A stretch of DNA of 49,111 nt, from NCBI GenBank assembly GCA_947630805.1, contig CANRIV010000013.1:1-49111 (forward strand), given 5' to 3'. The notes under the pieces were generated by a model that made no database searches, had not been told where the DNA came from, and saw only the letters and a program-made list of their open reading frames with translations. The translations under genes were made by a program, and so were the position numbers. The stretch is from an uncultured Lachnospiraceae bacterium. Lineage in GTDB: Bacteria > Bacillota > Clostridia > Lachnospirales > Lachnospiraceae. Position 1 is the first letter of the stretch. Each line of letters begins with the position of its first letter. This document shows, piece by piece, positions 1 to 49,111 of this stretch.

Positions 1-18
1 TAGGTCGAGGGCTTATCC
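1..18 (+). rRNA. 3' end of 23S rRNA (partial)
   Basis: The first 18 bases match the conserved 3' terminus of bacterial 23S rRNA (a TAGGTCGAGG core followed by GCTTATCC). The rest of the gene lies left of the window. The 68 bases from here to tRNA-Asp are too short for a 5S gene, and none is visible before the decarboxylase gene. The exact 3' end is approximate. Confidence 0.75.
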
Positions 19-86
19 ATGAAGGTCATGGGAGGAAAGGATGAAGGTTTTTCAGTATGTGGTTTTGAGTGTACAATGTATATTAT

Positions 87-160
87 GGCCCGGTGGCTCA
101 GCTGGTTAGAGCGCCGCCCTGTCACGGCGGAGGTCGTGGGTTCGAACCCCATCCGGGTCG
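87..160 (+). tRNA. tRNA-Asp (GTC)
   Basis: The cloverleaf is complete, with acceptor stem GGCCCGG against CCGGGTC, anticodon GTC, the TTCGA T-loop and discriminator G. CCA is not encoded. It follows the 23S end directly and precedes an intrinsic terminator, so it is probably the last gene of the rRNA transcript. Confidence 0.95.
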
Positions 161-185
161 CTTATAGATAATATTTATTTATATT

Positions 186-234
186 GAGGAGGTTGAAAGC
201 AACCTAAGCTGGCTTTCTCAACCTCTTTTCTTTT
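186..234 (+). terminator. Intrinsic terminator after tRNA-Asp
   Basis: The arms at 189-200 and 212-225 pair as a hairpin with a 2-nt bulge and are followed by a T-rich tract with one C. It separates tRNA-Asp from the remaining tRNA array, which would then need its own promoter or read-through. I found no convincing promoter between 235 and 282. Confidence 0.6.
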
Positions 235-282
235 ATATATTTGATTCATCTTGAAACAAAACATAAAAGCGAATAAATACTT

Positions 283-355
283 GGGATCTTAGCTCAGCTG
301 GGAGAGCATCTGCCTTACAAGCAGAGGGTCACAGGTTCGAGCCCTGTAGGTCCCA
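283..355 (+). tRNA. tRNA-Val (TAC)
   Basis: Acceptor stem GGGATCT pairs with AGGTCCC. The anticodon loop gives TAC, the discriminator is A, and CCA is not encoded. It is the first tRNA after the internal terminator. Confidence 0.95.
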
Positions 356-374
356 TTCATACAAATAAAGACAT

Positions 375-594
375 AACTTCATACGCCGATGTGGCTCAAT
401 TTAAGCTTATTGACAAAGTCAATAAGAGGGGAGCAGCAAAGCGGAGCTTTGGCTCTGCCAATTGAGCAGATATTGGTATTTTCAAACTTCATATGCCGAT
501 GTGGCTCAATTCAAGCTTATTGACTTCGTCAATAAGAGGAGAGCAGCAAAGCGGAGCTTTGGCTCTGCCAATTGAGCGGATATTGGTATTTTCA
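375..594 (+). repeat. Two tandem 110-bp units carrying 5' tRNA-Thr pieces and hairpins
   Basis: Unit 1 is 375-484 and unit 2 is 485-594. They are 103/110 identical by direct comparison. Each has 17 bases identical to the 5' end of tRNA-Thr (385-401 and 495-511), a 9-bp hairpin (CTTATTGAC/GTCAATAAG), a second hairpin (AAAGC GGA GCTTT), and an inverted copy of the tRNA-Thr D-arm. An outer 8-bp stem GCTCAATT/AATTGAGC closes a three-way junction. The seven differences (384/494, 402/512, the loop 415-417/525-527, 430/540, 468/578) lie in loops or unpaired bases. The array ends exactly where the intact tRNA-Thr begins, keeping the 110-base period. Confidence 0.9.
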
Positions 595-604
595 AACTTC
601 ATAT

Positions 605-677
605 GCCGATGTGGCTCAATTGGCAGAGCAGCTGATTTGTAATCAGCAGGTTAACGGTTCGAGTCCGTTCATCGGCT
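605..677 (+). tRNA. tRNA-Thr (TGT)
   Basis: This cloverleaf is intact: acceptor GCCGATG against CATCGGC, anticodon TGT, discriminator T. Its upstream flank (595-604) and first 17 bases are the third, in-phase copy of the start of the 110-bp unit. Here the normal D-arm, anticodon arm and T-arm follow instead of the hairpins. Confidence 0.95.
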
Positions 678-682
678 TTTAT

Positions 683-764
683 GGGCAGATTCCCGAGAGG
701 CCAAAGGGGACAGACTGTAAATCTGCTGGCACTGCCTTCGGAGGTTCGAATCCTCCTCTGCCCA
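683..764 (+). tRNA. tRNA-Tyr (GTA)
   Basis: This is a class II tRNA with a long variable arm. Acceptor GGGCAGA pairs with TCTGCCC, the anticodon is GTA and the discriminator is A. It begins 5 bases after tRNA-Thr, so the two are surely cotranscribed. Confidence 0.95.
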
Positions 765-819
765 TTGCTTTTATAAATGGTTATAATCATTTATAAAAAA
801 GCATATAATTAAATAATAT

Positions 820-893
820 CGCGGGGTGGAGCAGTCTGGAAGCTCGCCGGGCTCATAACCCGGAGGTCATAGGTTCAAATCCTATTCCCGCAA
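820..893 (+). tRNA. Initiator tRNA-fMet (CAT)
   Basis: The anticodon is CAT. Two initiator hallmarks are visible: the mismatched first acceptor pair (C1 against A72) and three consecutive G-C pairs at the base of the anticodon stem. It is therefore the initiator rather than the elongator Met tRNA. Confidence 0.93.
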
Positions 894-899
894 CTCAAT

Positions 900-972
<73 letters not shown>

Positions 973-982
973 TTTTTTATGT

Positions 983-1026
983 CTGTTTTTAAAGAGGGGG
1001 GGGAGGAATAAAACAGGTCTTTTTTA
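983..1026 (+). terminator. Possible terminator of the tRNA array
   Basis: CTGTTTT at 983-989 can pair with AAAACAG at 1010-1016 around a purine-rich loop holding a run of eight G (996-1003), followed by TCTTTTTT. The loop is unusually large, so this call is tentative. Confidence 0.4.
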
Positions 1027-1027
1027 T

Positions 1028-1056
1028 TTGATAATAGAATTAAAACATAGTAAGAT
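1028..1056 (+). promoter_or_regulatory. Sigma-A-type promoter of the decarboxylase operon
   Basis: TTGATA, a 17-base spacer, then TAAGAT. It lies 30 bases before the decarboxylase ATG and is the only good promoter seen ahead of the housekeeping block. Confidence 0.65.
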
Positions 1057-1085
1057 ATATATGAAATTAAAAGGGTATTTATGAA

Positions 1086-2573
1086 ATGAAAGAGAATAGT
1101 TTATATACCAGATTAATTGAATATGGAAAAAACGGAAAATATCCATTTCATATGCCGGGACATAAAAGAAAGGTAAAATTTTTACAGGGAGAGGATATTT
1201 TTACAATTGACATAACAGAAATTGATGGATTTGATAATCTTCACCATGCAGACGGCATTATAAAAGAGGCAATGGATTTTGCCGCAGCATTTTATGGAAC
1301 GGATAAAACATGGTTTTTGGTAAATGGAAGTTCGTGTGGACTTCTGGCGGCGATTCATGCGGTTACAAACATTGGCGATTATGTGATAATCGGCAGGAAT
1401 TGTCATAAATCGGTCTATAATGCTGTAGAAAGCCGAAATTTAAAGGCGAGATATCTTTATCCGGAGTATTTGGAAGCCTATGGAATTTGCGGAGGATACT
1501 CACCTGAAAAATTAGAAAATATTTTAAAACAATGTAAGAAGAAAGAACAGAAGGTAAAGGCTGTAGTGCTCACCTCTCCTACTTATGAGGGAATTGTATC
1601 CGATATAAAAAGATTAGCAAAAATAACCCATCAATACGGAGCGGTATTGATTGTAGATGAAGCGCATGGAGCTCATTTTGGTCTGCATAATCAATTACCT
1701 GTTCCGGCTTATAAATTAGGGGCGGATTTGGTTATTGAAAGCGTACATAAGACACTGCCGGCACTAACGCAGAGTGCATTACTGCATATGTGTGGAGAAA
1801 ATATAGAAATCGAAAAAATAGAAAAGAGCCTTCGTATTTATCAGACCAGCAGTCCATCTTATCCAATTATGGCAAGTATCGATAAGTGTATTAGAAATCT
1901 CAGGCAGTGTGGAAATCAGAAGATGGAGCAGTTGCTTTTGCAGATAAATGATTTTAGAAAAAGAGTAAACAGACAGAAACATTTTAATATATTAGGCAGA
2001 GAATTCATTGGAAAAGCACAAGTTTTTGATATAGACTTAACGAAATTGGTAATTTTTGTAGATAATCGTTGTATGAACGGACGAGAATTATCAGAAATAT
2101 TGCGAGACAGATACAATTTTGAAATGGAAATGGATGCGGCCACATACGTTTTGGGGATTACAACGATTTGTGATGAAAAAAAAGATATTGAAAGACTGGC
2201 GGAAAGCCTGGAAGAATTAGATCGGGAATGGAAGAATGTCGGGAAAAAAGAAAAGCAGCCGGAGTTATTGTGGCAGGAAGAAAACGAAATAATATTTTCT
2301 GCTTATGAAGCCGGTTTATGTGAAATGGAGGAATGTTTGTTGAAAGATTCTGTCGGATGTGTATCCGGGGAATATTTATATTTATATCCTCCAGAAATTC
2401 CGCTATTGGTGCCGGGAGAAATCATTTCACCCAAGTTGCTGGAGCAGATAGAATGGTATAAAAAAATGAATATGAATATTAGAGGATTAAAAGATACCGA
2501 AAATCAAAGAATTCTAGTCATAAATAAAAATTTATATCAGAACAGAGAAAAGAACTGCTCAGGCAAAGAATAA
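1086..2573 (+). CDS. Orn/Lys/Arg decarboxylase family protein (PLP-dependent)
   Basis: This 495-residue fold-type I PLP enzyme belongs to the ornithine/lysine/arginine decarboxylase family and is expected to decarboxylate a basic amino acid to a polyamine or diamine. The N-terminus has the family signature PFHMPGHKR. DEAHGAHF near residue 192 holds the cofactor-contacting Asp and His, and ESVHKTLPALTQ places the Schiff-base lysine at about Lys222. A smaller C-terminal domain follows residue 380. The length fits the short Bacillus YaaO/SpeA-like form rather than the 700-residue inducible enzymes. Substrate cannot be read from the sequence. An earlier ATG at 1081 runs into a stop after two codons, so 1086 is the start. 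It heads the block that continues with the kinase-like gene, as yaaO heads the equivalent Bacillus block. Confidence 0.88.
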   Translation: MKENSLYTRLIEYGKNGKYPFHMPGHKRKVKFLQGEDIFTIDITEIDGFDNLHHADGIIKEAMDFAAAFYGTDKTWFLVNGSSCGLLAAIHAVTNIGDYVIIGRNCHKSVYNAVESRNLKARYLYPEYLEAYGICGGYSPEKLENILKQCKKKEQKVKAVVLTSPTYEGIVSDIKRLAKITHQYGAVLIVDEAHGAHFGLHNQLPVPAYKLGADLVIESVHKTLPALTQSALLHMCGENIEIEKIEKSLRIYQTSSPSYPIMASIDKCIRNLRQCGNQKMEQLLLQINDFRKRVNRQKHFNILGREFIGKAQVFDIDLTKLVIFVDNRCMNGRELSEILRDRYNFEMEMDAATYVLGITTICDEKKDIERLAESLEELDREWKNVGKKEKQPELLWQEENEIIFSAYEAGLCEMEECLLKDSVGCVSGEYLYLYPPEIPLLVPGEIISPKLLEQIEWYKKMNMNIRGLKDTENQRILVINKNLYQNREKNCSGKE

Positions 2574-2645
2574 AGAACAGCAGGAATTAAAATGTTAAAA
2601 ATAGAGAAACAGGAAAATGTAAGTGAAAAATAAGGTTGGAAAAAT

Positions 2646-3230
2646 ATGGCAAAAATATTTTTTGTATTGGGAAAAAGTTGCAGCGGAAAAGATACAATTT
2701 TTCATTATTTGAAAAACAATAAAGAACTTAAACTGAAAACCGTTGTGGGATATACGACCCGTCCGATGCGTGAGGGAGAGAAAGAGGGAGAAGAATATTT
2801 TTTTGTTACCCCGCACAGACTTCATGAACTCAGGGAAGCGGGGAAAGTTATTGAATGCCGGGACTATAATACAGTACATGGAGTATGGAGTTACTTTACG
2901 GTAGATGACGAACAGATTGATTTGGAGAATGGAAATTATCTATATATTGGAACATTGGAATCTTACAGAGATATGGTAAAATACTATGGGAGGGATGTAG
3001 TGATACCTCTTTATATCCAAGTAGAAACGGGGGAGAGGCTTTACAGGGCAATTCAAAGAGAGCGGAGTCAAAAATCTCCGAGATATGCTGAAATGTGCAG
3101 AAGATTTCTGGCGGATGAAGAAGATTTCAATGAAGAAAATATTATGAGAGCAGGAATTACCAGACGGTTTGAAAACAATGTTTTAGAGGACTGCATTGCT
3201 GAGATTGTGGAAACAATCAAAGAAGTATGA
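2646..3230 (+). CDS. Guanylate kinase-like protein
   Basis: This 194-residue P-loop protein starts with FFVLGKSCSGKDT, a Walker A of guanylate-kinase type in which Asp follows the invariant Gly-Lys. TTRPMREGEKEG and EYFFV match the GMP-binding segment of guanylate kinases (TTRPPRPGE..G..Y.FV in typical members). It probably phosphorylates GMP or a related monophosphate. The middle and C-terminal parts diverge from housekeeping Gmk, so activity is inferred. In Bacillus this slot between yaaO and holB is held by thymidylate kinase, so a different nucleotide-kinase family appears to occupy it here. It is followed by holB in the same operon. Confidence 0.8.
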   Translation: MAKIFFVLGKSCSGKDTIFHYLKNNKELKLKTVVGYTTRPMREGEKEGEEYFFVTPHRLHELREAGKVIECRDYNTVHGVWSYFTVDDEQIDLENGNYLYIGTLESYRDMVKYYGRDVVIPLYIQVETGERLYRAIQRERSQKSPRYAEMCRRFLADEEDFNEENIMRAGITRRFENNVLEDCIAEIVETIKEV

Positions 3231-3261
3231 TATTATAATCTATTGGGAGGAAATGCTTTCT

Positions 3262-4320
3262 ATGGAGTCAGGAAAAATTCTCGGACAGGAACATATTATC
3301 CGACACTTTGAAAATGCCATTCAAACAGGAAAAATATCGCATGCTTACATTATTAGCGGGGAAGAAGGCACCGGGAAACTGAAACTGGCGAGAAGTTTTG
3401 CGAAAGCACTGCAATGCGAAGAAAACTGTCCGGATATGGGTAGTTTAGGAAATGTTTTTGATGCTTCGCAGAAAGAGCCGAACAAAAAAATTACAGGAAA
3501 AGCATGTGGACACTGCAAATCCTGCAGGCAGACAGATTCTCTCAGTCAGCCGGACATTAAATATATTACGCATGAAAAAGCGGGAATTGGCGTAGATGAA
3601 ATAAGAGATCAGATTAATAATGATATTGACATTAAACCTTACAGCAGCAGGTATAAAATTTATATTATTCCGGAGAGTGAAAAGATGACGGTGCAGGCGC
3701 AGAATGCACTGTTAAAAACAATAGAGGAGCCTCCTGCCTATGTCATAATTATTTTGCTGACCACAAATGCCGATATTTTTTTACAGACAATTTTGTCCCG
3801 GTGTGTTATTTTAAATATCCGTCCGGTAAAAGAAGAGAGCATTAAAAATCAGCTGATGACAGAATATGGGATAAATGAGTATAACGCCAGAATGGCAGCT
3901 GTATTTTCCGGAGGAAATCCGGGAAAAGCTCTGAGACAGGCTACTTCGGAAGAATTTAAAGAATTGAAGGACCGGCTGATAGATATACTGCAGTCCCTGG
4001 AGACCGGCGGAATGGATGTCATTTCTTCCTCGGTAAAGCAGATTGCTGAATTAAAAAAACAGGCGGAAGATTATTTTTATCTTTTGCGTCTTTGGTTTCG
4101 GGACACATTAATTTATAAAGCGACAGGGAGAAAAGAACAACTTATTTTCCAGGACAATTATAAGGCGATAGAAAGTCAGGCAAAAAACTGTTCTTATTTG
4201 GATATTAATATGATATTACAATCCATTGACCAGGCACAAAATCAAATAAAAGCAAATGTAAATTTTGATTCGGTAATGGAAGTATTGTTTTTAACAATAA
4301 AAGAAAGGATACAGGGGTAA
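3262..4320 (+). CDS. holB: DNA polymerase III delta' subunit
   Basis: This is the clamp-loader delta' subunit (about 352 residues), part of the complex that loads the sliding clamp at replication forks. Visible features are the N-terminal ILGQEHI, a degenerate P-loop (GEEGTGK), a zinc-binding cluster ending CGHCKSCRQ, the EEPP turn and the SRC motif (ILSRCVIL) typical of delta/gamma-type AAA subunits. The reading frame is open back to 3196 inside the kinase gene. The GGGAGG at 3245-3250 best serves the ATG at 3262, which gives the family-typical start MESGKILGQ. ATG 3253 is only 2 bases from that site. It sits between the kinase-like gene and ricT, the order seen in Bacillus. Confidence 0.93.
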   Translation: MESGKILGQEHIIRHFENAIQTGKISHAYIISGEEGTGKLKLARSFAKALQCEENCPDMGSLGNVFDASQKEPNKKITGKACGHCKSCRQTDSLSQPDIKYITHEKAGIGVDEIRDQINNDIDIKPYSSRYKIYIIPESEKMTVQAQNALLKTIEEPPAYVIIILLTTNADIFLQTILSRCVILNIRPVKEESIKNQLMTEYGINEYNARMAAVFSGGNPGKALRQATSEEFKELKDRLIDILQSLETGGMDVISSSVKQIAELKKQAEDYFYLLRLWFRDTLIYKATGRKEQLIFQDNYKAIESQAKNCSYLDINMILQSIDQAQNQIKANVNFDSVMEVLFLTIKERIQG

Positions 4321-4402
4321 AGTTGGAAGAGACTTTCAGCCCTGAATTTGCGTTTCAACCGAAAATAAATATATTTCGGAGTGGAACATTAGGAGGCAAT
4401 TT

Positions 4403-5296
4403 ATGATAAAAGTAATAGGTGTGAGATTCAGACAGGCAGGAAAAATTTATAATTTTGATCCGGTTTCGTTTGATATAAAAAAAGGAGACCATGTAATCGT
4501 GGAGACGACCCGGGGTGTAGAGTATGGCTCCGTTGTGGATGACATAAAGGAAACAGAAGAAGAAAATGTTGTTATGCCGTTAAAGCCGGTTATAAGAATT
4601 GCCACAGAAGAAGATGATAAAATAGCAAGGGAAAACGCAGAAAAAGAAAAAAGAGCATTTAAAATCTGCAAAGAAAAAATTGCAAAACACGGCTTGGAAA
4701 TGAAATTAATAGATACGGAATATACGTTTGACAATAATAAAGTATTATTTTATTTTACAGCGGATGGAAGAATTGATTTTAGAGAACTGGTAAAAGATCT
4801 GGCATCTGTGTTCAAAACCAGAATTGAATTACGGCAGGTAGGCGTGAGGGATGAGACCAAGATGCTCGGAGGCATTGGCGTCTGCGGAAGACCCCTTTGC
4901 TGCAATACTTATTTATCTGAGTTTATACCGGTATCTATCAAGATGGCAAAGGAGCAGAATTTGTCATTGAATCCTACAAAAATTTCCGGAATTTGTGGCA
5001 GACTGATGTGTTGTCTGAAGAATGAGCAGGAAGCATACGAATATTTAAACTCAAATCTTCCGGATATTGGGGAAAAGGTTAAAACTTTTGATGGGTTGAC
5101 AGGAGAAGTGACAAGTGTAAACGTTTTGCGTCAGAAAGTGAAAATTGTAATTGAGCAGAATGACGAGCGGGAAATTAAAGAATATGCCATCAATGAATTA
5201 AAGTTTAAACCGAAGAAAAAGAAATTTGATTTGGCGGCTGAGGAATTGAAAGAGTTGAAGGCATTAGAGGACGAAGAGGAATCTAAGCTGGATTAA
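4403..5296 (+). CDS. ricT: PSP1-domain protein RicT (YaaT)
   Basis: This 297-residue protein has the PSP1 C-terminal domain. The diagnostic stretch is residues ~152-210: RDETKMLGGIGVCGRPLCC, then ICGRLMCCL, with the paired-cysteine clusters that ligate an iron-sulfur cluster in characterised Bacillus YaaT. In Bacillus, RicT acts with RicA and RicF to stimulate RNase Y processing and affects sporulation and competence. The partners are not in this window. A strong AGGAGG precedes the ATG. The C-terminus is a Lys/Glu-rich tail. It lies between holB and the tRNA methyltransferase gene, two bases upstream of the latter's GTG start. Confidence 0.92.
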   Translation: MIKVIGVRFRQAGKIYNFDPVSFDIKKGDHVIVETTRGVEYGSVVDDIKETEEENVVMPLKPVIRIATEEDDKIARENAEKEKRAFKICKEKIAKHGLEMKLIDTEYTFDNNKVLFYFTADGRIDFRELVKDLASVFKTRIELRQVGVRDETKMLGGIGVCGRPLCCNTYLSEFIPVSIKMAKEQNLSLNPTKISGICGRLMCCLKNEQEAYEYLNSNLPDIGEKVKTFDGLTGEVTSVNVLRQKVKIVIEQNDEREIKEYAINELKFKPKKKKFDLAAEELKELKALEDEEESKLD

Positions 5297-5297
5297 T

Positions 5298-6068
5298 GTG
5301 ACGGAGAGACAGGAATTGGAGATTCAGTTAAAACCCGGAGAGAGAATAGACGATTTAGAGCGAAAAGGATATCGGATTATCCAAAACAGGGAAATGTTCT
5401 GCTATGGAATGGATTCCATTTTGTTGAGTGGATTTGCAAAGGTAAAAGAGGGAGAGACGGTACTTGATATGGGTACCGGAACGGGAATTATTCCGCTCCT
5501 GTTGGAAGCAAAAACTGACGGAAAGCATTTTACCGGACTTGAAATACAGCCAGACTGTGCTGAGATGGCGAGAAGAAGTGTTGCCCTGAATCATTTGGCA
5601 GAAAAAATTGATATTGTAGACGGTGATATAAAGGAGGCTTCGAAAATTTTTGGCGGGGCCTTCTTTGATGTAGTAACGACAAATCCACCATACATGACAG
5701 AACATCATGGACTGCAGAATCCGGAAGCGCCCAAAGCGATTGCGAGACATGAGATTAAATGCAGTCTGACAGATATAATCCGTGAGGCAGCGAAAGTATT
5801 GAAACCAGGTGGGAGATTTTATATGGTGCACAGGCCCCGGAGATTGGTAGAAATTATTTCTCTGATGAGAGAGTACAGGATTGAGCCGAAAAGAATAAGA
5901 ATGGTGCATCCTTTTGTAAATCGGGAAGCAAATATGGTGCTGATAGAGGGATTGCGCGGCGGTAATGCCATGATGAAAGTAGAAGCGCCATTAATTGTAT
6001 ATAAAGAACAGGGCGTATATCATGAAGAAATACTAGAGATATACGGAAAAACCAAGAAGAAAAAATAA
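5298..6068 (+). CDS. trmN6: tRNA1(Val) adenine-N6-methyltransferase-like protein
   Basis: This 256-residue class I SAM-dependent methyltransferase has motif I DMGTGTGIIPLLL (~residue 56) and the N6-adenine catalytic motif NPPYM (~residue 130). It corresponds by position and motif to Bacillus yabB / E. coli TrmN6, which methylates A37 of tRNA-Val. The start is GTG at 5298, one base after the ricT stop. The overlapping ATG at 5296 is followed at once by a stop. Tight spacing indicates translational coupling with ricT. The usual yazA (GIY-YIG) gene between yabB and rsmI in Bacillus is absent. Confidence 0.88.
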   Translation: MTERQELEIQLKPGERIDDLERKGYRIIQNREMFCYGMDSILLSGFAKVKEGETVLDMGTGTGIIPLLLEAKTDGKHFTGLEIQPDCAEMARRSVALNHLAEKIDIVDGDIKEASKIFGGAFFDVVTTNPPYMTEHHGLQNPEAPKAIARHEIKCSLTDIIREAAKVLKPGGRFYMVHRPRRLVEIISLMREYRIEPKRIRMVHPFVNREANMVLIEGLRGGNAMMKVEAPLIVYKEQGVYHEEILEIYGKTKKKK

Positions 6069-6102
6069 ATGTGATGTATTTCACATAGTTTGTGGGGAAA
6101 AT

Positions 6103-6945
6103 ATGGCGGGAAAATTATATCTGTGCGCCACACCGATTGGAAATCTAGAAGATATCACCTACAGGGTGGTAAGAACATTAAAAGAAGTAGATTTGATTGG
6201 TGCGGAGGACACAAGAAACAGTATAAAGTTGTTAAATTATTTTGATATTAAAACCCCGATGACCAGTTACCATGAATTTAATAAATATGACAAAGCAAAG
6301 GTACTGGTAAAGGAAATGCTGCAGGGCAGAAATGTTGCGCTGATTACCGACGCCGGAACACCGGGAATTTCAGATCCGGGAGAAGAACTGGTAAGGCAAT
6401 GCTATGAGGCGGGAGTGGAGGTAACTTCCCTGCCCGGAGCGGCTGCATGTATTACAGCGCTTACAATGTCAGGACAGAAAACAGGAAGATTTTGCTTTGA
6501 AGCTTTTCTGCCCCGGGACAAAAAAGAAAAGAAAGATGTGTTGGAATCTTTGAAAAATGAGACAAGAACAATGATTCTGTATGAGGCGCCGCATCGGCTT
6601 TTCAAGACGTTAAATGAGTTGAAGGAAGTACTGGGTGGCGACAGACCTCTTACAGTGTGCCGGGAATTGACAAAAAAGTATGAAGAGACGTTTCAGACAA
6701 CATTGCAGCAGGCGATTGAAAAATATCAGCAAAAAAATCCCAAAGGGGAGTATGTATTAGTTCTGGCCGGAAAAAGCAGGGAGAGCATCCTGCAGGAAAA
6801 AAGAAGCCGCTTTGAGGAGATGACAGAAGAAGAACACGTGGAATTTTATGTAAACCAAGGAGTGGATAAAAAAGAAGCGATAAAAAAGGCGGCAAAGGAC
6901 AGAGGGGTATCCAAAAGAGATATTTATAATGCACTGATAAAATAG
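6103..6945 (+). CDS. rsmI: 16S rRNA (cytidine1402-2'-O)-methyltransferase
   Basis: This 280-residue tetrapyrrole-methylase-fold enzyme methylates the 2'-O of C1402 in the 16S decoding centre. Signatures are LYLCATPIGNLEDIT at the N-terminus, AEDTRNSIKLL, the SAM-loop DAGTPGISDPGE, SLPGAAA and LYEAPHRL. It is full length, including the C-terminal helical extension with VSKRDIYNAL. It closes the left housekeeping operon and is followed immediately by a strong bidirectional terminator. Confidence 0.95.
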   Translation: MAGKLYLCATPIGNLEDITYRVVRTLKEVDLIGAEDTRNSIKLLNYFDIKTPMTSYHEFNKYDKAKVLVKEMLQGRNVALITDAGTPGISDPGEELVRQCYEAGVEVTSLPGAAACITALTMSGQKTGRFCFEAFLPRDKKEKKDVLESLKNETRTMILYEAPHRLFKTLNELKEVLGGDRPLTVCRELTKKYEETFQTTLQQAIEKYQQKNPKGEYVLVLAGKSRESILQEKRSRFEEMTEEEHVEFYVNQGVDKKEAIKKAAKDRGVSKRDIYNALIK

Positions 6946-6991
6946 AAAAACTACGGTTTAAAACCGAAGAGGTTTTAGCCCGTAGTTTTTT
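6946..6991. terminator. Bidirectional terminator between rsmI and the HPr-like gene
   Basis: A long hairpin pairs AAAACTACGG with CCGTAGTTTT on the outside, plus inner AAAACC/GGTTTT pairs. Poly-T follows on both strands, so it can end rsmI on the plus strand and the converging gene on the minus strand. Confidence 0.9.
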
Positions 6992-7043
6992 GGTGTCATC
7001 ACCATTTTCGCTTGAATTCAATTATTATTTAAAATTTATATTA

Positions 7044-7274
7044 TTAGCAAGTGTAATCACTTAACTCATTAGCAATCTGTTCTCCGTGATTCTGAGAATG
7101 AATGTTAAGTGTTAAGGGTTTTGATAAATCCAGAGCAAAAATGCCCATAATGGATTTTGCATCAACCAGATAATGACCGGAAACCAAATCAAAATCGTTT
7201 TCGTATTTTGTAATATCCTTGACGAAGGATTTTACTTTTGTAATTGAATTCAAGTTTACCGTAACTGTTTTCAT
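7044..7274 (-). CDS. HPr-like protein lacking the phospho-histidine
   Basis: This 76-residue protein has the HPr fold signature DAKSIMGIFALDLSKPL (residues ~38-54), which corresponds to the Ser46 region of HPr. The segment where HPr has GxHARPA reads SITKVKSFVKDITK, with no histidine and no Arg-Pro. It therefore cannot be a PTS phosphocarrier by the usual His15 route. A regulatory role is possible but not shown. It has its own AGGAGG site and promoter and stands alone, opposite in direction to its neighbours. A bona fide HPr with an intact active site is encoded at 22919. Confidence 0.8.
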   Translation of the reverse strand: MKTVTVNLNSITKVKSFVKDITKYENDFDLVSGHYLVDAKSIMGIFALDLSKPLTLNIHSQNHGEQIANELSDYTC

Positions 7275-7342
7275 TTTAAATACCTCCTATAATAAAAGCT
7301 GTTACTACTTGAATGGGATTCTTTTATCCTTCATTCGGGTAC

Positions 7343-7371
7343 ATATTAAGCGGAATTAGGGATTAAGTCAA
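7343..7371 (-). promoter_or_regulatory. Promoter of the HPr-like gene
   Basis: Read on the minus strand: TTGACT, 17-base spacer, TAATAT, about 70 bases before the HPr-like start. Confidence 0.65.
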
Positions 7372-7501
7372 GTAAAATCCCGGGGCAAAAATATACAAAC
7401 TTTTAGTGAATATTACGTTTTTTATATTAAATTTATATAGAAAATCGGACAAGTTATAGAAAAAATGCAGTGATAATAGCGACAGAAAAGCGAAAAGACG
7501 A

Positions 7502-7530
7502 GAATATATGGAGAAAACAACCATAAAATA
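7502..7530 (+). promoter_or_regulatory. Possible mother-cell sigma (SigE/SigK-like) promoter of spmA
   Basis: GAATATA, 13 bases, then CATAAAATA. This resembles the Bacillus SigE consensus (ATA-containing -35, CATACAnT -10) and also fits the SigK -10 CATAnnnTA. The same nine-base CATAAAATA occurs upstream of spmB. SpmA belongs to the SigE regulon in Bacillus. The assignment here is inference. Confidence 0.4.
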
Positions 7531-7615
7531 TGTAAAATTTCTTAATAAAAAAAATTATTGAATAAAAGAAAAAAACAGCAAATAAAATAGATAATAATAT
7601 AAATTTGGAAAAAAT

Positions 7616-8209
7616 ATGCTGAATTATATATGGGCAATCATGATAGCAATCGGAATCGTTTATGGACTGCTGACCGGACATATTGAAGATGTGGGAAACG
7701 GTGCAATAACATCTGCAGAAGAAGCGGTAAAGTTATGTATTACTATGCTGGGAATTATGAGTATGTGGCTGGGGTTTATGGAGGTGGCAAAAGCCAGTGG
7801 ACTGATTGAAAAGGCAGAAAAGAAAATGGAGCCGGTGATAGGATGGCTTTTCCCTGCTTTGCCGCAGACGCATCCGGCGAGGCCACATATTATAACAAAT
7901 ATAATCGCAAATATTTTAGGATTGGGCTGGGCGGCAACACCGGCAGGTTTAAAGGCGATGGAGGAGTTGTCCAAACATCCTGTTCCTCAAAAAGGAGCCG
8001 TTTTTCCAAAACACATTGCAACCAATGAAATGTGTACATTTCTGGTAATCAATATTTCTTCTCTGCAGTTGATTCCGGTAAATATGATTGCATACAGGAG
8101 TCAGTACGGCTCTGTCAATCCGGCGGCAATTATTGCACCGGCAATTATTGCAACAACATTGAGCACGGTTTCGGGAATTATTTTTTGTAAAATTATGTGT
8201 AAAAAGTAA
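7616..8209 (+). CDS. spmA: Spore maturation protein A
   Basis: This 197-residue membrane protein of the nucleoside-recognition (Gate) family matches SpmA, with PARPHIITNIIANILGLGWA and the region FPKHIATNEMCTFLVI. Several hydrophobic segments cover most of the length. In Bacillus, SpmA and SpmB act together in spore core dehydration and heat resistance. Here the partner spmB is not adjacent but at 18862, about 10.6 kb downstream, with unrelated envelope and transport genes between. The start is the first ATG of the frame, with only a weak purine-rich site upstream. Confidence 0.92.
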   Translation: MLNYIWAIMIAIGIVYGLLTGHIEDVGNGAITSAEEAVKLCITMLGIMSMWLGFMEVAKASGLIEKAEKKMEPVIGWLFPALPQTHPARPHIITNIIANILGLGWAATPAGLKAMEELSKHPVPQKGAVFPKHIATNEMCTFLVINISSLQLIPVNMIAYRSQYGSVNPAAIIAPAIIATTLSTVSGIIFCKIMCKK

Positions 8210-8240
8210 GAAGGATACTATATTAAAACTTTTTGTAAAG

Positions 8241-8249
8241 TGATATAAT
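8241..8249 (+). promoter_or_regulatory. Extended -10 promoter of the LtaS-like gene
   Basis: TGATATAAT is an extended -10 element (TGn plus perfect TATAAT). The -35 position 17 bases upstream (TATTAA) is poor, as is common with extended -10 promoters. Confidence 0.55.
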
Positions 8250-8312
8250 GAATATTAAATGTGAGGGAATTTTGATAGAAAAACAGCAAGATTAAAATTC
8301 ATGGAGTACACA

Positions 8313-10901
8313 ATGGACGAGGAAAAAAATATTTTAGAATATCCGGAAGAAGAAAAAAAAGAGCGGTTTTCTTTTCTTAAAAATAAGCAGGATAAAATCA
8401 GAAAATGGCCGATTATAAAATGGTGTCTGGCAGCACTCGTATTAATTGTCGGAATTGTATTTGTTCAGGCCAACAATCATTTATGTTATAACACATATAC
8501 TACGGAGAAAGTAAAAGATCCGGAGAAAAAGGTGCATCAGCTCGCTACAGACAGCATATGTGAGCAGGAGATAAAAGGATACAATGGAACGCTGCAAAGA
8601 GTTTACCTGTATCTGGATAACCAGGGAATGGAAAGTGCTTCCGGCAGAGTTGTAGTCCGAGTAAAAGACAAGCAAGGCAATGTGTTGGGGAAAACGCATA
8701 GAGCAGTGAAACGGATACGGACCAGAAAATTTGTTCCACTTTTATTTGAAGAGCAACCTAAGTTACATCAGGGAAATACTTACATATTGGAAATTCGCTG
8801 TAAGAATGTCCAGAATCCACAGGGATTTGGTATTTATACTTCTACTGTACCAAATCAGTGGTTGGGAAAGGCAAGTATTGAAGGCCGTCAGCTGGAAAAG
8901 GGAACGACACTCCGGTGCATGCTGGAGTTTCGATATTATGACAGTTATTCCATGAAACTTATGATGTCGATGATGATTTTGGGAGTTATCATTATATTAA
9001 TTCCTTTTGAGTATCTTGGAAGAATGATTTCAAGTAAATTCGCAAAATCCATTCATCTGGAAACGTGGCTTTCGAGAATTGTGTTTCTTCTGGCGCCGGC
9101 AGTGGCATATTTTATCATGGAAAGTCTCTCGGGATACTCTTTGGTAGAAATTGCGGGATTTTTTATTACGTGGAAAGGGTTGCTAAACCTTTTTATCTAT
9201 TATGTTATTTTATTCGTTTTGTTTGCAGTGACAAATAAAACGCAGTATTCCGCAATTTTGTTGTGGATTATTACATTTGTGTTGGGAATGACAAATTATT
9301 TTGTTTTTCAATTTCGGGGAATTCCGGTGCTGGCAGCAGATATTTTATCCGTGGGAACAGCATTAAATGTGGCGGATAGTTTTGAGTATACTTATGACAT
9401 ATGGGTATTGTGGGCAGTAAGTATTTTGGTTACATTTACCGGAATTATGCTCAGTTTTATGCCGTATAAGGGATTCCGATGGCCAAAGCGTATTGGAACA
9501 GCGGCTCTGGCGGTTGTTCTGCTTATACTTACGAATTATATTTACATTACTTCAGATATTACCAATCAGCTGGGAATAAAAGACAGCCAGTGGAAACCGC
9601 AGCTTACCTATGAAGAAAACGGAAGTATGCTGTCTTTTACGACGTCTTGGAGATATATTAAAACAGAAAAACCGGAAGGATACTCCGTAAAAAAAGTGGA
9701 AGCTGTGGCGAAACAGTATCTTTCTGATAAAACGGACAAGTCTCAGGCAAAATCTAAAAAAATGCCGAATGTGATAGCCATTATGAATGAATCTCTGGCA
9801 GATTTCAGTTATGATGGAGAACTTTTGACAAGTGAAGATTATCTTTCTTTTATTCATAGTATGAAGAAAAATACCATAAAAGGAAAGCTGTATGTCTCCA
9901 TCGAGGGTGCCAATACTGCAAATTCGGAATTTGAATTTCTGACTGGAAATTCGCTGGCATTTTTTGCACCGAGAGCAGTACCGTATAATAATTATGTCAA
10001 TAATATAGTCCCATCCCTTACCAGGACATTAGTATCACAGGGATATGTAGGAAATAACGCATACCATCCATATAAAAGAAGCGGATGGAACAGAGAACAT
10101 GTGTATAACTGTTTGGGATTTGGAACATTTTATTCGGAAGAACATTACGAAAATGCCCAATATATCAGGAATTTCATTTCTGATAAAACCAATATGGAAC
10201 AGATTATCCAAGATTACGAAACGGCAAAGAAAAAGTCCTCGGATCCGTTTTATCTGTTTAATGTTACTGTCCAAAATCATGGAGGGTACGTAGGAAACCG
10301 TGGGTTTGTAAAGACGGACGTCAAATCTAAAAGTCCGGGAATGAAAGCATCTTCTGTGGATCAGTATCTTACGCTGGCGAAGAAATCCGATGAGGCATTT
10401 GAGCTGCTGATTACTTATTTTGAAAAGGTAAAAGAGCCAACGGTAATTGTAATGTTTGGAGATCATCAGCCACCGTTGTCTAATAAATTTTACAGCAATT
10501 TATTTGGGACCAACATAGAAAATTTTACGGCAGAACAGACTGCCGCATGGTACAGTACGCCATATATTATCTGGGCCAATTATGATATTGAGGAAAAAGA
10601 AAATCTGGATATGAGTGCAAATTATCTGTCTTCTTATCTGCTGCAACTCATTGGTGCAGATATGACCGGATACAATAAATATTTACTGGAACTTCAAAAG
10701 AAAGTCCCTGTTTTGACAGGAATGTTTTATGCGGGAGATGATGGTGTATTTCATGATATTGATGAAACGTCGCAATATACGAAATTTATCCGGGAATATG
10801 GGATTGTTCAATATAATGGTCTGCTTGACCAAAAACACAGAGTGAAAGATTTCTTTTTCCTGCAGGATGGCGATTATGAACTGCCAAAACGGAGAATATA
10901 A
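8313..10901 (+). CDS. LTA synthase family protein with N-terminal ectodomain
   Basis: This 862-residue LtaS/alkaline-phosphatase-superfamily membrane enzyme is expected to transfer glycerol-phosphate or a related group to an envelope polymer. The C-terminal half is the sulfatase-fold domain, starting around VIAIMNESLADFS. Nucleophile Thr535 lies in EGANTANSEFEFLTG, and metal-site segments are NVTVQNHGG and MFGDHQPP. Before it lies a set of TM helices (~205-400). Unusually, the first TM (~33-53) is followed by ~150 residues of predicted extracellular beta-rich sequence. That makes it about 200 residues longer than typical LtaS. GGAG at 8303-8306 fits ATG 8313 better than ATG 8301, which has no site. 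The gene has its own promoter and terminator. Confidence 0.85.
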   Translation: MDEEKNILEYPEEEKKERFSFLKNKQDKIRKWPIIKWCLAALVLIVGIVFVQANNHLCYNTYTTEKVKDPEKKVHQLATDSICEQEIKGYNGTLQRVYLYLDNQGMESASGRVVVRVKDKQGNVLGKTHRAVKRIRTRKFVPLLFEEQPKLHQGNTYILEIRCKNVQNPQGFGIYTSTVPNQWLGKASIEGRQLEKGTTLRCMLEFRYYDSYSMKLMMSMMILGVIIILIPFEYLGRMISSKFAKSIHLETWLSRIVFLLAPAVAYFIMESLSGYSLVEIAGFFITWKGLLNLFIYYVILFVLFAVTNKTQYSAILLWIITFVLGMTNYFVFQFRGIPVLAADILSVGTALNVADSFEYTYDIWVLWAVSILVTFTGIMLSFMPYKGFRWPKRIGTAALAVVLLILTNYIYITSDITNQLGIKDSQWKPQLTYEENGSMLSFTTSWRYIKTEKPEGYSVKKVEAVAKQYLSDKTDKSQAKSKKMPNVIAIMNESLADFSYDGELLTSEDYLSFIHSMKKNTIKGKLYVSIEGANTANSEFEFLTGNSLAFFAPRAVPYNNYVNNIVPSLTRTLVSQGYVGNNAYHPYKRSGWNREHVYNCLGFGTFYSEEHYENAQYIRNFISDKTNMEQIIQDYETAKKKSSDPFYLFNVTVQNHGGYVGNRGFVKTDVKSKSPGMKASSVDQYLTLAKKSDEAFELLITYFEKVKEPTVIVMFGDHQPPLSNKFYSNLFGTNIENFTAEQTAAWYSTPYIIWANYDIEEKENLDMSANYLSSYLLQLIGADMTGYNKYLLELQKKVPVLTGMFYAGDDGVFHDIDETSQYTKFIREYGIVQYNGLLDQKHRVKDFFFLQDGDYELPKRRI

Positions 10902-10911
10902 TAGAATAAAA

Positions 10912-10938
10912 AGACAGGCACCAGAAGGTGCCTGTTTG
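10912..10938 (+). terminator. Terminator after the LtaS-like gene
   Basis: ACAGGCACC and GGTGCCTGT form a perfect 9-bp stem with an AGAA loop and a short T tract. The T tract runs directly into the -35 box of the next promoter. Confidence 0.75.
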
Positions 10939-10964
10939 ACATGAAAAGAGTCATAGGATAGAAT
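10936..10964 (+). promoter_or_regulatory. Strong promoter of the ECF/DUF4430 operon
   Basis: A perfect TTGACA, 17-base spacer, TAGAAT. The -35 box abuts the preceding terminator stem. I looked for a cobalamin riboswitch in the short leader (to 11001) and found none. Confidence 0.8.
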
Positions 10965-11001
10965 AAAAACATTCGATAAATGGAAAGGCAGGAAACAGAG
11001 A

Positions 11002-12171
11002 ATGAATACAATGAAATACAGATTATATGTTATGATAACTACCCTGTTTATGACACTGGCCGTCACAACTGCTGTAGCGGCAGCACCGGCGCAGACGGCG
11101 GCCGGAGAGAAAAAAGCCACCGTTGTTTTTTCTATCGAAAAATTTACAATCGGGCAGGGATATCTTGTCTTACCAATTCAAGTGGAAATGGAAACAGATG
11201 CCAGTGTGGCAGATGTGTTTTTAAAAGTAGCACAGGAAAGAGGAATCACGTATAAGTCGGATGAAACTGCGTACACGTTTTTTTTAAGAAGCATTTATCA
11301 TGCAGATACAGGAATAATTAACATTCCAAAAGAAATCTCGCAGATGCCGCCTTATCAGTTTTCTTTTGGATCCGGAGAGGAAGATCAGATTGTCTATAAT
11401 GCCCCTTCCAATGAAAAAAATGAAGGAAATCATCTGGAGGAAGGAGCTTTGGGAGAGTCTTCCTATCACACAATGGCGGGCTGGATGTTTACAGTCAATA
11501 ATGAGAGCATTTCAGAGTCGGCAGACAGCGTTCCCGTGAAAGACGGAGATGTTATCCGGCTTCAGTTTTCTGTCTATGGTTATGGGGCGGATTTGGGATT
11601 TGACACAGAGGAATGGACGGGAATCCCGAGAATTGTTTTAGCAGACAGAGATGCGTTGATGAGAGAAGTGGCGGCTACCAATAGTGATATGCAGAAAAAT
11701 ACAGAGATTAAAAAAGCGTATGAGGATGCGCTGAGTGTCCTGACAATATATCAGGCGTCGCAGCAGGAAATTGACAATGCCCTTGAGGCCTTAAAAAATG
11801 CAAAGAAAACATATCAGGCAATGTCGGAAACAACAAAAAAACCGCAGGAAACACAGCCTCCGACCACAGAAAATCCGACATATCCGAGCGTAAAAAGAGC
11901 GCAGATAAAGAAAATAAAAAACATAAAAAAATATAAAGCAAAGATCAGCGTTAAAAAAATCACTGGCGTTAAAGGCTATCAATATAAATATGCGAATAAT
12001 AAAAAATTCAAAAATGCGACAGTAAAGATTACAACAAAGAGAACGCTCATAACCAAAAAGTTTAAAAAGAAACAGCGATGTTATGTGAAAGTAAGAGCAT
12101 ATGTAGAATCTGACCATACCAAAGTCTATGGAAAATGGAGTAAAATAAAATCTACAAAAATTAAAAAATAA
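11002..12171 (+). CDS. Secreted DUF4430 (transcobalamin beta-domain-like) protein
   Basis: This 389-residue exported protein has a signal peptide at 1-27 ending AAAPA. Residues ~38-190 carry the DUF4430 pattern: a beta-rich start, then GWMFTVNNE and VKDGDVIRLQF. DUF4430 is the fold of the C-terminal beta-domain of transcobalamin and intrinsic factor. A helical segment (~210-275), a Pro/Thr linker and a strongly basic Lys/Tyr-rich C-terminal module (~300-389) follow. That module recurs at the end of the protein encoded at 47743 and may bind the wall or a polyanion. It is first in an operon with an alpha-barrel surface protein, a second DUF4430 lipoprotein and an ECF transporter. Role inferred: extracellular capture of a ligand, possibly a corrinoid. 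Confidence 0.8.
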   Translation: MNTMKYRLYVMITTLFMTLAVTTAVAAAPAQTAAGEKKATVVFSIEKFTIGQGYLVLPIQVEMETDASVADVFLKVAQERGITYKSDETAYTFFLRSIYHADTGIINIPKEISQMPPYQFSFGSGEEDQIVYNAPSNEKNEGNHLEEGALGESSYHTMAGWMFTVNNESISESADSVPVKDGDVIRLQFSVYGYGADLGFDTEEWTGIPRIVLADRDALMREVAATNSDMQKNTEIKKAYEDALSVLTIYQASQQEIDNALEALKNAKKTYQAMSETTKKPQETQPPTTENPTYPSVKRAQIKKIKNIKKYKAKISVKKITGVKGYQYKYANNKKFKNATVKITTKRTLITKKFKKKQRCYVKVRAYVESDHTKVYGKWSKIKSTKIKK

Positions 12172-12179
12172 GGATATCA

Positions 12180-12205
12180 GGCAGGAGCGATGCTCTTGCC
12201 TTTTG
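12180..12205 (+). terminator. Internal hairpin-terminator between operon genes 1 and 2
   Basis: GGCAGGAGC pairs with GCTCTTGCC around a 3-base loop, followed by TTTT. It sits between the first DUF4430 gene and the rest of the operon. Partial read-through would make the secreted protein more abundant than the membrane components. No second promoter is evident before 12233. Confidence 0.65.
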
Positions 12206-12232
12206 TCGATATTACCTTGTGAGGAAAAATAG

Positions 12233-13654
12233 ATGAAAAAATATATTTCTATCCTATTGTTTTTTTTGCTGGGAATTACGAATATGTTTCCGGTGTCGGC
12301 AGATACTTCCCTGTCGAAACAGTCTGTAAAACAATACCTTTACAGTATTTATCAATATGAGACAAACCATATTCCAGAGCCTTCTTATGGAAGTGTGGGA
12401 GGAGAATGGCTGATAATCGGTTTGGCAAGATACGGAATCCGACAGGATTACGCAGACAAATACATAAAAAATTTGCAAAAGCACATAGAAGATGTGGATG
12501 GAGTACTTTCCACAAGAAAATATACAGAATATGCCCGTGTCGTAATTGCGCTGACATCTCTGGAAAAAAATCCAAAAAGTTTTGGCGGCTACAATCTTTT
12601 ACAGCCCCTGGCAGAATATGACAATCTTATTTCCATGGGGGTAAATTCAGTAAGTTATGCTCTGATTGCGTTTGACTGTGGGAATTATGAGATACCTGAG
12701 CCGAAAAAGGACTATCACGGGAAAGTCACAACAAGAGATAAATTAATTACAGCAATTATAAATGCACAGTTAAAAGACGGAGGATGGACGCTCGCAGGAA
12801 AAAATGTGGATGTCGATGTGACGGCAATGGCGATACAGGCGCTGGCGCCGTATTATAAACGCAATGAAAATGTCAGGGAAGCTCTGGAAAAGGCGTTAGA
12901 AAAGCTGAGTAGTATGCAGCAAATGGACGGAGGATTTCAATCTTCGAACAACGGGGGAAATGAAAGCACTGCACAGGTGCTTACAGCGTTATCTGAACTG
13001 AGGATTGATATTGAAGATAAAAGATTTGTAAAAAATGGAAACACGGTAGTTGACGGTCTGCTGCAATATTATAAAAATGGCGGATTTAGTCATCGGGTTG
13101 GCGGAGCAGTAAATCAGATGGCGACAGAACAGTCAATGTATGCACTGGTGGCATATTACAGAAGCATTACAGATAAAAACAGATTGTTTGATATGTCTGA
13201 CGGGGTAAGCCGTCTCGCATATGAGCAGAATACACAAGAAAGTTTTGCGGCAGAGAAGAAAACGGAGAAAAAACAAAAAAAGAATACAAAGAAGAAAACG
13301 TCAGACAAAACAGAAGAAAAAAGAAAAGCAGAACAGGACGGGAATTTATCGCAACAGGAAACAGAAAAACAAAAGGAAACAGAAGAACAGAAGGAAACAA
13401 AAAAAGAGGAAAAGACAGAGAACGTGCGGCAGAAAAGGGCAAAAGAAGGACAGACAACAGGGAAACAAGTGAGTGAAACAGAAGATGAAGCAGAAAGAAT
13501 ATTATCATCTGAAGAAACCCCATCCGAAAAACCACATGGAAAGAGCGAAAAGGAACATAAGGTCGGGGCAGCAGTCGGTGGAGGAATAATAGCCGGCTGT
13601 ATCGTGGGGATGGTCGTTGGATATATTTTAGTGAGAAGAAGGAAAAAGAGATGA
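12233..13654 (+). CDS. Membrane-anchored prenyltransferase/squalene-oxidase-repeat protein
   Basis: This 473-residue surface protein has a signal peptide at 1-23. Residues ~30-330 form an alpha/alpha-barrel-type repeat domain with Gly-Gly-Trp/Phe turns (LKDGGWTLAG, QMDGGFQSS, YKNGGFSHR), as in terpenoid-cyclase-fold proteins. The alpha-domain of transcobalamin/intrinsic factor shares this fold. There is no sign of a cyclase DxDD motif. A charged Lys/Glu/Gln stalk (~340-445) leads to a C-terminal Gly-rich TM helix (~448-468) with a positive tail, anchoring the barrel outside the cell. The stop overlaps the next gene by four bases (ATGA). Inferred role: one half of a two-part ligand-binding receptor, the other half being a DUF4430 protein. 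Confidence 0.85.
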   Translation: MKKYISILLFFLLGITNMFPVSADTSLSKQSVKQYLYSIYQYETNHIPEPSYGSVGGEWLIIGLARYGIRQDYADKYIKNLQKHIEDVDGVLSTRKYTEYARVVIALTSLEKNPKSFGGYNLLQPLAEYDNLISMGVNSVSYALIAFDCGNYEIPEPKKDYHGKVTTRDKLITAIINAQLKDGGWTLAGKNVDVDVTAMAIQALAPYYKRNENVREALEKALEKLSSMQQMDGGFQSSNNGGNESTAQVLTALSELRIDIEDKRFVKNGNTVVDGLLQYYKNGGFSHRVGGAVNQMATEQSMYALVAYYRSITDKNRLFDMSDGVSRLAYEQNTQESFAAEKKTEKKQKKNTKKKTSDKTEEKRKAEQDGNLSQQETEKQKETEEQKETKKEEKTENVRQKRAKEGQTTGKQVSETEDEAERILSSEETPSEKPHGKSEKEHKVGAAVGGGIIAGCIVGMVVGYILVRRRKKR

Positions 13655-14136
13655 AATGGATGAGGAGAAAACAGTTTTTATTACTGCTTATTGTTTTGAC
13701 GGTTTTACTGTCCGGCTGTAAGCGGGAGCAGCATTCTGAAAACAAAAAAGAAGGAACATGTACATTATTGGTAGAGTGTCAGTCTGTTTTGGATAATATG
13801 GATAGACTGGAACAGCAGTTAAAAGGATATATTCCCGAATCCGGGATTATTTTTTCGGAGCAATCGGTAGCGTTTTATTCCGGAGATACTGTTTATGATG
13901 TTATGAAAAGAGAACTGGAACGGGAGAAAATTCCAATAGAAGTATCCTTTACCGGAAAAAGCGCTTACGTGGAAGGAATTGATAATCTTTATGAATTTTC
14001 CTGCGGAGAGCAGTCCGGATGGATTTATAGCGTAAACGGCAGTGTTTCTTCAAAAAGCTGCAGTGAGAATATTGTAAAAGCGGGAGATGTTATCCGGTGG
14101 CATTTTACCTGTAATTTAGGAGAGGATTTAAAATAA
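13651..14136 (+). CDS. DUF4430 lipoprotein
   Basis: This 161-residue lipoprotein has a signal peptide ending in the lipobox LLSGC (Cys24). The mature part is a single DUF4430 domain with GWIYSVNGS and KAGDVIRWHF, the pattern conserved in the transcobalamin beta-domain. It overlaps both neighbours (4 bases upstream, 1 base downstream), so its synthesis is coupled to the barrel protein and the ECF T subunit. The likely role is a membrane-tethered binding domain handing ligand to the S component. Confidence 0.85.
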   Translation: MKWMRRKQFLLLLIVLTVLLSGCKREQHSENKKEGTCTLLVECQSVLDNMDRLEQQLKGYIPESGIIFSEQSVAFYSGDTVYDVMKRELEREKIPIEVSFTGKSAYVEGIDNLYEFSCGEQSGWIYSVNGSVSSKSCSENIVKAGDVIRWHFTCNLGEDLK

Positions 14137-15005
14137 TGGCAGATGAGTTTTCGAGATTTCATCCGTTGGTCCAGATTGTGTTTTTTTGCTTTGTTATGGG
14201 AATTACCATATTTCAAATGCAGATTATACTGGCGCTTATCTCTTTCCTGAGTGCGGCAGTGTATCAGATTTATCTGAAAAGATGGAGAGGTCTGGTATAT
14301 TTGGGAATAATATTCTGTGCGATGATACCTGCAGCGCTAATTAATCCGCTTTTTTCCCATAGAGGAACAACCAGACTATTTTATTTATTTACAGGAAATG
14401 CGGTTACATGGGAGGCAATCGTGTATGGATTTGTGGCGGCAATTATAATCGGCGCGGTAATGTTATGGTTTGTGGCAATTCATGAAATCGTTACAGCAGA
14501 CAAATTGATTGCAGTTTTGGGAAATATGTTTCCGCACATAACAGTTTTATTATTGATGATATTTCGGTTTATTCCGAAAATAGCTGCTTTTCAGAAAAAA
14601 GTAAAAGAGGCAGACAAGGCATTGCAAGCGGACCCTAAAAGATTTTCAGAAAAAATAAAGAGGCAGTCCAGAATTATTTCCATTACTACTACGTGGGCAT
14701 TGGAAAATTCCATAGACACGGCGGATTCCATGAGAGCCAGAGGATTTGGCTGTGGAAAGCGGAGTTTCTATCATAACAATTTCTTTTCTCCGAGAGATGT
14801 GGTGGTATTTGTGTGGATTATGGTTTTATCTTTACTTGTCATATGGCAGATAGCAGTGGGAAATACAATATCCTATTATTATCCCGTAATAAGAATAAAA
14901 GGACATATTTTTATTTATATCATATATGGTTTTTTGTGCATGACGCCTTTGATTGTTGATTTATGGGAGGAAATACGATGGCACAGATTGAAATCAAAAA
15001 TTTAA
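14136..15005 (+). CDS. ECF transporter transmembrane (T) component
   Basis: This 289-residue polytopic membrane protein of the CbiQ/EcfT family couples the ATPase to the substrate-binding S subunit. The coupling helix motif ADSMRARGFG at ~residues 196-205 carries the Ala-Arg-Gly signature. Five or six hydrophobic segments surround it. The ATG overlaps the lipoprotein stop by one base. The ATPase gene begins inside its 3' end. Confidence 0.92.
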   Translation: MADEFSRFHPLVQIVFFCFVMGITIFQMQIILALISFLSAAVYQIYLKRWRGLVYLGIIFCAMIPAALINPLFSHRGTTRLFYLFTGNAVTWEAIVYGFVAAIIIGAVMLWFVAIHEIVTADKLIAVLGNMFPHITVLLLMIFRFIPKIAAFQKKVKEADKALQADPKRFSEKIKRQSRIISITTTWALENSIDTADSMRARGFGCGKRSFYHNNFFSPRDVVVFVWIMVLSLLVIWQIAVGNTISYYYPVIRIKGHIFIYIIYGFLCMTPLIVDLWEEIRWHRLKSKI

Positions 15006-16543
15006 CGTTTACATACGCAGGAGAAGACAAGAACACTCCGGCAATTCGAAATATTTCTATGAATATCTCCAGAGGAGATTTTATCGTTATCTGTGGAAAA
15101 ACAGGCTGTGGAAAAAGTACATTGCTCAGAAATTTAAAGCCGGCAATCAGACCTGCCGGAAGGACAGAGGGCGTTGTCTGCTATGAAAATAAGCCGATTG
15201 ACGAGATGGATTTTCGGAAACAGGCACAGGAAATCGGTTTTGTGATGCAAAATCCGGAACATCAGATTGTGACGGATAAAGTATGGCACGAGCTGTCATT
15301 CGGACTGGAAAATCTGGGAATTTCAACGGCTAAAATCCGACTTCGGGTCGCTGAAATGGCAGAGTATTTTGGAATTACGGACTGGATGGAAAAATCTGTG
15401 GAAAAACTATCCGGAGGTCAAAAACAGTTGATGAATTTGGCAGCAGTTATGGCAATGGACCCGGCGGTTATGGTATTGGACGAGCCTACGGCACAGCTTG
15501 ATCCTATTGAGGCAGAAAATTTTATACACACATTAAAAAAAATAAATCAGGATTTGGGGATTACGATAATTCTTTCGGAGCACAGATTGGATATCGTGCT
15601 GCCGGAGGCTGACAGGGTGTTTGTAATGAATCAGGGAGAAATTGTGCAACAAGGAAATCCGCAGCAGATTGCAGAGAAAATTGCGGAAGAAGATTTCCTA
15701 CAGTTTCTGCCGGTGTCTACCAGGATTTATCATATGTGCGGGAAAACGGGTATCGTGCCAATTTCTGTAGCCCAGGGGAGAAAATGGATAGAGGACCAGC
15801 CAATTAGAAGCGCAAAGTTTTGCACATCGGAGAAAAAAAAACGGGAAGAAATCATTCGTTGTAAAAACGTATGGTATCGCTATGAAAAAAAGAGTGAAGA
15901 TATTATTAAAGGTCTGGAATGTCATATTTATCGGGGAGAAATATTTGCGATTCTGGGCGGAAACGGAACGGGAAAAACAACAATGCTTTCACTGCTTGCA
16001 GGAATTAGGAATCCCTATCGGGGAAAAATAGAGAAAAAAGGAAAAAGCGGGTTTTTGCCACAGGATGTACAGACATTATTTGTTCGGGAAACAGTGGCAG
16101 AGGAACTGGAAGAAGTCAGCGGGGAAATCATAGAAGAGATGGAGCTGGCGCCCCTGAAGAAAAAACATCCTTATGATATCAGTGGAGGGCAGCAGCAAAA
16201 GGTAGCGCTGGCAAAAGTTTTTCAAAAAAATCCGGACATCTTTTTGCTGGATGAGCCGACAAAAGCTTTAGATCCTATTTATAAAAAACAGTTAGGAAAA
16301 AAATTAAAACAGTTATCAAACGAGGGAAAAACAGTTATTCTCGTCAGTCATGATGTGGATTTCTGTGGAGAATATGCCCACAGATGTGGATTGTTTGCCA
16401 ATGGGAAGCTGACAGCGGTTGATAATTTTCGGGAATTTTTTTGTGCAAACCGCTTTTATACAACAACGCTGCATAAAATATTTCGCAATAAAATAAAAGA
16501 TGTAGTTCGCATGGAGGATATTGTATGCGGAAAGGGAGAATAG
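14978..16543 (+). CDS. ECF transporter ATPase, two fused ABC domains
   Basis: This 521-residue protein fuses the two ATPases that are separate EcfA1/EcfA2 chains in many Firmicutes. Domain 1 has Walker A GKTGCGKST, signature LSGGQKQ and Walker B VMVLDEPTAQLDP. Domain 2 (from ~290) has GGNGTGKTT, ISGGQQQ and IFLLDEPTKALDP. Both sites look catalytically complete. The frame is open from ATG 14963, but GGGAGG at 14965-14970 correctly serves ATG 14978 (MAQIEIKNLTF). It overlaps the T gene by 28 bases and the S gene by 19. Confidence 0.94.
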   Translation: MAQIEIKNLTFTYAGEDKNTPAIRNISMNISRGDFIVICGKTGCGKSTLLRNLKPAIRPAGRTEGVVCYENKPIDEMDFRKQAQEIGFVMQNPEHQIVTDKVWHELSFGLENLGISTAKIRLRVAEMAEYFGITDWMEKSVEKLSGGQKQLMNLAAVMAMDPAVMVLDEPTAQLDPIEAENFIHTLKKINQDLGITIILSEHRLDIVLPEADRVFVMNQGEIVQQGNPQQIAEKIAEEDFLQFLPVSTRIYHMCGKTGIVPISVAQGRKWIEDQPIRSAKFCTSEKKKREEIIRCKNVWYRYEKKSEDIIKGLECHIYRGEIFAILGGNGTGKTTMLSLLAGIRNPYRGKIEKKGKSGFLPQDVQTLFVRETVAEELEEVSGEIIEEMELAPLKKKHPYDISGGQQQKVALAKVFQKNPDIFLLDEPTKALDPIYKKQLGKKLKQLSNEGKTVILVSHDVDFCGEYAHRCGLFANGKLTAVDNFREFFCANRFYTTTLHKIFRNKIKDVVRMEDIVCGKGE

Positions 16544-17223
16544 GAAAAGGTCTTTTGATAAACGCTGCGTTTCCTATGGAAAGATGGTATTATTTTGTGG
16601 CGATATGTATTCTTCTTTTTTCCGTTCTTATATTTTTATGTCGTTTTGAGAAAAGAAAACCTCAGGCAAGAGAGGTCGTTGTGCTGGCGGTTATGACCAG
16701 TCTTGCGATTCTGGGAAGGCTGATTTTGTTCATGACGCCGCAGATAAAGCCATGCGCCGCAATTATTATTATTACGGGAATTATGTTAGGAAAGGAAGCG
16801 GGTTTTTTATGTGGAGCCTTGACGGCTTTTGTGTCAGACTTCTTTTTTGGCCAGGGACCGTGGACCATCTGGCAGATGTTTGCGTTTGGTATGATTGGAC
16901 TGCTCTCGGCTGTAATCTTTTCCGGGAAAGAAAATCTTTTGAGAGAGAAAAAGTGGCTGCTTTGTCTCTATGGTTTTTTTGCTGCTTTTCTGGGATATGG
17001 ATTCATTATGGATTTTTCTACGGTGCTGATGTATACCGATTCTCCTAAAATTTCCGCATTGATTGCGACATTTATTACCGGTTTGGGATTTAATTTGATT
17101 CACGGATTTTCTACCGCTGTATTTTTATGGTTTCTGGCAAATCCTTTTTTCCGGAAGCTGGATAGAATTAAGACAAAGTATGGAATGTACATAAAAGACG
17201 TTAAGAAAAAAACGGGAAAATAA
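16525..17223 (+). CDS. ECF transporter substrate-binding (S) component
   Basis: This 232-residue integral membrane protein has about six hydrophobic helices and a small Gly/Phe-rich loop (SDFFFGQGPW), as in ECF S components. It contains the AxxxA-like helix that contacts the T subunit. GGAGG at 16510-16514 supports the start. It shares an operon with a dedicated T component and fused ATPase, so this is a group I (dedicated) ECF system. The S-family sequence does not by itself tell me the substrate. The neighbouring transcobalamin-like proteins make a corrinoid the leading guess. Confidence 0.85.
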   Translation: MRKGRIGKGLLINAAFPMERWYYFVAICILLFSVLIFLCRFEKRKPQAREVVVLAVMTSLAILGRLILFMTPQIKPCAAIIIITGIMLGKEAGFLCGALTAFVSDFFFGQGPWTIWQMFAFGMIGLLSAVIFSGKENLLREKKWLLCLYGFFAAFLGYGFIMDFSTVLMYTDSPKISALIATFITGLGFNLIHGFSTAVFLWFLANPFFRKLDRIKTKYGMYIKDVKKKTGK

Positions 17224-17302
17224 TCAGCCTAAAATAGAAACTGAAGTTAATTTAGAGAGAAATATTGCGAATAAAACAGCAGGAACTCTGAATAAAATAA
17301 AG

Positions 17303-17331
17303 TTGAAAATTAAAAAATATGGTGCTATTAT
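17303..17331 (+). promoter_or_regulatory. Promoter of the antiporter gene
   Basis: TTGAAA, 17-base spacer, TATTAT, in the gap after the ECF S gene. The antiporter is therefore probably transcribed separately from the ECF operon. Confidence 0.65.
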
Positions 17332-17425
17332 GTATCAGATTAAAACAGCGCAGGGTTTGTAAGTTTTAAAGACAGGAAGAAAAATGGAGACTGTTTTGTC
17401 TGACAGAAGAAAAGAGGGGAGCATC

Positions 17426-18766
17426 ATGGAAGAATTTGGGTACTTATGGCAATTGGCACTCATTTTGGGAAGTACCAAGCTTTTGGGACTGGTAACAAAA
17501 AAGTTTAGTATGCCGCAGGTCGTCGGGGCGCTGATGGCAGGTCTCATATTGGGACCGGCAGTACTTGGTAATTTATTGGCTGATGTATCTATTGGAGGGC
17601 ATCAGATTGTCAAACTGACACTATATGAAACACCGTTTATAAATCATTTATCCGAAATCGGTGTGATTGTTTTAATGTTCTGTGCAGGTTTGGAAACCGA
17701 TATCAATGAGTTAAAGAAATGTGGGAAGGCCTCATTCATTATTGCTGTTATCGGCGTAATTGTACCGCTGGTTACCGGAGGAATTTTTACCTATTGGTTT
17801 TTGGAAAACGGGTGGATAAGTTCCGCCCAGGGAAGTACAAAACTGTTGCAGGCTGTTTTTGTTGGTGTCATTCTGACGGCAACGTCTGTAAGTATAACGG
17901 TAGAGACACTGCAGGAGATGGGAAAATTAAAGACTGCGTCGGGAAATGCAATCCTGGGAGCAGCAATTATAGATGATATTCTTGGAATTGTTATATTGAC
18001 ATTAGTAACCAGTCTGGGAGGAGCAGGAAGTCAGGCCGGCAGCTCGGTGGAATTGATTATTGTACTGATAAAAATTATTGCTTTTTTTGCTTTTGTTGGG
18101 GCGTTTGGTTTTATAATATATAAAGGATTCTCTAAATGGAGAGCTCATGATGGAAAAGGAAAGCACAGACATGCGGTAATGGCATTTGTCATTTGCCTTC
18201 TAATGTCGTTTGCGGCAGAATATTTTTTTGGTGTGGCAGATATTACAGGCGCCTTCTTCGCGGGTGTTATTATATCCATGACTCAGGAAGACCAGTTTAT
18301 TGCATCAAAATTTGAAGTAATTTCCTATTTATTTTTAAGTCCGGTATTTTTTGCCAGCATCGGACTGAAAGTAGATGGAGATGCAATCATGTCTATGGGT
18401 CTTCCGATAGTGATGTATGCTTTGCTGCTGACGCTGATAGCCATTCTGACGAAAGTAGTTGGCTGTGGTTTGGGAGCAAAAATATGTGGATATAAAAATT
18501 ATCAATGTCTGCGTATTGGAGTGGGAATGATATGCAGAGGAGAAGTGGCGCTGATTGTGGCAAACAAAGGAATAGAAGCCGGACTGATGAGTCAGGAAAT
18601 CGTGGCGCCGGTCATTATAGTGGTCATTGCTACGACGATTGTGACGCCGATTATTTTAAAACCTGTTTTTATGCGCAAGGGGGCGAATGGCATTGATGTA
18701 CCACATGAAAGTAAATTAATTGAAAATATTGAAAAAAGAGTGGAATCTCTTATCTTTAGAAAATAA
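17426..18766 (+). CDS. Cation:proton antiporter (CPA2 family)
   Basis: This 446-residue membrane protein of the Na+/H+ exchanger, KefB/GerN type has about 12 TM helices. Diagnostic pieces are MPQVVGALMAGLILGP (TM2), IIDDILGIVILT (the Asp-Asp ion-binding helix) and ADITGAFFAGVIIS. It lacks a C-terminal TrkA-N or TrkA-C domain. The ion is not determinable; Na+, K+ or NH4+ are all known in the family. The frame is open to ATG 17384, but GAGGGGAG just before ATG 17426 and the family-typical MEEFGYLWQLALILG favour 17426. A strong terminator follows. Confidence 0.9.
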   Translation: MEEFGYLWQLALILGSTKLLGLVTKKFSMPQVVGALMAGLILGPAVLGNLLADVSIGGHQIVKLTLYETPFINHLSEIGVIVLMFCAGLETDINELKKCGKASFIIAVIGVIVPLVTGGIFTYWFLENGWISSAQGSTKLLQAVFVGVILTATSVSITVETLQEMGKLKTASGNAILGAAIIDDILGIVILTLVTSLGGAGSQAGSSVELIIVLIKIIAFFAFVGAFGFIIYKGFSKWRAHDGKGKHRHAVMAFVICLLMSFAAEYFFGVADITGAFFAGVIISMTQEDQFIASKFEVISYLFLSPVFFASIGLKVDGDAIMSMGLPIVMYALLLTLIAILTKVVGCGLGAKICGYKNYQCLRIGVGMICRGEVALIVANKGIEAGLMSQEIVAPVIIVVIATTIVTPIILKPVFMRKGANGIDVPHESKLIENIEKRVESLIFRK

Positions 18767-18778
18767 AAAAATACAGGA

Positions 18779-18822
18779 AAAAGAACCTGTGATGGAAGCG
18801 TTCTGTCATAGGTTCTTTTTTT
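18779..18822 (+). terminator. Terminator after the antiporter gene
   Basis: AAAGAACCT and AGGTTCTTT form the base of a 13-bp hairpin ending in a run of seven T. Confidence 0.9.
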
Positions 18823-18826
18823 GTGC

Positions 18827-18835
18827 CATAAAATA
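18827..18835 (+). promoter_or_regulatory. CATAAAATA box upstream of spmB
   Basis: Identical to the box ahead of spmA. It fits a SigK-type -10 (CATAnnnTA) or SigE-type -10, and lies 27 bases before the spmB ATG and just after the antiporter terminator. The -35 region is not clear. Confidence 0.3.
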
Positions 18836-18861
18836 GAAAGAAAGAATCTGGGAAAAAGAAT

Positions 18862-19386
18862 ATGTCAATCATTGTAACAATCTCTTCGCTGATTATTCCT
18901 GCGATAATGATGTTTATTGTTCTGTACGGACTGATTAAAAAATGTAATGTCTATGATGAGTTTGTAAAAGGCGCGACGGAGGGTCTTCCGACCGTAATAA
19001 AAGTAATGCCTACGCTGATAGGACTGATGGTAGCCGTGGGCGTTTTGAGAGCGTCAGGCTTTATGGAATTTGTAGGAACGTGGATTGGAAAATTTACAAA
19101 TCCTATTGGGTTTCCGGGAGAACTGATGCCGGTTACGATTGTTAAAATTTTTTCTTCCTCAGCGGCTACCGGAATGGTCATGGATATTTTTAAGGAATAC
19201 GGACCAGACTCTTATCTGGGAAAAGTTACTTCCATTATGATGAGTTGTACGGAAACCATATTTTATACAATGTCTGTTTATTTTATTACTGCAAAAGTGT
19301 CGAAGACAAGATGGACTCTGGCAGGTGCATTTCTGACTACACTTGTGGGGACCGCCGCAAGTATTTTGCTGGCAAGAGTAATTTAA
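18862..19386 (+). CDS. spmB: Spore maturation protein B
   Basis: This 174-residue membrane protein of the Gate family, SpmB type, has YDEFVKGATEGLPTVIKVMP and FSSSAATGMVMD as characteristic segments. Three or four TM helices are apparent. In Bacillus it works with SpmA in spore core dehydration and is encoded beside it. Here it stands 10.6 kb away, flanked by an antiporter gene with its terminator and by a regulator pair. It must therefore be expressed from its own signal. Confidence 0.92.
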   Translation: MSIIVTISSLIIPAIMMFIVLYGLIKKCNVYDEFVKGATEGLPTVIKVMPTLIGLMVAVGVLRASGFMEFVGTWIGKFTNPIGFPGELMPVTIVKIFSSSAATGMVMDIFKEYGPDSYLGKVTSIMMSCTETIFYTMSVYFITAKVSKTRWTLAGAFLTTLVGTAASILLARVI

Positions 19387-19516
19387 GCCGGAATAAATAT
19401 CAAAAAAGGCAGAATATTATTAAGGGACTAAAAGTACATTAATAATGGCTAGCGGCAAAAATTAAAAGAAGATAGCATTTTAACAGAAAAAGGATAATAT
19501 CTTATGAGGATTTATT

Positions 19517-19870
19517 ATGGCAGACTCGAAAAACAGACATCTTGCAGCGTATGCGAAAAGAATGAAAAATATCAGAAATGAATACCGGATGTCTCAGGAA
19601 AAGTTTGCTGAGACATTGGAGATTTCCCTGTCCACTTATAAGAAAATAGAAAGCGGACAGATGGGTGTATCCACAGATATTTTAAAGAAAGTAAAGCATA
19701 AGTTTAATGTATCCTCAGATTATATTTTGTATGGAGATTGTGAAAATACAGAAGATGTGATAGATGTTGTTTATAATTGCAGCGAGATGGATAAAATGAA
19801 AATATTTTTGAAATTAAGTGAGCAGTTAGGAAAATGTACAAATGAAAAAGATACTTATACTGGAAGATAA
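19517..19870 (+). CDS. XRE-family helix-turn-helix protein
   Basis: This 117-residue protein has an N-terminal Cro/CI-type HTH (~residues 10-68: RNEYRMSQEKFAETLEIS, STYKKIESG). A short acidic C-terminal part follows. GAGG lies seven bases before the ATG. Its 3' end overlaps the LytTR regulator by 29 bases, so both are made together. Target genes are unknown. Confidence 0.85.
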   Translation: MADSKNRHLAAYAKRMKNIRNEYRMSQEKFAETLEISLSTYKKIESGQMGVSTDILKKVKHKFNVSSDYILYGDCENTEDVIDVVYNCSEMDKMKIFLKLSEQLGKCTNEKDTYTGR

Positions 19871-20570
19871 AGAAATACATAGAAATGTATTAAAACAGCT
19901 TTTGCAGGAACTGGATATAAAAATTCAGATTTATGAGGCGGCAACAGTAGAACAGGCGTACAAGGTGTCCTTAGAAGAGAAAGTAGATGTGTTTCTGGTT
20001 GATATTATTTTGAATACAAAAGTGCGGGGAGATGTGTCAGGTTTAAGATTTATGGAGCAAATCCGAAAGCTGCCACACTATTTTTTTACCCCGCTCATTT
20101 TTATTACTTCTTTGGAAGATCCTCTTTTGTATGCGTATAAAAATTTACATTGTTTCGGATATGTGGAAAAACCCTTTGACAAGGAAGAAGTAAAGCGTCT
20201 TGTGCGGCAGGCTTTGACGTTTGCCGATATGGAGCGCGTGGATAAGACCTTTTATTTTCGGAGTGAGGGTGTTATTTATGCTGTGGATTCCCGCGATATT
20301 ATATATATAGAAAATGTAAAAAGAAAGATTGTTATTCATACGCAAAAAGAACAGATTGTTGTTCCATATATGACGAATGAAAAATTGATACGGGAACTGG
20401 GGAGTGATAATTTTGTGCAGTGCAGCAGATTTTGCATCGTGCATAAAAAATATATTGAAACAATAGATTATGTAAACCGATATATTCGGTTAAAGGGAAT
20501 AAAAGAGCCTGTTGAAATTGGAATCACAATGAAAAAAAGGCTAAAAGAAACATTTGCAAATTTATCGTGA
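19842..20570 (+). CDS. LytTR-family response regulator
   Basis: This 242-residue protein has a receiver domain (1-~120) with acidic pocket E8/D9, phospho-acceptor Asp54 (FLVDIIL) and the conserved Lys in FGYVEKPFD. A LytTR DNA-binding domain (~135-240) follows: IYIENVKRKIVIHT, FVQCSRFCIVHKKYIE. No histidine kinase gene lies in the window, so the input is an orphan or supplied elsewhere. It is translationally coupled to the XRE protein, which could supply a second DNA-binding activity to the same circuit. Confidence 0.9.
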   Translation: MKKILILEDKEIHRNVLKQLLQELDIKIQIYEAATVEQAYKVSLEEKVDVFLVDIILNTKVRGDVSGLRFMEQIRKLPHYFFTPLIFITSLEDPLLYAYKNLHCFGYVEKPFDKEEVKRLVRQALTFADMERVDKTFYFRSEGVIYAVDSRDIIYIENVKRKIVIHTQKEQIVVPYMTNEKLIRELGSDNFVQCSRFCIVHKKYIETIDYVNRYIRLKGIKEPVEIGITMKKRLKETFANLS

Positions 20571-20713
20571 ATTTGTGGCATGAACGTATGAAAAATAAAA
20601 TTAAAAGGGATAAAAAGAAAGAAAAAAGGAAAAAATCAGCTGTTTCAGGAATAAAAAATTGAGATTCAGCAACAAAGAGCCGAAATTAAATATCACATAT
20701 TATAATAATATAT

Positions 20714-20841
20714 CAGAGGTGACCAACCCATATTATTTTGTATATAAAGCGTCTGTTGGGGGTAGAAGTGCTTTATATACGGATATACCTCAAAAATGCT
20801 GTCGGTTTTATCGGATGAGGATATAAAACCAACAGCATTTT
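20714..20841 (+). ncRNA. Candidate structured small RNA with terminator
   Basis: Between converging genes, 20716-20791 folds into an outer stem GAGGT/ACCTC. Inside is a perfect 11-bp hairpin (20740-20750 with 20770-20780), and a possible 5-bp pseudoknot links CCAAC (20723-20727) to GTTGG in the hairpin loop (20755-20759). A terminator hairpin follows at once. A TATAAT at 20701-20706 would place the transcript start at the base of the outer stem, but no -35 is seen. No known family is recognised. It could also be 3' UTR structure of either neighbour. Confidence 0.35.
20793..20841. terminator. Bidirectional terminator downstream of the DUF885 gene
   Basis: AAAATGCTGT and GGTTTTA pair with TAAAACC and ACAGCATTTT in an 18-position stem with one mismatch. 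On the minus strand it is followed by five T, suiting the DUF885 gene. On the plus strand the tail is TTTTCTGTT. Confidence 0.85.
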
Positions 20842-20849
20842 CTGTTAGA

Positions 20850-22670
20850 TTATTTATTATATTCATATAGAATCCATTTTTTTATCGTATCAAAATCCGC
20901 AGGTCCCAGCGATAAAAGCGCTTTGTGAAATTTTTGTAAATCAAATTGGCCGCGGGTCTGTTTCTTTACAAAATCTTTTAGAGAAAGAATTTCTAGATAT
21001 CCGACATAATATTGAAGATAATTTCCAGGCTCTTCCACCACAGCCTGAAAAATAGACTGGCAGACAGAGGAGTCATCAATATTATAATTTTTTAAAAAAT
21101 CTATGGTATTTTCCAAGGTCCATCCCTCATAGTGAATTCCGATATCGCAAAGAGAATATAAGGCAAGAGAGTAGGAAGCGCTGCAGGCAAGAGCGCGCGC
21201 AAGCTGTTTATCGGAATATTCATAGTTATAAGACATAAATTCCACATAAGTTGCCCAACCTTCGGTATATCCGCCATAATTGATTAGCTGCCGGATAGGA
21301 AGCGGCTGGGTAGAACTGAAGTAATTTGTCTGATACATGTGCCCGGGAATCCCTTCATGTGCTATGGTGGCGTAGATATCCTGATCTTCAAAATTCTTAC
21401 TGTTGTTGATATAAATAATATTATTATTTGGCGTGTCGATAGGCGGGGAAAGATAAAAAGCAGGACTCAGGTAATTTTCCAGGCTCTGGTCGACATATTT
21501 AATTTTATAAGGAATATTTTTCAGCGCGGGAAAATCAGAAGAACTTTTCATCTCTAACTCTTCTAAAATTTTCTGAGGGGATAAAGTGTTTTTACTGTTT
21601 TGATATATGGTTTCCTCCAACTCGGGATTGACGGTCAGAAGAGAGTACAGTGTTCTTATATCACTGGCAATTTGCGTCTGTATTTGCGCTTTTAATTCCA
21701 AAGGAGACTTACTGCTTCCGGTCAGGTTTTTCACAAGATATTCATAATAATCCTGACCGTTTTTTAAATAATAAAGACCGTTGGGGTTTTTACAATATCC
21801 CTGCTCTTTTAACCGGGTCAGAGTGGATATAATATTTTCATAAGCCGGAAATACGCTGGAGATAAGCATCTGTTTATTTCTTTGAATATATGCTTCTTTT
21901 TCTTTTCGGGAAAGCCCTTTTACCATCTGAATTTTTTTGGAAAAAGAGGAGAAAAGAAGATTTTCTTCTGCGTTTTTTTGATTTAAAAAATCTTTGCATT
22001 GTGCCACAATATTTTCGACTGCAGTATTTCCAATAAAACAATCGTGTTCTGCTTTCAAAGTCTGGAATTCACAGATTTGAGAAAAATATGTTTTTATCTG
22101 AGATAAAAGAACAAGATACTGCTCTACATCTTTTTTGGAAGCAAACTGGTATTCAGATAATAAAACCGGAAGCTGCGCCTGAAAACCGGTCGTGGGACTG
22201 AGCAGTTCAGAGCACAGACATAAATCAGAAAAATCCAGTTGGTTTGAAAAGTATTTTAAAATAAGGTCATAGGTAATTTTTTGATTGGGAAGAAGGTCTT
22301 CATAAGGGAATGTTTTCAGTGTATTAATTTCATTGATAAATGCCTGTTGCGATTCTGTCATAGATTTATAGGTATATTCTCCCAGAGAAGATGGGATTTC
22401 TGTAAGACCCATCTCTTCCGGCTTTTGGAGAAAAAAGTGAAGACTCAGAGCATCGCCGGAAAGCTGTGACAGGAATAATTGATTCGCATATTGGTCGAAA
22501 TAATACTGGGTATTATTTTCATAATTCTGACGTTTTGTATCTGGCGAAAACAAAGAATGCAAAAAGCCTGAAATACTGAATACAATGATAAGTATGGTGC
22601 AGATAAGAGGAAAAATTTTCAACCGCTCATCTTTTTTGCGAAAAAAGGAAGGGATGTATGGAAAGGTCAT
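20850..22670 (-). CDS. Membrane-anchored DUF885 putative metallopeptidase
   Basis: This 606-residue protein has a basic cytoplasmic N-terminus and one TM helix (~residues 18-40), then a large extracytoplasmic domain of the DUF885 family. The zinc-site-like motif HEGIPGHMYQ (~437-446) and the downstream EGWATYVEF (~468-476) match the HExxxGH...EGW pattern of that family, which is related to peptidase clan MA helical metallopeptidases. Substrate unknown. It is transcribed alone from a good minus-strand promoter and ended by the strong bidirectional terminator. Confidence 0.85.
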   Translation of the reverse strand: MTFPYIPSFFRKKDERLKIFPLICTILIIVFSISGFLHSLFSPDTKRQNYENNTQYYFDQYANQLFLSQLSGDALSLHFFLQKPEEMGLTEIPSSLGEYTYKSMTESQQAFINEINTLKTFPYEDLLPNQKITYDLILKYFSNQLDFSDLCLCSELLSPTTGFQAQLPVLLSEYQFASKKDVEQYLVLLSQIKTYFSQICEFQTLKAEHDCFIGNTAVENIVAQCKDFLNQKNAEENLLFSSFSKKIQMVKGLSRKEKEAYIQRNKQMLISSVFPAYENIISTLTRLKEQGYCKNPNGLYYLKNGQDYYEYLVKNLTGSSKSPLELKAQIQTQIASDIRTLYSLLTVNPELEETIYQNSKNTLSPQKILEELEMKSSSDFPALKNIPYKIKYVDQSLENYLSPAFYLSPPIDTPNNNIIYINNSKNFEDQDIYATIAHEGIPGHMYQTNYFSSTQPLPIRQLINYGGYTEGWATYVEFMSYNYEYSDKQLARALACSASYSLALYSLCDIGIHYEGWTLENTIDFLKNYNIDDSSVCQSIFQAVVEEPGNYLQYYVGYLEILSLKDFVKKQTRGQFDLQKFHKALLSLGPADFDTIKKWILYEYNK

Positions 22671-22693
22671 AATATCTCTGCTCCAAAAGTCTA

Positions 22694-22722
22694 TTTATAA
22701 TAAAATATAAAGGAGTTCGCAA
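22694..22722 (-). promoter_or_regulatory. Promoter of the DUF885 gene
   Basis: On the minus strand: TTGCGA, 17-base spacer, TATAAA, 24 bases before the start codon and back-to-back with the HPr promoter. Confidence 0.6.
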
Positions 22723-22745
22723 ATATATGATATTCAATTATAATA

Positions 22746-22754
22746 TGCTATAAT
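22746..22754 (+). promoter_or_regulatory. Extended -10 promoter of the HPr gene
   Basis: TGCTATAAT is an extended -10 with a perfect hexamer and no good -35. It would give a leader of about 155 bases before the HPr ATG, in which I see no recognisable riboswitch or terminator. Confidence 0.5.
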
Positions 22755-22918
22755 AAAATCTTAAAGCAGGAGAGCCTGACAGGAATCGAATGGAGAATAG
22801 AAAATAAAAAAAATAGCAGATCTTCCCATGAAGTGGTGGAGTAAGGAAATTTAAGATAAGAGGACAGAATCGTTAAGATTTGCGGGAAAACCAGATAATC
22901 ATATAACAGGAGGAAAAA

Positions 22919-23182
22919 ATGCTGAGTAAAAAAATTCAAATTCAAAATGAAGCGGGTCTTCATCTGAGACCGGCAGGTGTGATTGCAAAAGAAATGGGAA
23001 AATTTTCAAGTAAGATTACAATTATATTAGAGAAAAAAAGAATTAACGCAAAAAGCCTGATTAACATTATTTCTGCGTGCATTAAAAAAGATACGGAAGT
23101 TATATTTGAATGTGATGGCGAGGATGAGGACGCGGCAATGGCAAAAATTGAGGAGCTTGCAAAGATGAATTTTGGGGAGTAG
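22919..23182 (+). CDS. HPr family phosphocarrier protein
   Basis: This 87-residue HPr has the active-site His15 context GLHLRPAGV and a Ser46-type region INAKSLINIISACIKKD. Both the PEP-dependent histidine site and the regulatory serine appear present. It carries phosphate between enzyme I and the sugar-specific EII proteins or acts as a catabolite-repression corepressor. Enzyme I is not adjacent. AGGAGG precedes the ATG. A DeoR-type regulator follows 217 bases downstream. Confidence 0.9.
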   Translation: MLSKKIQIQNEAGLHLRPAGVIAKEMGKFSSKITIILEKKRINAKSLINIISACIKKDTEVIFECDGEDEDAAMAKIEELAKMNFGE

Positions 23183-23399
23183 AGGAGTATCCTGTTGACA
23201 GGAATTGCCAAAAGCAGTGATTGGAGACGGTAGAGTTTCATTAGAAACGAAAGAGAGCAAATGCCAAAGGGAGGAAAAAGAGAAATAGCCAAAAACAAAT
23301 AAGAAAAAAACAAGAATGTGATGGAAAAATGATGATATTTGACAAAACATTAAAAATGAAAGAAAATAGGAGCATGATATACTAAGGAGGAGAAAAGTA

Positions 23400-24164
23400 G
23401 TGCTAGCGAGAGAACGACAAAATAAAATCGTTGAATTGGTAAATGAAAACGGCTCTGTTTTGGTCAAGGAACTGGCAAATATGTTTAAAGTAACAGAAGA
23501 CAGTATCAGAAAAGATTTAACACTACTTGAAAAGAAAGGTTTCTTAAAGAAAACATATGGCGGAGCTATAAAAGAACAAGTTTCGACGAATATTTTATTA
23601 TTATCTAAGCAAAAAGAAGAAAATGTGAAAGAAAAGAAAGAGGCGGCGAAAAAGGCGTTTGAAATCATTCAGGAAAGAGATGTTATTTTTCTGGATGTAT
23701 CGGCAGTCAATGTTGAATTGATGAAGCTGATTATGGAGGTAAATATACAGGTAACAGTCGTCACAAATATGATTGGTGTCATGATGGCTTACAATCCGGA
23801 TACAAAAGTTAAGCTATTGTTTATTGGCGGGCTGTTAAATAAAGGAAAAGATGGCTTTACCGGCTCGTATGCCAACAAGCAGATTGCAGAATTTCGTTTT
23901 GATAAGGCTTTCATCGGTGTGGCGGGTATTGATATTGAGGGGAATCGCGTTTACACATATACCACGGAAGGAGCCCTGACCAAAAAGGCAATTATGAACA
24001 GTAGTTCGAAAGCCTACATGGTAATGGAAAATGAAAAGTTTGTAAAAAATGGCGCCTATAAATTTTCCAATGTAGATGACTTTGCGGGGATTATGCTGGC
24101 AAAGAAACCAGATGCAAAAATTTTAAAGAGAATAGAAAATTATCCAATAGGATTATTTTATTAA
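23400..24164 (+). CDS. DeoR/GlpR-family transcriptional regulator
   Basis: This 254-residue repressor-type protein starts at GTG (23400), nine bases after a perfect AAGGAGG. The N-terminal winged helix contains MLARERQNKIVELVNENG and FKVTEDSIRKDLTLLEKKG, the DeoR recognition signature. The C-terminal DeoRC effector domain has FLDVSAVNVELM and VAGIDIEGNRVYTYTTEGAL, and probably senses a sugar phosphate. No sugar-catabolic genes adjoin it, so the regulon is not evident. It sits next to HPr, which would make sense for carbohydrate control. Confidence 0.9.
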   Translation: MLARERQNKIVELVNENGSVLVKELANMFKVTEDSIRKDLTLLEKKGFLKKTYGGAIKEQVSTNILLLSKQKEENVKEKKEAAKKAFEIIQERDVIFLDVSAVNVELMKLIMEVNIQVTVVTNMIGVMMAYNPDTKVKLLFIGGLLNKGKDGFTGSYANKQIAEFRFDKAFIGVAGIDIEGNRVYTYTTEGALTKKAIMNSSSKAYMVMENEKFVKNGAYKFSNVDDFAGIMLAKKPDAKILKRIENYPIGLFY

Positions 24165-24247
24165 GAAAAGACCGGCAGGGGAAGCGCGTGAGCCATAAGG
24201 AAACATTCACAAAAATATGACTTGCGCCAAATAGACGGAAAAATGAA

Positions 24248-24288
24248 AACGCTATGTAATAGGTTTATCCGATTACATAGCGTTATTT
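24248..24288 (+). terminator. Terminator after the DeoR-type gene
   Basis: AACGCTATGTAAT pairs with ATTACATAGCGTT (13 bp) around a short loop, followed by ATTTTC. Confidence 0.8.
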
Positions 24289-24326
24289 TCTGTTACCGGC
24301 GAGAAAATTACTCATCCGTCGACAGA

Positions 24327-24355
24327 TTGAAAAAAGTGCGAAAATACGCTATGAT
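24327..24355 (+). promoter_or_regulatory. Promoter of the EamA transporter gene
   Basis: TTGAAA, 17-base spacer, TATGAT, 20 bases before the start codon. Confidence 0.65.
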
Positions 24356-24375
24356 AATACAGAGGTGATGTGTGT

Positions 24376-25242
24376 ATGTGGATTATCATGGCTTGTTTAT
24401 CAGCCATATTTGCGGGACTGACCGCAATACTTGCAAAATGCGGTATCCGAAAAACGGATGCGGATTTAGCAACAGCTATAAGAACTATTGTAGTGCTTCT
24501 GTTTGCCTGGACGATGGTATTTGTGGTTGGTTCAGCCGATACCATTACTACCATTGCGCCGAAATCACTTCTGTTTTTGCTTCTTTCGGGTGCTGCAACA
24601 GGAGCCTCATGGATATGCTATTTCAAGGCACTTTCTGTGGGAGATGTCAACAAGGTAGTCCCCATTGACAAATCGAGTACAATTCTGACTGTCCTGCTTG
24701 CAATGATTCTGTTCGGAGAAACCGAACATCTGGCGGTCAAGATTATAGGGGTCGCCATGCTCACTGTCGGCATATTTATGATGATTGAAAAAAAGGATGC
24801 GAAGCATACCCCCAAAAGCGGGAACTGGATTATTTACGCTCTTTTTTCTGCCATATTTGCGGCATTGACATCCGTTCTTGCAAAAATCGGGATCATCGGT
24901 GTGGAATCAAATCTCGGCACAGCTATAAGAACAGGAGTCGTTCTTATCATGGCATGGGGGATTGTGTTTGCGAAAGGAAAACAGAGCGGGCTTAAAAATA
25001 TCGATAAAAAAGAACTCACTTTTGTCGGTCTGTCTGGAATAGCAACAGGCGCTTCCTGGCTTTGTTATTACTATGCAATCCAAAACGGTGTCGTCAGCGT
25101 TGTGGTGCCGATTGATAAACTGAGCATTGTGATTACGATTGCGTTTTCCTACATTGTATTTAAGGAAAAACTGAGCAGAAAAGCACTGATAGGGTTGTTC
25201 CTGATGGTATTGGGAACTCTTATTATGGCTGTCTGGTCATAA
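24376..25242 (+). CDS. EamA/DMT-family transporter
   Basis: This 288-residue protein has about ten TM helices in two homologous halves. The opening of each half reads nearly alike (SAIFAGLTAILAKCGI versus SAIFAALTSVLAKIGI, each followed by TAIRT-VVL--AW). This is the internal EamA duplication of drug/metabolite transporters. Substrate unknown. GAGGTG eight bases upstream supports ATG 24376 rather than GTG 24370. The gene has its own promoter, with a terminator before it and the metG T-box after it, so it is a one-gene unit placed between the regulator and the metG operon. Confidence 0.88.
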   Translation: MWIIMACLSAIFAGLTAILAKCGIRKTDADLATAIRTIVVLLFAWTMVFVVGSADTITTIAPKSLLFLLLSGAATGASWICYFKALSVGDVNKVVPIDKSSTILTVLLAMILFGETEHLAVKIIGVAMLTVGIFMMIEKKDAKHTPKSGNWIIYALFSAIFAALTSVLAKIGIIGVESNLGTAIRTGVVLIMAWGIVFAKGKQSGLKNIDKKELTFVGLSGIATGASWLCYYYAIQNGVVSVVVPIDKLSIVITIAFSYIVFKEKLSRKALIGLFLMVLGTLIMAVWS

Positions 25243-25325
25243 GAACAGGAAAAAGAAAAAGAGAAATGTTTTTCCCAATTTGATAAAACAAAAGAATCGG
25301 TAGATAATATGGGATAAGTTGATTC

Positions 25326-25354
25326 TTGACAAAGGAAGGTAGAAATAATAAAAT
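25326..25354 (+). promoter_or_regulatory. Promoter of the metG T-box transcript
   Basis: A perfect TTGACA, 17-base spacer, TAAAAT, about 15-20 bases before the first T-box helix. Confidence 0.75.
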
Positions 25355-25372
25355 TAACCACATACGATAAAC

Positions 25373-25617
25373 GCAGTGAAAGGAAGAGTAAACTGGAACA
25401 AAATCTGACAGAGAGCCTGATAAGGTGAAAGCAGGTGATGGCGTGAAAGTTGAAGATGGTCCCGGAGCGGCACAGGTGAGCGTGTTTTTTGGTAAGCCTG
25501 TGACGGGGTACACCCGTTATAGTGAAATGAGGTTTGAAATAAATTATTTTAAATGAAGTAAAGTGGTACCACGAAGTTTACTCTCGTCTTTGCAAAAAGT
25601 AAAGCCGGGAGTTTTTT
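25373..25617 (+). promoter_or_regulatory. T-box riboswitch (tRNA-Met sensing) ahead of metG
   Basis: Elements in order: the GGAAGAGTAA stem I start (25382-25391), the AGAGAG plus GGTGAAAG distal stem I segment (25410-25430), a candidate specifier ATG in TTGAAGATGGTC (25450-25461), the T-box core AAGTGGTACCACGA (25561-25574), and a terminator (25579-25617, ACTCTCG/CGGGAGT then TTTTTT). The UGGU in the core fits a tRNA with discriminator A. The first arm of the terminator can alternatively pair with the T-box side. Uncharged tRNA-Met should favour antitermination and metG expression. The specifier assignment is inferred from context. Confidence 0.88.
25579..25617 (+). terminator. T-box-controlled terminator of metG
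   Basis: Stem arms ACTCTCG and CGGGAGT with inner CTTT/AAAG, followed by a six-T tract. It is the off-state of the leader. Confidence 0.85.
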
Positions 25618-25662
25618 GTTTTTCTGTAGACAATATATTTTATTATAAAAACAGGAGGAGAT

Positions 25663-27609
25663 ATGAGTAAAACATATTATTTAACGACAGCGATTGCCTA
25701 CACATCAGGCAAACCCCACATTGGAAACACCTATGAGGTAATTCTGGCAGACAGTATCGTCCGCTTTAAGAGAAAACAGGGATATGATGTGAGGTTTCAG
25801 ACCGGAACGGATGAGCATGGACAGAAAATTGAATTAAAGGCGGAAGAAGAAGGAATTACTCCAAAAGAATACGTAGATAATGTTGCCGGTGTTATTCGGG
25901 AAATCTGGGATAAGGTAAATACTTCTTATGACAGATTTATCAGAACGACAGATAAAGATCATGAAAAGCAGGTACAGAAGATTTTCAGAAAATTATATGA
26001 ACAGGGAGACATTTATAAGGGATATTATGAGGGAATGTATTGTACGCCGTGTGAATCTTTTTTCACAGAATCCCAGTTAGTTGATGGCAAATGTCCGGAT
26101 TGCGGAAGAGAGTGCACACCGGCAAAGGAAGAGGCTTATTTTTTCCGGATGAGCAAATATGCGGACCGCTTGATTGAGCATATTAATACACATCCTGAAT
26201 TTATACAGCCGGAATCCAGAAAAAACGAAATGATGAATAACTTTCTGCTTCCGGGACTTCAGGATTTGTGTGTTTCCCGTACTTCGTTCCAGTGGGGAAT
26301 TCCAGTAGACTTTGATCCGAAACATGTAATATATGTATGGATAGATGCACTGTCAAACTATATTACAGGACTGGGGTATGATGTGGACGGAAATCATGAT
26401 TCTAAATATGAAAAATACTGGCCCGCAGATTTGCATCTGATAGGAAAGGATATTCTCAGATTTCATACAATTTATTGGCCAATTATGTTGATGGCGCTGG
26501 ATATTCCGCTTCCAAAACAGATTTTCGGACATCCATGGCTGCTGCAGGGAGACGGAAAAATGAGTAAGTCGAAGGGAAATGTCATTTATGCAGACGATTT
26601 GGCAGACCTTTTTGGCGTAGATGCTGTCCGGTATTTTGTGCTGCATGAAATGCCTTTTGAAAATGACGGCACCATTACATGGGAACTGATGGTTGAGAGA
26701 ATGAACGCAGACCTTGCCAATACGCTGGGAAATCTGGTAAAAAGAACAATAGCTATGTCCAATAAATACTTCGGAGGTATTGTAGAAAACAGAGGAGTGG
26801 AAGGCGAAGTGGATGAGGACTTTAAAAAGGTTATTCTGGAAACTCCGAAAAAAGTTACAAAAAAAATGGAAGAATTGCGAGTGGCTGATGCTATTAGTGA
26901 AATTTTTACGCTGTTTAAGAGATGTAATAAATACATTGATGAAACAATGCCTTGGGCTCTGGCAAAAGATGAGGCGCAGCAGGATCGCCTGGCTACCGTG
27001 CTTTATTATCTGATGGAAGGTATTACAATCGGGGCAAGTCTTCTGGAGCCGTTTATGCCGGACACTTCAAAGAAAATTTTAGAGCAGATTAATACAGAGG
27101 CCAGAGACTTTAATGACATGGAAGAATTTGGAAAATATCCGTCTCCAAATAAAGTGACAGAAAAGCCGGAAATTTTATTTGTAAGAATGGATATCAAGGA
27201 AGTCATGGAACAGGTAAAAAAGATTCAGGAGGCTCAGAGAGCAGAGTTTGTCGGAGAACAATATCCCGAGGTAGAAAAAAAGCCGGAAATTACGATGGAA
27301 GATTTTGACAAAATACAGATACAGGTCGGAGAGGTAATCCGGTGCGAGCCGGTGCCAAAAGCGAAAAAACTTTTGGTGTCCCAAATTAAGATAGGCAGTG
27401 AGACAAGACAGATTGTATCCGGTATTGCAAATTATTACAAACCGGAAGAAATGATTGGGAAAAAAGTGGCTGTGATTACAAACCTGAAGCCATGTAAACT
27501 CTGTGGTGTAGAATCTCAGGGAATGATACTGGCAGCGGGAGATGAGAATGGAAACCTGTCAGTGGTAACGATAGATAAAGATATAATAGCAGGCAGTGAA
27601 ATCTGCTAA
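25663..27609 (+). CDS. metG: Methionyl-tRNA synthetase
   Basis: This 648-residue class I synthetase charges tRNA-Met. HIGH-type motif PHIGN is at ~18-22. A Cys4 zinc knuckle (CTPCESFF...CPDCGREC) spans ~127-146. The KMSKS loop (GKMSKSKGN) has Lys299. A C-terminal EMAP-II/Trbp111-like tRNA-binding domain (~545-648) contains IQVGEVIRCEPVP and SGIANYY. A strong AGGAGG precedes the ATG. It is controlled by the T-box leader and starts the operon continuing into tatD and rsmA. In Bacillus it directly follows the yabC/abrB end of the block that here ends at rsmI. Confidence 0.96.
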   Translation: MSKTYYLTTAIAYTSGKPHIGNTYEVILADSIVRFKRKQGYDVRFQTGTDEHGQKIELKAEEEGITPKEYVDNVAGVIREIWDKVNTSYDRFIRTTDKDHEKQVQKIFRKLYEQGDIYKGYYEGMYCTPCESFFTESQLVDGKCPDCGRECTPAKEEAYFFRMSKYADRLIEHINTHPEFIQPESRKNEMMNNFLLPGLQDLCVSRTSFQWGIPVDFDPKHVIYVWIDALSNYITGLGYDVDGNHDSKYEKYWPADLHLIGKDILRFHTIYWPIMLMALDIPLPKQIFGHPWLLQGDGKMSKSKGNVIYADDLADLFGVDAVRYFVLHEMPFENDGTITWELMVERMNADLANTLGNLVKRTIAMSNKYFGGIVENRGVEGEVDEDFKKVILETPKKVTKKMEELRVADAISEIFTLFKRCNKYIDETMPWALAKDEAQQDRLATVLYYLMEGITIGASLLEPFMPDTSKKILEQINTEARDFNDMEEFGKYPSPNKVTEKPEILFVRMDIKEVMEQVKKIQEAQRAEFVGEQYPEVEKKPEITMEDFDKIQIQVGEVIRCEPVPKAKKLLVSQIKIGSETRQIVSGIANYYKPEEMIGKKVAVITNLKPCKLCGVESQGMILAAGDENGNLSVVTIDKDIIAGSEIC

Positions 27610-27621
27610 AACGGAGGAAGT

Positions 27622-28401
27622 ATGATTTTTGATACACATGCACATTATGATGACGAAGCATTTGATGATGACAGAGAGCAGCTGCTGGAGCGGATGCGCA
27701 ACCGGGGTGTAGAATATATTGTAAATGTAGGTGCTTCCATGGCTTCCTGTAAGAGTACCATTGGTTTGGTGAGAAGATTTCCATATGTATACGGAGCGAT
27801 TGGAATTCATCCGGATGATGTGGCAGAATTGACAGAGGAAGATTACCAGTGGCTCGAGAAAAATATTCATAAACCAAAAATTGTGGCAGTGGGAGAAACC
27901 GGTCTTGACTATCATTGGAGCGACAACAGAAATGTGCAAATCGAGGCGTTTGAACGGCAAATGAATCTGGCAAGGGAGGCAAAACTGCCACTCATAATAC
28001 ACAGCAGAGACGCGGCGCAGGATACTTATGAAGTGATGAAAACCAACCGGGCAGATGAAATCGGAGGAGTGGTGCATTGCTTTTCCTATTCCAAAGAGAT
28101 GGCCAAAAAATTTATGGATATGGGATTCTATCTGGGGATAGGCGGCGTAATTACTTTTAACAATGCAAAAAAACTTCGTGAAGTAGTGGAATATATGCCA
28201 ATGGATAAAATGGTAATTGAGACAGACTGTCCATATCTTGCACCGGTACCAAACCGGGGAAAACGAAATGACTCTTTTAATCTTCCTTATGTGGTAAGCA
28301 AAATTGCAGAAATTAAGGAGATGAGCTCGGCAGAGGTCATTCACATTACCAGTGAAAATGCGAAAGATCTTTATGGGATTGGAAGAAAGAGGTTTGACTA
28401 A
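27622..28401 (+). CDS. tatD: TatD-family metal-dependent hydrolase/DNase
   Basis: This 259-residue TIM-barrel amidohydrolase-type nuclease has metal ligands FDTHAHYDD (His6, His8), the bridging Glu in VGETGLDYHW, HSRDA, HCFSY and ETDCPYLAP. It is equivalent to Bacillus yabD in the metS-yabD-rnmV-ksgA order, but the RNase M5 gene rnmV is missing between it and rsmA here. GGAGG precedes the ATG. The stop codon overlaps the rsmA start by one base. Confidence 0.94.
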   Translation: MIFDTHAHYDDEAFDDDREQLLERMRNRGVEYIVNVGASMASCKSTIGLVRRFPYVYGAIGIHPDDVAELTEEDYQWLEKNIHKPKIVAVGETGLDYHWSDNRNVQIEAFERQMNLAREAKLPLIIHSRDAAQDTYEVMKTNRADEIGGVVHCFSYSKEMAKKFMDMGFYLGIGGVITFNNAKKLREVVEYMPMDKMVIETDCPYLAPVPNRGKRNDSFNLPYVVSKIAEIKEMSSAEVIHITSENAKDLYGIGRKRFD

Positions 28402-29261
28402 TGGCATATCTTGGAACGCCTGGAGCAACCAGAGAGATTATAAATAAATATCAGTTTGCCTTCCAAAAAAAATATGGACAGAATTTTCTGGTGGATGCAA
28501 ATATTCTGGAAAAGATTATAGAGGCGGCAGGTATTACGGCAGATGATTTTGTGCTGGAAATCGGTCCGGGGATTGGGACGATGACGCAGTATTTGTGTGA
28601 ATCAGCACGAAGGGTTGTTGCAGTTGAGGTTGATAAAATGCTTATTCCGATTCTGAAAGAGACATTGTCAGAATATGACAATGTGGAAATTCTTAATCAG
28701 GATATTTTAAAGGTTGATATAAAATCTTTGGCACAAGAAAAAAATGCAGGAAAACCCATTAAGATAGTAGCCAATCTGCCTTATTATATTACTACACCAA
28801 TTATTATGGAACTGTTTGAGAGCGGAGTACCGATAGAAAATATTACAATCATGGTGCAGAGAGAAGTGGCAGAGAGAATGAGAACAGGACCGGGAACGAA
28901 AGACTATGGAGCCCTGTCACTTGCGGTGCAGTATTATGCGCAGGCACAGATAGTGATGAATGTTTCCGCACAGTGCTTTATGCCAAGACCAAATGTAGAT
29001 TCTGCAGTCATTCGGCTGGAAAGATACAAAGAGCCACGGGTCAGAGTAAATGATGAAAAACAGATGTTTCAAATCATTCGGGCGTCTTTTAACCAGCGAA
29101 GAAAAACGTTTGTCAACGGATTGAAAAATGCTCCGGAACTAAACTTTTCAAAAGAACAGATTGTAAAAGCATTAAGTCAAATAGGAAAGGATGAGAATAT
29201 CCGGGGAGAAAAGCTGACATTAGAAGAATTTGCTGCCCTGAGCAATTATTTGGGACACTAG
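28401..29261 (+). CDS. rsmA: 16S rRNA dimethyladenosine transferase (KsgA/RsmA)
   Basis: This 286-residue SAM methyltransferase dimethylates A1518 and A1519 of 16S rRNA. Signatures are KKYGQNFLVD, motif I LEIGPGIGTMTQYL, NLPYYITTPI (catalytic motif IV) and the C-terminal FNQRRKTFVNGL. The ATG shares its A with the tatD stop (TAATG), so the two are translationally coupled. Confidence 0.96.
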   Translation: MAYLGTPGATREIINKYQFAFQKKYGQNFLVDANILEKIIEAAGITADDFVLEIGPGIGTMTQYLCESARRVVAVEVDKMLIPILKETLSEYDNVEILNQDILKVDIKSLAQEKNAGKPIKIVANLPYYITTPIIMELFESGVPIENITIMVQREVAERMRTGPGTKDYGALSLAVQYYAQAQIVMNVSAQCFMPRPNVDSAVIRLERYKEPRVRVNDEKQMFQIIRASFNQRRKTFVNGLKNAPELNFSKEQIVKALSQIGKDENIRGEKLTLEEFAALSNYLGH

Positions 29262-29335
29262 AAAAACCAAAAATCCGTGCAGCGTAATATATTTTGCAGA
29301 TTTTTCATATATTGTAGAAAAATCGTGGATATATT

Positions 29336-30082
29336 ATGTTAAAAAATTTGTGCGAGATTTTGAAAAACAGTGCCAGAATTCAACTGGTAATGTCTATTAT
29401 TCTGCTGATAGCGATGACGACAATCGCATGTAATATGGATAAAGTGGCGCAGAAGGAAAAGGAAAGCCAGACACAACCGAAAGTGATAAATAATGGTAAA
29501 TCAGTGGTAATAGATCCGGGGCACGGAGGAATTGATCCGGGAAAAGTAGGGGTCAATGGAGCAAAGGAAAAGGATGTAAATCTGTCGATTTCTCTGCAAA
29601 TGAAAAAAATACTGCAGGAGAATGGATTTGAAGTAATATTAACCAGGACAGAAGATAAAGTGCTCAGTGAGGGCAGCAAATTTTCAAAAATAGGAGATTT
29701 GAATAAAAGGTGCGAGATTATTAATAATGCTTATGCGAAAAATAAGGATTGTGTTCTGATTAGTATTCATCAGAACAGTTTTTCTTCGCCAACGGTACAT
29801 GGTGCACAGTGTTTTTATTATCAGCGCTCGGAAGAGAGCAGACGGCTTGCGGAAATTGTTCAGAAGAAGCTAAATGAAACAATCAATACAGACAAAGCAA
29901 AGAAAACGAAGCCAAACGACAGTTATTATATGTTAATTAATTCAAAATGTCCGGGGATTATTATAGAATGTGGATTTTTGAGCAATAGTGAGGAAGAAAA
30001 GAAACTGACCGATTTAGGTTATCAGAAAGAATTGTCAAAAATTCTAAAAGAGTGTCTAAAAGAATATTTTAGTGTAGAATAG
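29336..30082 (+). CDS. cwlD: N-acetylmuramoyl-L-alanine amidase, CwlD type
   Basis: This 248-residue zinc amidase of the Amidase_3 family has an N-terminal TM/signal anchor (~15-32). Zinc ligands are visible in VVIDPGHGGIDPG, the Glu of AKEKDVNLS and the His of SIHQNSF. The catalytic Glu is in IIIECGFLSN. In Bacillus CwlD makes muramic delta-lactam in the spore cortex. The length, N-anchor and lack of wall-binding repeats fit that role. Upstream, CATATATTG at about 29308-29316 resembles a mother-cell-sigma -10, but the -35 is unclear and the ribosome site is weak. Confidence 0.85.
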   Translation: MLKNLCEILKNSARIQLVMSIILLIAMTTIACNMDKVAQKEKESQTQPKVINNGKSVVIDPGHGGIDPGKVGVNGAKEKDVNLSISLQMKKILQENGFEVILTRTEDKVLSEGSKFSKIGDLNKRCEIINNAYAKNKDCVLISIHQNSFSSPTVHGAQCFYYQRSEESRRLAEIVQKKLNETINTDKAKKTKPNDSYYMLINSKCPGIIIECGFLSNSEEEKKLTDLGYQKELSKILKECLKEYFSVE

Positions 30083-30127
30083 AGTCGAAAACAGAAAAGA
30101 AGATGCTGTGTGCACAGTACGCTGACA

Positions 30128-30156
30128 TTGTATTTTATAAATACATATGTTAGAAT
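30128..30156 (+). promoter_or_regulatory. Promoter of the threonylcarbamoyl-AMP synthase gene
   Basis: TTGTAT, 17-base spacer, TAGAAT with an extended TGT before the -10. Confidence 0.6.
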
Positions 30157-30184
30157 GTAACGAGCAGATTAGGTGAGGCGGAAG

Positions 30185-31252
30185 ATGAATACAGTAATTG
30201 AAAAGACCGGATCAGGTACAAAAAACCGGGAAATTATTTGTCGGGCAGGAAAAGTGATTCGCAGTGGAGGATTGGTGGCATTTCCTACAGAAACTGTTTA
30301 TGGATTAGGAGCGAATGCACTGGACCGGGAAGCGTCAGAAAAAATATATAGAGCAAAAGGACGTCCCAGCGATAATCCGCTGATTGTACATATTGCAGAT
30401 AAAAGTATGCTGGCACCTCTGGTAAAAGAAATACCTGAGGCGGCAGAAAAATTGATGGAAGCGTTCTGGCCGGGTCCCATGACTCTGATTTTTCAGAAAA
30501 GCGAAATTGTTCCACATAGTACGACAGGGGGACTGGATACGGTAGCTGTGCGGTTTCCCAATCACAAAATTGCATGTGACCTGATTCAGGAGTCGGGAGT
30601 AGGAATTGCGGCGCCCAGCGCGAATTTATCCGGAAAACCAAGTCCGACAGAGGGACAGCATGTCATTGATGATATGGACGGACGGATTGATATGATTATA
30701 GATGACGGAAAAGTAGGAATGGGGCTGGAGTCTACGATTATAGACGTAACAGTTGCGCCGCCAATGATACTCAGACCCGGATTTATTACCTATGAAATGA
30801 TAAAGGAAGTGATAAACGATATACAGGTAGATAAAGCCATTTTTATGAAACCAGAGGCTGGTTTGAAACCAAAAGCTCCGGGGATGAAATACAGGCATTA
30901 TGCGCCAGCAGCAGATTATAAGATATACAGAGGGGATGCGGAAGAAGTTGCGAAGACAATTATTCTGTTAGCGAATGAAAAAGCAGATGAGGGGAAAAAA
31001 ACAGGAATTATTACGGTAAATCAACATCTGAATCTGTACGAGGGAAAACTGAATCGTGATATTATTGTAATTTCACTGGGAGATTTGTACAAGCCTGAAA
31101 AAATTGCAGGGCAGCTGTTTAAAGTGCTTCGGGATTTTGATAAACTGGGAACAGAATATATATTTGGGGAAACTTTTTCTGAAGAACATGTAGGCTGGGC
31201 AATTATGAACAGGTTAATGAAAGCAGCAGGTTATAACATCGTTGATGTATAA
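30185..31252 (+). CDS. sua5: L-threonylcarbamoyladenylate synthase (Sua5/YwlC type)
   Basis: This 355-residue enzyme makes threonylcarbamoyl-AMP for t6A37 modification of ANN-decoding tRNAs. The YrdC domain (~1-205) contains LVAFPTETVYGLGANAL, RAKGRPSDNPLIVHI and APSANLSGKPSPT. The C-terminal Sua5 domain (~215-355) begins after a linker with APGMKYRHYAP. The frame is open to GTG 30173, but AGGTGAGG six bases before ATG 30185 supports 30185. The next gene is a YwlE-like protein, matching the ywlC-ywlE neighbourhood of Bacillus. Confidence 0.94.
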   Translation: MNTVIEKTGSGTKNREIICRAGKVIRSGGLVAFPTETVYGLGANALDREASEKIYRAKGRPSDNPLIVHIADKSMLAPLVKEIPEAAEKLMEAFWPGPMTLIFQKSEIVPHSTTGGLDTVAVRFPNHKIACDLIQESGVGIAAPSANLSGKPSPTEGQHVIDDMDGRIDMIIDDGKVGMGLESTIIDVTVAPPMILRPGFITYEMIKEVINDIQVDKAIFMKPEAGLKPKAPGMKYRHYAPAADYKIYRGDAEEVAKTIILLANEKADEGKKTGIITVNQHLNLYEGKLNRDIIVISLGDLYKPEKIAGQLFKVLRDFDKLGTEYIFGETFSEEHVGWAIMNRLMKAAGYNIVDV

Positions 31253-31267
31253 CAGTTCGGAGGTAAA

Positions 31268-31717
31268 ATGCTAGAATATTCAAAAATTTTGTTTGTAACG
31301 GATACAGACACTTCTGCAGGGCCATTGGCAGCCGCCTTGTTAAAACATTATTTGCCGTTGGAACGTGTGGAAATTGATTCCAGAGGATTAGCAGTGCTCT
31401 TTCCGGAGCCGATGAATCCAAAAACTGTGGCAATCGCAGCTTCGAAAGGTCTGGAAATCGGACGGGCTTCCGTACAGCTGGAGGCCGGCGAATTTGGGCA
31501 GGACATCCTTGTCCTTGTATTGGATGAAACGAAAAAACAGACGGTTTATGATGATTATGCGGAGGCAGTTAATGTCTATACGTTAAAAGAGTTTATTAAT
31601 GAAGAGGGAAGTATCAAAAATCCGGATGGAGGAGAGTTGGCAGATTATGCGAAACTTTATGATACGCTACAGGATCTTATTATTAAGCTTGCCACAAAAT
31701 TAAAGCTTCAAAAATAA
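31268..31717 (+). CDS. Low-molecular-weight phosphatase-fold protein without catalytic residues
   Basis: This 149-residue protein has the layout of LMW protein tyrosine/arginine phosphatases: ILFV strand, then DSRGLAVLFPEPMNPKTVAIA, and C-terminal NPDGGELADYAKLYDTLQDLI. The catalytic P-loop (CxxGxxCRSP in active enzymes) reads TDTDTSAGP at residues 11-19. The nucleophilic Cys is Thr, the second Cys is Ser and the Arg is Ala. The Asp of the usual DP general-acid motif is also replaced (NP). It should have no phosphatase activity. It lies in one operon with sua5, where Bacillus has the active arginine phosphatase YwlE. GGAGG precedes the ATG. Confidence 0.85.
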   Translation: MLEYSKILFVTDTDTSAGPLAAALLKHYLPLERVEIDSRGLAVLFPEPMNPKTVAIAASKGLEIGRASVQLEAGEFGQDILVLVLDETKKQTVYDDYAEAVNVYTLKEFINEEGSIKNPDGGELADYAKLYDTLQDLIIKLATKLKLQK

Positions 31718-31769
31718 TATATGGTAAATACAGTCAGATAAAATGGACAGAAATTGATAGGAGACAGAT

Positions 31770-32258
31770 ATGAGTAATAAGCGACAGGATTATATTTCAT
31801 GGGATGAATATTTTATGGGAGTGGCTTCGCTGTCCGCATTGCGCTCAAAGGACCCTAATACCCAGGTGGGAGCCTGTATTGTTAGTCCCACAAATAAAAT
31901 TTTATCCATGGGATACAATGGATTACCGATAGGGTGTGATGATGATGAATTTCCATGGAACAGGGAAAGCGAAGACCCTTATGATAATAAATATTTTTAC
32001 TCCACACATAGTGAACTGAATGCGATTTTAAATTATCGGGGAGGAAGCCTGGAAGGAGCAAAGATTTATGTGACTTTGTTTCCGTGCAACGAGTGTGCTA
32101 AGGCAATTATTCAATGTGGAATCAAAACGGTCATATATGGGGACGACAAGTATGGCGATACGTCTTCTGTCAGAGCTTCCAAAAGAATGTTGGAGGCGGC
32201 AGGCGTTGCATATATTCCATATCAGAAATCAGGAAAAGAAATAAAAATTAAATTATAA
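31770..32258 (+). CDS. dCMP deaminase family protein
   Basis: This 162-residue zinc deaminase converts dCMP to dUMP for thymidylate synthesis. Zinc motif THSELNAI supplies the His and the catalytic Glu (HSE instead of the common HAE), and PCNECAKAII supplies the two Cys. The N-terminal DEYFMGVASLSALRSKDPNTQVGACIV (shown here split as DEYFMGVASLSALRSKDP and NTQVGACIV) is typical. A longer insert between strands (DDDEFPWNRESEDP) is common in ComEB/dCMP-type enzymes. AGGAG precedes the ATG. Confidence 0.92.
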   Translation: MSNKRQDYISWDEYFMGVASLSALRSKDPNTQVGACIVSPTNKILSMGYNGLPIGCDDDEFPWNRESEDPYDNKYFYSTHSELNAILNYRGGSLEGAKIYVTLFPCNECAKAIIQCGIKTVIYGDDKYGDTSSVRASKRMLEAAGVAYIPYQKSGKEIKIKL

Positions 32259-32336
32259 GAAAAAGGTATATATCGAAAGCACCAATAAGCAGCGAAATGA
32301 ATATTATAAAGTGACAACGATTCAGGATTGCTGCCT

Positions 32337-32723
32337 ATGGATTACAGATATATACCTTTTTACGTTCAGGGAAATGCCATAACAGGAATGTACTATGGAC
32401 AGTGGCAAATGTCGGAAGACAGAGATTTAGATTATGTAAAAGAAATGTACCCTCTGACTTTTGCCCGGCTGCAGGAACTGACAGAGCAGGAATGTAATCG
32501 TCAGGAATTTACGGGAAGCATGATGTATGATGAGTATCCGGATAAATTAGGCTTGTTAAGACTGGTAAATCATATTTTTGAACAGATAAAAGAAGAGGAA
32601 AAGACCTGTACAGGGAATGAGTGTTCAAAATATCCGGATGATCAATGGTTGAAAGATATTATTATGATCTTGCTGTTAAATGAAATTTATCGGAGAAGAC
32701 GAAAAAGAAAAAAATATTATTAA
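32337..32723 (+). CDS. Uncharacterised small protein
   Basis: I do not recognise a family for this 128-residue protein. It opens with an aromatic, Tyr/Met-rich stretch (MDYRYIPFYVQGNAITGMYY) and has an acidic middle. Two cysteines lie near 88-93, and it ends in a hydrophobic segment followed by RRRRKRKKYY. No signal peptide is seen. AGGA nine bases upstream supports ATG 32337 over TTG 32328. It follows the dCMP deaminase by 78 bases and is ended by a strong terminator. The reading frame and ribosome site support a real gene. Confidence 0.65.
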   Translation: MDYRYIPFYVQGNAITGMYYGQWQMSEDRDLDYVKEMYPLTFARLQELTEQECNRQEFTGSMMYDEYPDKLGLLRLVNHIFEQIKEEEKTCTGNECSKYPDDQWLKDIIMILLLNEIYRRRRKRKKYY

Positions 32724-32725
32724 GC

Positions 32726-32776
32726 AAAAAGCAGATGATGTACAGAGAAAGGAATTCTTTGTACCATCTGCTTTTT
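32726..32776. terminator. Bidirectional terminator between converging genes
   Basis: AAAAGCAGATG pairs with CATCTGCTTTT, extended by TGTACA/TGTAC pairs. Poly-T lies on the plus side and poly-A on the left, so it can serve both the small gene and the converging hemolysin III gene. Confidence 0.9.
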
Positions 32777-32790
32777 AATAAAAAACGAAA

Positions 32791-33465
32791 TTAAAGTGCA
32801 TATAATATAATAGCAAAAAAGTGGAGCACACTTCCGGCAATGATGAAAAGGTGGAATATGGAGTGCATCCACTTTTTCTTTTTGCCGATGCCATAAAGAA
32901 TGGAGCCTATCGTGTAGGCAATACCTCCGGTAACCAGAAAAAGTGTGCCGCCAAACTGCATGACATCATAAGTCTGACGGATAAAAAATATAATGACCCA
33001 GCCCATCGCAAGATAACAGAACATAGAAAAAAATCTGTATTTTTTCAGGTCGATTGCGGTAAGGGAACATGCAAGGATTGCACAGCCCCATATAAGCGCA
33101 AAGAGTGACCAGGTAAGAATTGGATAAACAGGTCGCATTGCTACCAGAAGGATTGGAGTATAGCTTCCGGCAATTAAGAAGTAAATCGTGCAGTGATCCA
33201 AAACCTGCATGACTTTTTTTCCCATACCGGGCCTGAGACCATGATAAATACTGGACATCGTATAAAGTGTAATTAAGGTAATTCCGTAAATACAACTGGA
33301 AATTACACCAATGGCACTGTGAGAACGGGCCGCAGTAATAATACATAGTACCAGGGCGGCGACGCCCAGAGCGCCTCCCGCAATGTGTGAAACCATATTA
33401 AAAATTTCTTCTCCTTTGGAGTACGTTGGTAATTGCCTGTCTGCTAATTTTGTTCTTGTATTCAT
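32791..33465 (-). CDS. trhA: Hemolysin III family (PAQR-type) membrane protein
   Basis: This 224-residue seven-TM protein of the hemolysin III/TrhA family, related to progestin and adiponectin receptors, has the family motifs EEIFNMVSHIAGGALGV, SSIYHGL (Ser and His), VLDHCTIYFLIAGSYTPI and the C-terminal HSIFHLFIIAGSVLHFF. Conserved Asp and His residues of the presumed metal site are present. The family affects membrane energetics and fluidity in other bacteria. Haemolysis is not implied. GGAGG sits six bases from the ATG. Confidence 0.9.
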   Translation of the reverse strand: MNTRTKLADRQLPTYSKGEEIFNMVSHIAGGALGVAALVLCIITAARSHSAIGVISSCIYGITLITLYTMSSIYHGLRPGMGKKVMQVLDHCTIYFLIAGSYTPILLVAMRPVYPILTWSLFALIWGCAILACSLTAIDLKKYRFFSMFCYLAMGWVIIFFIRQTYDVMQFGGTLFLVTGGIAYTIGSILYGIGKKKKWMHSIFHLFIIAGSVLHFFAIILYAL

Positions 33466-33573
33466 AAAAACCCTCCATTTTATTCAGTATATGTATCCAT
33501 AAAAAAACTATAACAAAAATAAAAATAATATTTGTATTGTGTAACAAGAATAAAAAATGTCCAACCACAAGAC

Positions 33574-33590
33574 GTAGTATTAAATACTAC
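33574..33590. promoter_or_regulatory. Perfect inverted repeat upstream of the Tad operon
   Basis: GTAGTATT-A-AATACTAC is an 8+8 bp dyad with a one-base centre, 54 bases before the -35 box of the Tad promoter. It is immediately followed by CATATGAGTAT. It is a candidate operator. The TACTACATATG part recalls BlaI/MecI-type half-sites, but no such regulator gene is nearby. Confidence 0.5.
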
Positions 33591-33644
33591 ATATGAGTAT
33601 AATGGTGCAAATATACTCTGTCAAGAAAATTTTTAAAAAAACTA

Positions 33645-33673
33645 TAGACATTTTGTTTAAATACATATATAAT
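33645..33673 (+). promoter_or_regulatory. Promoter of the Tad operon
   Basis: TAGACA, 17-base spacer, perfect TATAAT. Transcription would start near 33680, which excludes upstream start codons of the first gene. Confidence 0.75.
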
Positions 33674-33709
33674 ATGTGCATATACAAAAACAGAAAGAGA
33701 GAAAAGAGT

Positions 33710-34711
33710 GTGAAAAAAGAAATTTTAGCGGTATGTGATGAGGATGAAGGGTATGTTAAGAGATTTATGGAATATCTTACAGAGAAAAATGATATGCCTT
33801 TTGAGTTGATTGCTTTTACAAAAAAGGAGGAATTATTGTGTTATTTGGAGGAAAATAAAGTATATATTCTCTTAATTGCAGCAGAAATAATGACGGAAAC
33901 GCTGAAGGAAAAAAATATTAAAACCATTTTACTGCTATCATCTGGAGATATAAAAATGGAGCTGGAAGAATATAAATCCGTCTATAAATATCAATCCATA
34001 GAAAAAATTATGCGGACGTTGCTGGAATATTTTGTGTCCACGCAGGAGAAGGCGATAGCTGTGGCTAAAAGAGAAAATGAGATAATAGGAGTATATTCTC
34101 CGGTGGGAAGAACGGGTAAAACAACATTCGCATTTACTTTGGGGCAGGTATTTGCCACGGATTTTCAGACACTTTATATCAATATGGAAGAATTTTCAGC
34201 GTTTTCTAAAATTATGAAAGAGGATTATCCGGGAGATTTATCGGATTTAATGTATTTTTATAGGCAGAATCCTGATGTGTTACCGGTAAAACTACAGGCA
34301 GTCGTTCAACATATTCATGGAATGGATTATGTTCCACCTATGATTTTTTCTGAAGATTTGAGAAATGTTTCCATAGAGCAGTGGTTGGGATTTCTGGCTA
34401 CAATTAAAAATTTTACATCATATGAAAAAATTATTTTAGACTTAGGGAATATGCTGGGCAATATTTTTCAGGTATTGGAAATATGCAGCCGGATTTATAT
34501 GCCAATCTGTAAAGACCATCTCTCCCAGATGAAAATCTCAGCATTTGAAGAATATTTGTTAAAGCGGGGATGGGAGGATATTTTGAATAAAACAGAAAAA
34601 GTCGATGTACCATATCAGGAATCTTTTGAAAATGAGGACAATTATTTTGAGCAAAAGTTATGGGGAGAAGTGGGAGACTATGTCCGAAAAGTGTCAGCCG
34701 GTTTCTGCTGA
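33710..34711 (+). CDS. TadZ/CpaE-like P-loop ATPase
   Basis: This 333-residue protein is first in the Tad operon. The N-terminal ~120 residues look like a receiver-type fold (ILAVCDEDEGYVKRFMEYL) without a clear phosphorylation site. A MinD/ParA-like domain follows, with the deviant Walker A GVYSPVGRTGKTT and IILDLGN as Walker B. In Tad systems TadZ/CpaE positions the pilus machinery at a pole. The frame is open from 33593, but the promoter at 33645-33673 leaves GTG 33710 as the plausible start. It overlaps cpaF by 32 bases. Confidence 0.8.
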   Translation: MKKEILAVCDEDEGYVKRFMEYLTEKNDMPFELIAFTKKEELLCYLEENKVYILLIAAEIMTETLKEKNIKTILLLSSGDIKMELEEYKSVYKYQSIEKIMRTLLEYFVSTQEKAIAVAKRENEIIGVYSPVGRTGKTTFAFTLGQVFATDFQTLYINMEEFSAFSKIMKEDYPGDLSDLMYFYRQNPDVLPVKLQAVVQHIHGMDYVPPMIFSEDLRNVSIEQWLGFLATIKNFTSYEKIILDLGNMLGNIFQVLEICSRIYMPICKDHLSQMKISAFEEYLLKRGWEDILNKTEKVDVPYQESFENEDNYFEQKLWGEVGDYVRKVSAGFC

Positions 34712-35948
34712 AGCAGAACAAAATAAATATGATATTGAGAAAATCAGGCAGCAGGTTATTGAAGCGCTGGATATGAGTAGAGAGCCGGAAGACAGGGAAA
34801 TACATGAAATTATTGACTGCATTATTGAAAATAATTATGAATATCGATATATGCCGATTCAGGAACGATATGTATTGCATAAGAGAATATATCATTCTGT
34901 CAGAGGACTGGGTATTATAGAGGATTTTCTGTCAGATGAAAATATTACGGAAATTATGGTCAATGGTACAGAAAATATTTTTGTAGAAAGAAACGGTTTC
35001 ATTGAAAAAATATCTGGGAGATTTTATACGGAAAGCAGATTAAGAGATATTATTCAACAGATTGTAGCAAGGACCAATCGCAGGGTAAATGAATCAAATC
35101 CCATAGCAGATGCCCGGCTGGAAGATGGCTCAAGAGTAAATATTGTTTTGCCTCCGGTGGCATTGGACGGGGCCGTTATTACAATTCGAAAGTTTCCAAA
35201 GGAAAATATTACGATGGAGCATTTAATTCAGTGGAACAGTATTACGAGAGAAGCGGCAAACTTTTTAAAAAAACTTGTCCAGGCAGGATACAATATTTTT
35301 ATTTGTGGTGGGACGGGATCCGGAAAGACGACTTTCTTAAATGTACTGTCGAATTTTATACCTTCACAAGAGCGGGTTATTACAATAGAAGATTCTGCTG
35401 AATTACAGCTAAAAGGGATTGAAAACATAATACGGATGGAAACCCGACAGGCAAACAGTGAAGGGGAAAATGAGATAACAATCAGAGATTTAATTAAAAC
35501 ATCTCTGCGGATGCGGCCGGATAGAATTATTGTGGGAGAAGTGCGGGGAAAAGAAGCGCTGGACATGCTGCAGGCGATGAATACAGGGCATGATGGCTCA
35601 ATGAGCACAGGACATGCAAATTCTACAAAAGATATGTTATCCCGTTTAGAGACAATGGTGCTAATCGGAATTGATATGCCGCTTGCGGCAATTAGAGCGC
35701 AAATCGCTTCGGGAATTGACATTATGGTATATCTTGGAAGAGTCAGAGATAAAACCAGAAAAGTTTTGAGTATTGATGAAGTCTGTAATGTTGTTTCAGG
35801 AGACATTGTTTTAAATCCATTGTTTGAATTTGTGGAAGAAGAGTCAGCACAAATGGTAAAAGGAAGGCTGGTACAGACGCAAAACACACTGATAAACAGA
35901 GAAAAATTAAAAAGCAGAGGAATTGTAATGCAGGGGGAATATGAATAG
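34680..35948 (+). CDS. cpaF: Tad pilus assembly ATPase CpaF/TadA
   Basis: This 422-residue type II/IV secretion ATPase powers pilin assembly. Walker A CGGTGSGKTTFLNVLS is at ~residue 205, followed by the Asp box, VGEVRGKEALDMLQAMNTGH and the His box GSMSTGHANS. The N-terminal helical domain contains LGIIEDFLSDENITEIMVNG, typical of CpaF. The frame extends upstream to 34605, but GGGAG just before ATG 34680 gives the best start. The gene begins inside the 3' end of the TadZ gene and ends 8 bases into tadB. Confidence 0.94.
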   Translation: MSEKCQPVSAEAEQNKYDIEKIRQQVIEALDMSREPEDREIHEIIDCIIENNYEYRYMPIQERYVLHKRIYHSVRGLGIIEDFLSDENITEIMVNGTENIFVERNGFIEKISGRFYTESRLRDIIQQIVARTNRRVNESNPIADARLEDGSRVNIVLPPVALDGAVITIRKFPKENITMEHLIQWNSITREAANFLKKLVQAGYNIFICGGTGSGKTTFLNVLSNFIPSQERVITIEDSAELQLKGIENIIRMETRQANSEGENEITIRDLIKTSLRMRPDRIIVGEVRGKEALDMLQAMNTGHDGSMSTGHANSTKDMLSRLETMVLIGIDMPLAAIRAQIASGIDIMVYLGRVRDKTRKVLSIDEVCNVVSGDIVLNPLFEFVEEESAQMVKGRLVQTQNTLINREKLKSRGIVMQGEYE

Positions 35949-36678
35949 TAACATAACAAAAAGGGAATATATTATAAATTTATGTTTTATTGTAAGTAGT
36001 CTACTGCTGGTGGCAAAATTATTTTACGGAAAATTTATTGTAGCAGTATTTTTACTTCCTCTGACGATACCGATTATGTGTGAGCGAAAACATAAGATAC
36101 AAAGAAAGAAGAAGAGAGCTTTGGAAAAACAGTTTAAAGAAATGCTGATTTCACTGTCAGACGCTTTGAACACAGGCTATTCCTTGGAAAATGCGGTGGG
36201 GGAAAGTTATCGGGATATGATTTCTCTCTATGGATATCACGGCAATATTTGTGTGCAGTTAAGACAGATGATTTCTCAAATTAAGTTGAATGTCACTGTA
36301 GAAACAGTATTTCGGGATTTTGGAAAACATTCCGGGTTAAAAAATGCAGTTTTTTTTGCCAACATTATTTCTGTCGTAAAACGGACAGGTGGAAATATGA
36401 CTGAATTGATAAAAAATGTCACAGAAAATATTGTCTTAAAAGAAACAGTTCGGGAAGAAATCGAAGTGATGATTCACGAAAAAAAGATGGAACAAAAGGT
36501 AATGCTGATAATTCCTTTGGTACTTATTCTATATGTAAATGTTACTTCACCGGGTTTTCTCTCTGTCATGTATCAGGGAATTATTGGTCCGACAGTCATG
36601 ACAATATTTGTGATTCTATATGCTGCGGCATATTTATGGACAGAAAAATGTATTGAAAAGGGGGAACGATGGGAATAA
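35941..36678 (+). CDS. tadB: TadB-like inner membrane protein
   Basis: This 245-residue membrane protein carries the T2SSF (GspF-type) domain. Two N-terminal TM helices are followed by a cytoplasmic part with EMLISLSDALNTGYSLENAV and KRTGGNMTELI, then two C-terminal helices. It forms the platform with TadC. The gene overlaps both cpaF (8 bases) and the next gene (10 bases). Confidence 0.88.
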   Translation: MNSNITKREYIINLCFIVSSLLLVAKLFYGKFIVAVFLLPLTIPIMCERKHKIQRKKKRALEKQFKEMLISLSDALNTGYSLENAVGESYRDMISLYGYHGNICVQLRQMISQIKLNVTVETVFRDFGKHSGLKNAVFFANIISVVKRTGGNMTELIKNVTENIVLKETVREEIEVMIHEKKMEQKVMLIIPLVLILYVNVTSPGFLSVMYQGIIGPTVMTIFVILYAAAYLWTEKCIEKGERWE

Positions 36679-38105
36679 TTGGAGCAGTTTTACTGTTCTT
36701 CTGGCTGGTTTTGTATTTGTGTACAATTTCTTACAAAAAGAAACTTCGCAAAAAAATAGATAAAAGAAAACATAAATTATGGCTGCTTTATGGAATGTCT
36801 ATGTTTCTTACAGATAAAATACCTGAGAAATGGATTGCAAAAAAGAGTCCGACAGATAGTTATCTGAAAAGCCTGACAGTAAAAGAAAATATAAAAAAAG
36901 AGAAGTATTTTTACCTGGTAGAAAAAATTTCGGTATGTCTTTTGGCAGTATTTTTGGTATTGGTAATAGGAAACGCAGTGTACTGGGTAGAGAACACAGA
37001 AAATTATAAAATAAAAGATTTAAAGAGAGATCAATGGAAAGATTTATCTTATACACTGACTGCAATGAGTGAAGATGGAGAGAAAGAAACGATTCAGATA
37101 AAGGTGGCAAAGAAAAAACAGTCAAAAGAAGATATTCAAAAACTTTTAAAAGAAAAAGAGCAGAAATTGATAGAAACAGTATTGGGCAATAATTCCAGTC
37201 CAAATCATGTGCAATATCCCTTAAACTTAGTCACATCAATTGGAGAAGAAAATATTTTGGTGGAATGGGAAATTGATGATAAAGAAACGCTTCATTATGA
37301 CGGGACGATTTCGGAAAATGTACCAGAACAGGGAAAGCTTGTCACACTGACTGCGACATTAATCATGGAGGAAGTTTCTGAAAATGTTACCTTTTGCGTA
37401 AATATATATCCTAATAAAAAGAATGGAATATTACAGAAGAAAATACAAGATTATATAGACCAAGGGGATGAAAATCAGAATCGAGTAGCGCTTCCCCAAA
37501 AGATTGGAGAAAAAAATATATCGTATTATACGGAAATTTCTCATAATGCAGGGTATGTTTTTATTTTTGGAATGGCAGATGTCGTTTGCCTGTTTTTTCT
37601 AAAGGACAGAGAGTTAAAAACACAGGTAAAGGAGAGAAAAGAGCAGTTACAGGATGATTATCCTGAGATTGTAAGTAAAATTCTTTTGTATTATGGTGCA
37701 GGACTTTCTGTTTCCTCAGCGCTTGAAAATATTTTGCAGACATATCATCAGGAAAAAGAAGAGGGAGGGGAAAGAAGATATGCTTATGAGGAAATGGAGA
37801 TGGCTCTAACAAAAATAAAAAGCGGAGTATCTGAGATAACAGCATTGATAGAGTATGGAAACCGATGTGGCACACATAGCTATATTAAAATGGTCAACAT
37901 CATAATACAGAATTTAAGAAGGGGAACAAGAGAAATGACCACTGTTTTAAAAAGCGAAGCATCGGGATCAATATTAGATAAAAAACACAGAAAATTAAAA
38001 GAAGGTGGAGAAATATCAACAAAATTGCTGGGTCCTATGATACTAATGCTGATTATATCAATAGGAATCATTATAGTGCCGGCTTTTCTATCAATTCCTT
38101 TATAA
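36669..38105 (+). CDS. tadC: TadC-like protein with a large inserted ectodomain
   Basis: This 478-residue protein is much longer than usual TadC (about 300). The C-terminal ~180 residues are T2SSF-like (DDYPEIVSKILLYYGAGLSV, IEYGNRCGTHSYIKMV, a terminal TM). TM helices lie near 1-18 and 88-108. Residues ~110-295 form an extracytoplasmic insert with Ig-like beta sequence (VEWEIDD, YDGTISENVPEQGKLVTLTA), resembling the atrophied bacterial Ig-like domain. A further TM near 300-318 returns the chain to the platform part. The insert could contact the pilus or the cell wall. It overlaps tadB by 10 bases. Confidence 0.8.
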   Translation: MGIIGAVLLFFWLVLYLCTISYKKKLRKKIDKRKHKLWLLYGMSMFLTDKIPEKWIAKKSPTDSYLKSLTVKENIKKEKYFYLVEKISVCLLAVFLVLVIGNAVYWVENTENYKIKDLKRDQWKDLSYTLTAMSEDGEKETIQIKVAKKKQSKEDIQKLLKEKEQKLIETVLGNNSSPNHVQYPLNLVTSIGEENILVEWEIDDKETLHYDGTISENVPEQGKLVTLTATLIMEEVSENVTFCVNIYPNKKNGILQKKIQDYIDQGDENQNRVALPQKIGEKNISYYTEISHNAGYVFIFGMADVVCLFFLKDRELKTQVKERKEQLQDDYPEIVSKILLYYGAGLSVSSALENILQTYHQEKEEGGERRYAYEEMEMALTKIKSGVSEITALIEYGNRCGTHSYIKMVNIIIQNLRRGTREMTTVLKSEASGSILDKKHRKLKEGGEISTKLLGPMILMLIISIGIIIVPAFLSIPL

Positions 38106-38191
38106 AAATAAAATAGGAAAAGGACAGATTTTGGAATTAAAGTTTATATGACAAAAATTGTGATGAAAGAGAGAAAGGAAGAAAAAGAGGA

Positions 38192-38371
38192 ATGAAAAAT
38201 TTAAAAGAAAAAATAAAAAAAATATTAAAAGATGAAAGCGGAATGGGAGTAATAGAGATTGTACTGATTATTTTGGTCCTGGTAGGTTTGGCATTTGTAT
38301 TCAAAAATCAGATTAGTGGTGTGGCAAACGGAATATATGATTCCATTAAGACACAGGTAGAAGCTTTTTGA
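38192..38371 (+). CDS. flp: Flp-type pilin
   Basis: This 59-residue prepilin has a basic leader (MKNLKEKIKKILKDESG) followed by MGVIEIVLIILVLVGLAFVF, a hydrophobic helix with the Glu (E22) typical of type IVb Flp pilins. The cleavage site is probably after the Gly of ESG. A short C-terminal part ends TQVEAF. AAGAGG precedes the ATG. It is the expected major subunit and the substrate of the prepilin peptidase encoded at 41191. It overlaps the reading frame of the next gene's region and lies 86 bases after tadC. Confidence 0.85.
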   Translation: MKNLKEKIKKILKDESGMGVIEIVLIILVLVGLAFVFKNQISGVANGIYDSIKTQVEAF

Positions 38372-38373
38372 TT

Positions 38374-40245
38374 ATGAAATGGAAAGGAAGTATTACAATT
38401 TATATCAGTTTAATTCTGACTGCGCTGATATTTTTATTCAGTACAATAGCAGAATCAGCCAGATTAAATGTGGTATGTGTCCGGAGCAGGGACATAACAC
38501 AGATGGCAGTAGATTCTGTTATGGCAGGGTATGCGCAGCAGGTTTATGACGATTATGGGATATTACTTGTATGGGAAAATATTTCAGCAGAAGAACAGCT
38601 GAGAAAATACATACAGGCTAATATAAAGATGGCAGATTTGAATGGAAGAGGGGGAAATTTTTTAAAAACAGATTTAGAAAAAACAGAAATAAAATCCATA
38701 CAATATGTAACAGAGAATTTGGGAAAAGGATTTGTTGAACAGGTATGTAATTACATGAAGTATGCCGGAACTGCGCAGGCTGCGGATGAACTTAAAAAAC
38801 AATATCAGAAGTATGAAGAGAAAAATACAGATACAAAAGAAAATGTTACAAAGGTAGTCGGAGATAACACCGGGGAACTATGCGAACTGGTGGATAAAAT
38901 AAATGATATCTGTAAAGAACTGAAAGATACAAAAGATTTGGAACAAAAGGAAAACACGGTCAGACAAATGCAGGAAGGAACAGAAAATTATGTAAACCAG
39001 GAAAAAGACGGACAAATGATAATGAAGTTCCGAAAAGAGTGGAAAGAATTCATCGCATTGTTGGAGAGTAAAGCGGACATTGTGGATGAAGCCATTAGAT
39101 TTTCTGAAAATTACGAAAGAAAAAAAGAAATTTTTTTAAATGAAAATGGATACACTGCCGGGGAAAAAGATTACATCAGCGACAACCTGAAAATTTTGGA
39201 AAACATAAGAGACAAAATAAAGGAGAGTAGAGAACTTAATGTTTTAGAATTTTCAGAAATTGCTTTAGAAAGTAATACAGAGTTAAAAATATTTTTTAAC
39301 AATATAAAGGAAATCATACAAAATATGAAGTCCCTTACTGTTCAAAAATCTGAAAAAGAAAATGTAAAGGACAAGAAAATTTATGATACTGCCGTACAAT
39401 TTTTAAATACCCAGATATTGTCTTTGGTCATAGAAAATGTGGAACAGATATCAAACGCTGCTCTCTTGAATTCTAATCTGCCATCAGAAAAACAAAAAGA
39501 AAAAGACAGTAGGAAAACTGGTTGGAACGAAAAAAGCGCATTAATTTTATATGCAAATAGAAAATTCGGGAATTATTTAAGTCCTAAAAAGGACACAGTG
39601 TTGCAATACGAAATAGAATATATTCTGAATGGACAACAAAATGATAAAGAAAATCTGGCAAAAAATATTGAAAAAATAGTAGCGGTAAGATGTGGATTAA
39701 ATATGGCATATCTTATGACGGATAAAACAAAAATGGCAGAGATTACAGCGGTAGCTTCCGGTGTTTCTACAGCGATAGGACTGCCTTTTTTGGAGCCGAT
39801 TGTCAAAGGAGTGTTGACCACGGCGTGGTCTACGGCAGAAGCTGTCAGTGATATAAAATCTTTGCTCAAAGGAAAGAAAATCCCGCTGATTAAGAAAAAA
39901 GAAGAGTGGAAGACTTCCCTGTCAAACTTAAATGCAAACACTTCGTCAAATGAAAAAAGAGGATTGGACTATCAGGCTTATTGTAATGTTTTACTTATGA
40001 TGGGGGATTTTCAGAAATATATTTATCGGGAGATGGATTTAATACAACAAAATATACAAAAACGTTACCAAAAAGAATTTCTTATGGAAAAGTGCTTTAC
40101 CCGGATAGAGATTCAGGCAGATTACTATACACAGCCATTGTTTGTGGCATTACCATGGAGTCTTCGCCTGCTCAATCATAATTACGGCGGATATGAATAT
40201 TCTGTGGACGGACAGGGAGCATATGAAGAATCAAAAGAAAAATAA
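38374..40245 (+). CDS. Large Tad-locus membrane-anchored protein
   Basis: This 623-residue protein has one N-terminal TM (~7-28, GSITIYISLILTALIFLFST) and a long, charged, largely helical extracytoplasmic region with predicted coiled coils (~90-330). A hydrophobic stretch (~470-500) is possibly a second membrane segment. The N-terminus resembles the TadE/TadG pseudopilin type of helix, and genes of this size and position occur in clostridial Tad loci (DUF5702-like, from memory). ATG 38374 is preferred to TTG 38368. It overlaps the next gene by 23 bases. Role inferred as structural or scaffold protein of the pilus. Confidence 0.65.
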   Translation: MKWKGSITIYISLILTALIFLFSTIAESARLNVVCVRSRDITQMAVDSVMAGYAQQVYDDYGILLVWENISAEEQLRKYIQANIKMADLNGRGGNFLKTDLEKTEIKSIQYVTENLGKGFVEQVCNYMKYAGTAQAADELKKQYQKYEEKNTDTKENVTKVVGDNTGELCELVDKINDICKELKDTKDLEQKENTVRQMQEGTENYVNQEKDGQMIMKFRKEWKEFIALLESKADIVDEAIRFSENYERKKEIFLNENGYTAGEKDYISDNLKILENIRDKIKESRELNVLEFSEIALESNTELKIFFNNIKEIIQNMKSLTVQKSEKENVKDKKIYDTAVQFLNTQILSLVIENVEQISNAALLNSNLPSEKQKEKDSRKTGWNEKSALILYANRKFGNYLSPKKDTVLQYEIEYILNGQQNDKENLAKNIEKIVAVRCGLNMAYLMTDKTKMAEITAVASGVSTAIGLPFLEPIVKGVLTTAWSTAEAVSDIKSLLKGKKIPLIKKKEEWKTSLSNLNANTSSNEKRGLDYQAYCNVLLMMGDFQKYIYREMDLIQQNIQKRYQKEFLMEKCFTRIEIQADYYTQPLFVALPWSLRLLNHNYGGYEYSVDGQGAYEESKEK

Positions 40246-41191
40246 TATAAATCCAATACAAAATAATAATAGTATTTTTGATTGGGAGATAAAAGACGTA
40301 AGGTGTATGGACACGTCCTTTTTTCAGCCTGCAAATAAAATAAAAATAAAAAAAGATTGTGTTTCTCTCCAAGTACATAAGTCAATAAAATTAAAAGAAA
40401 AATTAAATATGCAAAAAGAGCAAAAAAGGGCGTGTCTATGCACCTTACGTGGAAGTATTACTTTAGAAGCGGCGATTGCCACTACAATTCTGATATTTTT
40501 TCTGTTTTTCTTTATAAGTTTTTTAACAGCATTATATATGCAGGCATCTGTTCAGATAAAAGTAAATAATATATCTACCGCTTATGCAAAAAAAGCATTT
40601 TACTTAAAGAGAGCGAAGGAAGCAATTCAGTATAAAGAGGAGACGGAGAATACGGATGAAACAATAGAACAGTTTCAGCAAAATTTAAAAAATTTTTCTT
40701 TTTTTATTTTTCAGGCAGACGGATTAAATTTTATGGATAGCCGATATGAAAATGGAATGGTGGATGTTGTCGTAAAATACCAGATAAAAGTACCTTATGT
40801 AAACTTATATTACAGTATCAGGCAACGCTCTTATCTAAAAGATTGGAGTGGAACGGATATTGCAAAAAAGAATAAAATTGTCTATATCACAGAGACCGGA
40901 AAAGTATACCATACAACGAAAAATTGCAGCCATCTGGCAATTCATATCAAAAAAACCAATTATGAAAACATACAGTGGAAAAGAAATAACAGTGGAGCAA
41001 AATATGCAGGATGCAGTCTTTGTGCCAAAAATAAACTGCAAAGTGGAACGATAGTTTTCTTTACGGAGGATGGAACAAAATATCATACGACGCTTATGTG
41101 CAGCAAAATACGGCGAACAATTATAGAGGCAGATATGGAAGAGGTAAAAGACATGAGGGCGTGTTTGGATTGTGCGCAGGAGGGAAAATAA
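40223..41191 (+). CDS. TadE-like protein with two C-terminal Cys/His repeats
   Basis: This 322-residue protein has ~75 polar N-terminal residues, then GSITLEAAIATTILIFF (the TadE-type pilin-like helix, Glu conserved), then an extracellular region. Near the end are two similar modules, VYITETGKVYHTTKNC...CSLC and VFFTEDGTKYHTTLMC...CLDC. Each has Tyr-His-Thr-Thr, a Cys and a CxxC pair, suggesting a metal site or disulfide knot. ATG 40223 has GGGAG three bases upstream. Earlier codons lie inside the preceding gene. The stop shares a base with the prepilin peptidase start. Confidence 0.75.
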   Translation: MKNQKKNNINPIQNNNSIFDWEIKDVRCMDTSFFQPANKIKIKKDCVSLQVHKSIKLKEKLNMQKEQKRACLCTLRGSITLEAAIATTILIFFLFFFISFLTALYMQASVQIKVNNISTAYAKKAFYLKRAKEAIQYKEETENTDETIEQFQQNLKNFSFFIFQADGLNFMDSRYENGMVDVVVKYQIKVPYVNLYYSIRQRSYLKDWSGTDIAKKNKIVYITETGKVYHTTKNCSHLAIHIKKTNYENIQWKRNNSGAKYAGCSLCAKNKLQSGTIVFFTEDGTKYHTTLMCSKIRRTIIEADMEEVKDMRACLDCAQEGK

Positions 41192-41604
41192 TGTACAAAA
41201 TATGGGCAATAGGATTTTTACTGATATGTGCATTTTCCGATCTGAAAGAAATGAAAGTATATTCCAAGGTTTGCGTTTTTCATTTGATGGCAGCGGGAAT
41301 CGTACATTCTGCATGCAGGGATATGGCTGGCCGGACATTTTTTTTCGTTGCAGCAATGGGAGGATTGTTTTGGATCATTAGTATAATTACAAAAGATGCG
41401 CTGGGAAAAGGAGATGCACTTGTCATTGTGACAGTGGGTGCTATTTCCGGGATGACGTTTCTGATTTCGACAATGATTTTGGGATTTTTCTTATGTTCTC
41501 TATTTTCGCTCGCAGTACTATTATCTGGAAAAGCCAAAATGTGCAGCAGTATACCGCTGATTCCGTTTTTATTGATTGGAGCAGTTTTGTCATACTTTTT
41601 TTAG
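41191..41604 (+). CDS. Prepilin peptidase (TadV/CpaA type)
   Basis: This 137-residue minimal type IV prepilin peptidase has about four TM helices. The two catalytic aspartates lie in SDLKEMKV (~18-25) and the GxGD motif GKGDALV (~73-79). There is no N-methyltransferase domain, as in Tad systems. GGAGG is six bases before the ATG, which overlaps the previous stop by one base. It should mature the Flp and TadE-like precursors of this operon. Confidence 0.88.
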   Translation: MYKIWAIGFLLICAFSDLKEMKVYSKVCVFHLMAAGIVHSACRDMAGRTFFFVAAMGGLFWIISIITKDALGKGDALVIVTVGAISGMTFLISTMILGFFLCSLFSLAVLLSGKAKMCSSIPLIPFLLIGAVLSYFF

Positions 41605-41649
41605 AAGAGAATCTACTTGTAAATAAATATTCGTGAAAAAGGAGCGCGT

Positions 41650-42102
41650 ATGAGAGAAAAAAATCAGAAAAAAAGTAAAAAATTATCCGCTCAAATTACA
41701 CTTGAAACAGCAATTATATTTCCGATTGTGATTATAATAACTGCAATGTTTATTTACCTGTCGTTTTATATTCATGATTTTGTGTCTGTTCAAAGTATCG
41801 CATGTGATTTAAGAAGGCAATATAAAATGACGGCGGCAGAAGAAATGTCAGAAAATGTTCAAAACCGATTGAATAAAACGGGACTGTTTTTATCAAAACC
41901 GACAGTTGTAATTGATAGTAAACAGGATAAATATATTGTTGAAATTAAAATGAACTGGGGAAAAAAGAACAATATTTTCCAGCACTGGGAATCCGATAGT
42001 GGGAATAGAGACGTGGAAATAGAAAAACAAATGCAGCCGGATATTATGTATCTGTGTCGGGTCGTGTGTGACGAAATAAAAAAGAGAAAGGAAAAAGAAT
42101 GA
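41650..42102 (+). CDS. TadE-like pseudopilin
   Basis: This 150-residue protein has a basic N-terminus and SAQITLETAIIFPIVIIITAMF, a TadE-type pilin helix with conserved Glu (quoted here up to 22 residues in two parts: SAQITLETAI and IFPIVIIITAMF). A small soluble region without cysteine knot follows. AAGGAG precedes the ATG. The last bases overlap the FHA gene (ATGA). A second TadE-like subunit besides the one at 40223 fits the usual TadE/TadF pair. Confidence 0.8.
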   Translation: MREKNQKKSKKLSAQITLETAIIFPIVIIITAMFIYLSFYIHDFVSVQSIACDLRRQYKMTAAEEMSENVQNRLNKTGLFLSKPTVVIDSKQDKYIVEIKMNWGKKNNIFQHWESDSGNRDVEIEKQMQPDIMYLCRVVCDEIKKRKEKE

Positions 42103-43202
42103 ATTTATCCTATAGAAAAGATGGAAATGAAAATTTTATGATTATAAAGGAGAGGAAGATTGATGAAAATGATTACAAATTCCAGATGATTACAAATAAC
42201 AAAATAGAAGGCATTGTGCCAATGAGTATAAAAAAAGTAAATAATCAGGCTGAAATTTATTATAATGTTTCATCTCTCGTGCCTTTGGGAAGTCTGTTTA
42301 CAAGAAAACAAATGACAGGGGAACAGTTATATGATTTTGTGAGAGGAATAAAAAATCTGTCGGAAACCATTCGGGAGTTTCTTATCTCTATGAATGATTT
42401 TATATTGCAATCAGAGTTTATATATTTCAATCAAAAAACAAAGAAATATATGTTTTGTTTTCTCCCGGGGCAAAAACAGGATTTTCAGGAACAGTTAAGA
42501 GATCTGTTTGATAAATTGTTAGAATATATAAATCACAATGACAGGGAAGCTGTTCTGATTGGCTATGGGATACAACAAATAACAACAGGTGCAGATTTTA
42601 CAATAGAAGATTTAATTTACTGTGCTAATAATAACAGAATAAAAAAAGTATCAGAGGAAGAAAAAAGACATTCTGTAGTAATTCCGAATGTACCGATTGT
42701 GGAAGAGGATACAAAAAAAGAAACAAAACAGGGATTTTTTGAAAATCTGTTGCAGTTTTTCCGGGGAAAATCAAAATATCAAAGCGAGAGTGAAATAGAA
42801 GAAGAAAAATATAGTATGATACCAAAAGTGAATTATGGGCAGGAAGAGGTGCAGGATACAGATGATTTAGAAGAGGAAACCAGATTGCTCACAGCGACAG
42901 GAATGATTCCGTACATAGCACTGACCTGTATGGAGGAAGAGAATTCTTTCAGAATTATGCCGGCCACATTTCCCTTTATTATCGGGAAAAGTAAAAAAAG
43001 TTGTGATTATCCAATCGACAATCCGGTTATTAGCAGAGTTCATTTGAGAATACTGGAAAGAGAGCAGGAATTTCTGGTGGAGGATTTAAATTCCACAAAT
43101 GGAACGTTAATCAATGGAGAAAGACTATATCCACATCAACCGCAAGTGATTACTCGTGGAGATAAAGTTACTATTGCAAATTTAGAATTTATAGTGGAGT
43201 AG
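42099..43202 (+). CDS. DUF6382-like/FHA-domain protein
   Basis: This 367-residue cytoplasmic protein is last in the Tad operon. The N-terminal ~190 residues form an uncharacterised domain found with FHA (DUF6382-like, from memory). An acidic linker follows. The C-terminal FHA domain (~285-365) has FPFIIGKSKKSCDYPIDNP, SRVHLRI and DLNSTNGTLING, so the phosphothreonine-binding residues are present. It could link pilus assembly to Ser/Thr kinase signalling. No kinase or phosphatase gene is present here. Confidence 0.85.
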   Translation: MNLSYRKDGNENFMIIKERKIDENDYKFQMITNNKIEGIVPMSIKKVNNQAEIYYNVSSLVPLGSLFTRKQMTGEQLYDFVRGIKNLSETIREFLISMNDFILQSEFIYFNQKTKKYMFCFLPGQKQDFQEQLRDLFDKLLEYINHNDREAVLIGYGIQQITTGADFTIEDLIYCANNNRIKKVSEEEKRHSVVIPNVPIVEEDTKKETKQGFFENLLQFFRGKSKYQSESEIEEEKYSMIPKVNYGQEEVQDTDDLEEETRLLTATGMIPYIALTCMEEENSFRIMPATFPFIIGKSKKSCDYPIDNPVISRVHLRILEREQEFLVEDLNSTNGTLINGERLYPHQPQVITRGDKVTIANLEFIVE

Positions 43203-43214
43203 ATTTTTGTAACG

Positions 43215-43223
43215 TGCTAAAAT
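43215..43223 (+). promoter_or_regulatory. Possible extended -10 promoter of the sirtuin gene
   Basis: TGCTAAAAT, 31 bases before the sirtuin start, with no matching -35. Confidence 0.35.
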
Positions 43224-43254
43224 ATAAACAAAAAGGTTGATAGGGAGGGCATGT

Positions 43255-43980
43255 ATGGACGATAAAATACAACAGTTAAAAGAATTGATTGACGCAAGTG
43301 ACAATATTGTGTTTTTTGGCGGTGCAGGGGTTTCTACAGAGAGCGGAGTGCCGGATTTCAGAAGTGTAGACGGTCTTTATCATATGGATTATAAATATCC
43401 GCCGGAGACAATCTTGAGCCATACCTTTTATCAAAGAAACAAGGAGGAGTTTTTCCGCTTTTATAGAGATAAGATGCTGTTTCCGGATGTAAAGCCAAAT
43501 GATGCCCATAAAGTATTGGCAAAGTTAGAACAGATGGGAAAATTAAAAGCAATTATTACGCAGAATATAGATGGTTTGCATCAGGCTGCAGGAAGTAAGA
43601 CGGTATATGAGCTGCATGGGTCGGTACATAGAAACTACTGTGAAGTATGTGGTACATTTTATGGACTGGAAAGAATATATCAGAGTAAAGGCGTTCCAAA
43701 ATGTGATTGTGGGGGAACGATTAAGCCGGATGTTGTGCTTTATGAAGAGGGATTGGACCAGATGACAATACAGCGCTCCGTGGAGGCAATTTCCCGTGCA
43801 GATGTGCTGATTATTGGAGGGACATCTCTTGCGGTATATCCTGCTGCCGGGCTGATTGATTATTACAGAGGAAATAAACTGATACTTATCAACAAAACCG
43901 AAACGCCGAGAGATGAAAAAGCAGATTTAGTAATTCATGATGCAATCGGTAAGGTTTTTCGTCAGATTTTGGCATTATAA
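43255..43980 (+). CDS. cobB: NAD-dependent protein deacylase (Sir2 family)
   Basis: This 241-residue sirtuin removes acyl groups from lysine using NAD+. Motifs are GAGVSTESGVPDFRS (NAD site), TQNIDGLH and ELHGSVHRNYC with the catalytic His. A Cys4 zinc site (CEVC...CDC plus the first Cys) and GTSLAVYPAAGLI are also present. The frame is open from TTG 43237, but GGGAGG six bases before ATG 43255 fixes the start. It is a separate unit ending at a terminator. Confidence 0.95.
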   Translation: MDDKIQQLKELIDASDNIVFFGGAGVSTESGVPDFRSVDGLYHMDYKYPPETILSHTFYQRNKEEFFRFYRDKMLFPDVKPNDAHKVLAKLEQMGKLKAIITQNIDGLHQAAGSKTVYELHGSVHRNYCEVCGTFYGLERIYQSKGVPKCDCGGTIKPDVVLYEEGLDQMTIQRSVEAISRADVLIIGGTSLAVYPAAGLIDYYRGNKLILINKTETPRDEKADLVIHDAIGKVFRQILAL

Positions 43981-44000
43981 ACAGCAATTTGTTTAATGGA

Positions 44001-44030
44001 AGGCACTGATGTTTCATCAGTGTCTTTTTT
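44001..44030 (+). terminator. Terminator after the sirtuin gene
   Basis: GCACTGATG pairs with CATCAGTGT around a TTT loop, followed by a T-rich run. Confidence 0.88.
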
Positions 44031-44062
44031 GTCGGTAAATTTCTTCCATGGGATACCCGGTT

Positions 44063-44091
44063 TTGACAAATTAATACAGTGCCCCTGTGAT
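44063..44091 (+). promoter_or_regulatory. Promoter of the MPN-LysM gene
   Basis: A perfect TTGACA, 17-base spacer, weak TGTGAT. Confidence 0.5.
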
Positions 44092-44127
44092 ATCATGGAC
44101 TAGCAATAGAAAGAAGGAGGAGGTCTC

Positions 44128-45357
44128 ATGATAGAAATGGTCTATAGCGGCAAAGAGCCGGAACAGCAGGGAGAAGTAAGAATTCCAAAAAATATACGTC
44201 AGATAGGAAACGGCAGCTCAGGCAAAAAAGTATATATCGAAGATTATGTAATGACTCAGCTAAAAAGAAAGCCTGAAAAAGAGCAGGATATAAGATATGG
44301 AGTTCTGCTGGGCGAAGTAAAAAAGGGCAAAGGAAATACTTACATATTTATAAAAGGAATGGTCGAGGTGCTGGATGTTATTGAAAACAGTCTTATATTT
44401 AATGATGATATCTGGTCCGGAATTTATAAAGACATAAAGCAGTTCTTCAATAAACTGGATATTGTGGGATGGTTTGTCTCTGTTCCGTATAGAGTAAGTG
44501 ACGATATGACTGGAATTCGAAAACTGCATTTGGACAATTTTGCCGGAAATGATAAGGTTTGTTTTTTAAGTGACAGAACAGAAAATGAAGACGGGTTTTA
44601 TATGTACGAAAAAGGCAATCTCGAAAAACAAAGCGGCTATTATATCTATTATGAAAAAAATGAAAAAATGAAAAAATATGTTAAAAATCAGAACAATGCA
44701 AAAAAGAGTCAGTCCCAGGAAACTTCAAAAAAATCAGTTGATACGAGACCGGAACCAAAACCTAGTATTGTAGAAGAACCTATAAAGAATAAAGAATCTG
44801 CTCCAAAAAGTTTTCGTCAGATGCTGAAAGAAAGTGGAGAAGAAAATCCGGGCAGACAGGGAAGAATGGCGTATGGTATCAGTGGATTATTAATTGTAGC
44901 GTTGCTGTTGTCCACTGTAGTCATGCTGAATAATTACGGAGAGCTGAAAAATATTAAGCAGACGCTATCCGATTTCAGTATGGAGAGAGAAGCAAAGGCT
45001 GTCAATCAGATTTTAGATTCTTATAACAGCACAGAATCTCAGTCGCAAAAACAAAAAGAAAGTCAGTCGCAGCAGAGTACAACACAGCAGCAGACAGTGG
45101 AAGAAAAAGGGACAGAACAGAACACAACAAATCGGGAATCTGTCACTTCTTCGGAGCAGATAACGCCTCAAACAACACAAAAAGCGGTAAAAAGTTCTTA
45201 TTCCGGTACATACCATACAGTAAAGGCAGGACAAACTTTATACGATATTAGCATGAAATATTATAATACCAGCGAAATGGTGGATGAGATTAAAGAATAT
45301 AACGATATTGATGATGATTACACCATTATCGAGGGGCAAAAAATATTACTGCCATAA
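44128..45357 (+). CDS. Membrane LysM protein with degenerate MPN/JAB-like N-domain
   Basis: This 409-residue protein has an N-terminal ~170-residue domain with an MPN/JAB-like pattern (RYGVLLGEV, YIFIKGMVEV, VGWFVSVP, HLDNF). Where active JAMM proteases have W-x-HSHP, residues 115-120 read WFVSVP, so the zinc histidines are lost. A charged linker, a TM helix (~252-272), a Gln/Ser/Thr-rich extracellular stretch and a C-terminal LysM domain (~362-409, HTVKAGQTLYDIS...GQKILLP) follow. The arrangement puts the MPN-like part in the cytoplasm and LysM on the peptidoglycan. GGAGG precedes the ATG. Function unknown. The MPN call rests on pattern only. Confidence 0.75.
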   Translation: MIEMVYSGKEPEQQGEVRIPKNIRQIGNGSSGKKVYIEDYVMTQLKRKPEKEQDIRYGVLLGEVKKGKGNTYIFIKGMVEVLDVIENSLIFNDDIWSGIYKDIKQFFNKLDIVGWFVSVPYRVSDDMTGIRKLHLDNFAGNDKVCFLSDRTENEDGFYMYEKGNLEKQSGYYIYYEKNEKMKKYVKNQNNAKKSQSQETSKKSVDTRPEPKPSIVEEPIKNKESAPKSFRQMLKESGEENPGRQGRMAYGISGLLIVALLLSTVVMLNNYGELKNIKQTLSDFSMEREAKAVNQILDSYNSTESQSQKQKESQSQQSTTQQQTVEEKGTEQNTTNRESVTSSEQITPQTTQKAVKSSYSGTYHTVKAGQTLYDISMKYYNTSEMVDEIKEYNDIDDDYTIIEGQKILLP

Positions 45358-45371
45358 CCGTTAAAAAAATA

Positions 45372-45400
45372 GTGCCAATCCTGAAAAGATATTGTATAAT
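45372..45400 (+). promoter_or_regulatory. Promoter of the propeller-like membrane protein gene
   Basis: GTGCCA, 17-base spacer, perfect TATAAT. The predicted start near 45407 leaves AGGAGG and GTG 45430 as the usable initiation region. Confidence 0.55.
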
Positions 45401-45429
45401 CGTTTTAGATGAAAGCGAGGAGGCAGATT

Positions 45430-46626
45430 GTGGCACGAAAATACGCTAGAAAAATGAGGCGCCTGAAAAGAGCGGGAGAAAATTCCGATGCTGCAGTATT
45501 TGCGCGGTCAGTGCTGAAGAACACAAGAGTGCGGATTGTGATTGGAGTTCTTTTGGCAGTGGCTCTTGTAATAGGCGGATATCTTTGGAATAAATACAAA
45601 ACATATGATGGATATAAAGTACTTGAATCGATTGATATAGAAAGCGGGAATGGGAGTCGTTACGTTCCTTTTATGGATTTTGTAGTAAAATACAGTAGCG
45701 AAGGAATTTCTTATATTGATGGAAATGAGACTGTATGGGATGAAGCATACGAAATGAAAAGTCCTATTGTGGATGTATGTGATGAATATCTGGTAATTGC
45801 AGATAAAAATACAAATGATATTTTTCTCTATAACGAAGAGGGCAAGCAGGGAAAAATTACGACAAGTTATCCGATTGTAAAAATAGAGGTGGCCAGACAG
45901 GGGGTAGTGGCAGCTCTTTTGGAAAACAAAAAAACAAATTATATAGAAGTATATAATAAAGAAGGGAAAAAACTTGTCTCGCATAAGACATTAATTGATG
46001 AAAACGGGTATCCACTGGATTTTTCATTGTCGGAGGACGGAGTAAAGATGGCAGTATCATATCTTACTGTCAATAATGGAACAATGAAAAACAAGATTCA
46101 ATTTTACAATTTTTCAACTGCCGGAAAAAATGCAAAAGGACGCGTTGTGGGAACGTTCGAACAATATAAAGAATCGATTGTCCCACTTGTACAGTTTGTT
46201 TCCGACAAAGAAGCTGTTGCGCTGGGAGAGGATATTTTTTCCATTTATAAAGTGAAAGATAAGCCCGACTTAAAAAAAGAAGTTTCCCTAAGAGATGAAA
46301 TACAAAAAGTATTCTTCAGCGAAAAATATATAGGCTTTGTTTTTAATAATCACAACAGCGAAAAACCATATCGTATGGAAGTGTACAATATGAGCGGAAA
46401 CAGAGTGATGAAAAAAGACATCGAAATGAACTTTAATACAATTTTGTTTGCAGAAGATAATGTACTTATGTATGATGATATGAATTGTCAGATTATATCC
46501 TTAAAAGGCGTGAAGAAATTTGAATATACGTTTAAAGGACAGGTAAATGAAATTATTCCGATTGACAATGACCGCACATATTTATTTATGACAAATTCTG
46601 CAATAGAAAAAGTCCGATTGAAGTAA
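45430..46626 (+). CDS. DUF5711-like membrane protein with beta-propeller-like ectodomain
   Basis: This 398-residue protein has a very basic cytoplasmic N-terminus (MARKYARKMRRLKRAG) and one TM (~35-53). An extracytoplasmic domain of repeated short beta segments follows (YLVIADKNTNDIFLYNEEG, VAALLENKKTNYIEVYNKEG), typical of WD40/PQQ-like propellers. It resembles DUF5711 proteins by memory. Function unknown. The frame includes ATG 45409, but that codon lies at the predicted transcript start. AGGAGG at 45417-45422 serves GTG 45430. The next gene (CvpA family) follows 11 bases later in the same operon. Confidence 0.75.
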   Translation: MARKYARKMRRLKRAGENSDAAVFARSVLKNTRVRIVIGVLLAVALVIGGYLWNKYKTYDGYKVLESIDIESGNGSRYVPFMDFVVKYSSEGISYIDGNETVWDEAYEMKSPIVDVCDEYLVIADKNTNDIFLYNEEGKQGKITTSYPIVKIEVARQGVVAALLENKKTNYIEVYNKEGKKLVSHKTLIDENGYPLDFSLSEDGVKMAVSYLTVNNGTMKNKIQFYNFSTAGKNAKGRVVGTFEQYKESIVPLVQFVSDKEAVALGEDIFSIYKVKDKPDLKKEVSLRDEIQKVFFSEKYIGFVFNNHNSEKPYRMEVYNMSGNRVMKKDIEMNFNTILFAEDNVLMYDDMNCQIISLKGVKKFEYTFKGQVNEIIPIDNDRTYLFMTNSAIEKVRLK

Positions 46627-46637
46627 CGGAGGATAAA

Positions 46638-47348
46638 ATGGGGAATATACTTTTAATAGGTGTTGGAATATTTATGATCATAATGATTATTATGGGAATG
46701 AAAAGAGGATTGGTTAAAATGGCATTTTCATTTTGTTCCATTTTTATTATTCTTATTTTAGTCAATATTCTTACGCCGTTTACCAAAGAATTGCTGAAAA
46801 CAACGCCAATCTACACGAATATTAATCAGAATATAGGAAAATATGTGGAATCACAAATGGAATCTTCTTCGAAAAATCTTACGCGGACGGGAGTGAAATC
46901 ACAACAGAAGATTATTCGCGAGCTGCCATTGCCACAACAGGTTAAAAAAAGTCTGGAAAAAAATAATACGCAGAAAGGTTACGAGGCTTTGCAGGTAGAT
47001 TCTTTTGCTTCGTATATTGCAAACTCATTGACAGATATGGTAATGGGGGCGCTGACTTTTGTTCTATTGTATATTGTGCTTACAATATTGGTCAGAATTC
47101 TGATTCATGTTCTGGATATAATAACAAAACTGCCGGTGATTCATGCCTTTAACAGTGCGGGCGGGGCTCTTATCGGGCTGGCAGAATCTGTTGTTATCCT
47201 GTGGATTGCCTGTATTGTTGTGACGATTTTCAGTACGACAGAGTGGGGTCAGACAGTGTGCCGAGGTATTTCCGAAAATGGAATACTGAGTTTTATTTAT
47301 GATAACAATATCATTCAGAAAATAATAACAGGAATTTTTACCGTTTAA
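46638..47348 (+). CDS. CvpA-family membrane protein
   Basis: This 236-residue protein has N-terminal helices MGNILLIGVGIFMIIMI and MKRGLVKMAFSF (the CvpA opening pattern), a central extracytoplasmic segment (~65-120), and C-terminal helices with AFNSAGGALIGLAESVVIL, the CvpA signature. The central segment makes it larger than E. coli CvpA (162). CvpA-family proteins are linked to envelope homeostasis. GGAGG precedes the ATG. It is cotranscribed with the propeller-like protein. Confidence 0.85.
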   Translation: MGNILLIGVGIFMIIMIIMGMKRGLVKMAFSFCSIFIILILVNILTPFTKELLKTTPIYTNINQNIGKYVESQMESSSKNLTRTGVKSQQKIIRELPLPQQVKKSLEKNNTQKGYEALQVDSFASYIANSLTDMVMGALTFVLLYIVLTILVRILIHVLDIITKLPVIHAFNSAGGALIGLAESVVILWIACIVVTIFSTTEWGQTVCRGISENGILSFIYDNNIIQKIITGIFTV

Positions 47349-47351
47349 TTG

Positions 47352-47380
47352 TTGACAAAGTAAAATCTATTTGGTACATT
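47352..47380 (+). promoter_or_regulatory. Promoter of tRNA-Glu
   Basis: A perfect TTGACA, 17-base spacer, TACATT, about 36 bases before the mature tRNA. Confidence 0.65.
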
Positions 47381-47416
47381 ATAAAAGCTGTTTTTGTAAG
47401 TGGATAACTCCACTAT

Positions 47417-47488
47417 GGCTCCATGGTCAAGCGGTTAAGACACCGCCCTTTCACGGCGGTAACAGGGGTTCAAATCCCCTTGGAGTCA
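47417..47488 (+). tRNA. tRNA-Glu (TTC)
   Basis: Acceptor GGCTCCA pairs with TGGAGTC. The anticodon is TTC, the discriminator is A, and CCA is not encoded. An imperfect hairpin without a T-run follows (about 47491-47526). Confidence 0.95.
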
Positions 47489-47526
47489 TTTGGCAAAGGC
47501 GTTTTTCTGAAAAGAAAACCTCTGCC

Positions 47527-47555
47527 TTGACGATAATTTAAACCCTTGTTATAAT
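47527..47555 (+). promoter_or_regulatory. Promoter of tRNA-Cys
   Basis: TTGACG, 17-base spacer, perfect TATAAT, 16 bases before the tRNA. The two right-hand tRNAs are thus separately transcribed. Confidence 0.75.
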
Positions 47556-47571
47556 AAAGGGGCTTCAATAT

Positions 47572-47642
47572 GGCGCAATAGCCAAGTGGTAAGGCACGGG
47601 TCTGCAACACCCTGATCACCAGTTCAAATCTGGTTTGCGCCT
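47572..47642 (+). tRNA. tRNA-Cys (GCA)
   Basis: Acceptor GGCGCAA pairs with TTGCGCC. The anticodon is GCA and the discriminator is T, as expected for tRNA-Cys. Confidence 0.95.
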
Positions 47643-47646
47643 TTAT

Positions 47647-47692
47647 AAAGAAATCCATTCATGAAAATGAGCGGATTTCTTTATTTTTTTTT
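47647..47692 (+). terminator. Terminator after tRNA-Cys
   Basis: AAAGAAATCC pairs with GGATTTCTTT, with an inner TCAT/ATGA, followed by a run of T. Confidence 0.9.
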
Positions 47693-47742
47693 CTAAATAT
47701 GATATGCTTAAGAAACAGCCAAGAAGAGAAAGGGGAATATAT

Positions 47743-48867
47743 ATGAATAAGAAAATAGTATCTGTTATGACAATAATAGCGTTGATTGCTACCATGATAG
47801 TTTCAGTACCCGGCGATAATGGGGACAATACCGGACAGGATAATATGCCTTGCACCACAGAAATTCCAAATTCTTTTCTTTTGGGAGATTATCAGCTTGG
47901 GACGCCAAAGGAATTTATTGTGCGCATATGGGCTTCTTCCAGTGCAGGAAAAACAGTAAAAAAGGAAATAGAGATTACCGGAGAACATGAAGTTTCCGAC
48001 TTTGAATTTAAAGATACAGATAATCAGTGGAAAGATGCTTCATTGTATAATACGGAGATGATTTTGAAAAATAATACGACGGATGTAAGAGTTACGTTCC
48101 AATATGCAGGAGTGTATAAAATCAAAGCATCTCTTTATACTTTAGAGGGGGAAGAAGTTTATTCGGCAGAAAGAAATATTCGTGTTTCCGATACGGAAAT
48201 TGCTTTATATGTGCCATCGGTAACAGATGAGTCAACAAGTCCGGATCAAAGTGTTGACCCGGATGAGCCAACAAGTCCGGATCAGAGTGTTGACCCAGAT
48301 GAGCCAACGACACCGGAAAAGGATATAGACCCGGACGAGCCAACGACATCGGAAAAGGATATAGACCCGGACGAGCCAACGACATCGGAAAAAGATATCA
48401 ATCCAGACGAGCCAACGACGACAGAGAAAGTGAAGGAGCCGGAAGAACCAACAGCAAAAGAAAATATAACCGGAAAGGAACAGCCAACATCCGGAGCAGA
48501 TAAGATGACGACAAAACCTGAGGTATCTGAAGTTACGACAAAGGCATCCGATACACCAAAAGAAACTGTTTCCGTGAAAACAGCAAAGATAAAAAAACAG
48601 ACAAAATCTCTGACTTCAAAAAAAATAAAAATTACACTGAAAAAAATAAAGGGAGCAGACAAATACCAGATACAGATATCAAAGACAAAGAAATTTAAGA
48701 AACCTCTTGTGCAAAAGACCGTAAAAAAAGTAAAGGCAACAATCCGCAGTAAAAAACTTGTAAACAGGAAAAAGCTATATACGCGGGCAAGAGCAGTTGT
48801 GCTGTCAAAGGGAGTACAGTATTATGGGAATTGGTCTAAAGCAAAGAAAGTTAAGATAAAAAAATAA
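47743..48867 (+). CDS. Secreted repeat protein with basic C-terminal module
   Basis: This 374-residue exported protein has a signal peptide (~1-24). A beta-rich N-terminal domain (~45-160) holds FQYAGVYKIKASLYTLEG, an Ig/PKD-like ending. A Pro/Asp/Glu/Thr repeat region (~167-235) has the 12-residue unit EPTTSEKDIDPD. A Thr/Lys linker leads to a strongly basic C-terminal module (~285-374) with KGADKYQIQISKTKKFKK and a YGNWSKAKKVKIKK ending. That module parallels the C-terminus of the secreted DUF4430 protein at 11002. AAAGGGGA precedes ATG 47743. The upstream ATG 47704 has no site. It is a single-gene unit. Function unknown, probably at the cell surface. Confidence 0.8.
   Translation: MNKKIVSVMTIIALIATMIVSVPGDNGDNTGQDNMPCTTEIPNSFLLGDYQLGTPKEFIVRIWASSSAGKTVKKEIEITGEHEVSDFEFKDTDNQWKDASLYNTEMILKNNTTDVRVTFQYAGVYKIKASLYTLEGEEVYSAERNIRVSDTEIALYVPSVTDESTSPDQSVDPDEPTSPDQSVDPDEPTTPEKDIDPDEPTTSEKDIDPDEPTTSEKDINPDEPTTTEKVKEPEEPTAKENITGKEQPTSGADKMTTKPEVSEVTTKASDTPKETVSVKTAKIKKQTKSLTSKKIKITLKKIKGADKYQIQISKTKKFKKPLVQKTVKKVKATIRSKKLVNRKKLYTRARAVVLSKGVQYYGNWSKAKKVKIKK
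48241..48420 (+). repeat. 36-bp coding tandem repeat (five units)
   Basis: In-frame 36-base units start at 48241, 48277, 48313, 48349 and 48385, with a degenerate sixth from 48421. The first two encode SPDQSVDPDEPT-type repeats and the next three TxEKDIDPDEPT-type. This suggests two rounds of unit expansion in an acidic surface stalk. Confidence 0.92.
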
Positions 48868-48898
48868 AAGATAGAAAACGGTGTATTATACCCGCACG

Positions 48899-48932
48899 CA
48901 AAGCCCTTGTGCAAAGCGCAGGGGCTTTTGTG
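48899..48932 (+). terminator. Terminator after the secreted repeat protein
   Basis: AAGCCCTTGTGC pairs with GCGCAGGGGCTT, followed by TTTG. The remaining ~180 bases to the window end are AT-rich and I see no gene or structure in them. Confidence 0.75.
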
Positions 48933-49111
48933 CAAAATGCAACATAATATTCTGAAGAAAAGAAGAAAATATAAAAGAAACTTTTAACTTTAGCGTGCGC
49001 TTTTATCAAAAATATAAAAATTTCAGATGAAAGTATTAGTCCAGCGGTGATATGTCAAGAGTAAATTGAAATTGTTTTTGAGTTATTTTCATATCATTTG
49101 CTGAAAAAAGG

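Follow-up and report, generated by a model that had tools for sequence, protein, structure and literature searches.

The six genes on the plus strand at 11002-17223 of the window, the whole stretch of 49,111 nucleotides that was analysed, very likely form an operon that imports corrinoids, i.e. compounds of the vitamin B12 type (we put the probability at about 0.83). This reading, already proposed in the preliminary description, is supported by an S component of the CbrT type, by the presence of both folds of the animal B12 carriers, and by the linkage of the operon to cobalamin riboswitches in relatives. The ORFs all start with ATG, are spaced by 61, -4, -1, -43, and -19 bases, and encode, in this order, a secreted DUF4430 (SLBB) protein, an alpha/alpha toroid protein, a DUF4430 lipoprotein, an EcfT-type protein, a fused double ATPase, and an S component, so that the tight coupling of six genes claimed earlier was found for every one of them. 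Relatives repeat the gene content and order of the operon, and therefore this arrangement is not due to chance. Conserved gene order was found in Lachnospiraceae, Paenibacillus, Enterococcus, and other Bacillota; in the scan (at least 590), the family ranged over Lachnospiraceae, Paenibacillus, Enterococcus, and lactobacilli.

The core idea is already known from Burroughs et al. 2007 (PMC1796856), in the available text of which bacterial transcobalamin-like SLBB surface proteins are described beside CbiO/CbiQ genes, their hosts are said usually to lack key enzymes of B12 biosynthesis, scavenging of B12 or its precursors is predicted, and a bacterial stock is proposed as the source of the animal B12 carriers. 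The systems described there resemble the present one in combining secreted or anchored SLBB proteins and alpha/alpha toroids with a CbiO-like ATPase and a CbiQ-like protein in one operon, and in having a second paralogous SLBB protein, which was suggested to be a partner in a surface complex. The window likewise contains a toroid, a second SLBB protein, and CbiO-like and CbiQ-like genes in one operon, the CbiQ-like gene being recognised through the family profile only. In contrast, the available text of that paper names no S component and does not contain the word "riboswitch", whereas the present analysis identifies a CbrT-like S component and gives counts for the riboswitch link. What is new here is the CbrT-type S component, the riboswitch linkage, the absence of BtuC, and the lineage loss. 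In a literature search conducted mostly outside subscription journals, no experimental study of bacterial DUF4430/toroid B12 receptors was found.

The first gene (11002-12171, plus strand) encodes a protein of 389 aa with a hydrophobic N-terminus (residues 8-30), a DUF4430-like domain, and an Fn3-like basic tail. It is 42% identical to the product of the first operon gene of another locus of the family, L060, and its match to PF14478 (29.0 bits, cut-off 23.8) is partial, covering profile positions 33-70 of 72. The second gene (12233-13654, plus strand) encodes a protein of 473 aa, in which a signal-like segment (residues 3-23) is followed by a toroid (about 26-338), recognised by a sub-threshold Pfam match to the prenyltransferase/squalene-cyclase toroid, by a charged linker, and by a C-terminal membrane segment (443-469), in agreement with the membrane-anchored alpha-barrel protein claimed before. 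The third product (161 aa, 13651-14136, plus strand) is a predicted lipoprotein with the lipobox LLSGC and Cys23, as read from its sequence, and matches DUF4430 in Pfam with 58.7 bits, above the cut-off; the assignment of DUF4430 to both the secreted protein and the lipoprotein thus stands. In its structure model, the lipoprotein folds like the beta domain of transcobalamin, as a DUF4430 beta-grasp domain of the transcobalamin type. When Foldseek's top 1000 chains were re-aligned, this model matched B12 carriers, together with a single bacterial relative that is uncharacterised, well above the others among the matches shown, and the best matches of the toroid among these chains were terpene cyclases rather than B12 carriers. 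Searches of PDB sequences with the DUF4430 profile and with the toroid profile returned no B12 carrier, and a single-sequence search with the lipoprotein returned nothing of use.

There is about an even chance that the toroid and a DUF4430 protein form a split clamp that hands its ligand over to the S component. S components themselves serve as the substrate-binding protein, and in animals delivery needs proteolysis. In the window, the toroid and the beta domain are encoded by separate genes, not as a single secreted chain. The two intrinsic-factor half-proteins would close on a corrinoid to form a cobalamin-gated surface clamp, in which the toroid would contact the lipoprotein. Because the chains are separate and would bind more weakly than the animal carriers with their single chain, the clamp could reopen and the corrinoid could pass to the S component without proteolysis, after which the ECF module would turn the S component inward, powered by ATP. 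The secreted DUF4430 protein may be a corrinoid collector further out or an alternative beta partner, and the principal user of the imported B12 would be B12-dependent methionine synthase.

Alternatively, corrinoids might be imported with no shared clamp, each DUF4430 protein being a lone receptor and the toroid an anchor or an assembly scaffold, a possibility that we consider doubtful but serious. The human transcobalamin beta domain is reported to bind cobalamin alone in the available text of PMC5599065, the best structural matches of the toroid are other toroid proteins, and a nearby toroid is missing in 10 of 59 loci, 5 of which keep a lipoprotein-type DUF4430 match. However, toroid and DUF4430 are both present in 49 of these 59 loci, which are the 80 named loci minus 21 with less than 6 kb of sequence ahead of the S gene. 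The neighbourhood HMMs were derived in part from loci that they then scored; of these models, the DUF4430 HMM matches non-lipoproteins too and the ATPase HMM is not specific. Furthermore, many longer surface proteins contain both domains in one chain, and exactly the same pair of folds makes up the animal B12 carriers (PMC1796856, available text). In L060, the toroid and the lipoprotein-type DUF4430 are also joined into one chain, with intervening hydrophobic segments, but this fusion was seen in a single metagenome assembly and could be the product of one sequencing error, because the corresponding genes of the window share 4 bases.

With or without the split clamp, the ligand might not be cobalamin itself but an incomplete corrinoid or another cobamide, for instance cobinamide or pseudo-B12 from neighbours, which we regard as rather improbable. 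According to the available text of PMC5997447, CbrT also carries cobinamide. In addition, the NGWFPNYG stretch of the family, part of which is kept in congeners, is lost in the lipoprotein, and therefore its contact loop may differ from the family consensus, although the sequence gives no means to separate these ligands.

The dedicated ECF module of the preliminary description was recovered in all its parts. The EcfT-type transmembrane coupling protein (289 aa, 14136-15005, plus strand) is not matched directly by any Pfam family and was assigned through its family profile, whose best match among solved chains is the EcfT chain 5d3m_D (2.5e-17), a sequence also present in 6fnp; CbiQ matches 14 of 20 members of this family at E<=0.1 (best 1.1e-9), a count that does not include the window's protein. 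The ATPase (526 aa, 14963-16543, plus strand) is a fused EcfA-EcfA protein with two ABC_tran stretches (177 bits) and a match to the ECF ATPase model TIGR04520 of 327 bits against a cut-off of 315, and the module thus comprises an EcfT and two ECF ATPase domains. The S component (232 aa, 16525-17223, plus strand) was matched by phmmer against the PDB to 6fnp_A, which is CbrT, at 7.7e-14, the runner-up being at 0.024. It is very improbable that the ECF importer of the operon serves a different vitamin, riboflavin for example, and that the surface proteins are unrelated to it. In Pfam, this protein matches ECF S-component families, with the riboflavin family PF07155 on top (47.1 bits, cut-off 26.7), but the S profile against solved chains placed 6fnp_A (2.7e-21, 79.4 bits) far ahead of RibU 3p5n (3.5e-7, 33.3 bits), so that the comparison with CbrT-type families proposed earlier came out in favour of CbrT and the RibU label was rejected. 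In addition, no FMN riboswitch was found at gathering score in the 23 loci scanned with Rfam (15 named isolates or nearest relatives and 8 long loci ranking high in the list), the matches being to the cobalamin riboswitch, tRNA, and rRNA.

The cobalamin riboswitch matches in these 23 of the 80 named loci numbered 16, of which 3 are cut by the locus end, while some match-free loci are short of upstream sequence. Of 12 congeners, 8 also have a cobalamin riboswitch upstream of the operon, and of 46 family genomes, 24 have one at most 15 kb upstream of the S gene, the 15 kb limit having been fixed after the riboswitch positions were known and one of the 24, G188 (27.9 bits), falling below the Rfam cut-off; the remaining 22 have none within that distance. 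An earlier placing of riboswitches in relatives used stricter filters than this count, and the genes between riboswitch and S gene were covered for retrieved neighbourhoods only. The window itself has no cobalamin riboswitch at the Rfam gathering score, as had been stated before, and a permissive scan of 10600-17500 was also empty, so that a hidden one was rejected for the window; the sole cobalamin riboswitch of this genome is located away from the operon. It is hardly credible that the surface proteins work in the chemistry of polysaccharides or terpenes and are neighbours of the importer by chance, since, although the toroid fold is common to terpene cyclases and sugar epimerases, the gene order is conserved across Bacillota with a cobalamin riboswitch over most tested loci, and the DUF4430 model matches B12 carriers well over the rest among the matches shown.

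The host apparently cannot make B12; searches for CbiC, a marker of ring synthesis, and for two families of adenosyltransferases were negative, and there is no BtuC. The ECF-CbrT transporter of Lactobacillus delbrueckii (6fnp, PMC5997447), a B12 auxotroph of a group without BtuCDF, has an S component of the same family and an EcfT matched by profile. However, its S gene is found with nrdJ and pduO, and the available text mentions no surface receptors, whereas the window operon encodes its own ECF module alongside two receptor-like folds. Animal intrinsic factor, transcobalamin, and haptocorrin share the alpha/alpha toroid and the beta-grasp DUF4430 domain; in contrast, the window encodes them as separate polypeptides with no one-chain linker, each with a predicted link to the membrane, and uptake would be by ECF transport instead of endocytosis. 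BtuG and BtuH of Bacteroidetes also capture B12 at the surface ahead of a membrane transporter (PMC6977713, available text; PMC8941943), but BtuG folds as a beta-propeller and acts together with BtuB of the outer membrane (PMC6977713), whereas the window has a toroid/DUF4430 pair and an ECF module. A solved structure from Ruminococcus gnavus, 3u7z (RUMGNA_00854), is titled "putative metal binding protein", which gives no function.

The operon bears on how Gram-positives catch B12 ahead of membrane crossing. If true, the split clamp would be receptor-assisted ECF transport with an added extracellular receptor, would show intrinsic-factor-like folds working without endocytosis, and would be a present-day counterpart to the bacterial stock proposed for the animal carriers (PMC1796856, available text). 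It would also bear on the proposed bacterial origin of these carriers and on how members of microbial communities compete for B12. Because the two small domains can be made as soluble proteins, the reference transporter is solved, and a riboswitch-linked family is on hand, the 2007 prediction is directly testable.

An Fn3-like tail is common to the first DUF4430 protein and a riboswitch-controlled protein of 1016 aa on contig 5. This candidate link was rejected because the tail is common in the genome: the 1016-aa protein has 31 matches including itself, and among the matches listed the others are all confined to its last 160 residues. The start chosen in the preliminary description, 10936, coincides with a promoter-like site (TTGACA-17-TAGAAT, 10936..10964, plus strand, 11/12), the strongest of 28 matches in the scanned region, a total not above shuffles (mean 26.3), and this site is a candidate promoter only by its strength and place. 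A hairpin (10914-10935) lies directly upstream of it.

The operon on the forward strand of the window is best read as a corrinoid uptake operon. The window is one entire contig of a 1.84 Mb genome (98.8% complete), and the six genes were confirmed as real and collinear, each overlapping or nearly touching the next, as had been described from the sequence alone. The first gene (11002-12171) codes for a secreted protein that matches Pfam DUF4430 only in part, the second (12233-13654) for a toroid protein that begins with a signal-like stretch and carries a membrane segment at its C-terminus, and the third (13651-14136) for a lipoprotein with a full Pfam match to DUF4430. The proposed DUF4430 protein, alpha-barrel protein and DUF4430 lipoprotein are present as separate gene products, with an alpha/alpha barrel predicted for the toroid and a DUF4430-type beta domain (SLBB) for the lipoprotein. 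The fourth gene (14136-15005) had no Pfam match; its family profile found EcfT (2.5e-17), and 14 of 20 relatives of its product matched CbiQ (E ≤ 0.1). The fifth gene (14963-16543) encodes two ABC ATPase domains and the sixth (16525-17223) the S component. The last ~100 residues of the first gene product form a basic Fn3-like tail, possibly a cell-surface retention module.

When the S component was compared with CbrT-type families, CbrT was the best match. The single sequence matched the solved chain 6fnp_A at 7.7e-14 and no other solved chain below 0.02, and a profile built from 19 relatives matched 6fnp_A at 2.7e-21, RibU at 3.5e-7 and 4hzu_S at 8.9e-5. According to PMC5997447, 6FNP is ECF-CbrT of Lactobacillus delbrueckii, which transports cobalamin and cobinamide. 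Pfam assigns the S component to the riboflavin S family; this label was taken as the nearest curated model and not as the function. In two loci around relatives (L061 and L066), the S components are extended N-terminally by ~230 residues with hydrophobic stretches, in further loci the double ATPase and the S domain form one fused protein, and in three (L052, L056 and L059) an additional EcfT-like gene lies beyond the S gene.

In many relatives the operon is linked to a cobalamin riboswitch. Besides the window's own, 46 genomes carrying S relatives were searched for this riboswitch (RF00174): it was present in 35, and in 24 (one below the Rfam cut-off) it lay on the same strand as the S gene and no more than 15 kb upstream, a placement expected by chance in 0.18 genomes and reached by at most 4 across 100,000 draws; it was absent from this placement in 22 of the 46. 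Genomes with a single riboswitch had it there in 16 of 22 cases. For the named loci, a riboswitch was found upstream in 7/8, 4/7 and 5/8 (16/23 in total), and one of the remaining loci had it downstream only.

The preliminary description saw no cobalamin riboswitch at the operon and suggested that regulation or ligand may therefore differ; indeed none is present in the window. Among 12 genomes of the same genus, eight contain one riboswitch apiece, in all eight directly before the first DUF4430 gene by coordinates, and in seven just after a relative of the window gene at 7616-8209. In the window, an LTA-synthase-like sulfatase gene (8301-10901) occupies this place between that gene and the operon. 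An LTA-synthase-like gene also precedes the operon in two congeners (90% and 84% complete), which had no riboswitch match genome-wide. The toroid was found in 10 of the 12 congeners, and the two others (79% and 89% complete) had neither toroid nor riboswitch matches. The absence therefore looks like a loss in this lineage and provides no evidence for another ligand. The only riboswitch in the window's genome lies on another contig (contig 5; L007:13501-13710, minus strand, 111 bits), before a gene (10385-13435 of the same locus, minus strand) for a 1016-aa secreted GLUG/Fn3 surface protein. This protein had no DUF4430 or toroid match, was matched in the 12 congeners only in its tail or GLUG region (among the matches listed), and may be yet another surface protein related to B12. 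Its tail, related to that of the first operon gene product, had 31 matches in the window's genome, itself included (among the matches listed), and was also matched in each of the 12 congeners.

The genome encodes methionine synthase with both B12-binding domains; the adjacent protein has a weak activation-domain match (18.2 bits, cut-off 25). One more protein has a B12-binding domain above the cut-off and resembles, by its sequence, a B12-type radical SAM protein; another listed match was below the cut-off. Genome-wide, no match was obtained for CbiC (7/14 control genomes positive), the FecCD permease family, which includes BtuC (13/14), or the adenosyltransferases BtuR (7/14) and PduO (9/14). 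The host thus looks like a B12 auxotroph requiring methylcobalamin only, as judged from a single ring-synthesis marker (CbiC) in a draft genome that is close to complete. The operon is the only importer candidate found, with the FecCD family as the other importer type searched for.

A sample of 200 genomes of the same family contained 47 with an S relative, the window's genome counted. By blastp, 20 fetched neighbourhoods contained the lipoprotein in 19 cases (one on a 3,150-base contig, inside a gene resembling the first operon gene), EcfT in 19, the ATPase in 19 and the toroid in 14, and of the six lacking a toroid match, two stop at a contig edge. A scan of named genomes confirmed at least 590 relatives, of which 80 were kept, including Paenibacillus, Blautia, Clostridium, Enterococcus, Lacticaseibacillus and Christensenellaceae. 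Of the 80 loci, 59 extended 6 kb or more upstream; EcfT and the ATPase were each nearby in all 59, a lipoprotein-type DUF4430 protein in 54 and the toroid in 49. The transporter also exists without surface receptors: in one locus (L078), a cobalamin riboswitch (6647-6885) directly precedes EcfT, ATPase and S genes (7065 onward), with no DUF4430 or toroid match near them. One operon copy (49% S identity) stands among those of Bacillota in a record titled Nitrososphaerota archaeon (L081); a metagenome binning error is more likely than an archaeal copy.

Bacterial SLBB proteins with toroids, and CbiO/CbiQ genes in the same operon, were described by Burroughs et al. 2007 (PMC1796856), together with a second SLBB protein, perhaps a partner in a surface complex, and hosts usually without key B12 enzymes; the predicted role was to scavenge B12 or precursors. 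The window's operon is a member of this predicted kind, and no experimental follow-up was found in the open-licence literature searched. New here are the CbrT-like S component, the counted tie of the family to cobalamin riboswitches, the absence of a BtuC-type permease match from the genome, and the apparent riboswitch loss in the window's lineage.

At the cell surface, the toroid and the lipoprotein might clamp a corrinoid together and hand it over to the S component. By analogy, such a split into two proteins is plausible, because human transcobalamin alpha and beta domains produced apart associate only upon cobalamin addition, the single domains having reduced affinity (as reported in part of PMC5599065), and intrinsic factor still binds cobalamin tightly after cleavage (a passage of PMC6257451). 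One-chain carriers grip cobalamin so tightly that proteolysis is needed for its release (as noted in PMC5997447), whereas two chains on one membrane could allow release. Many long surface proteins join toroid and DUF4430 domains in one chain. In one locus (L060), the second and third genes are fused directly; this locus appears to be congener G201 (same 626-residue ORF), so that the fusion counts as a single observation, and a sequencing error is also conceivable, given the 4-base overlap between these genes in the window. Other members of the family conserve a NGWFPNYG stretch that is partly or wholly lost in the lipoprotein and its counterparts in the congeners, and the lipoprotein may therefore be altered in affinity or ligand. 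A transcobalamin beta-domain fold is also seen in PDB 3u7z (RUMGNA_00854), released in 2011 under the title 'putative metal binding protein'; a corrinoid is a candidate for its ligand. Elsewhere in the window, tRNA clusters lie near both ends (87-972 and 47417-47642), with a T-box leader midway between them (25367-25594).
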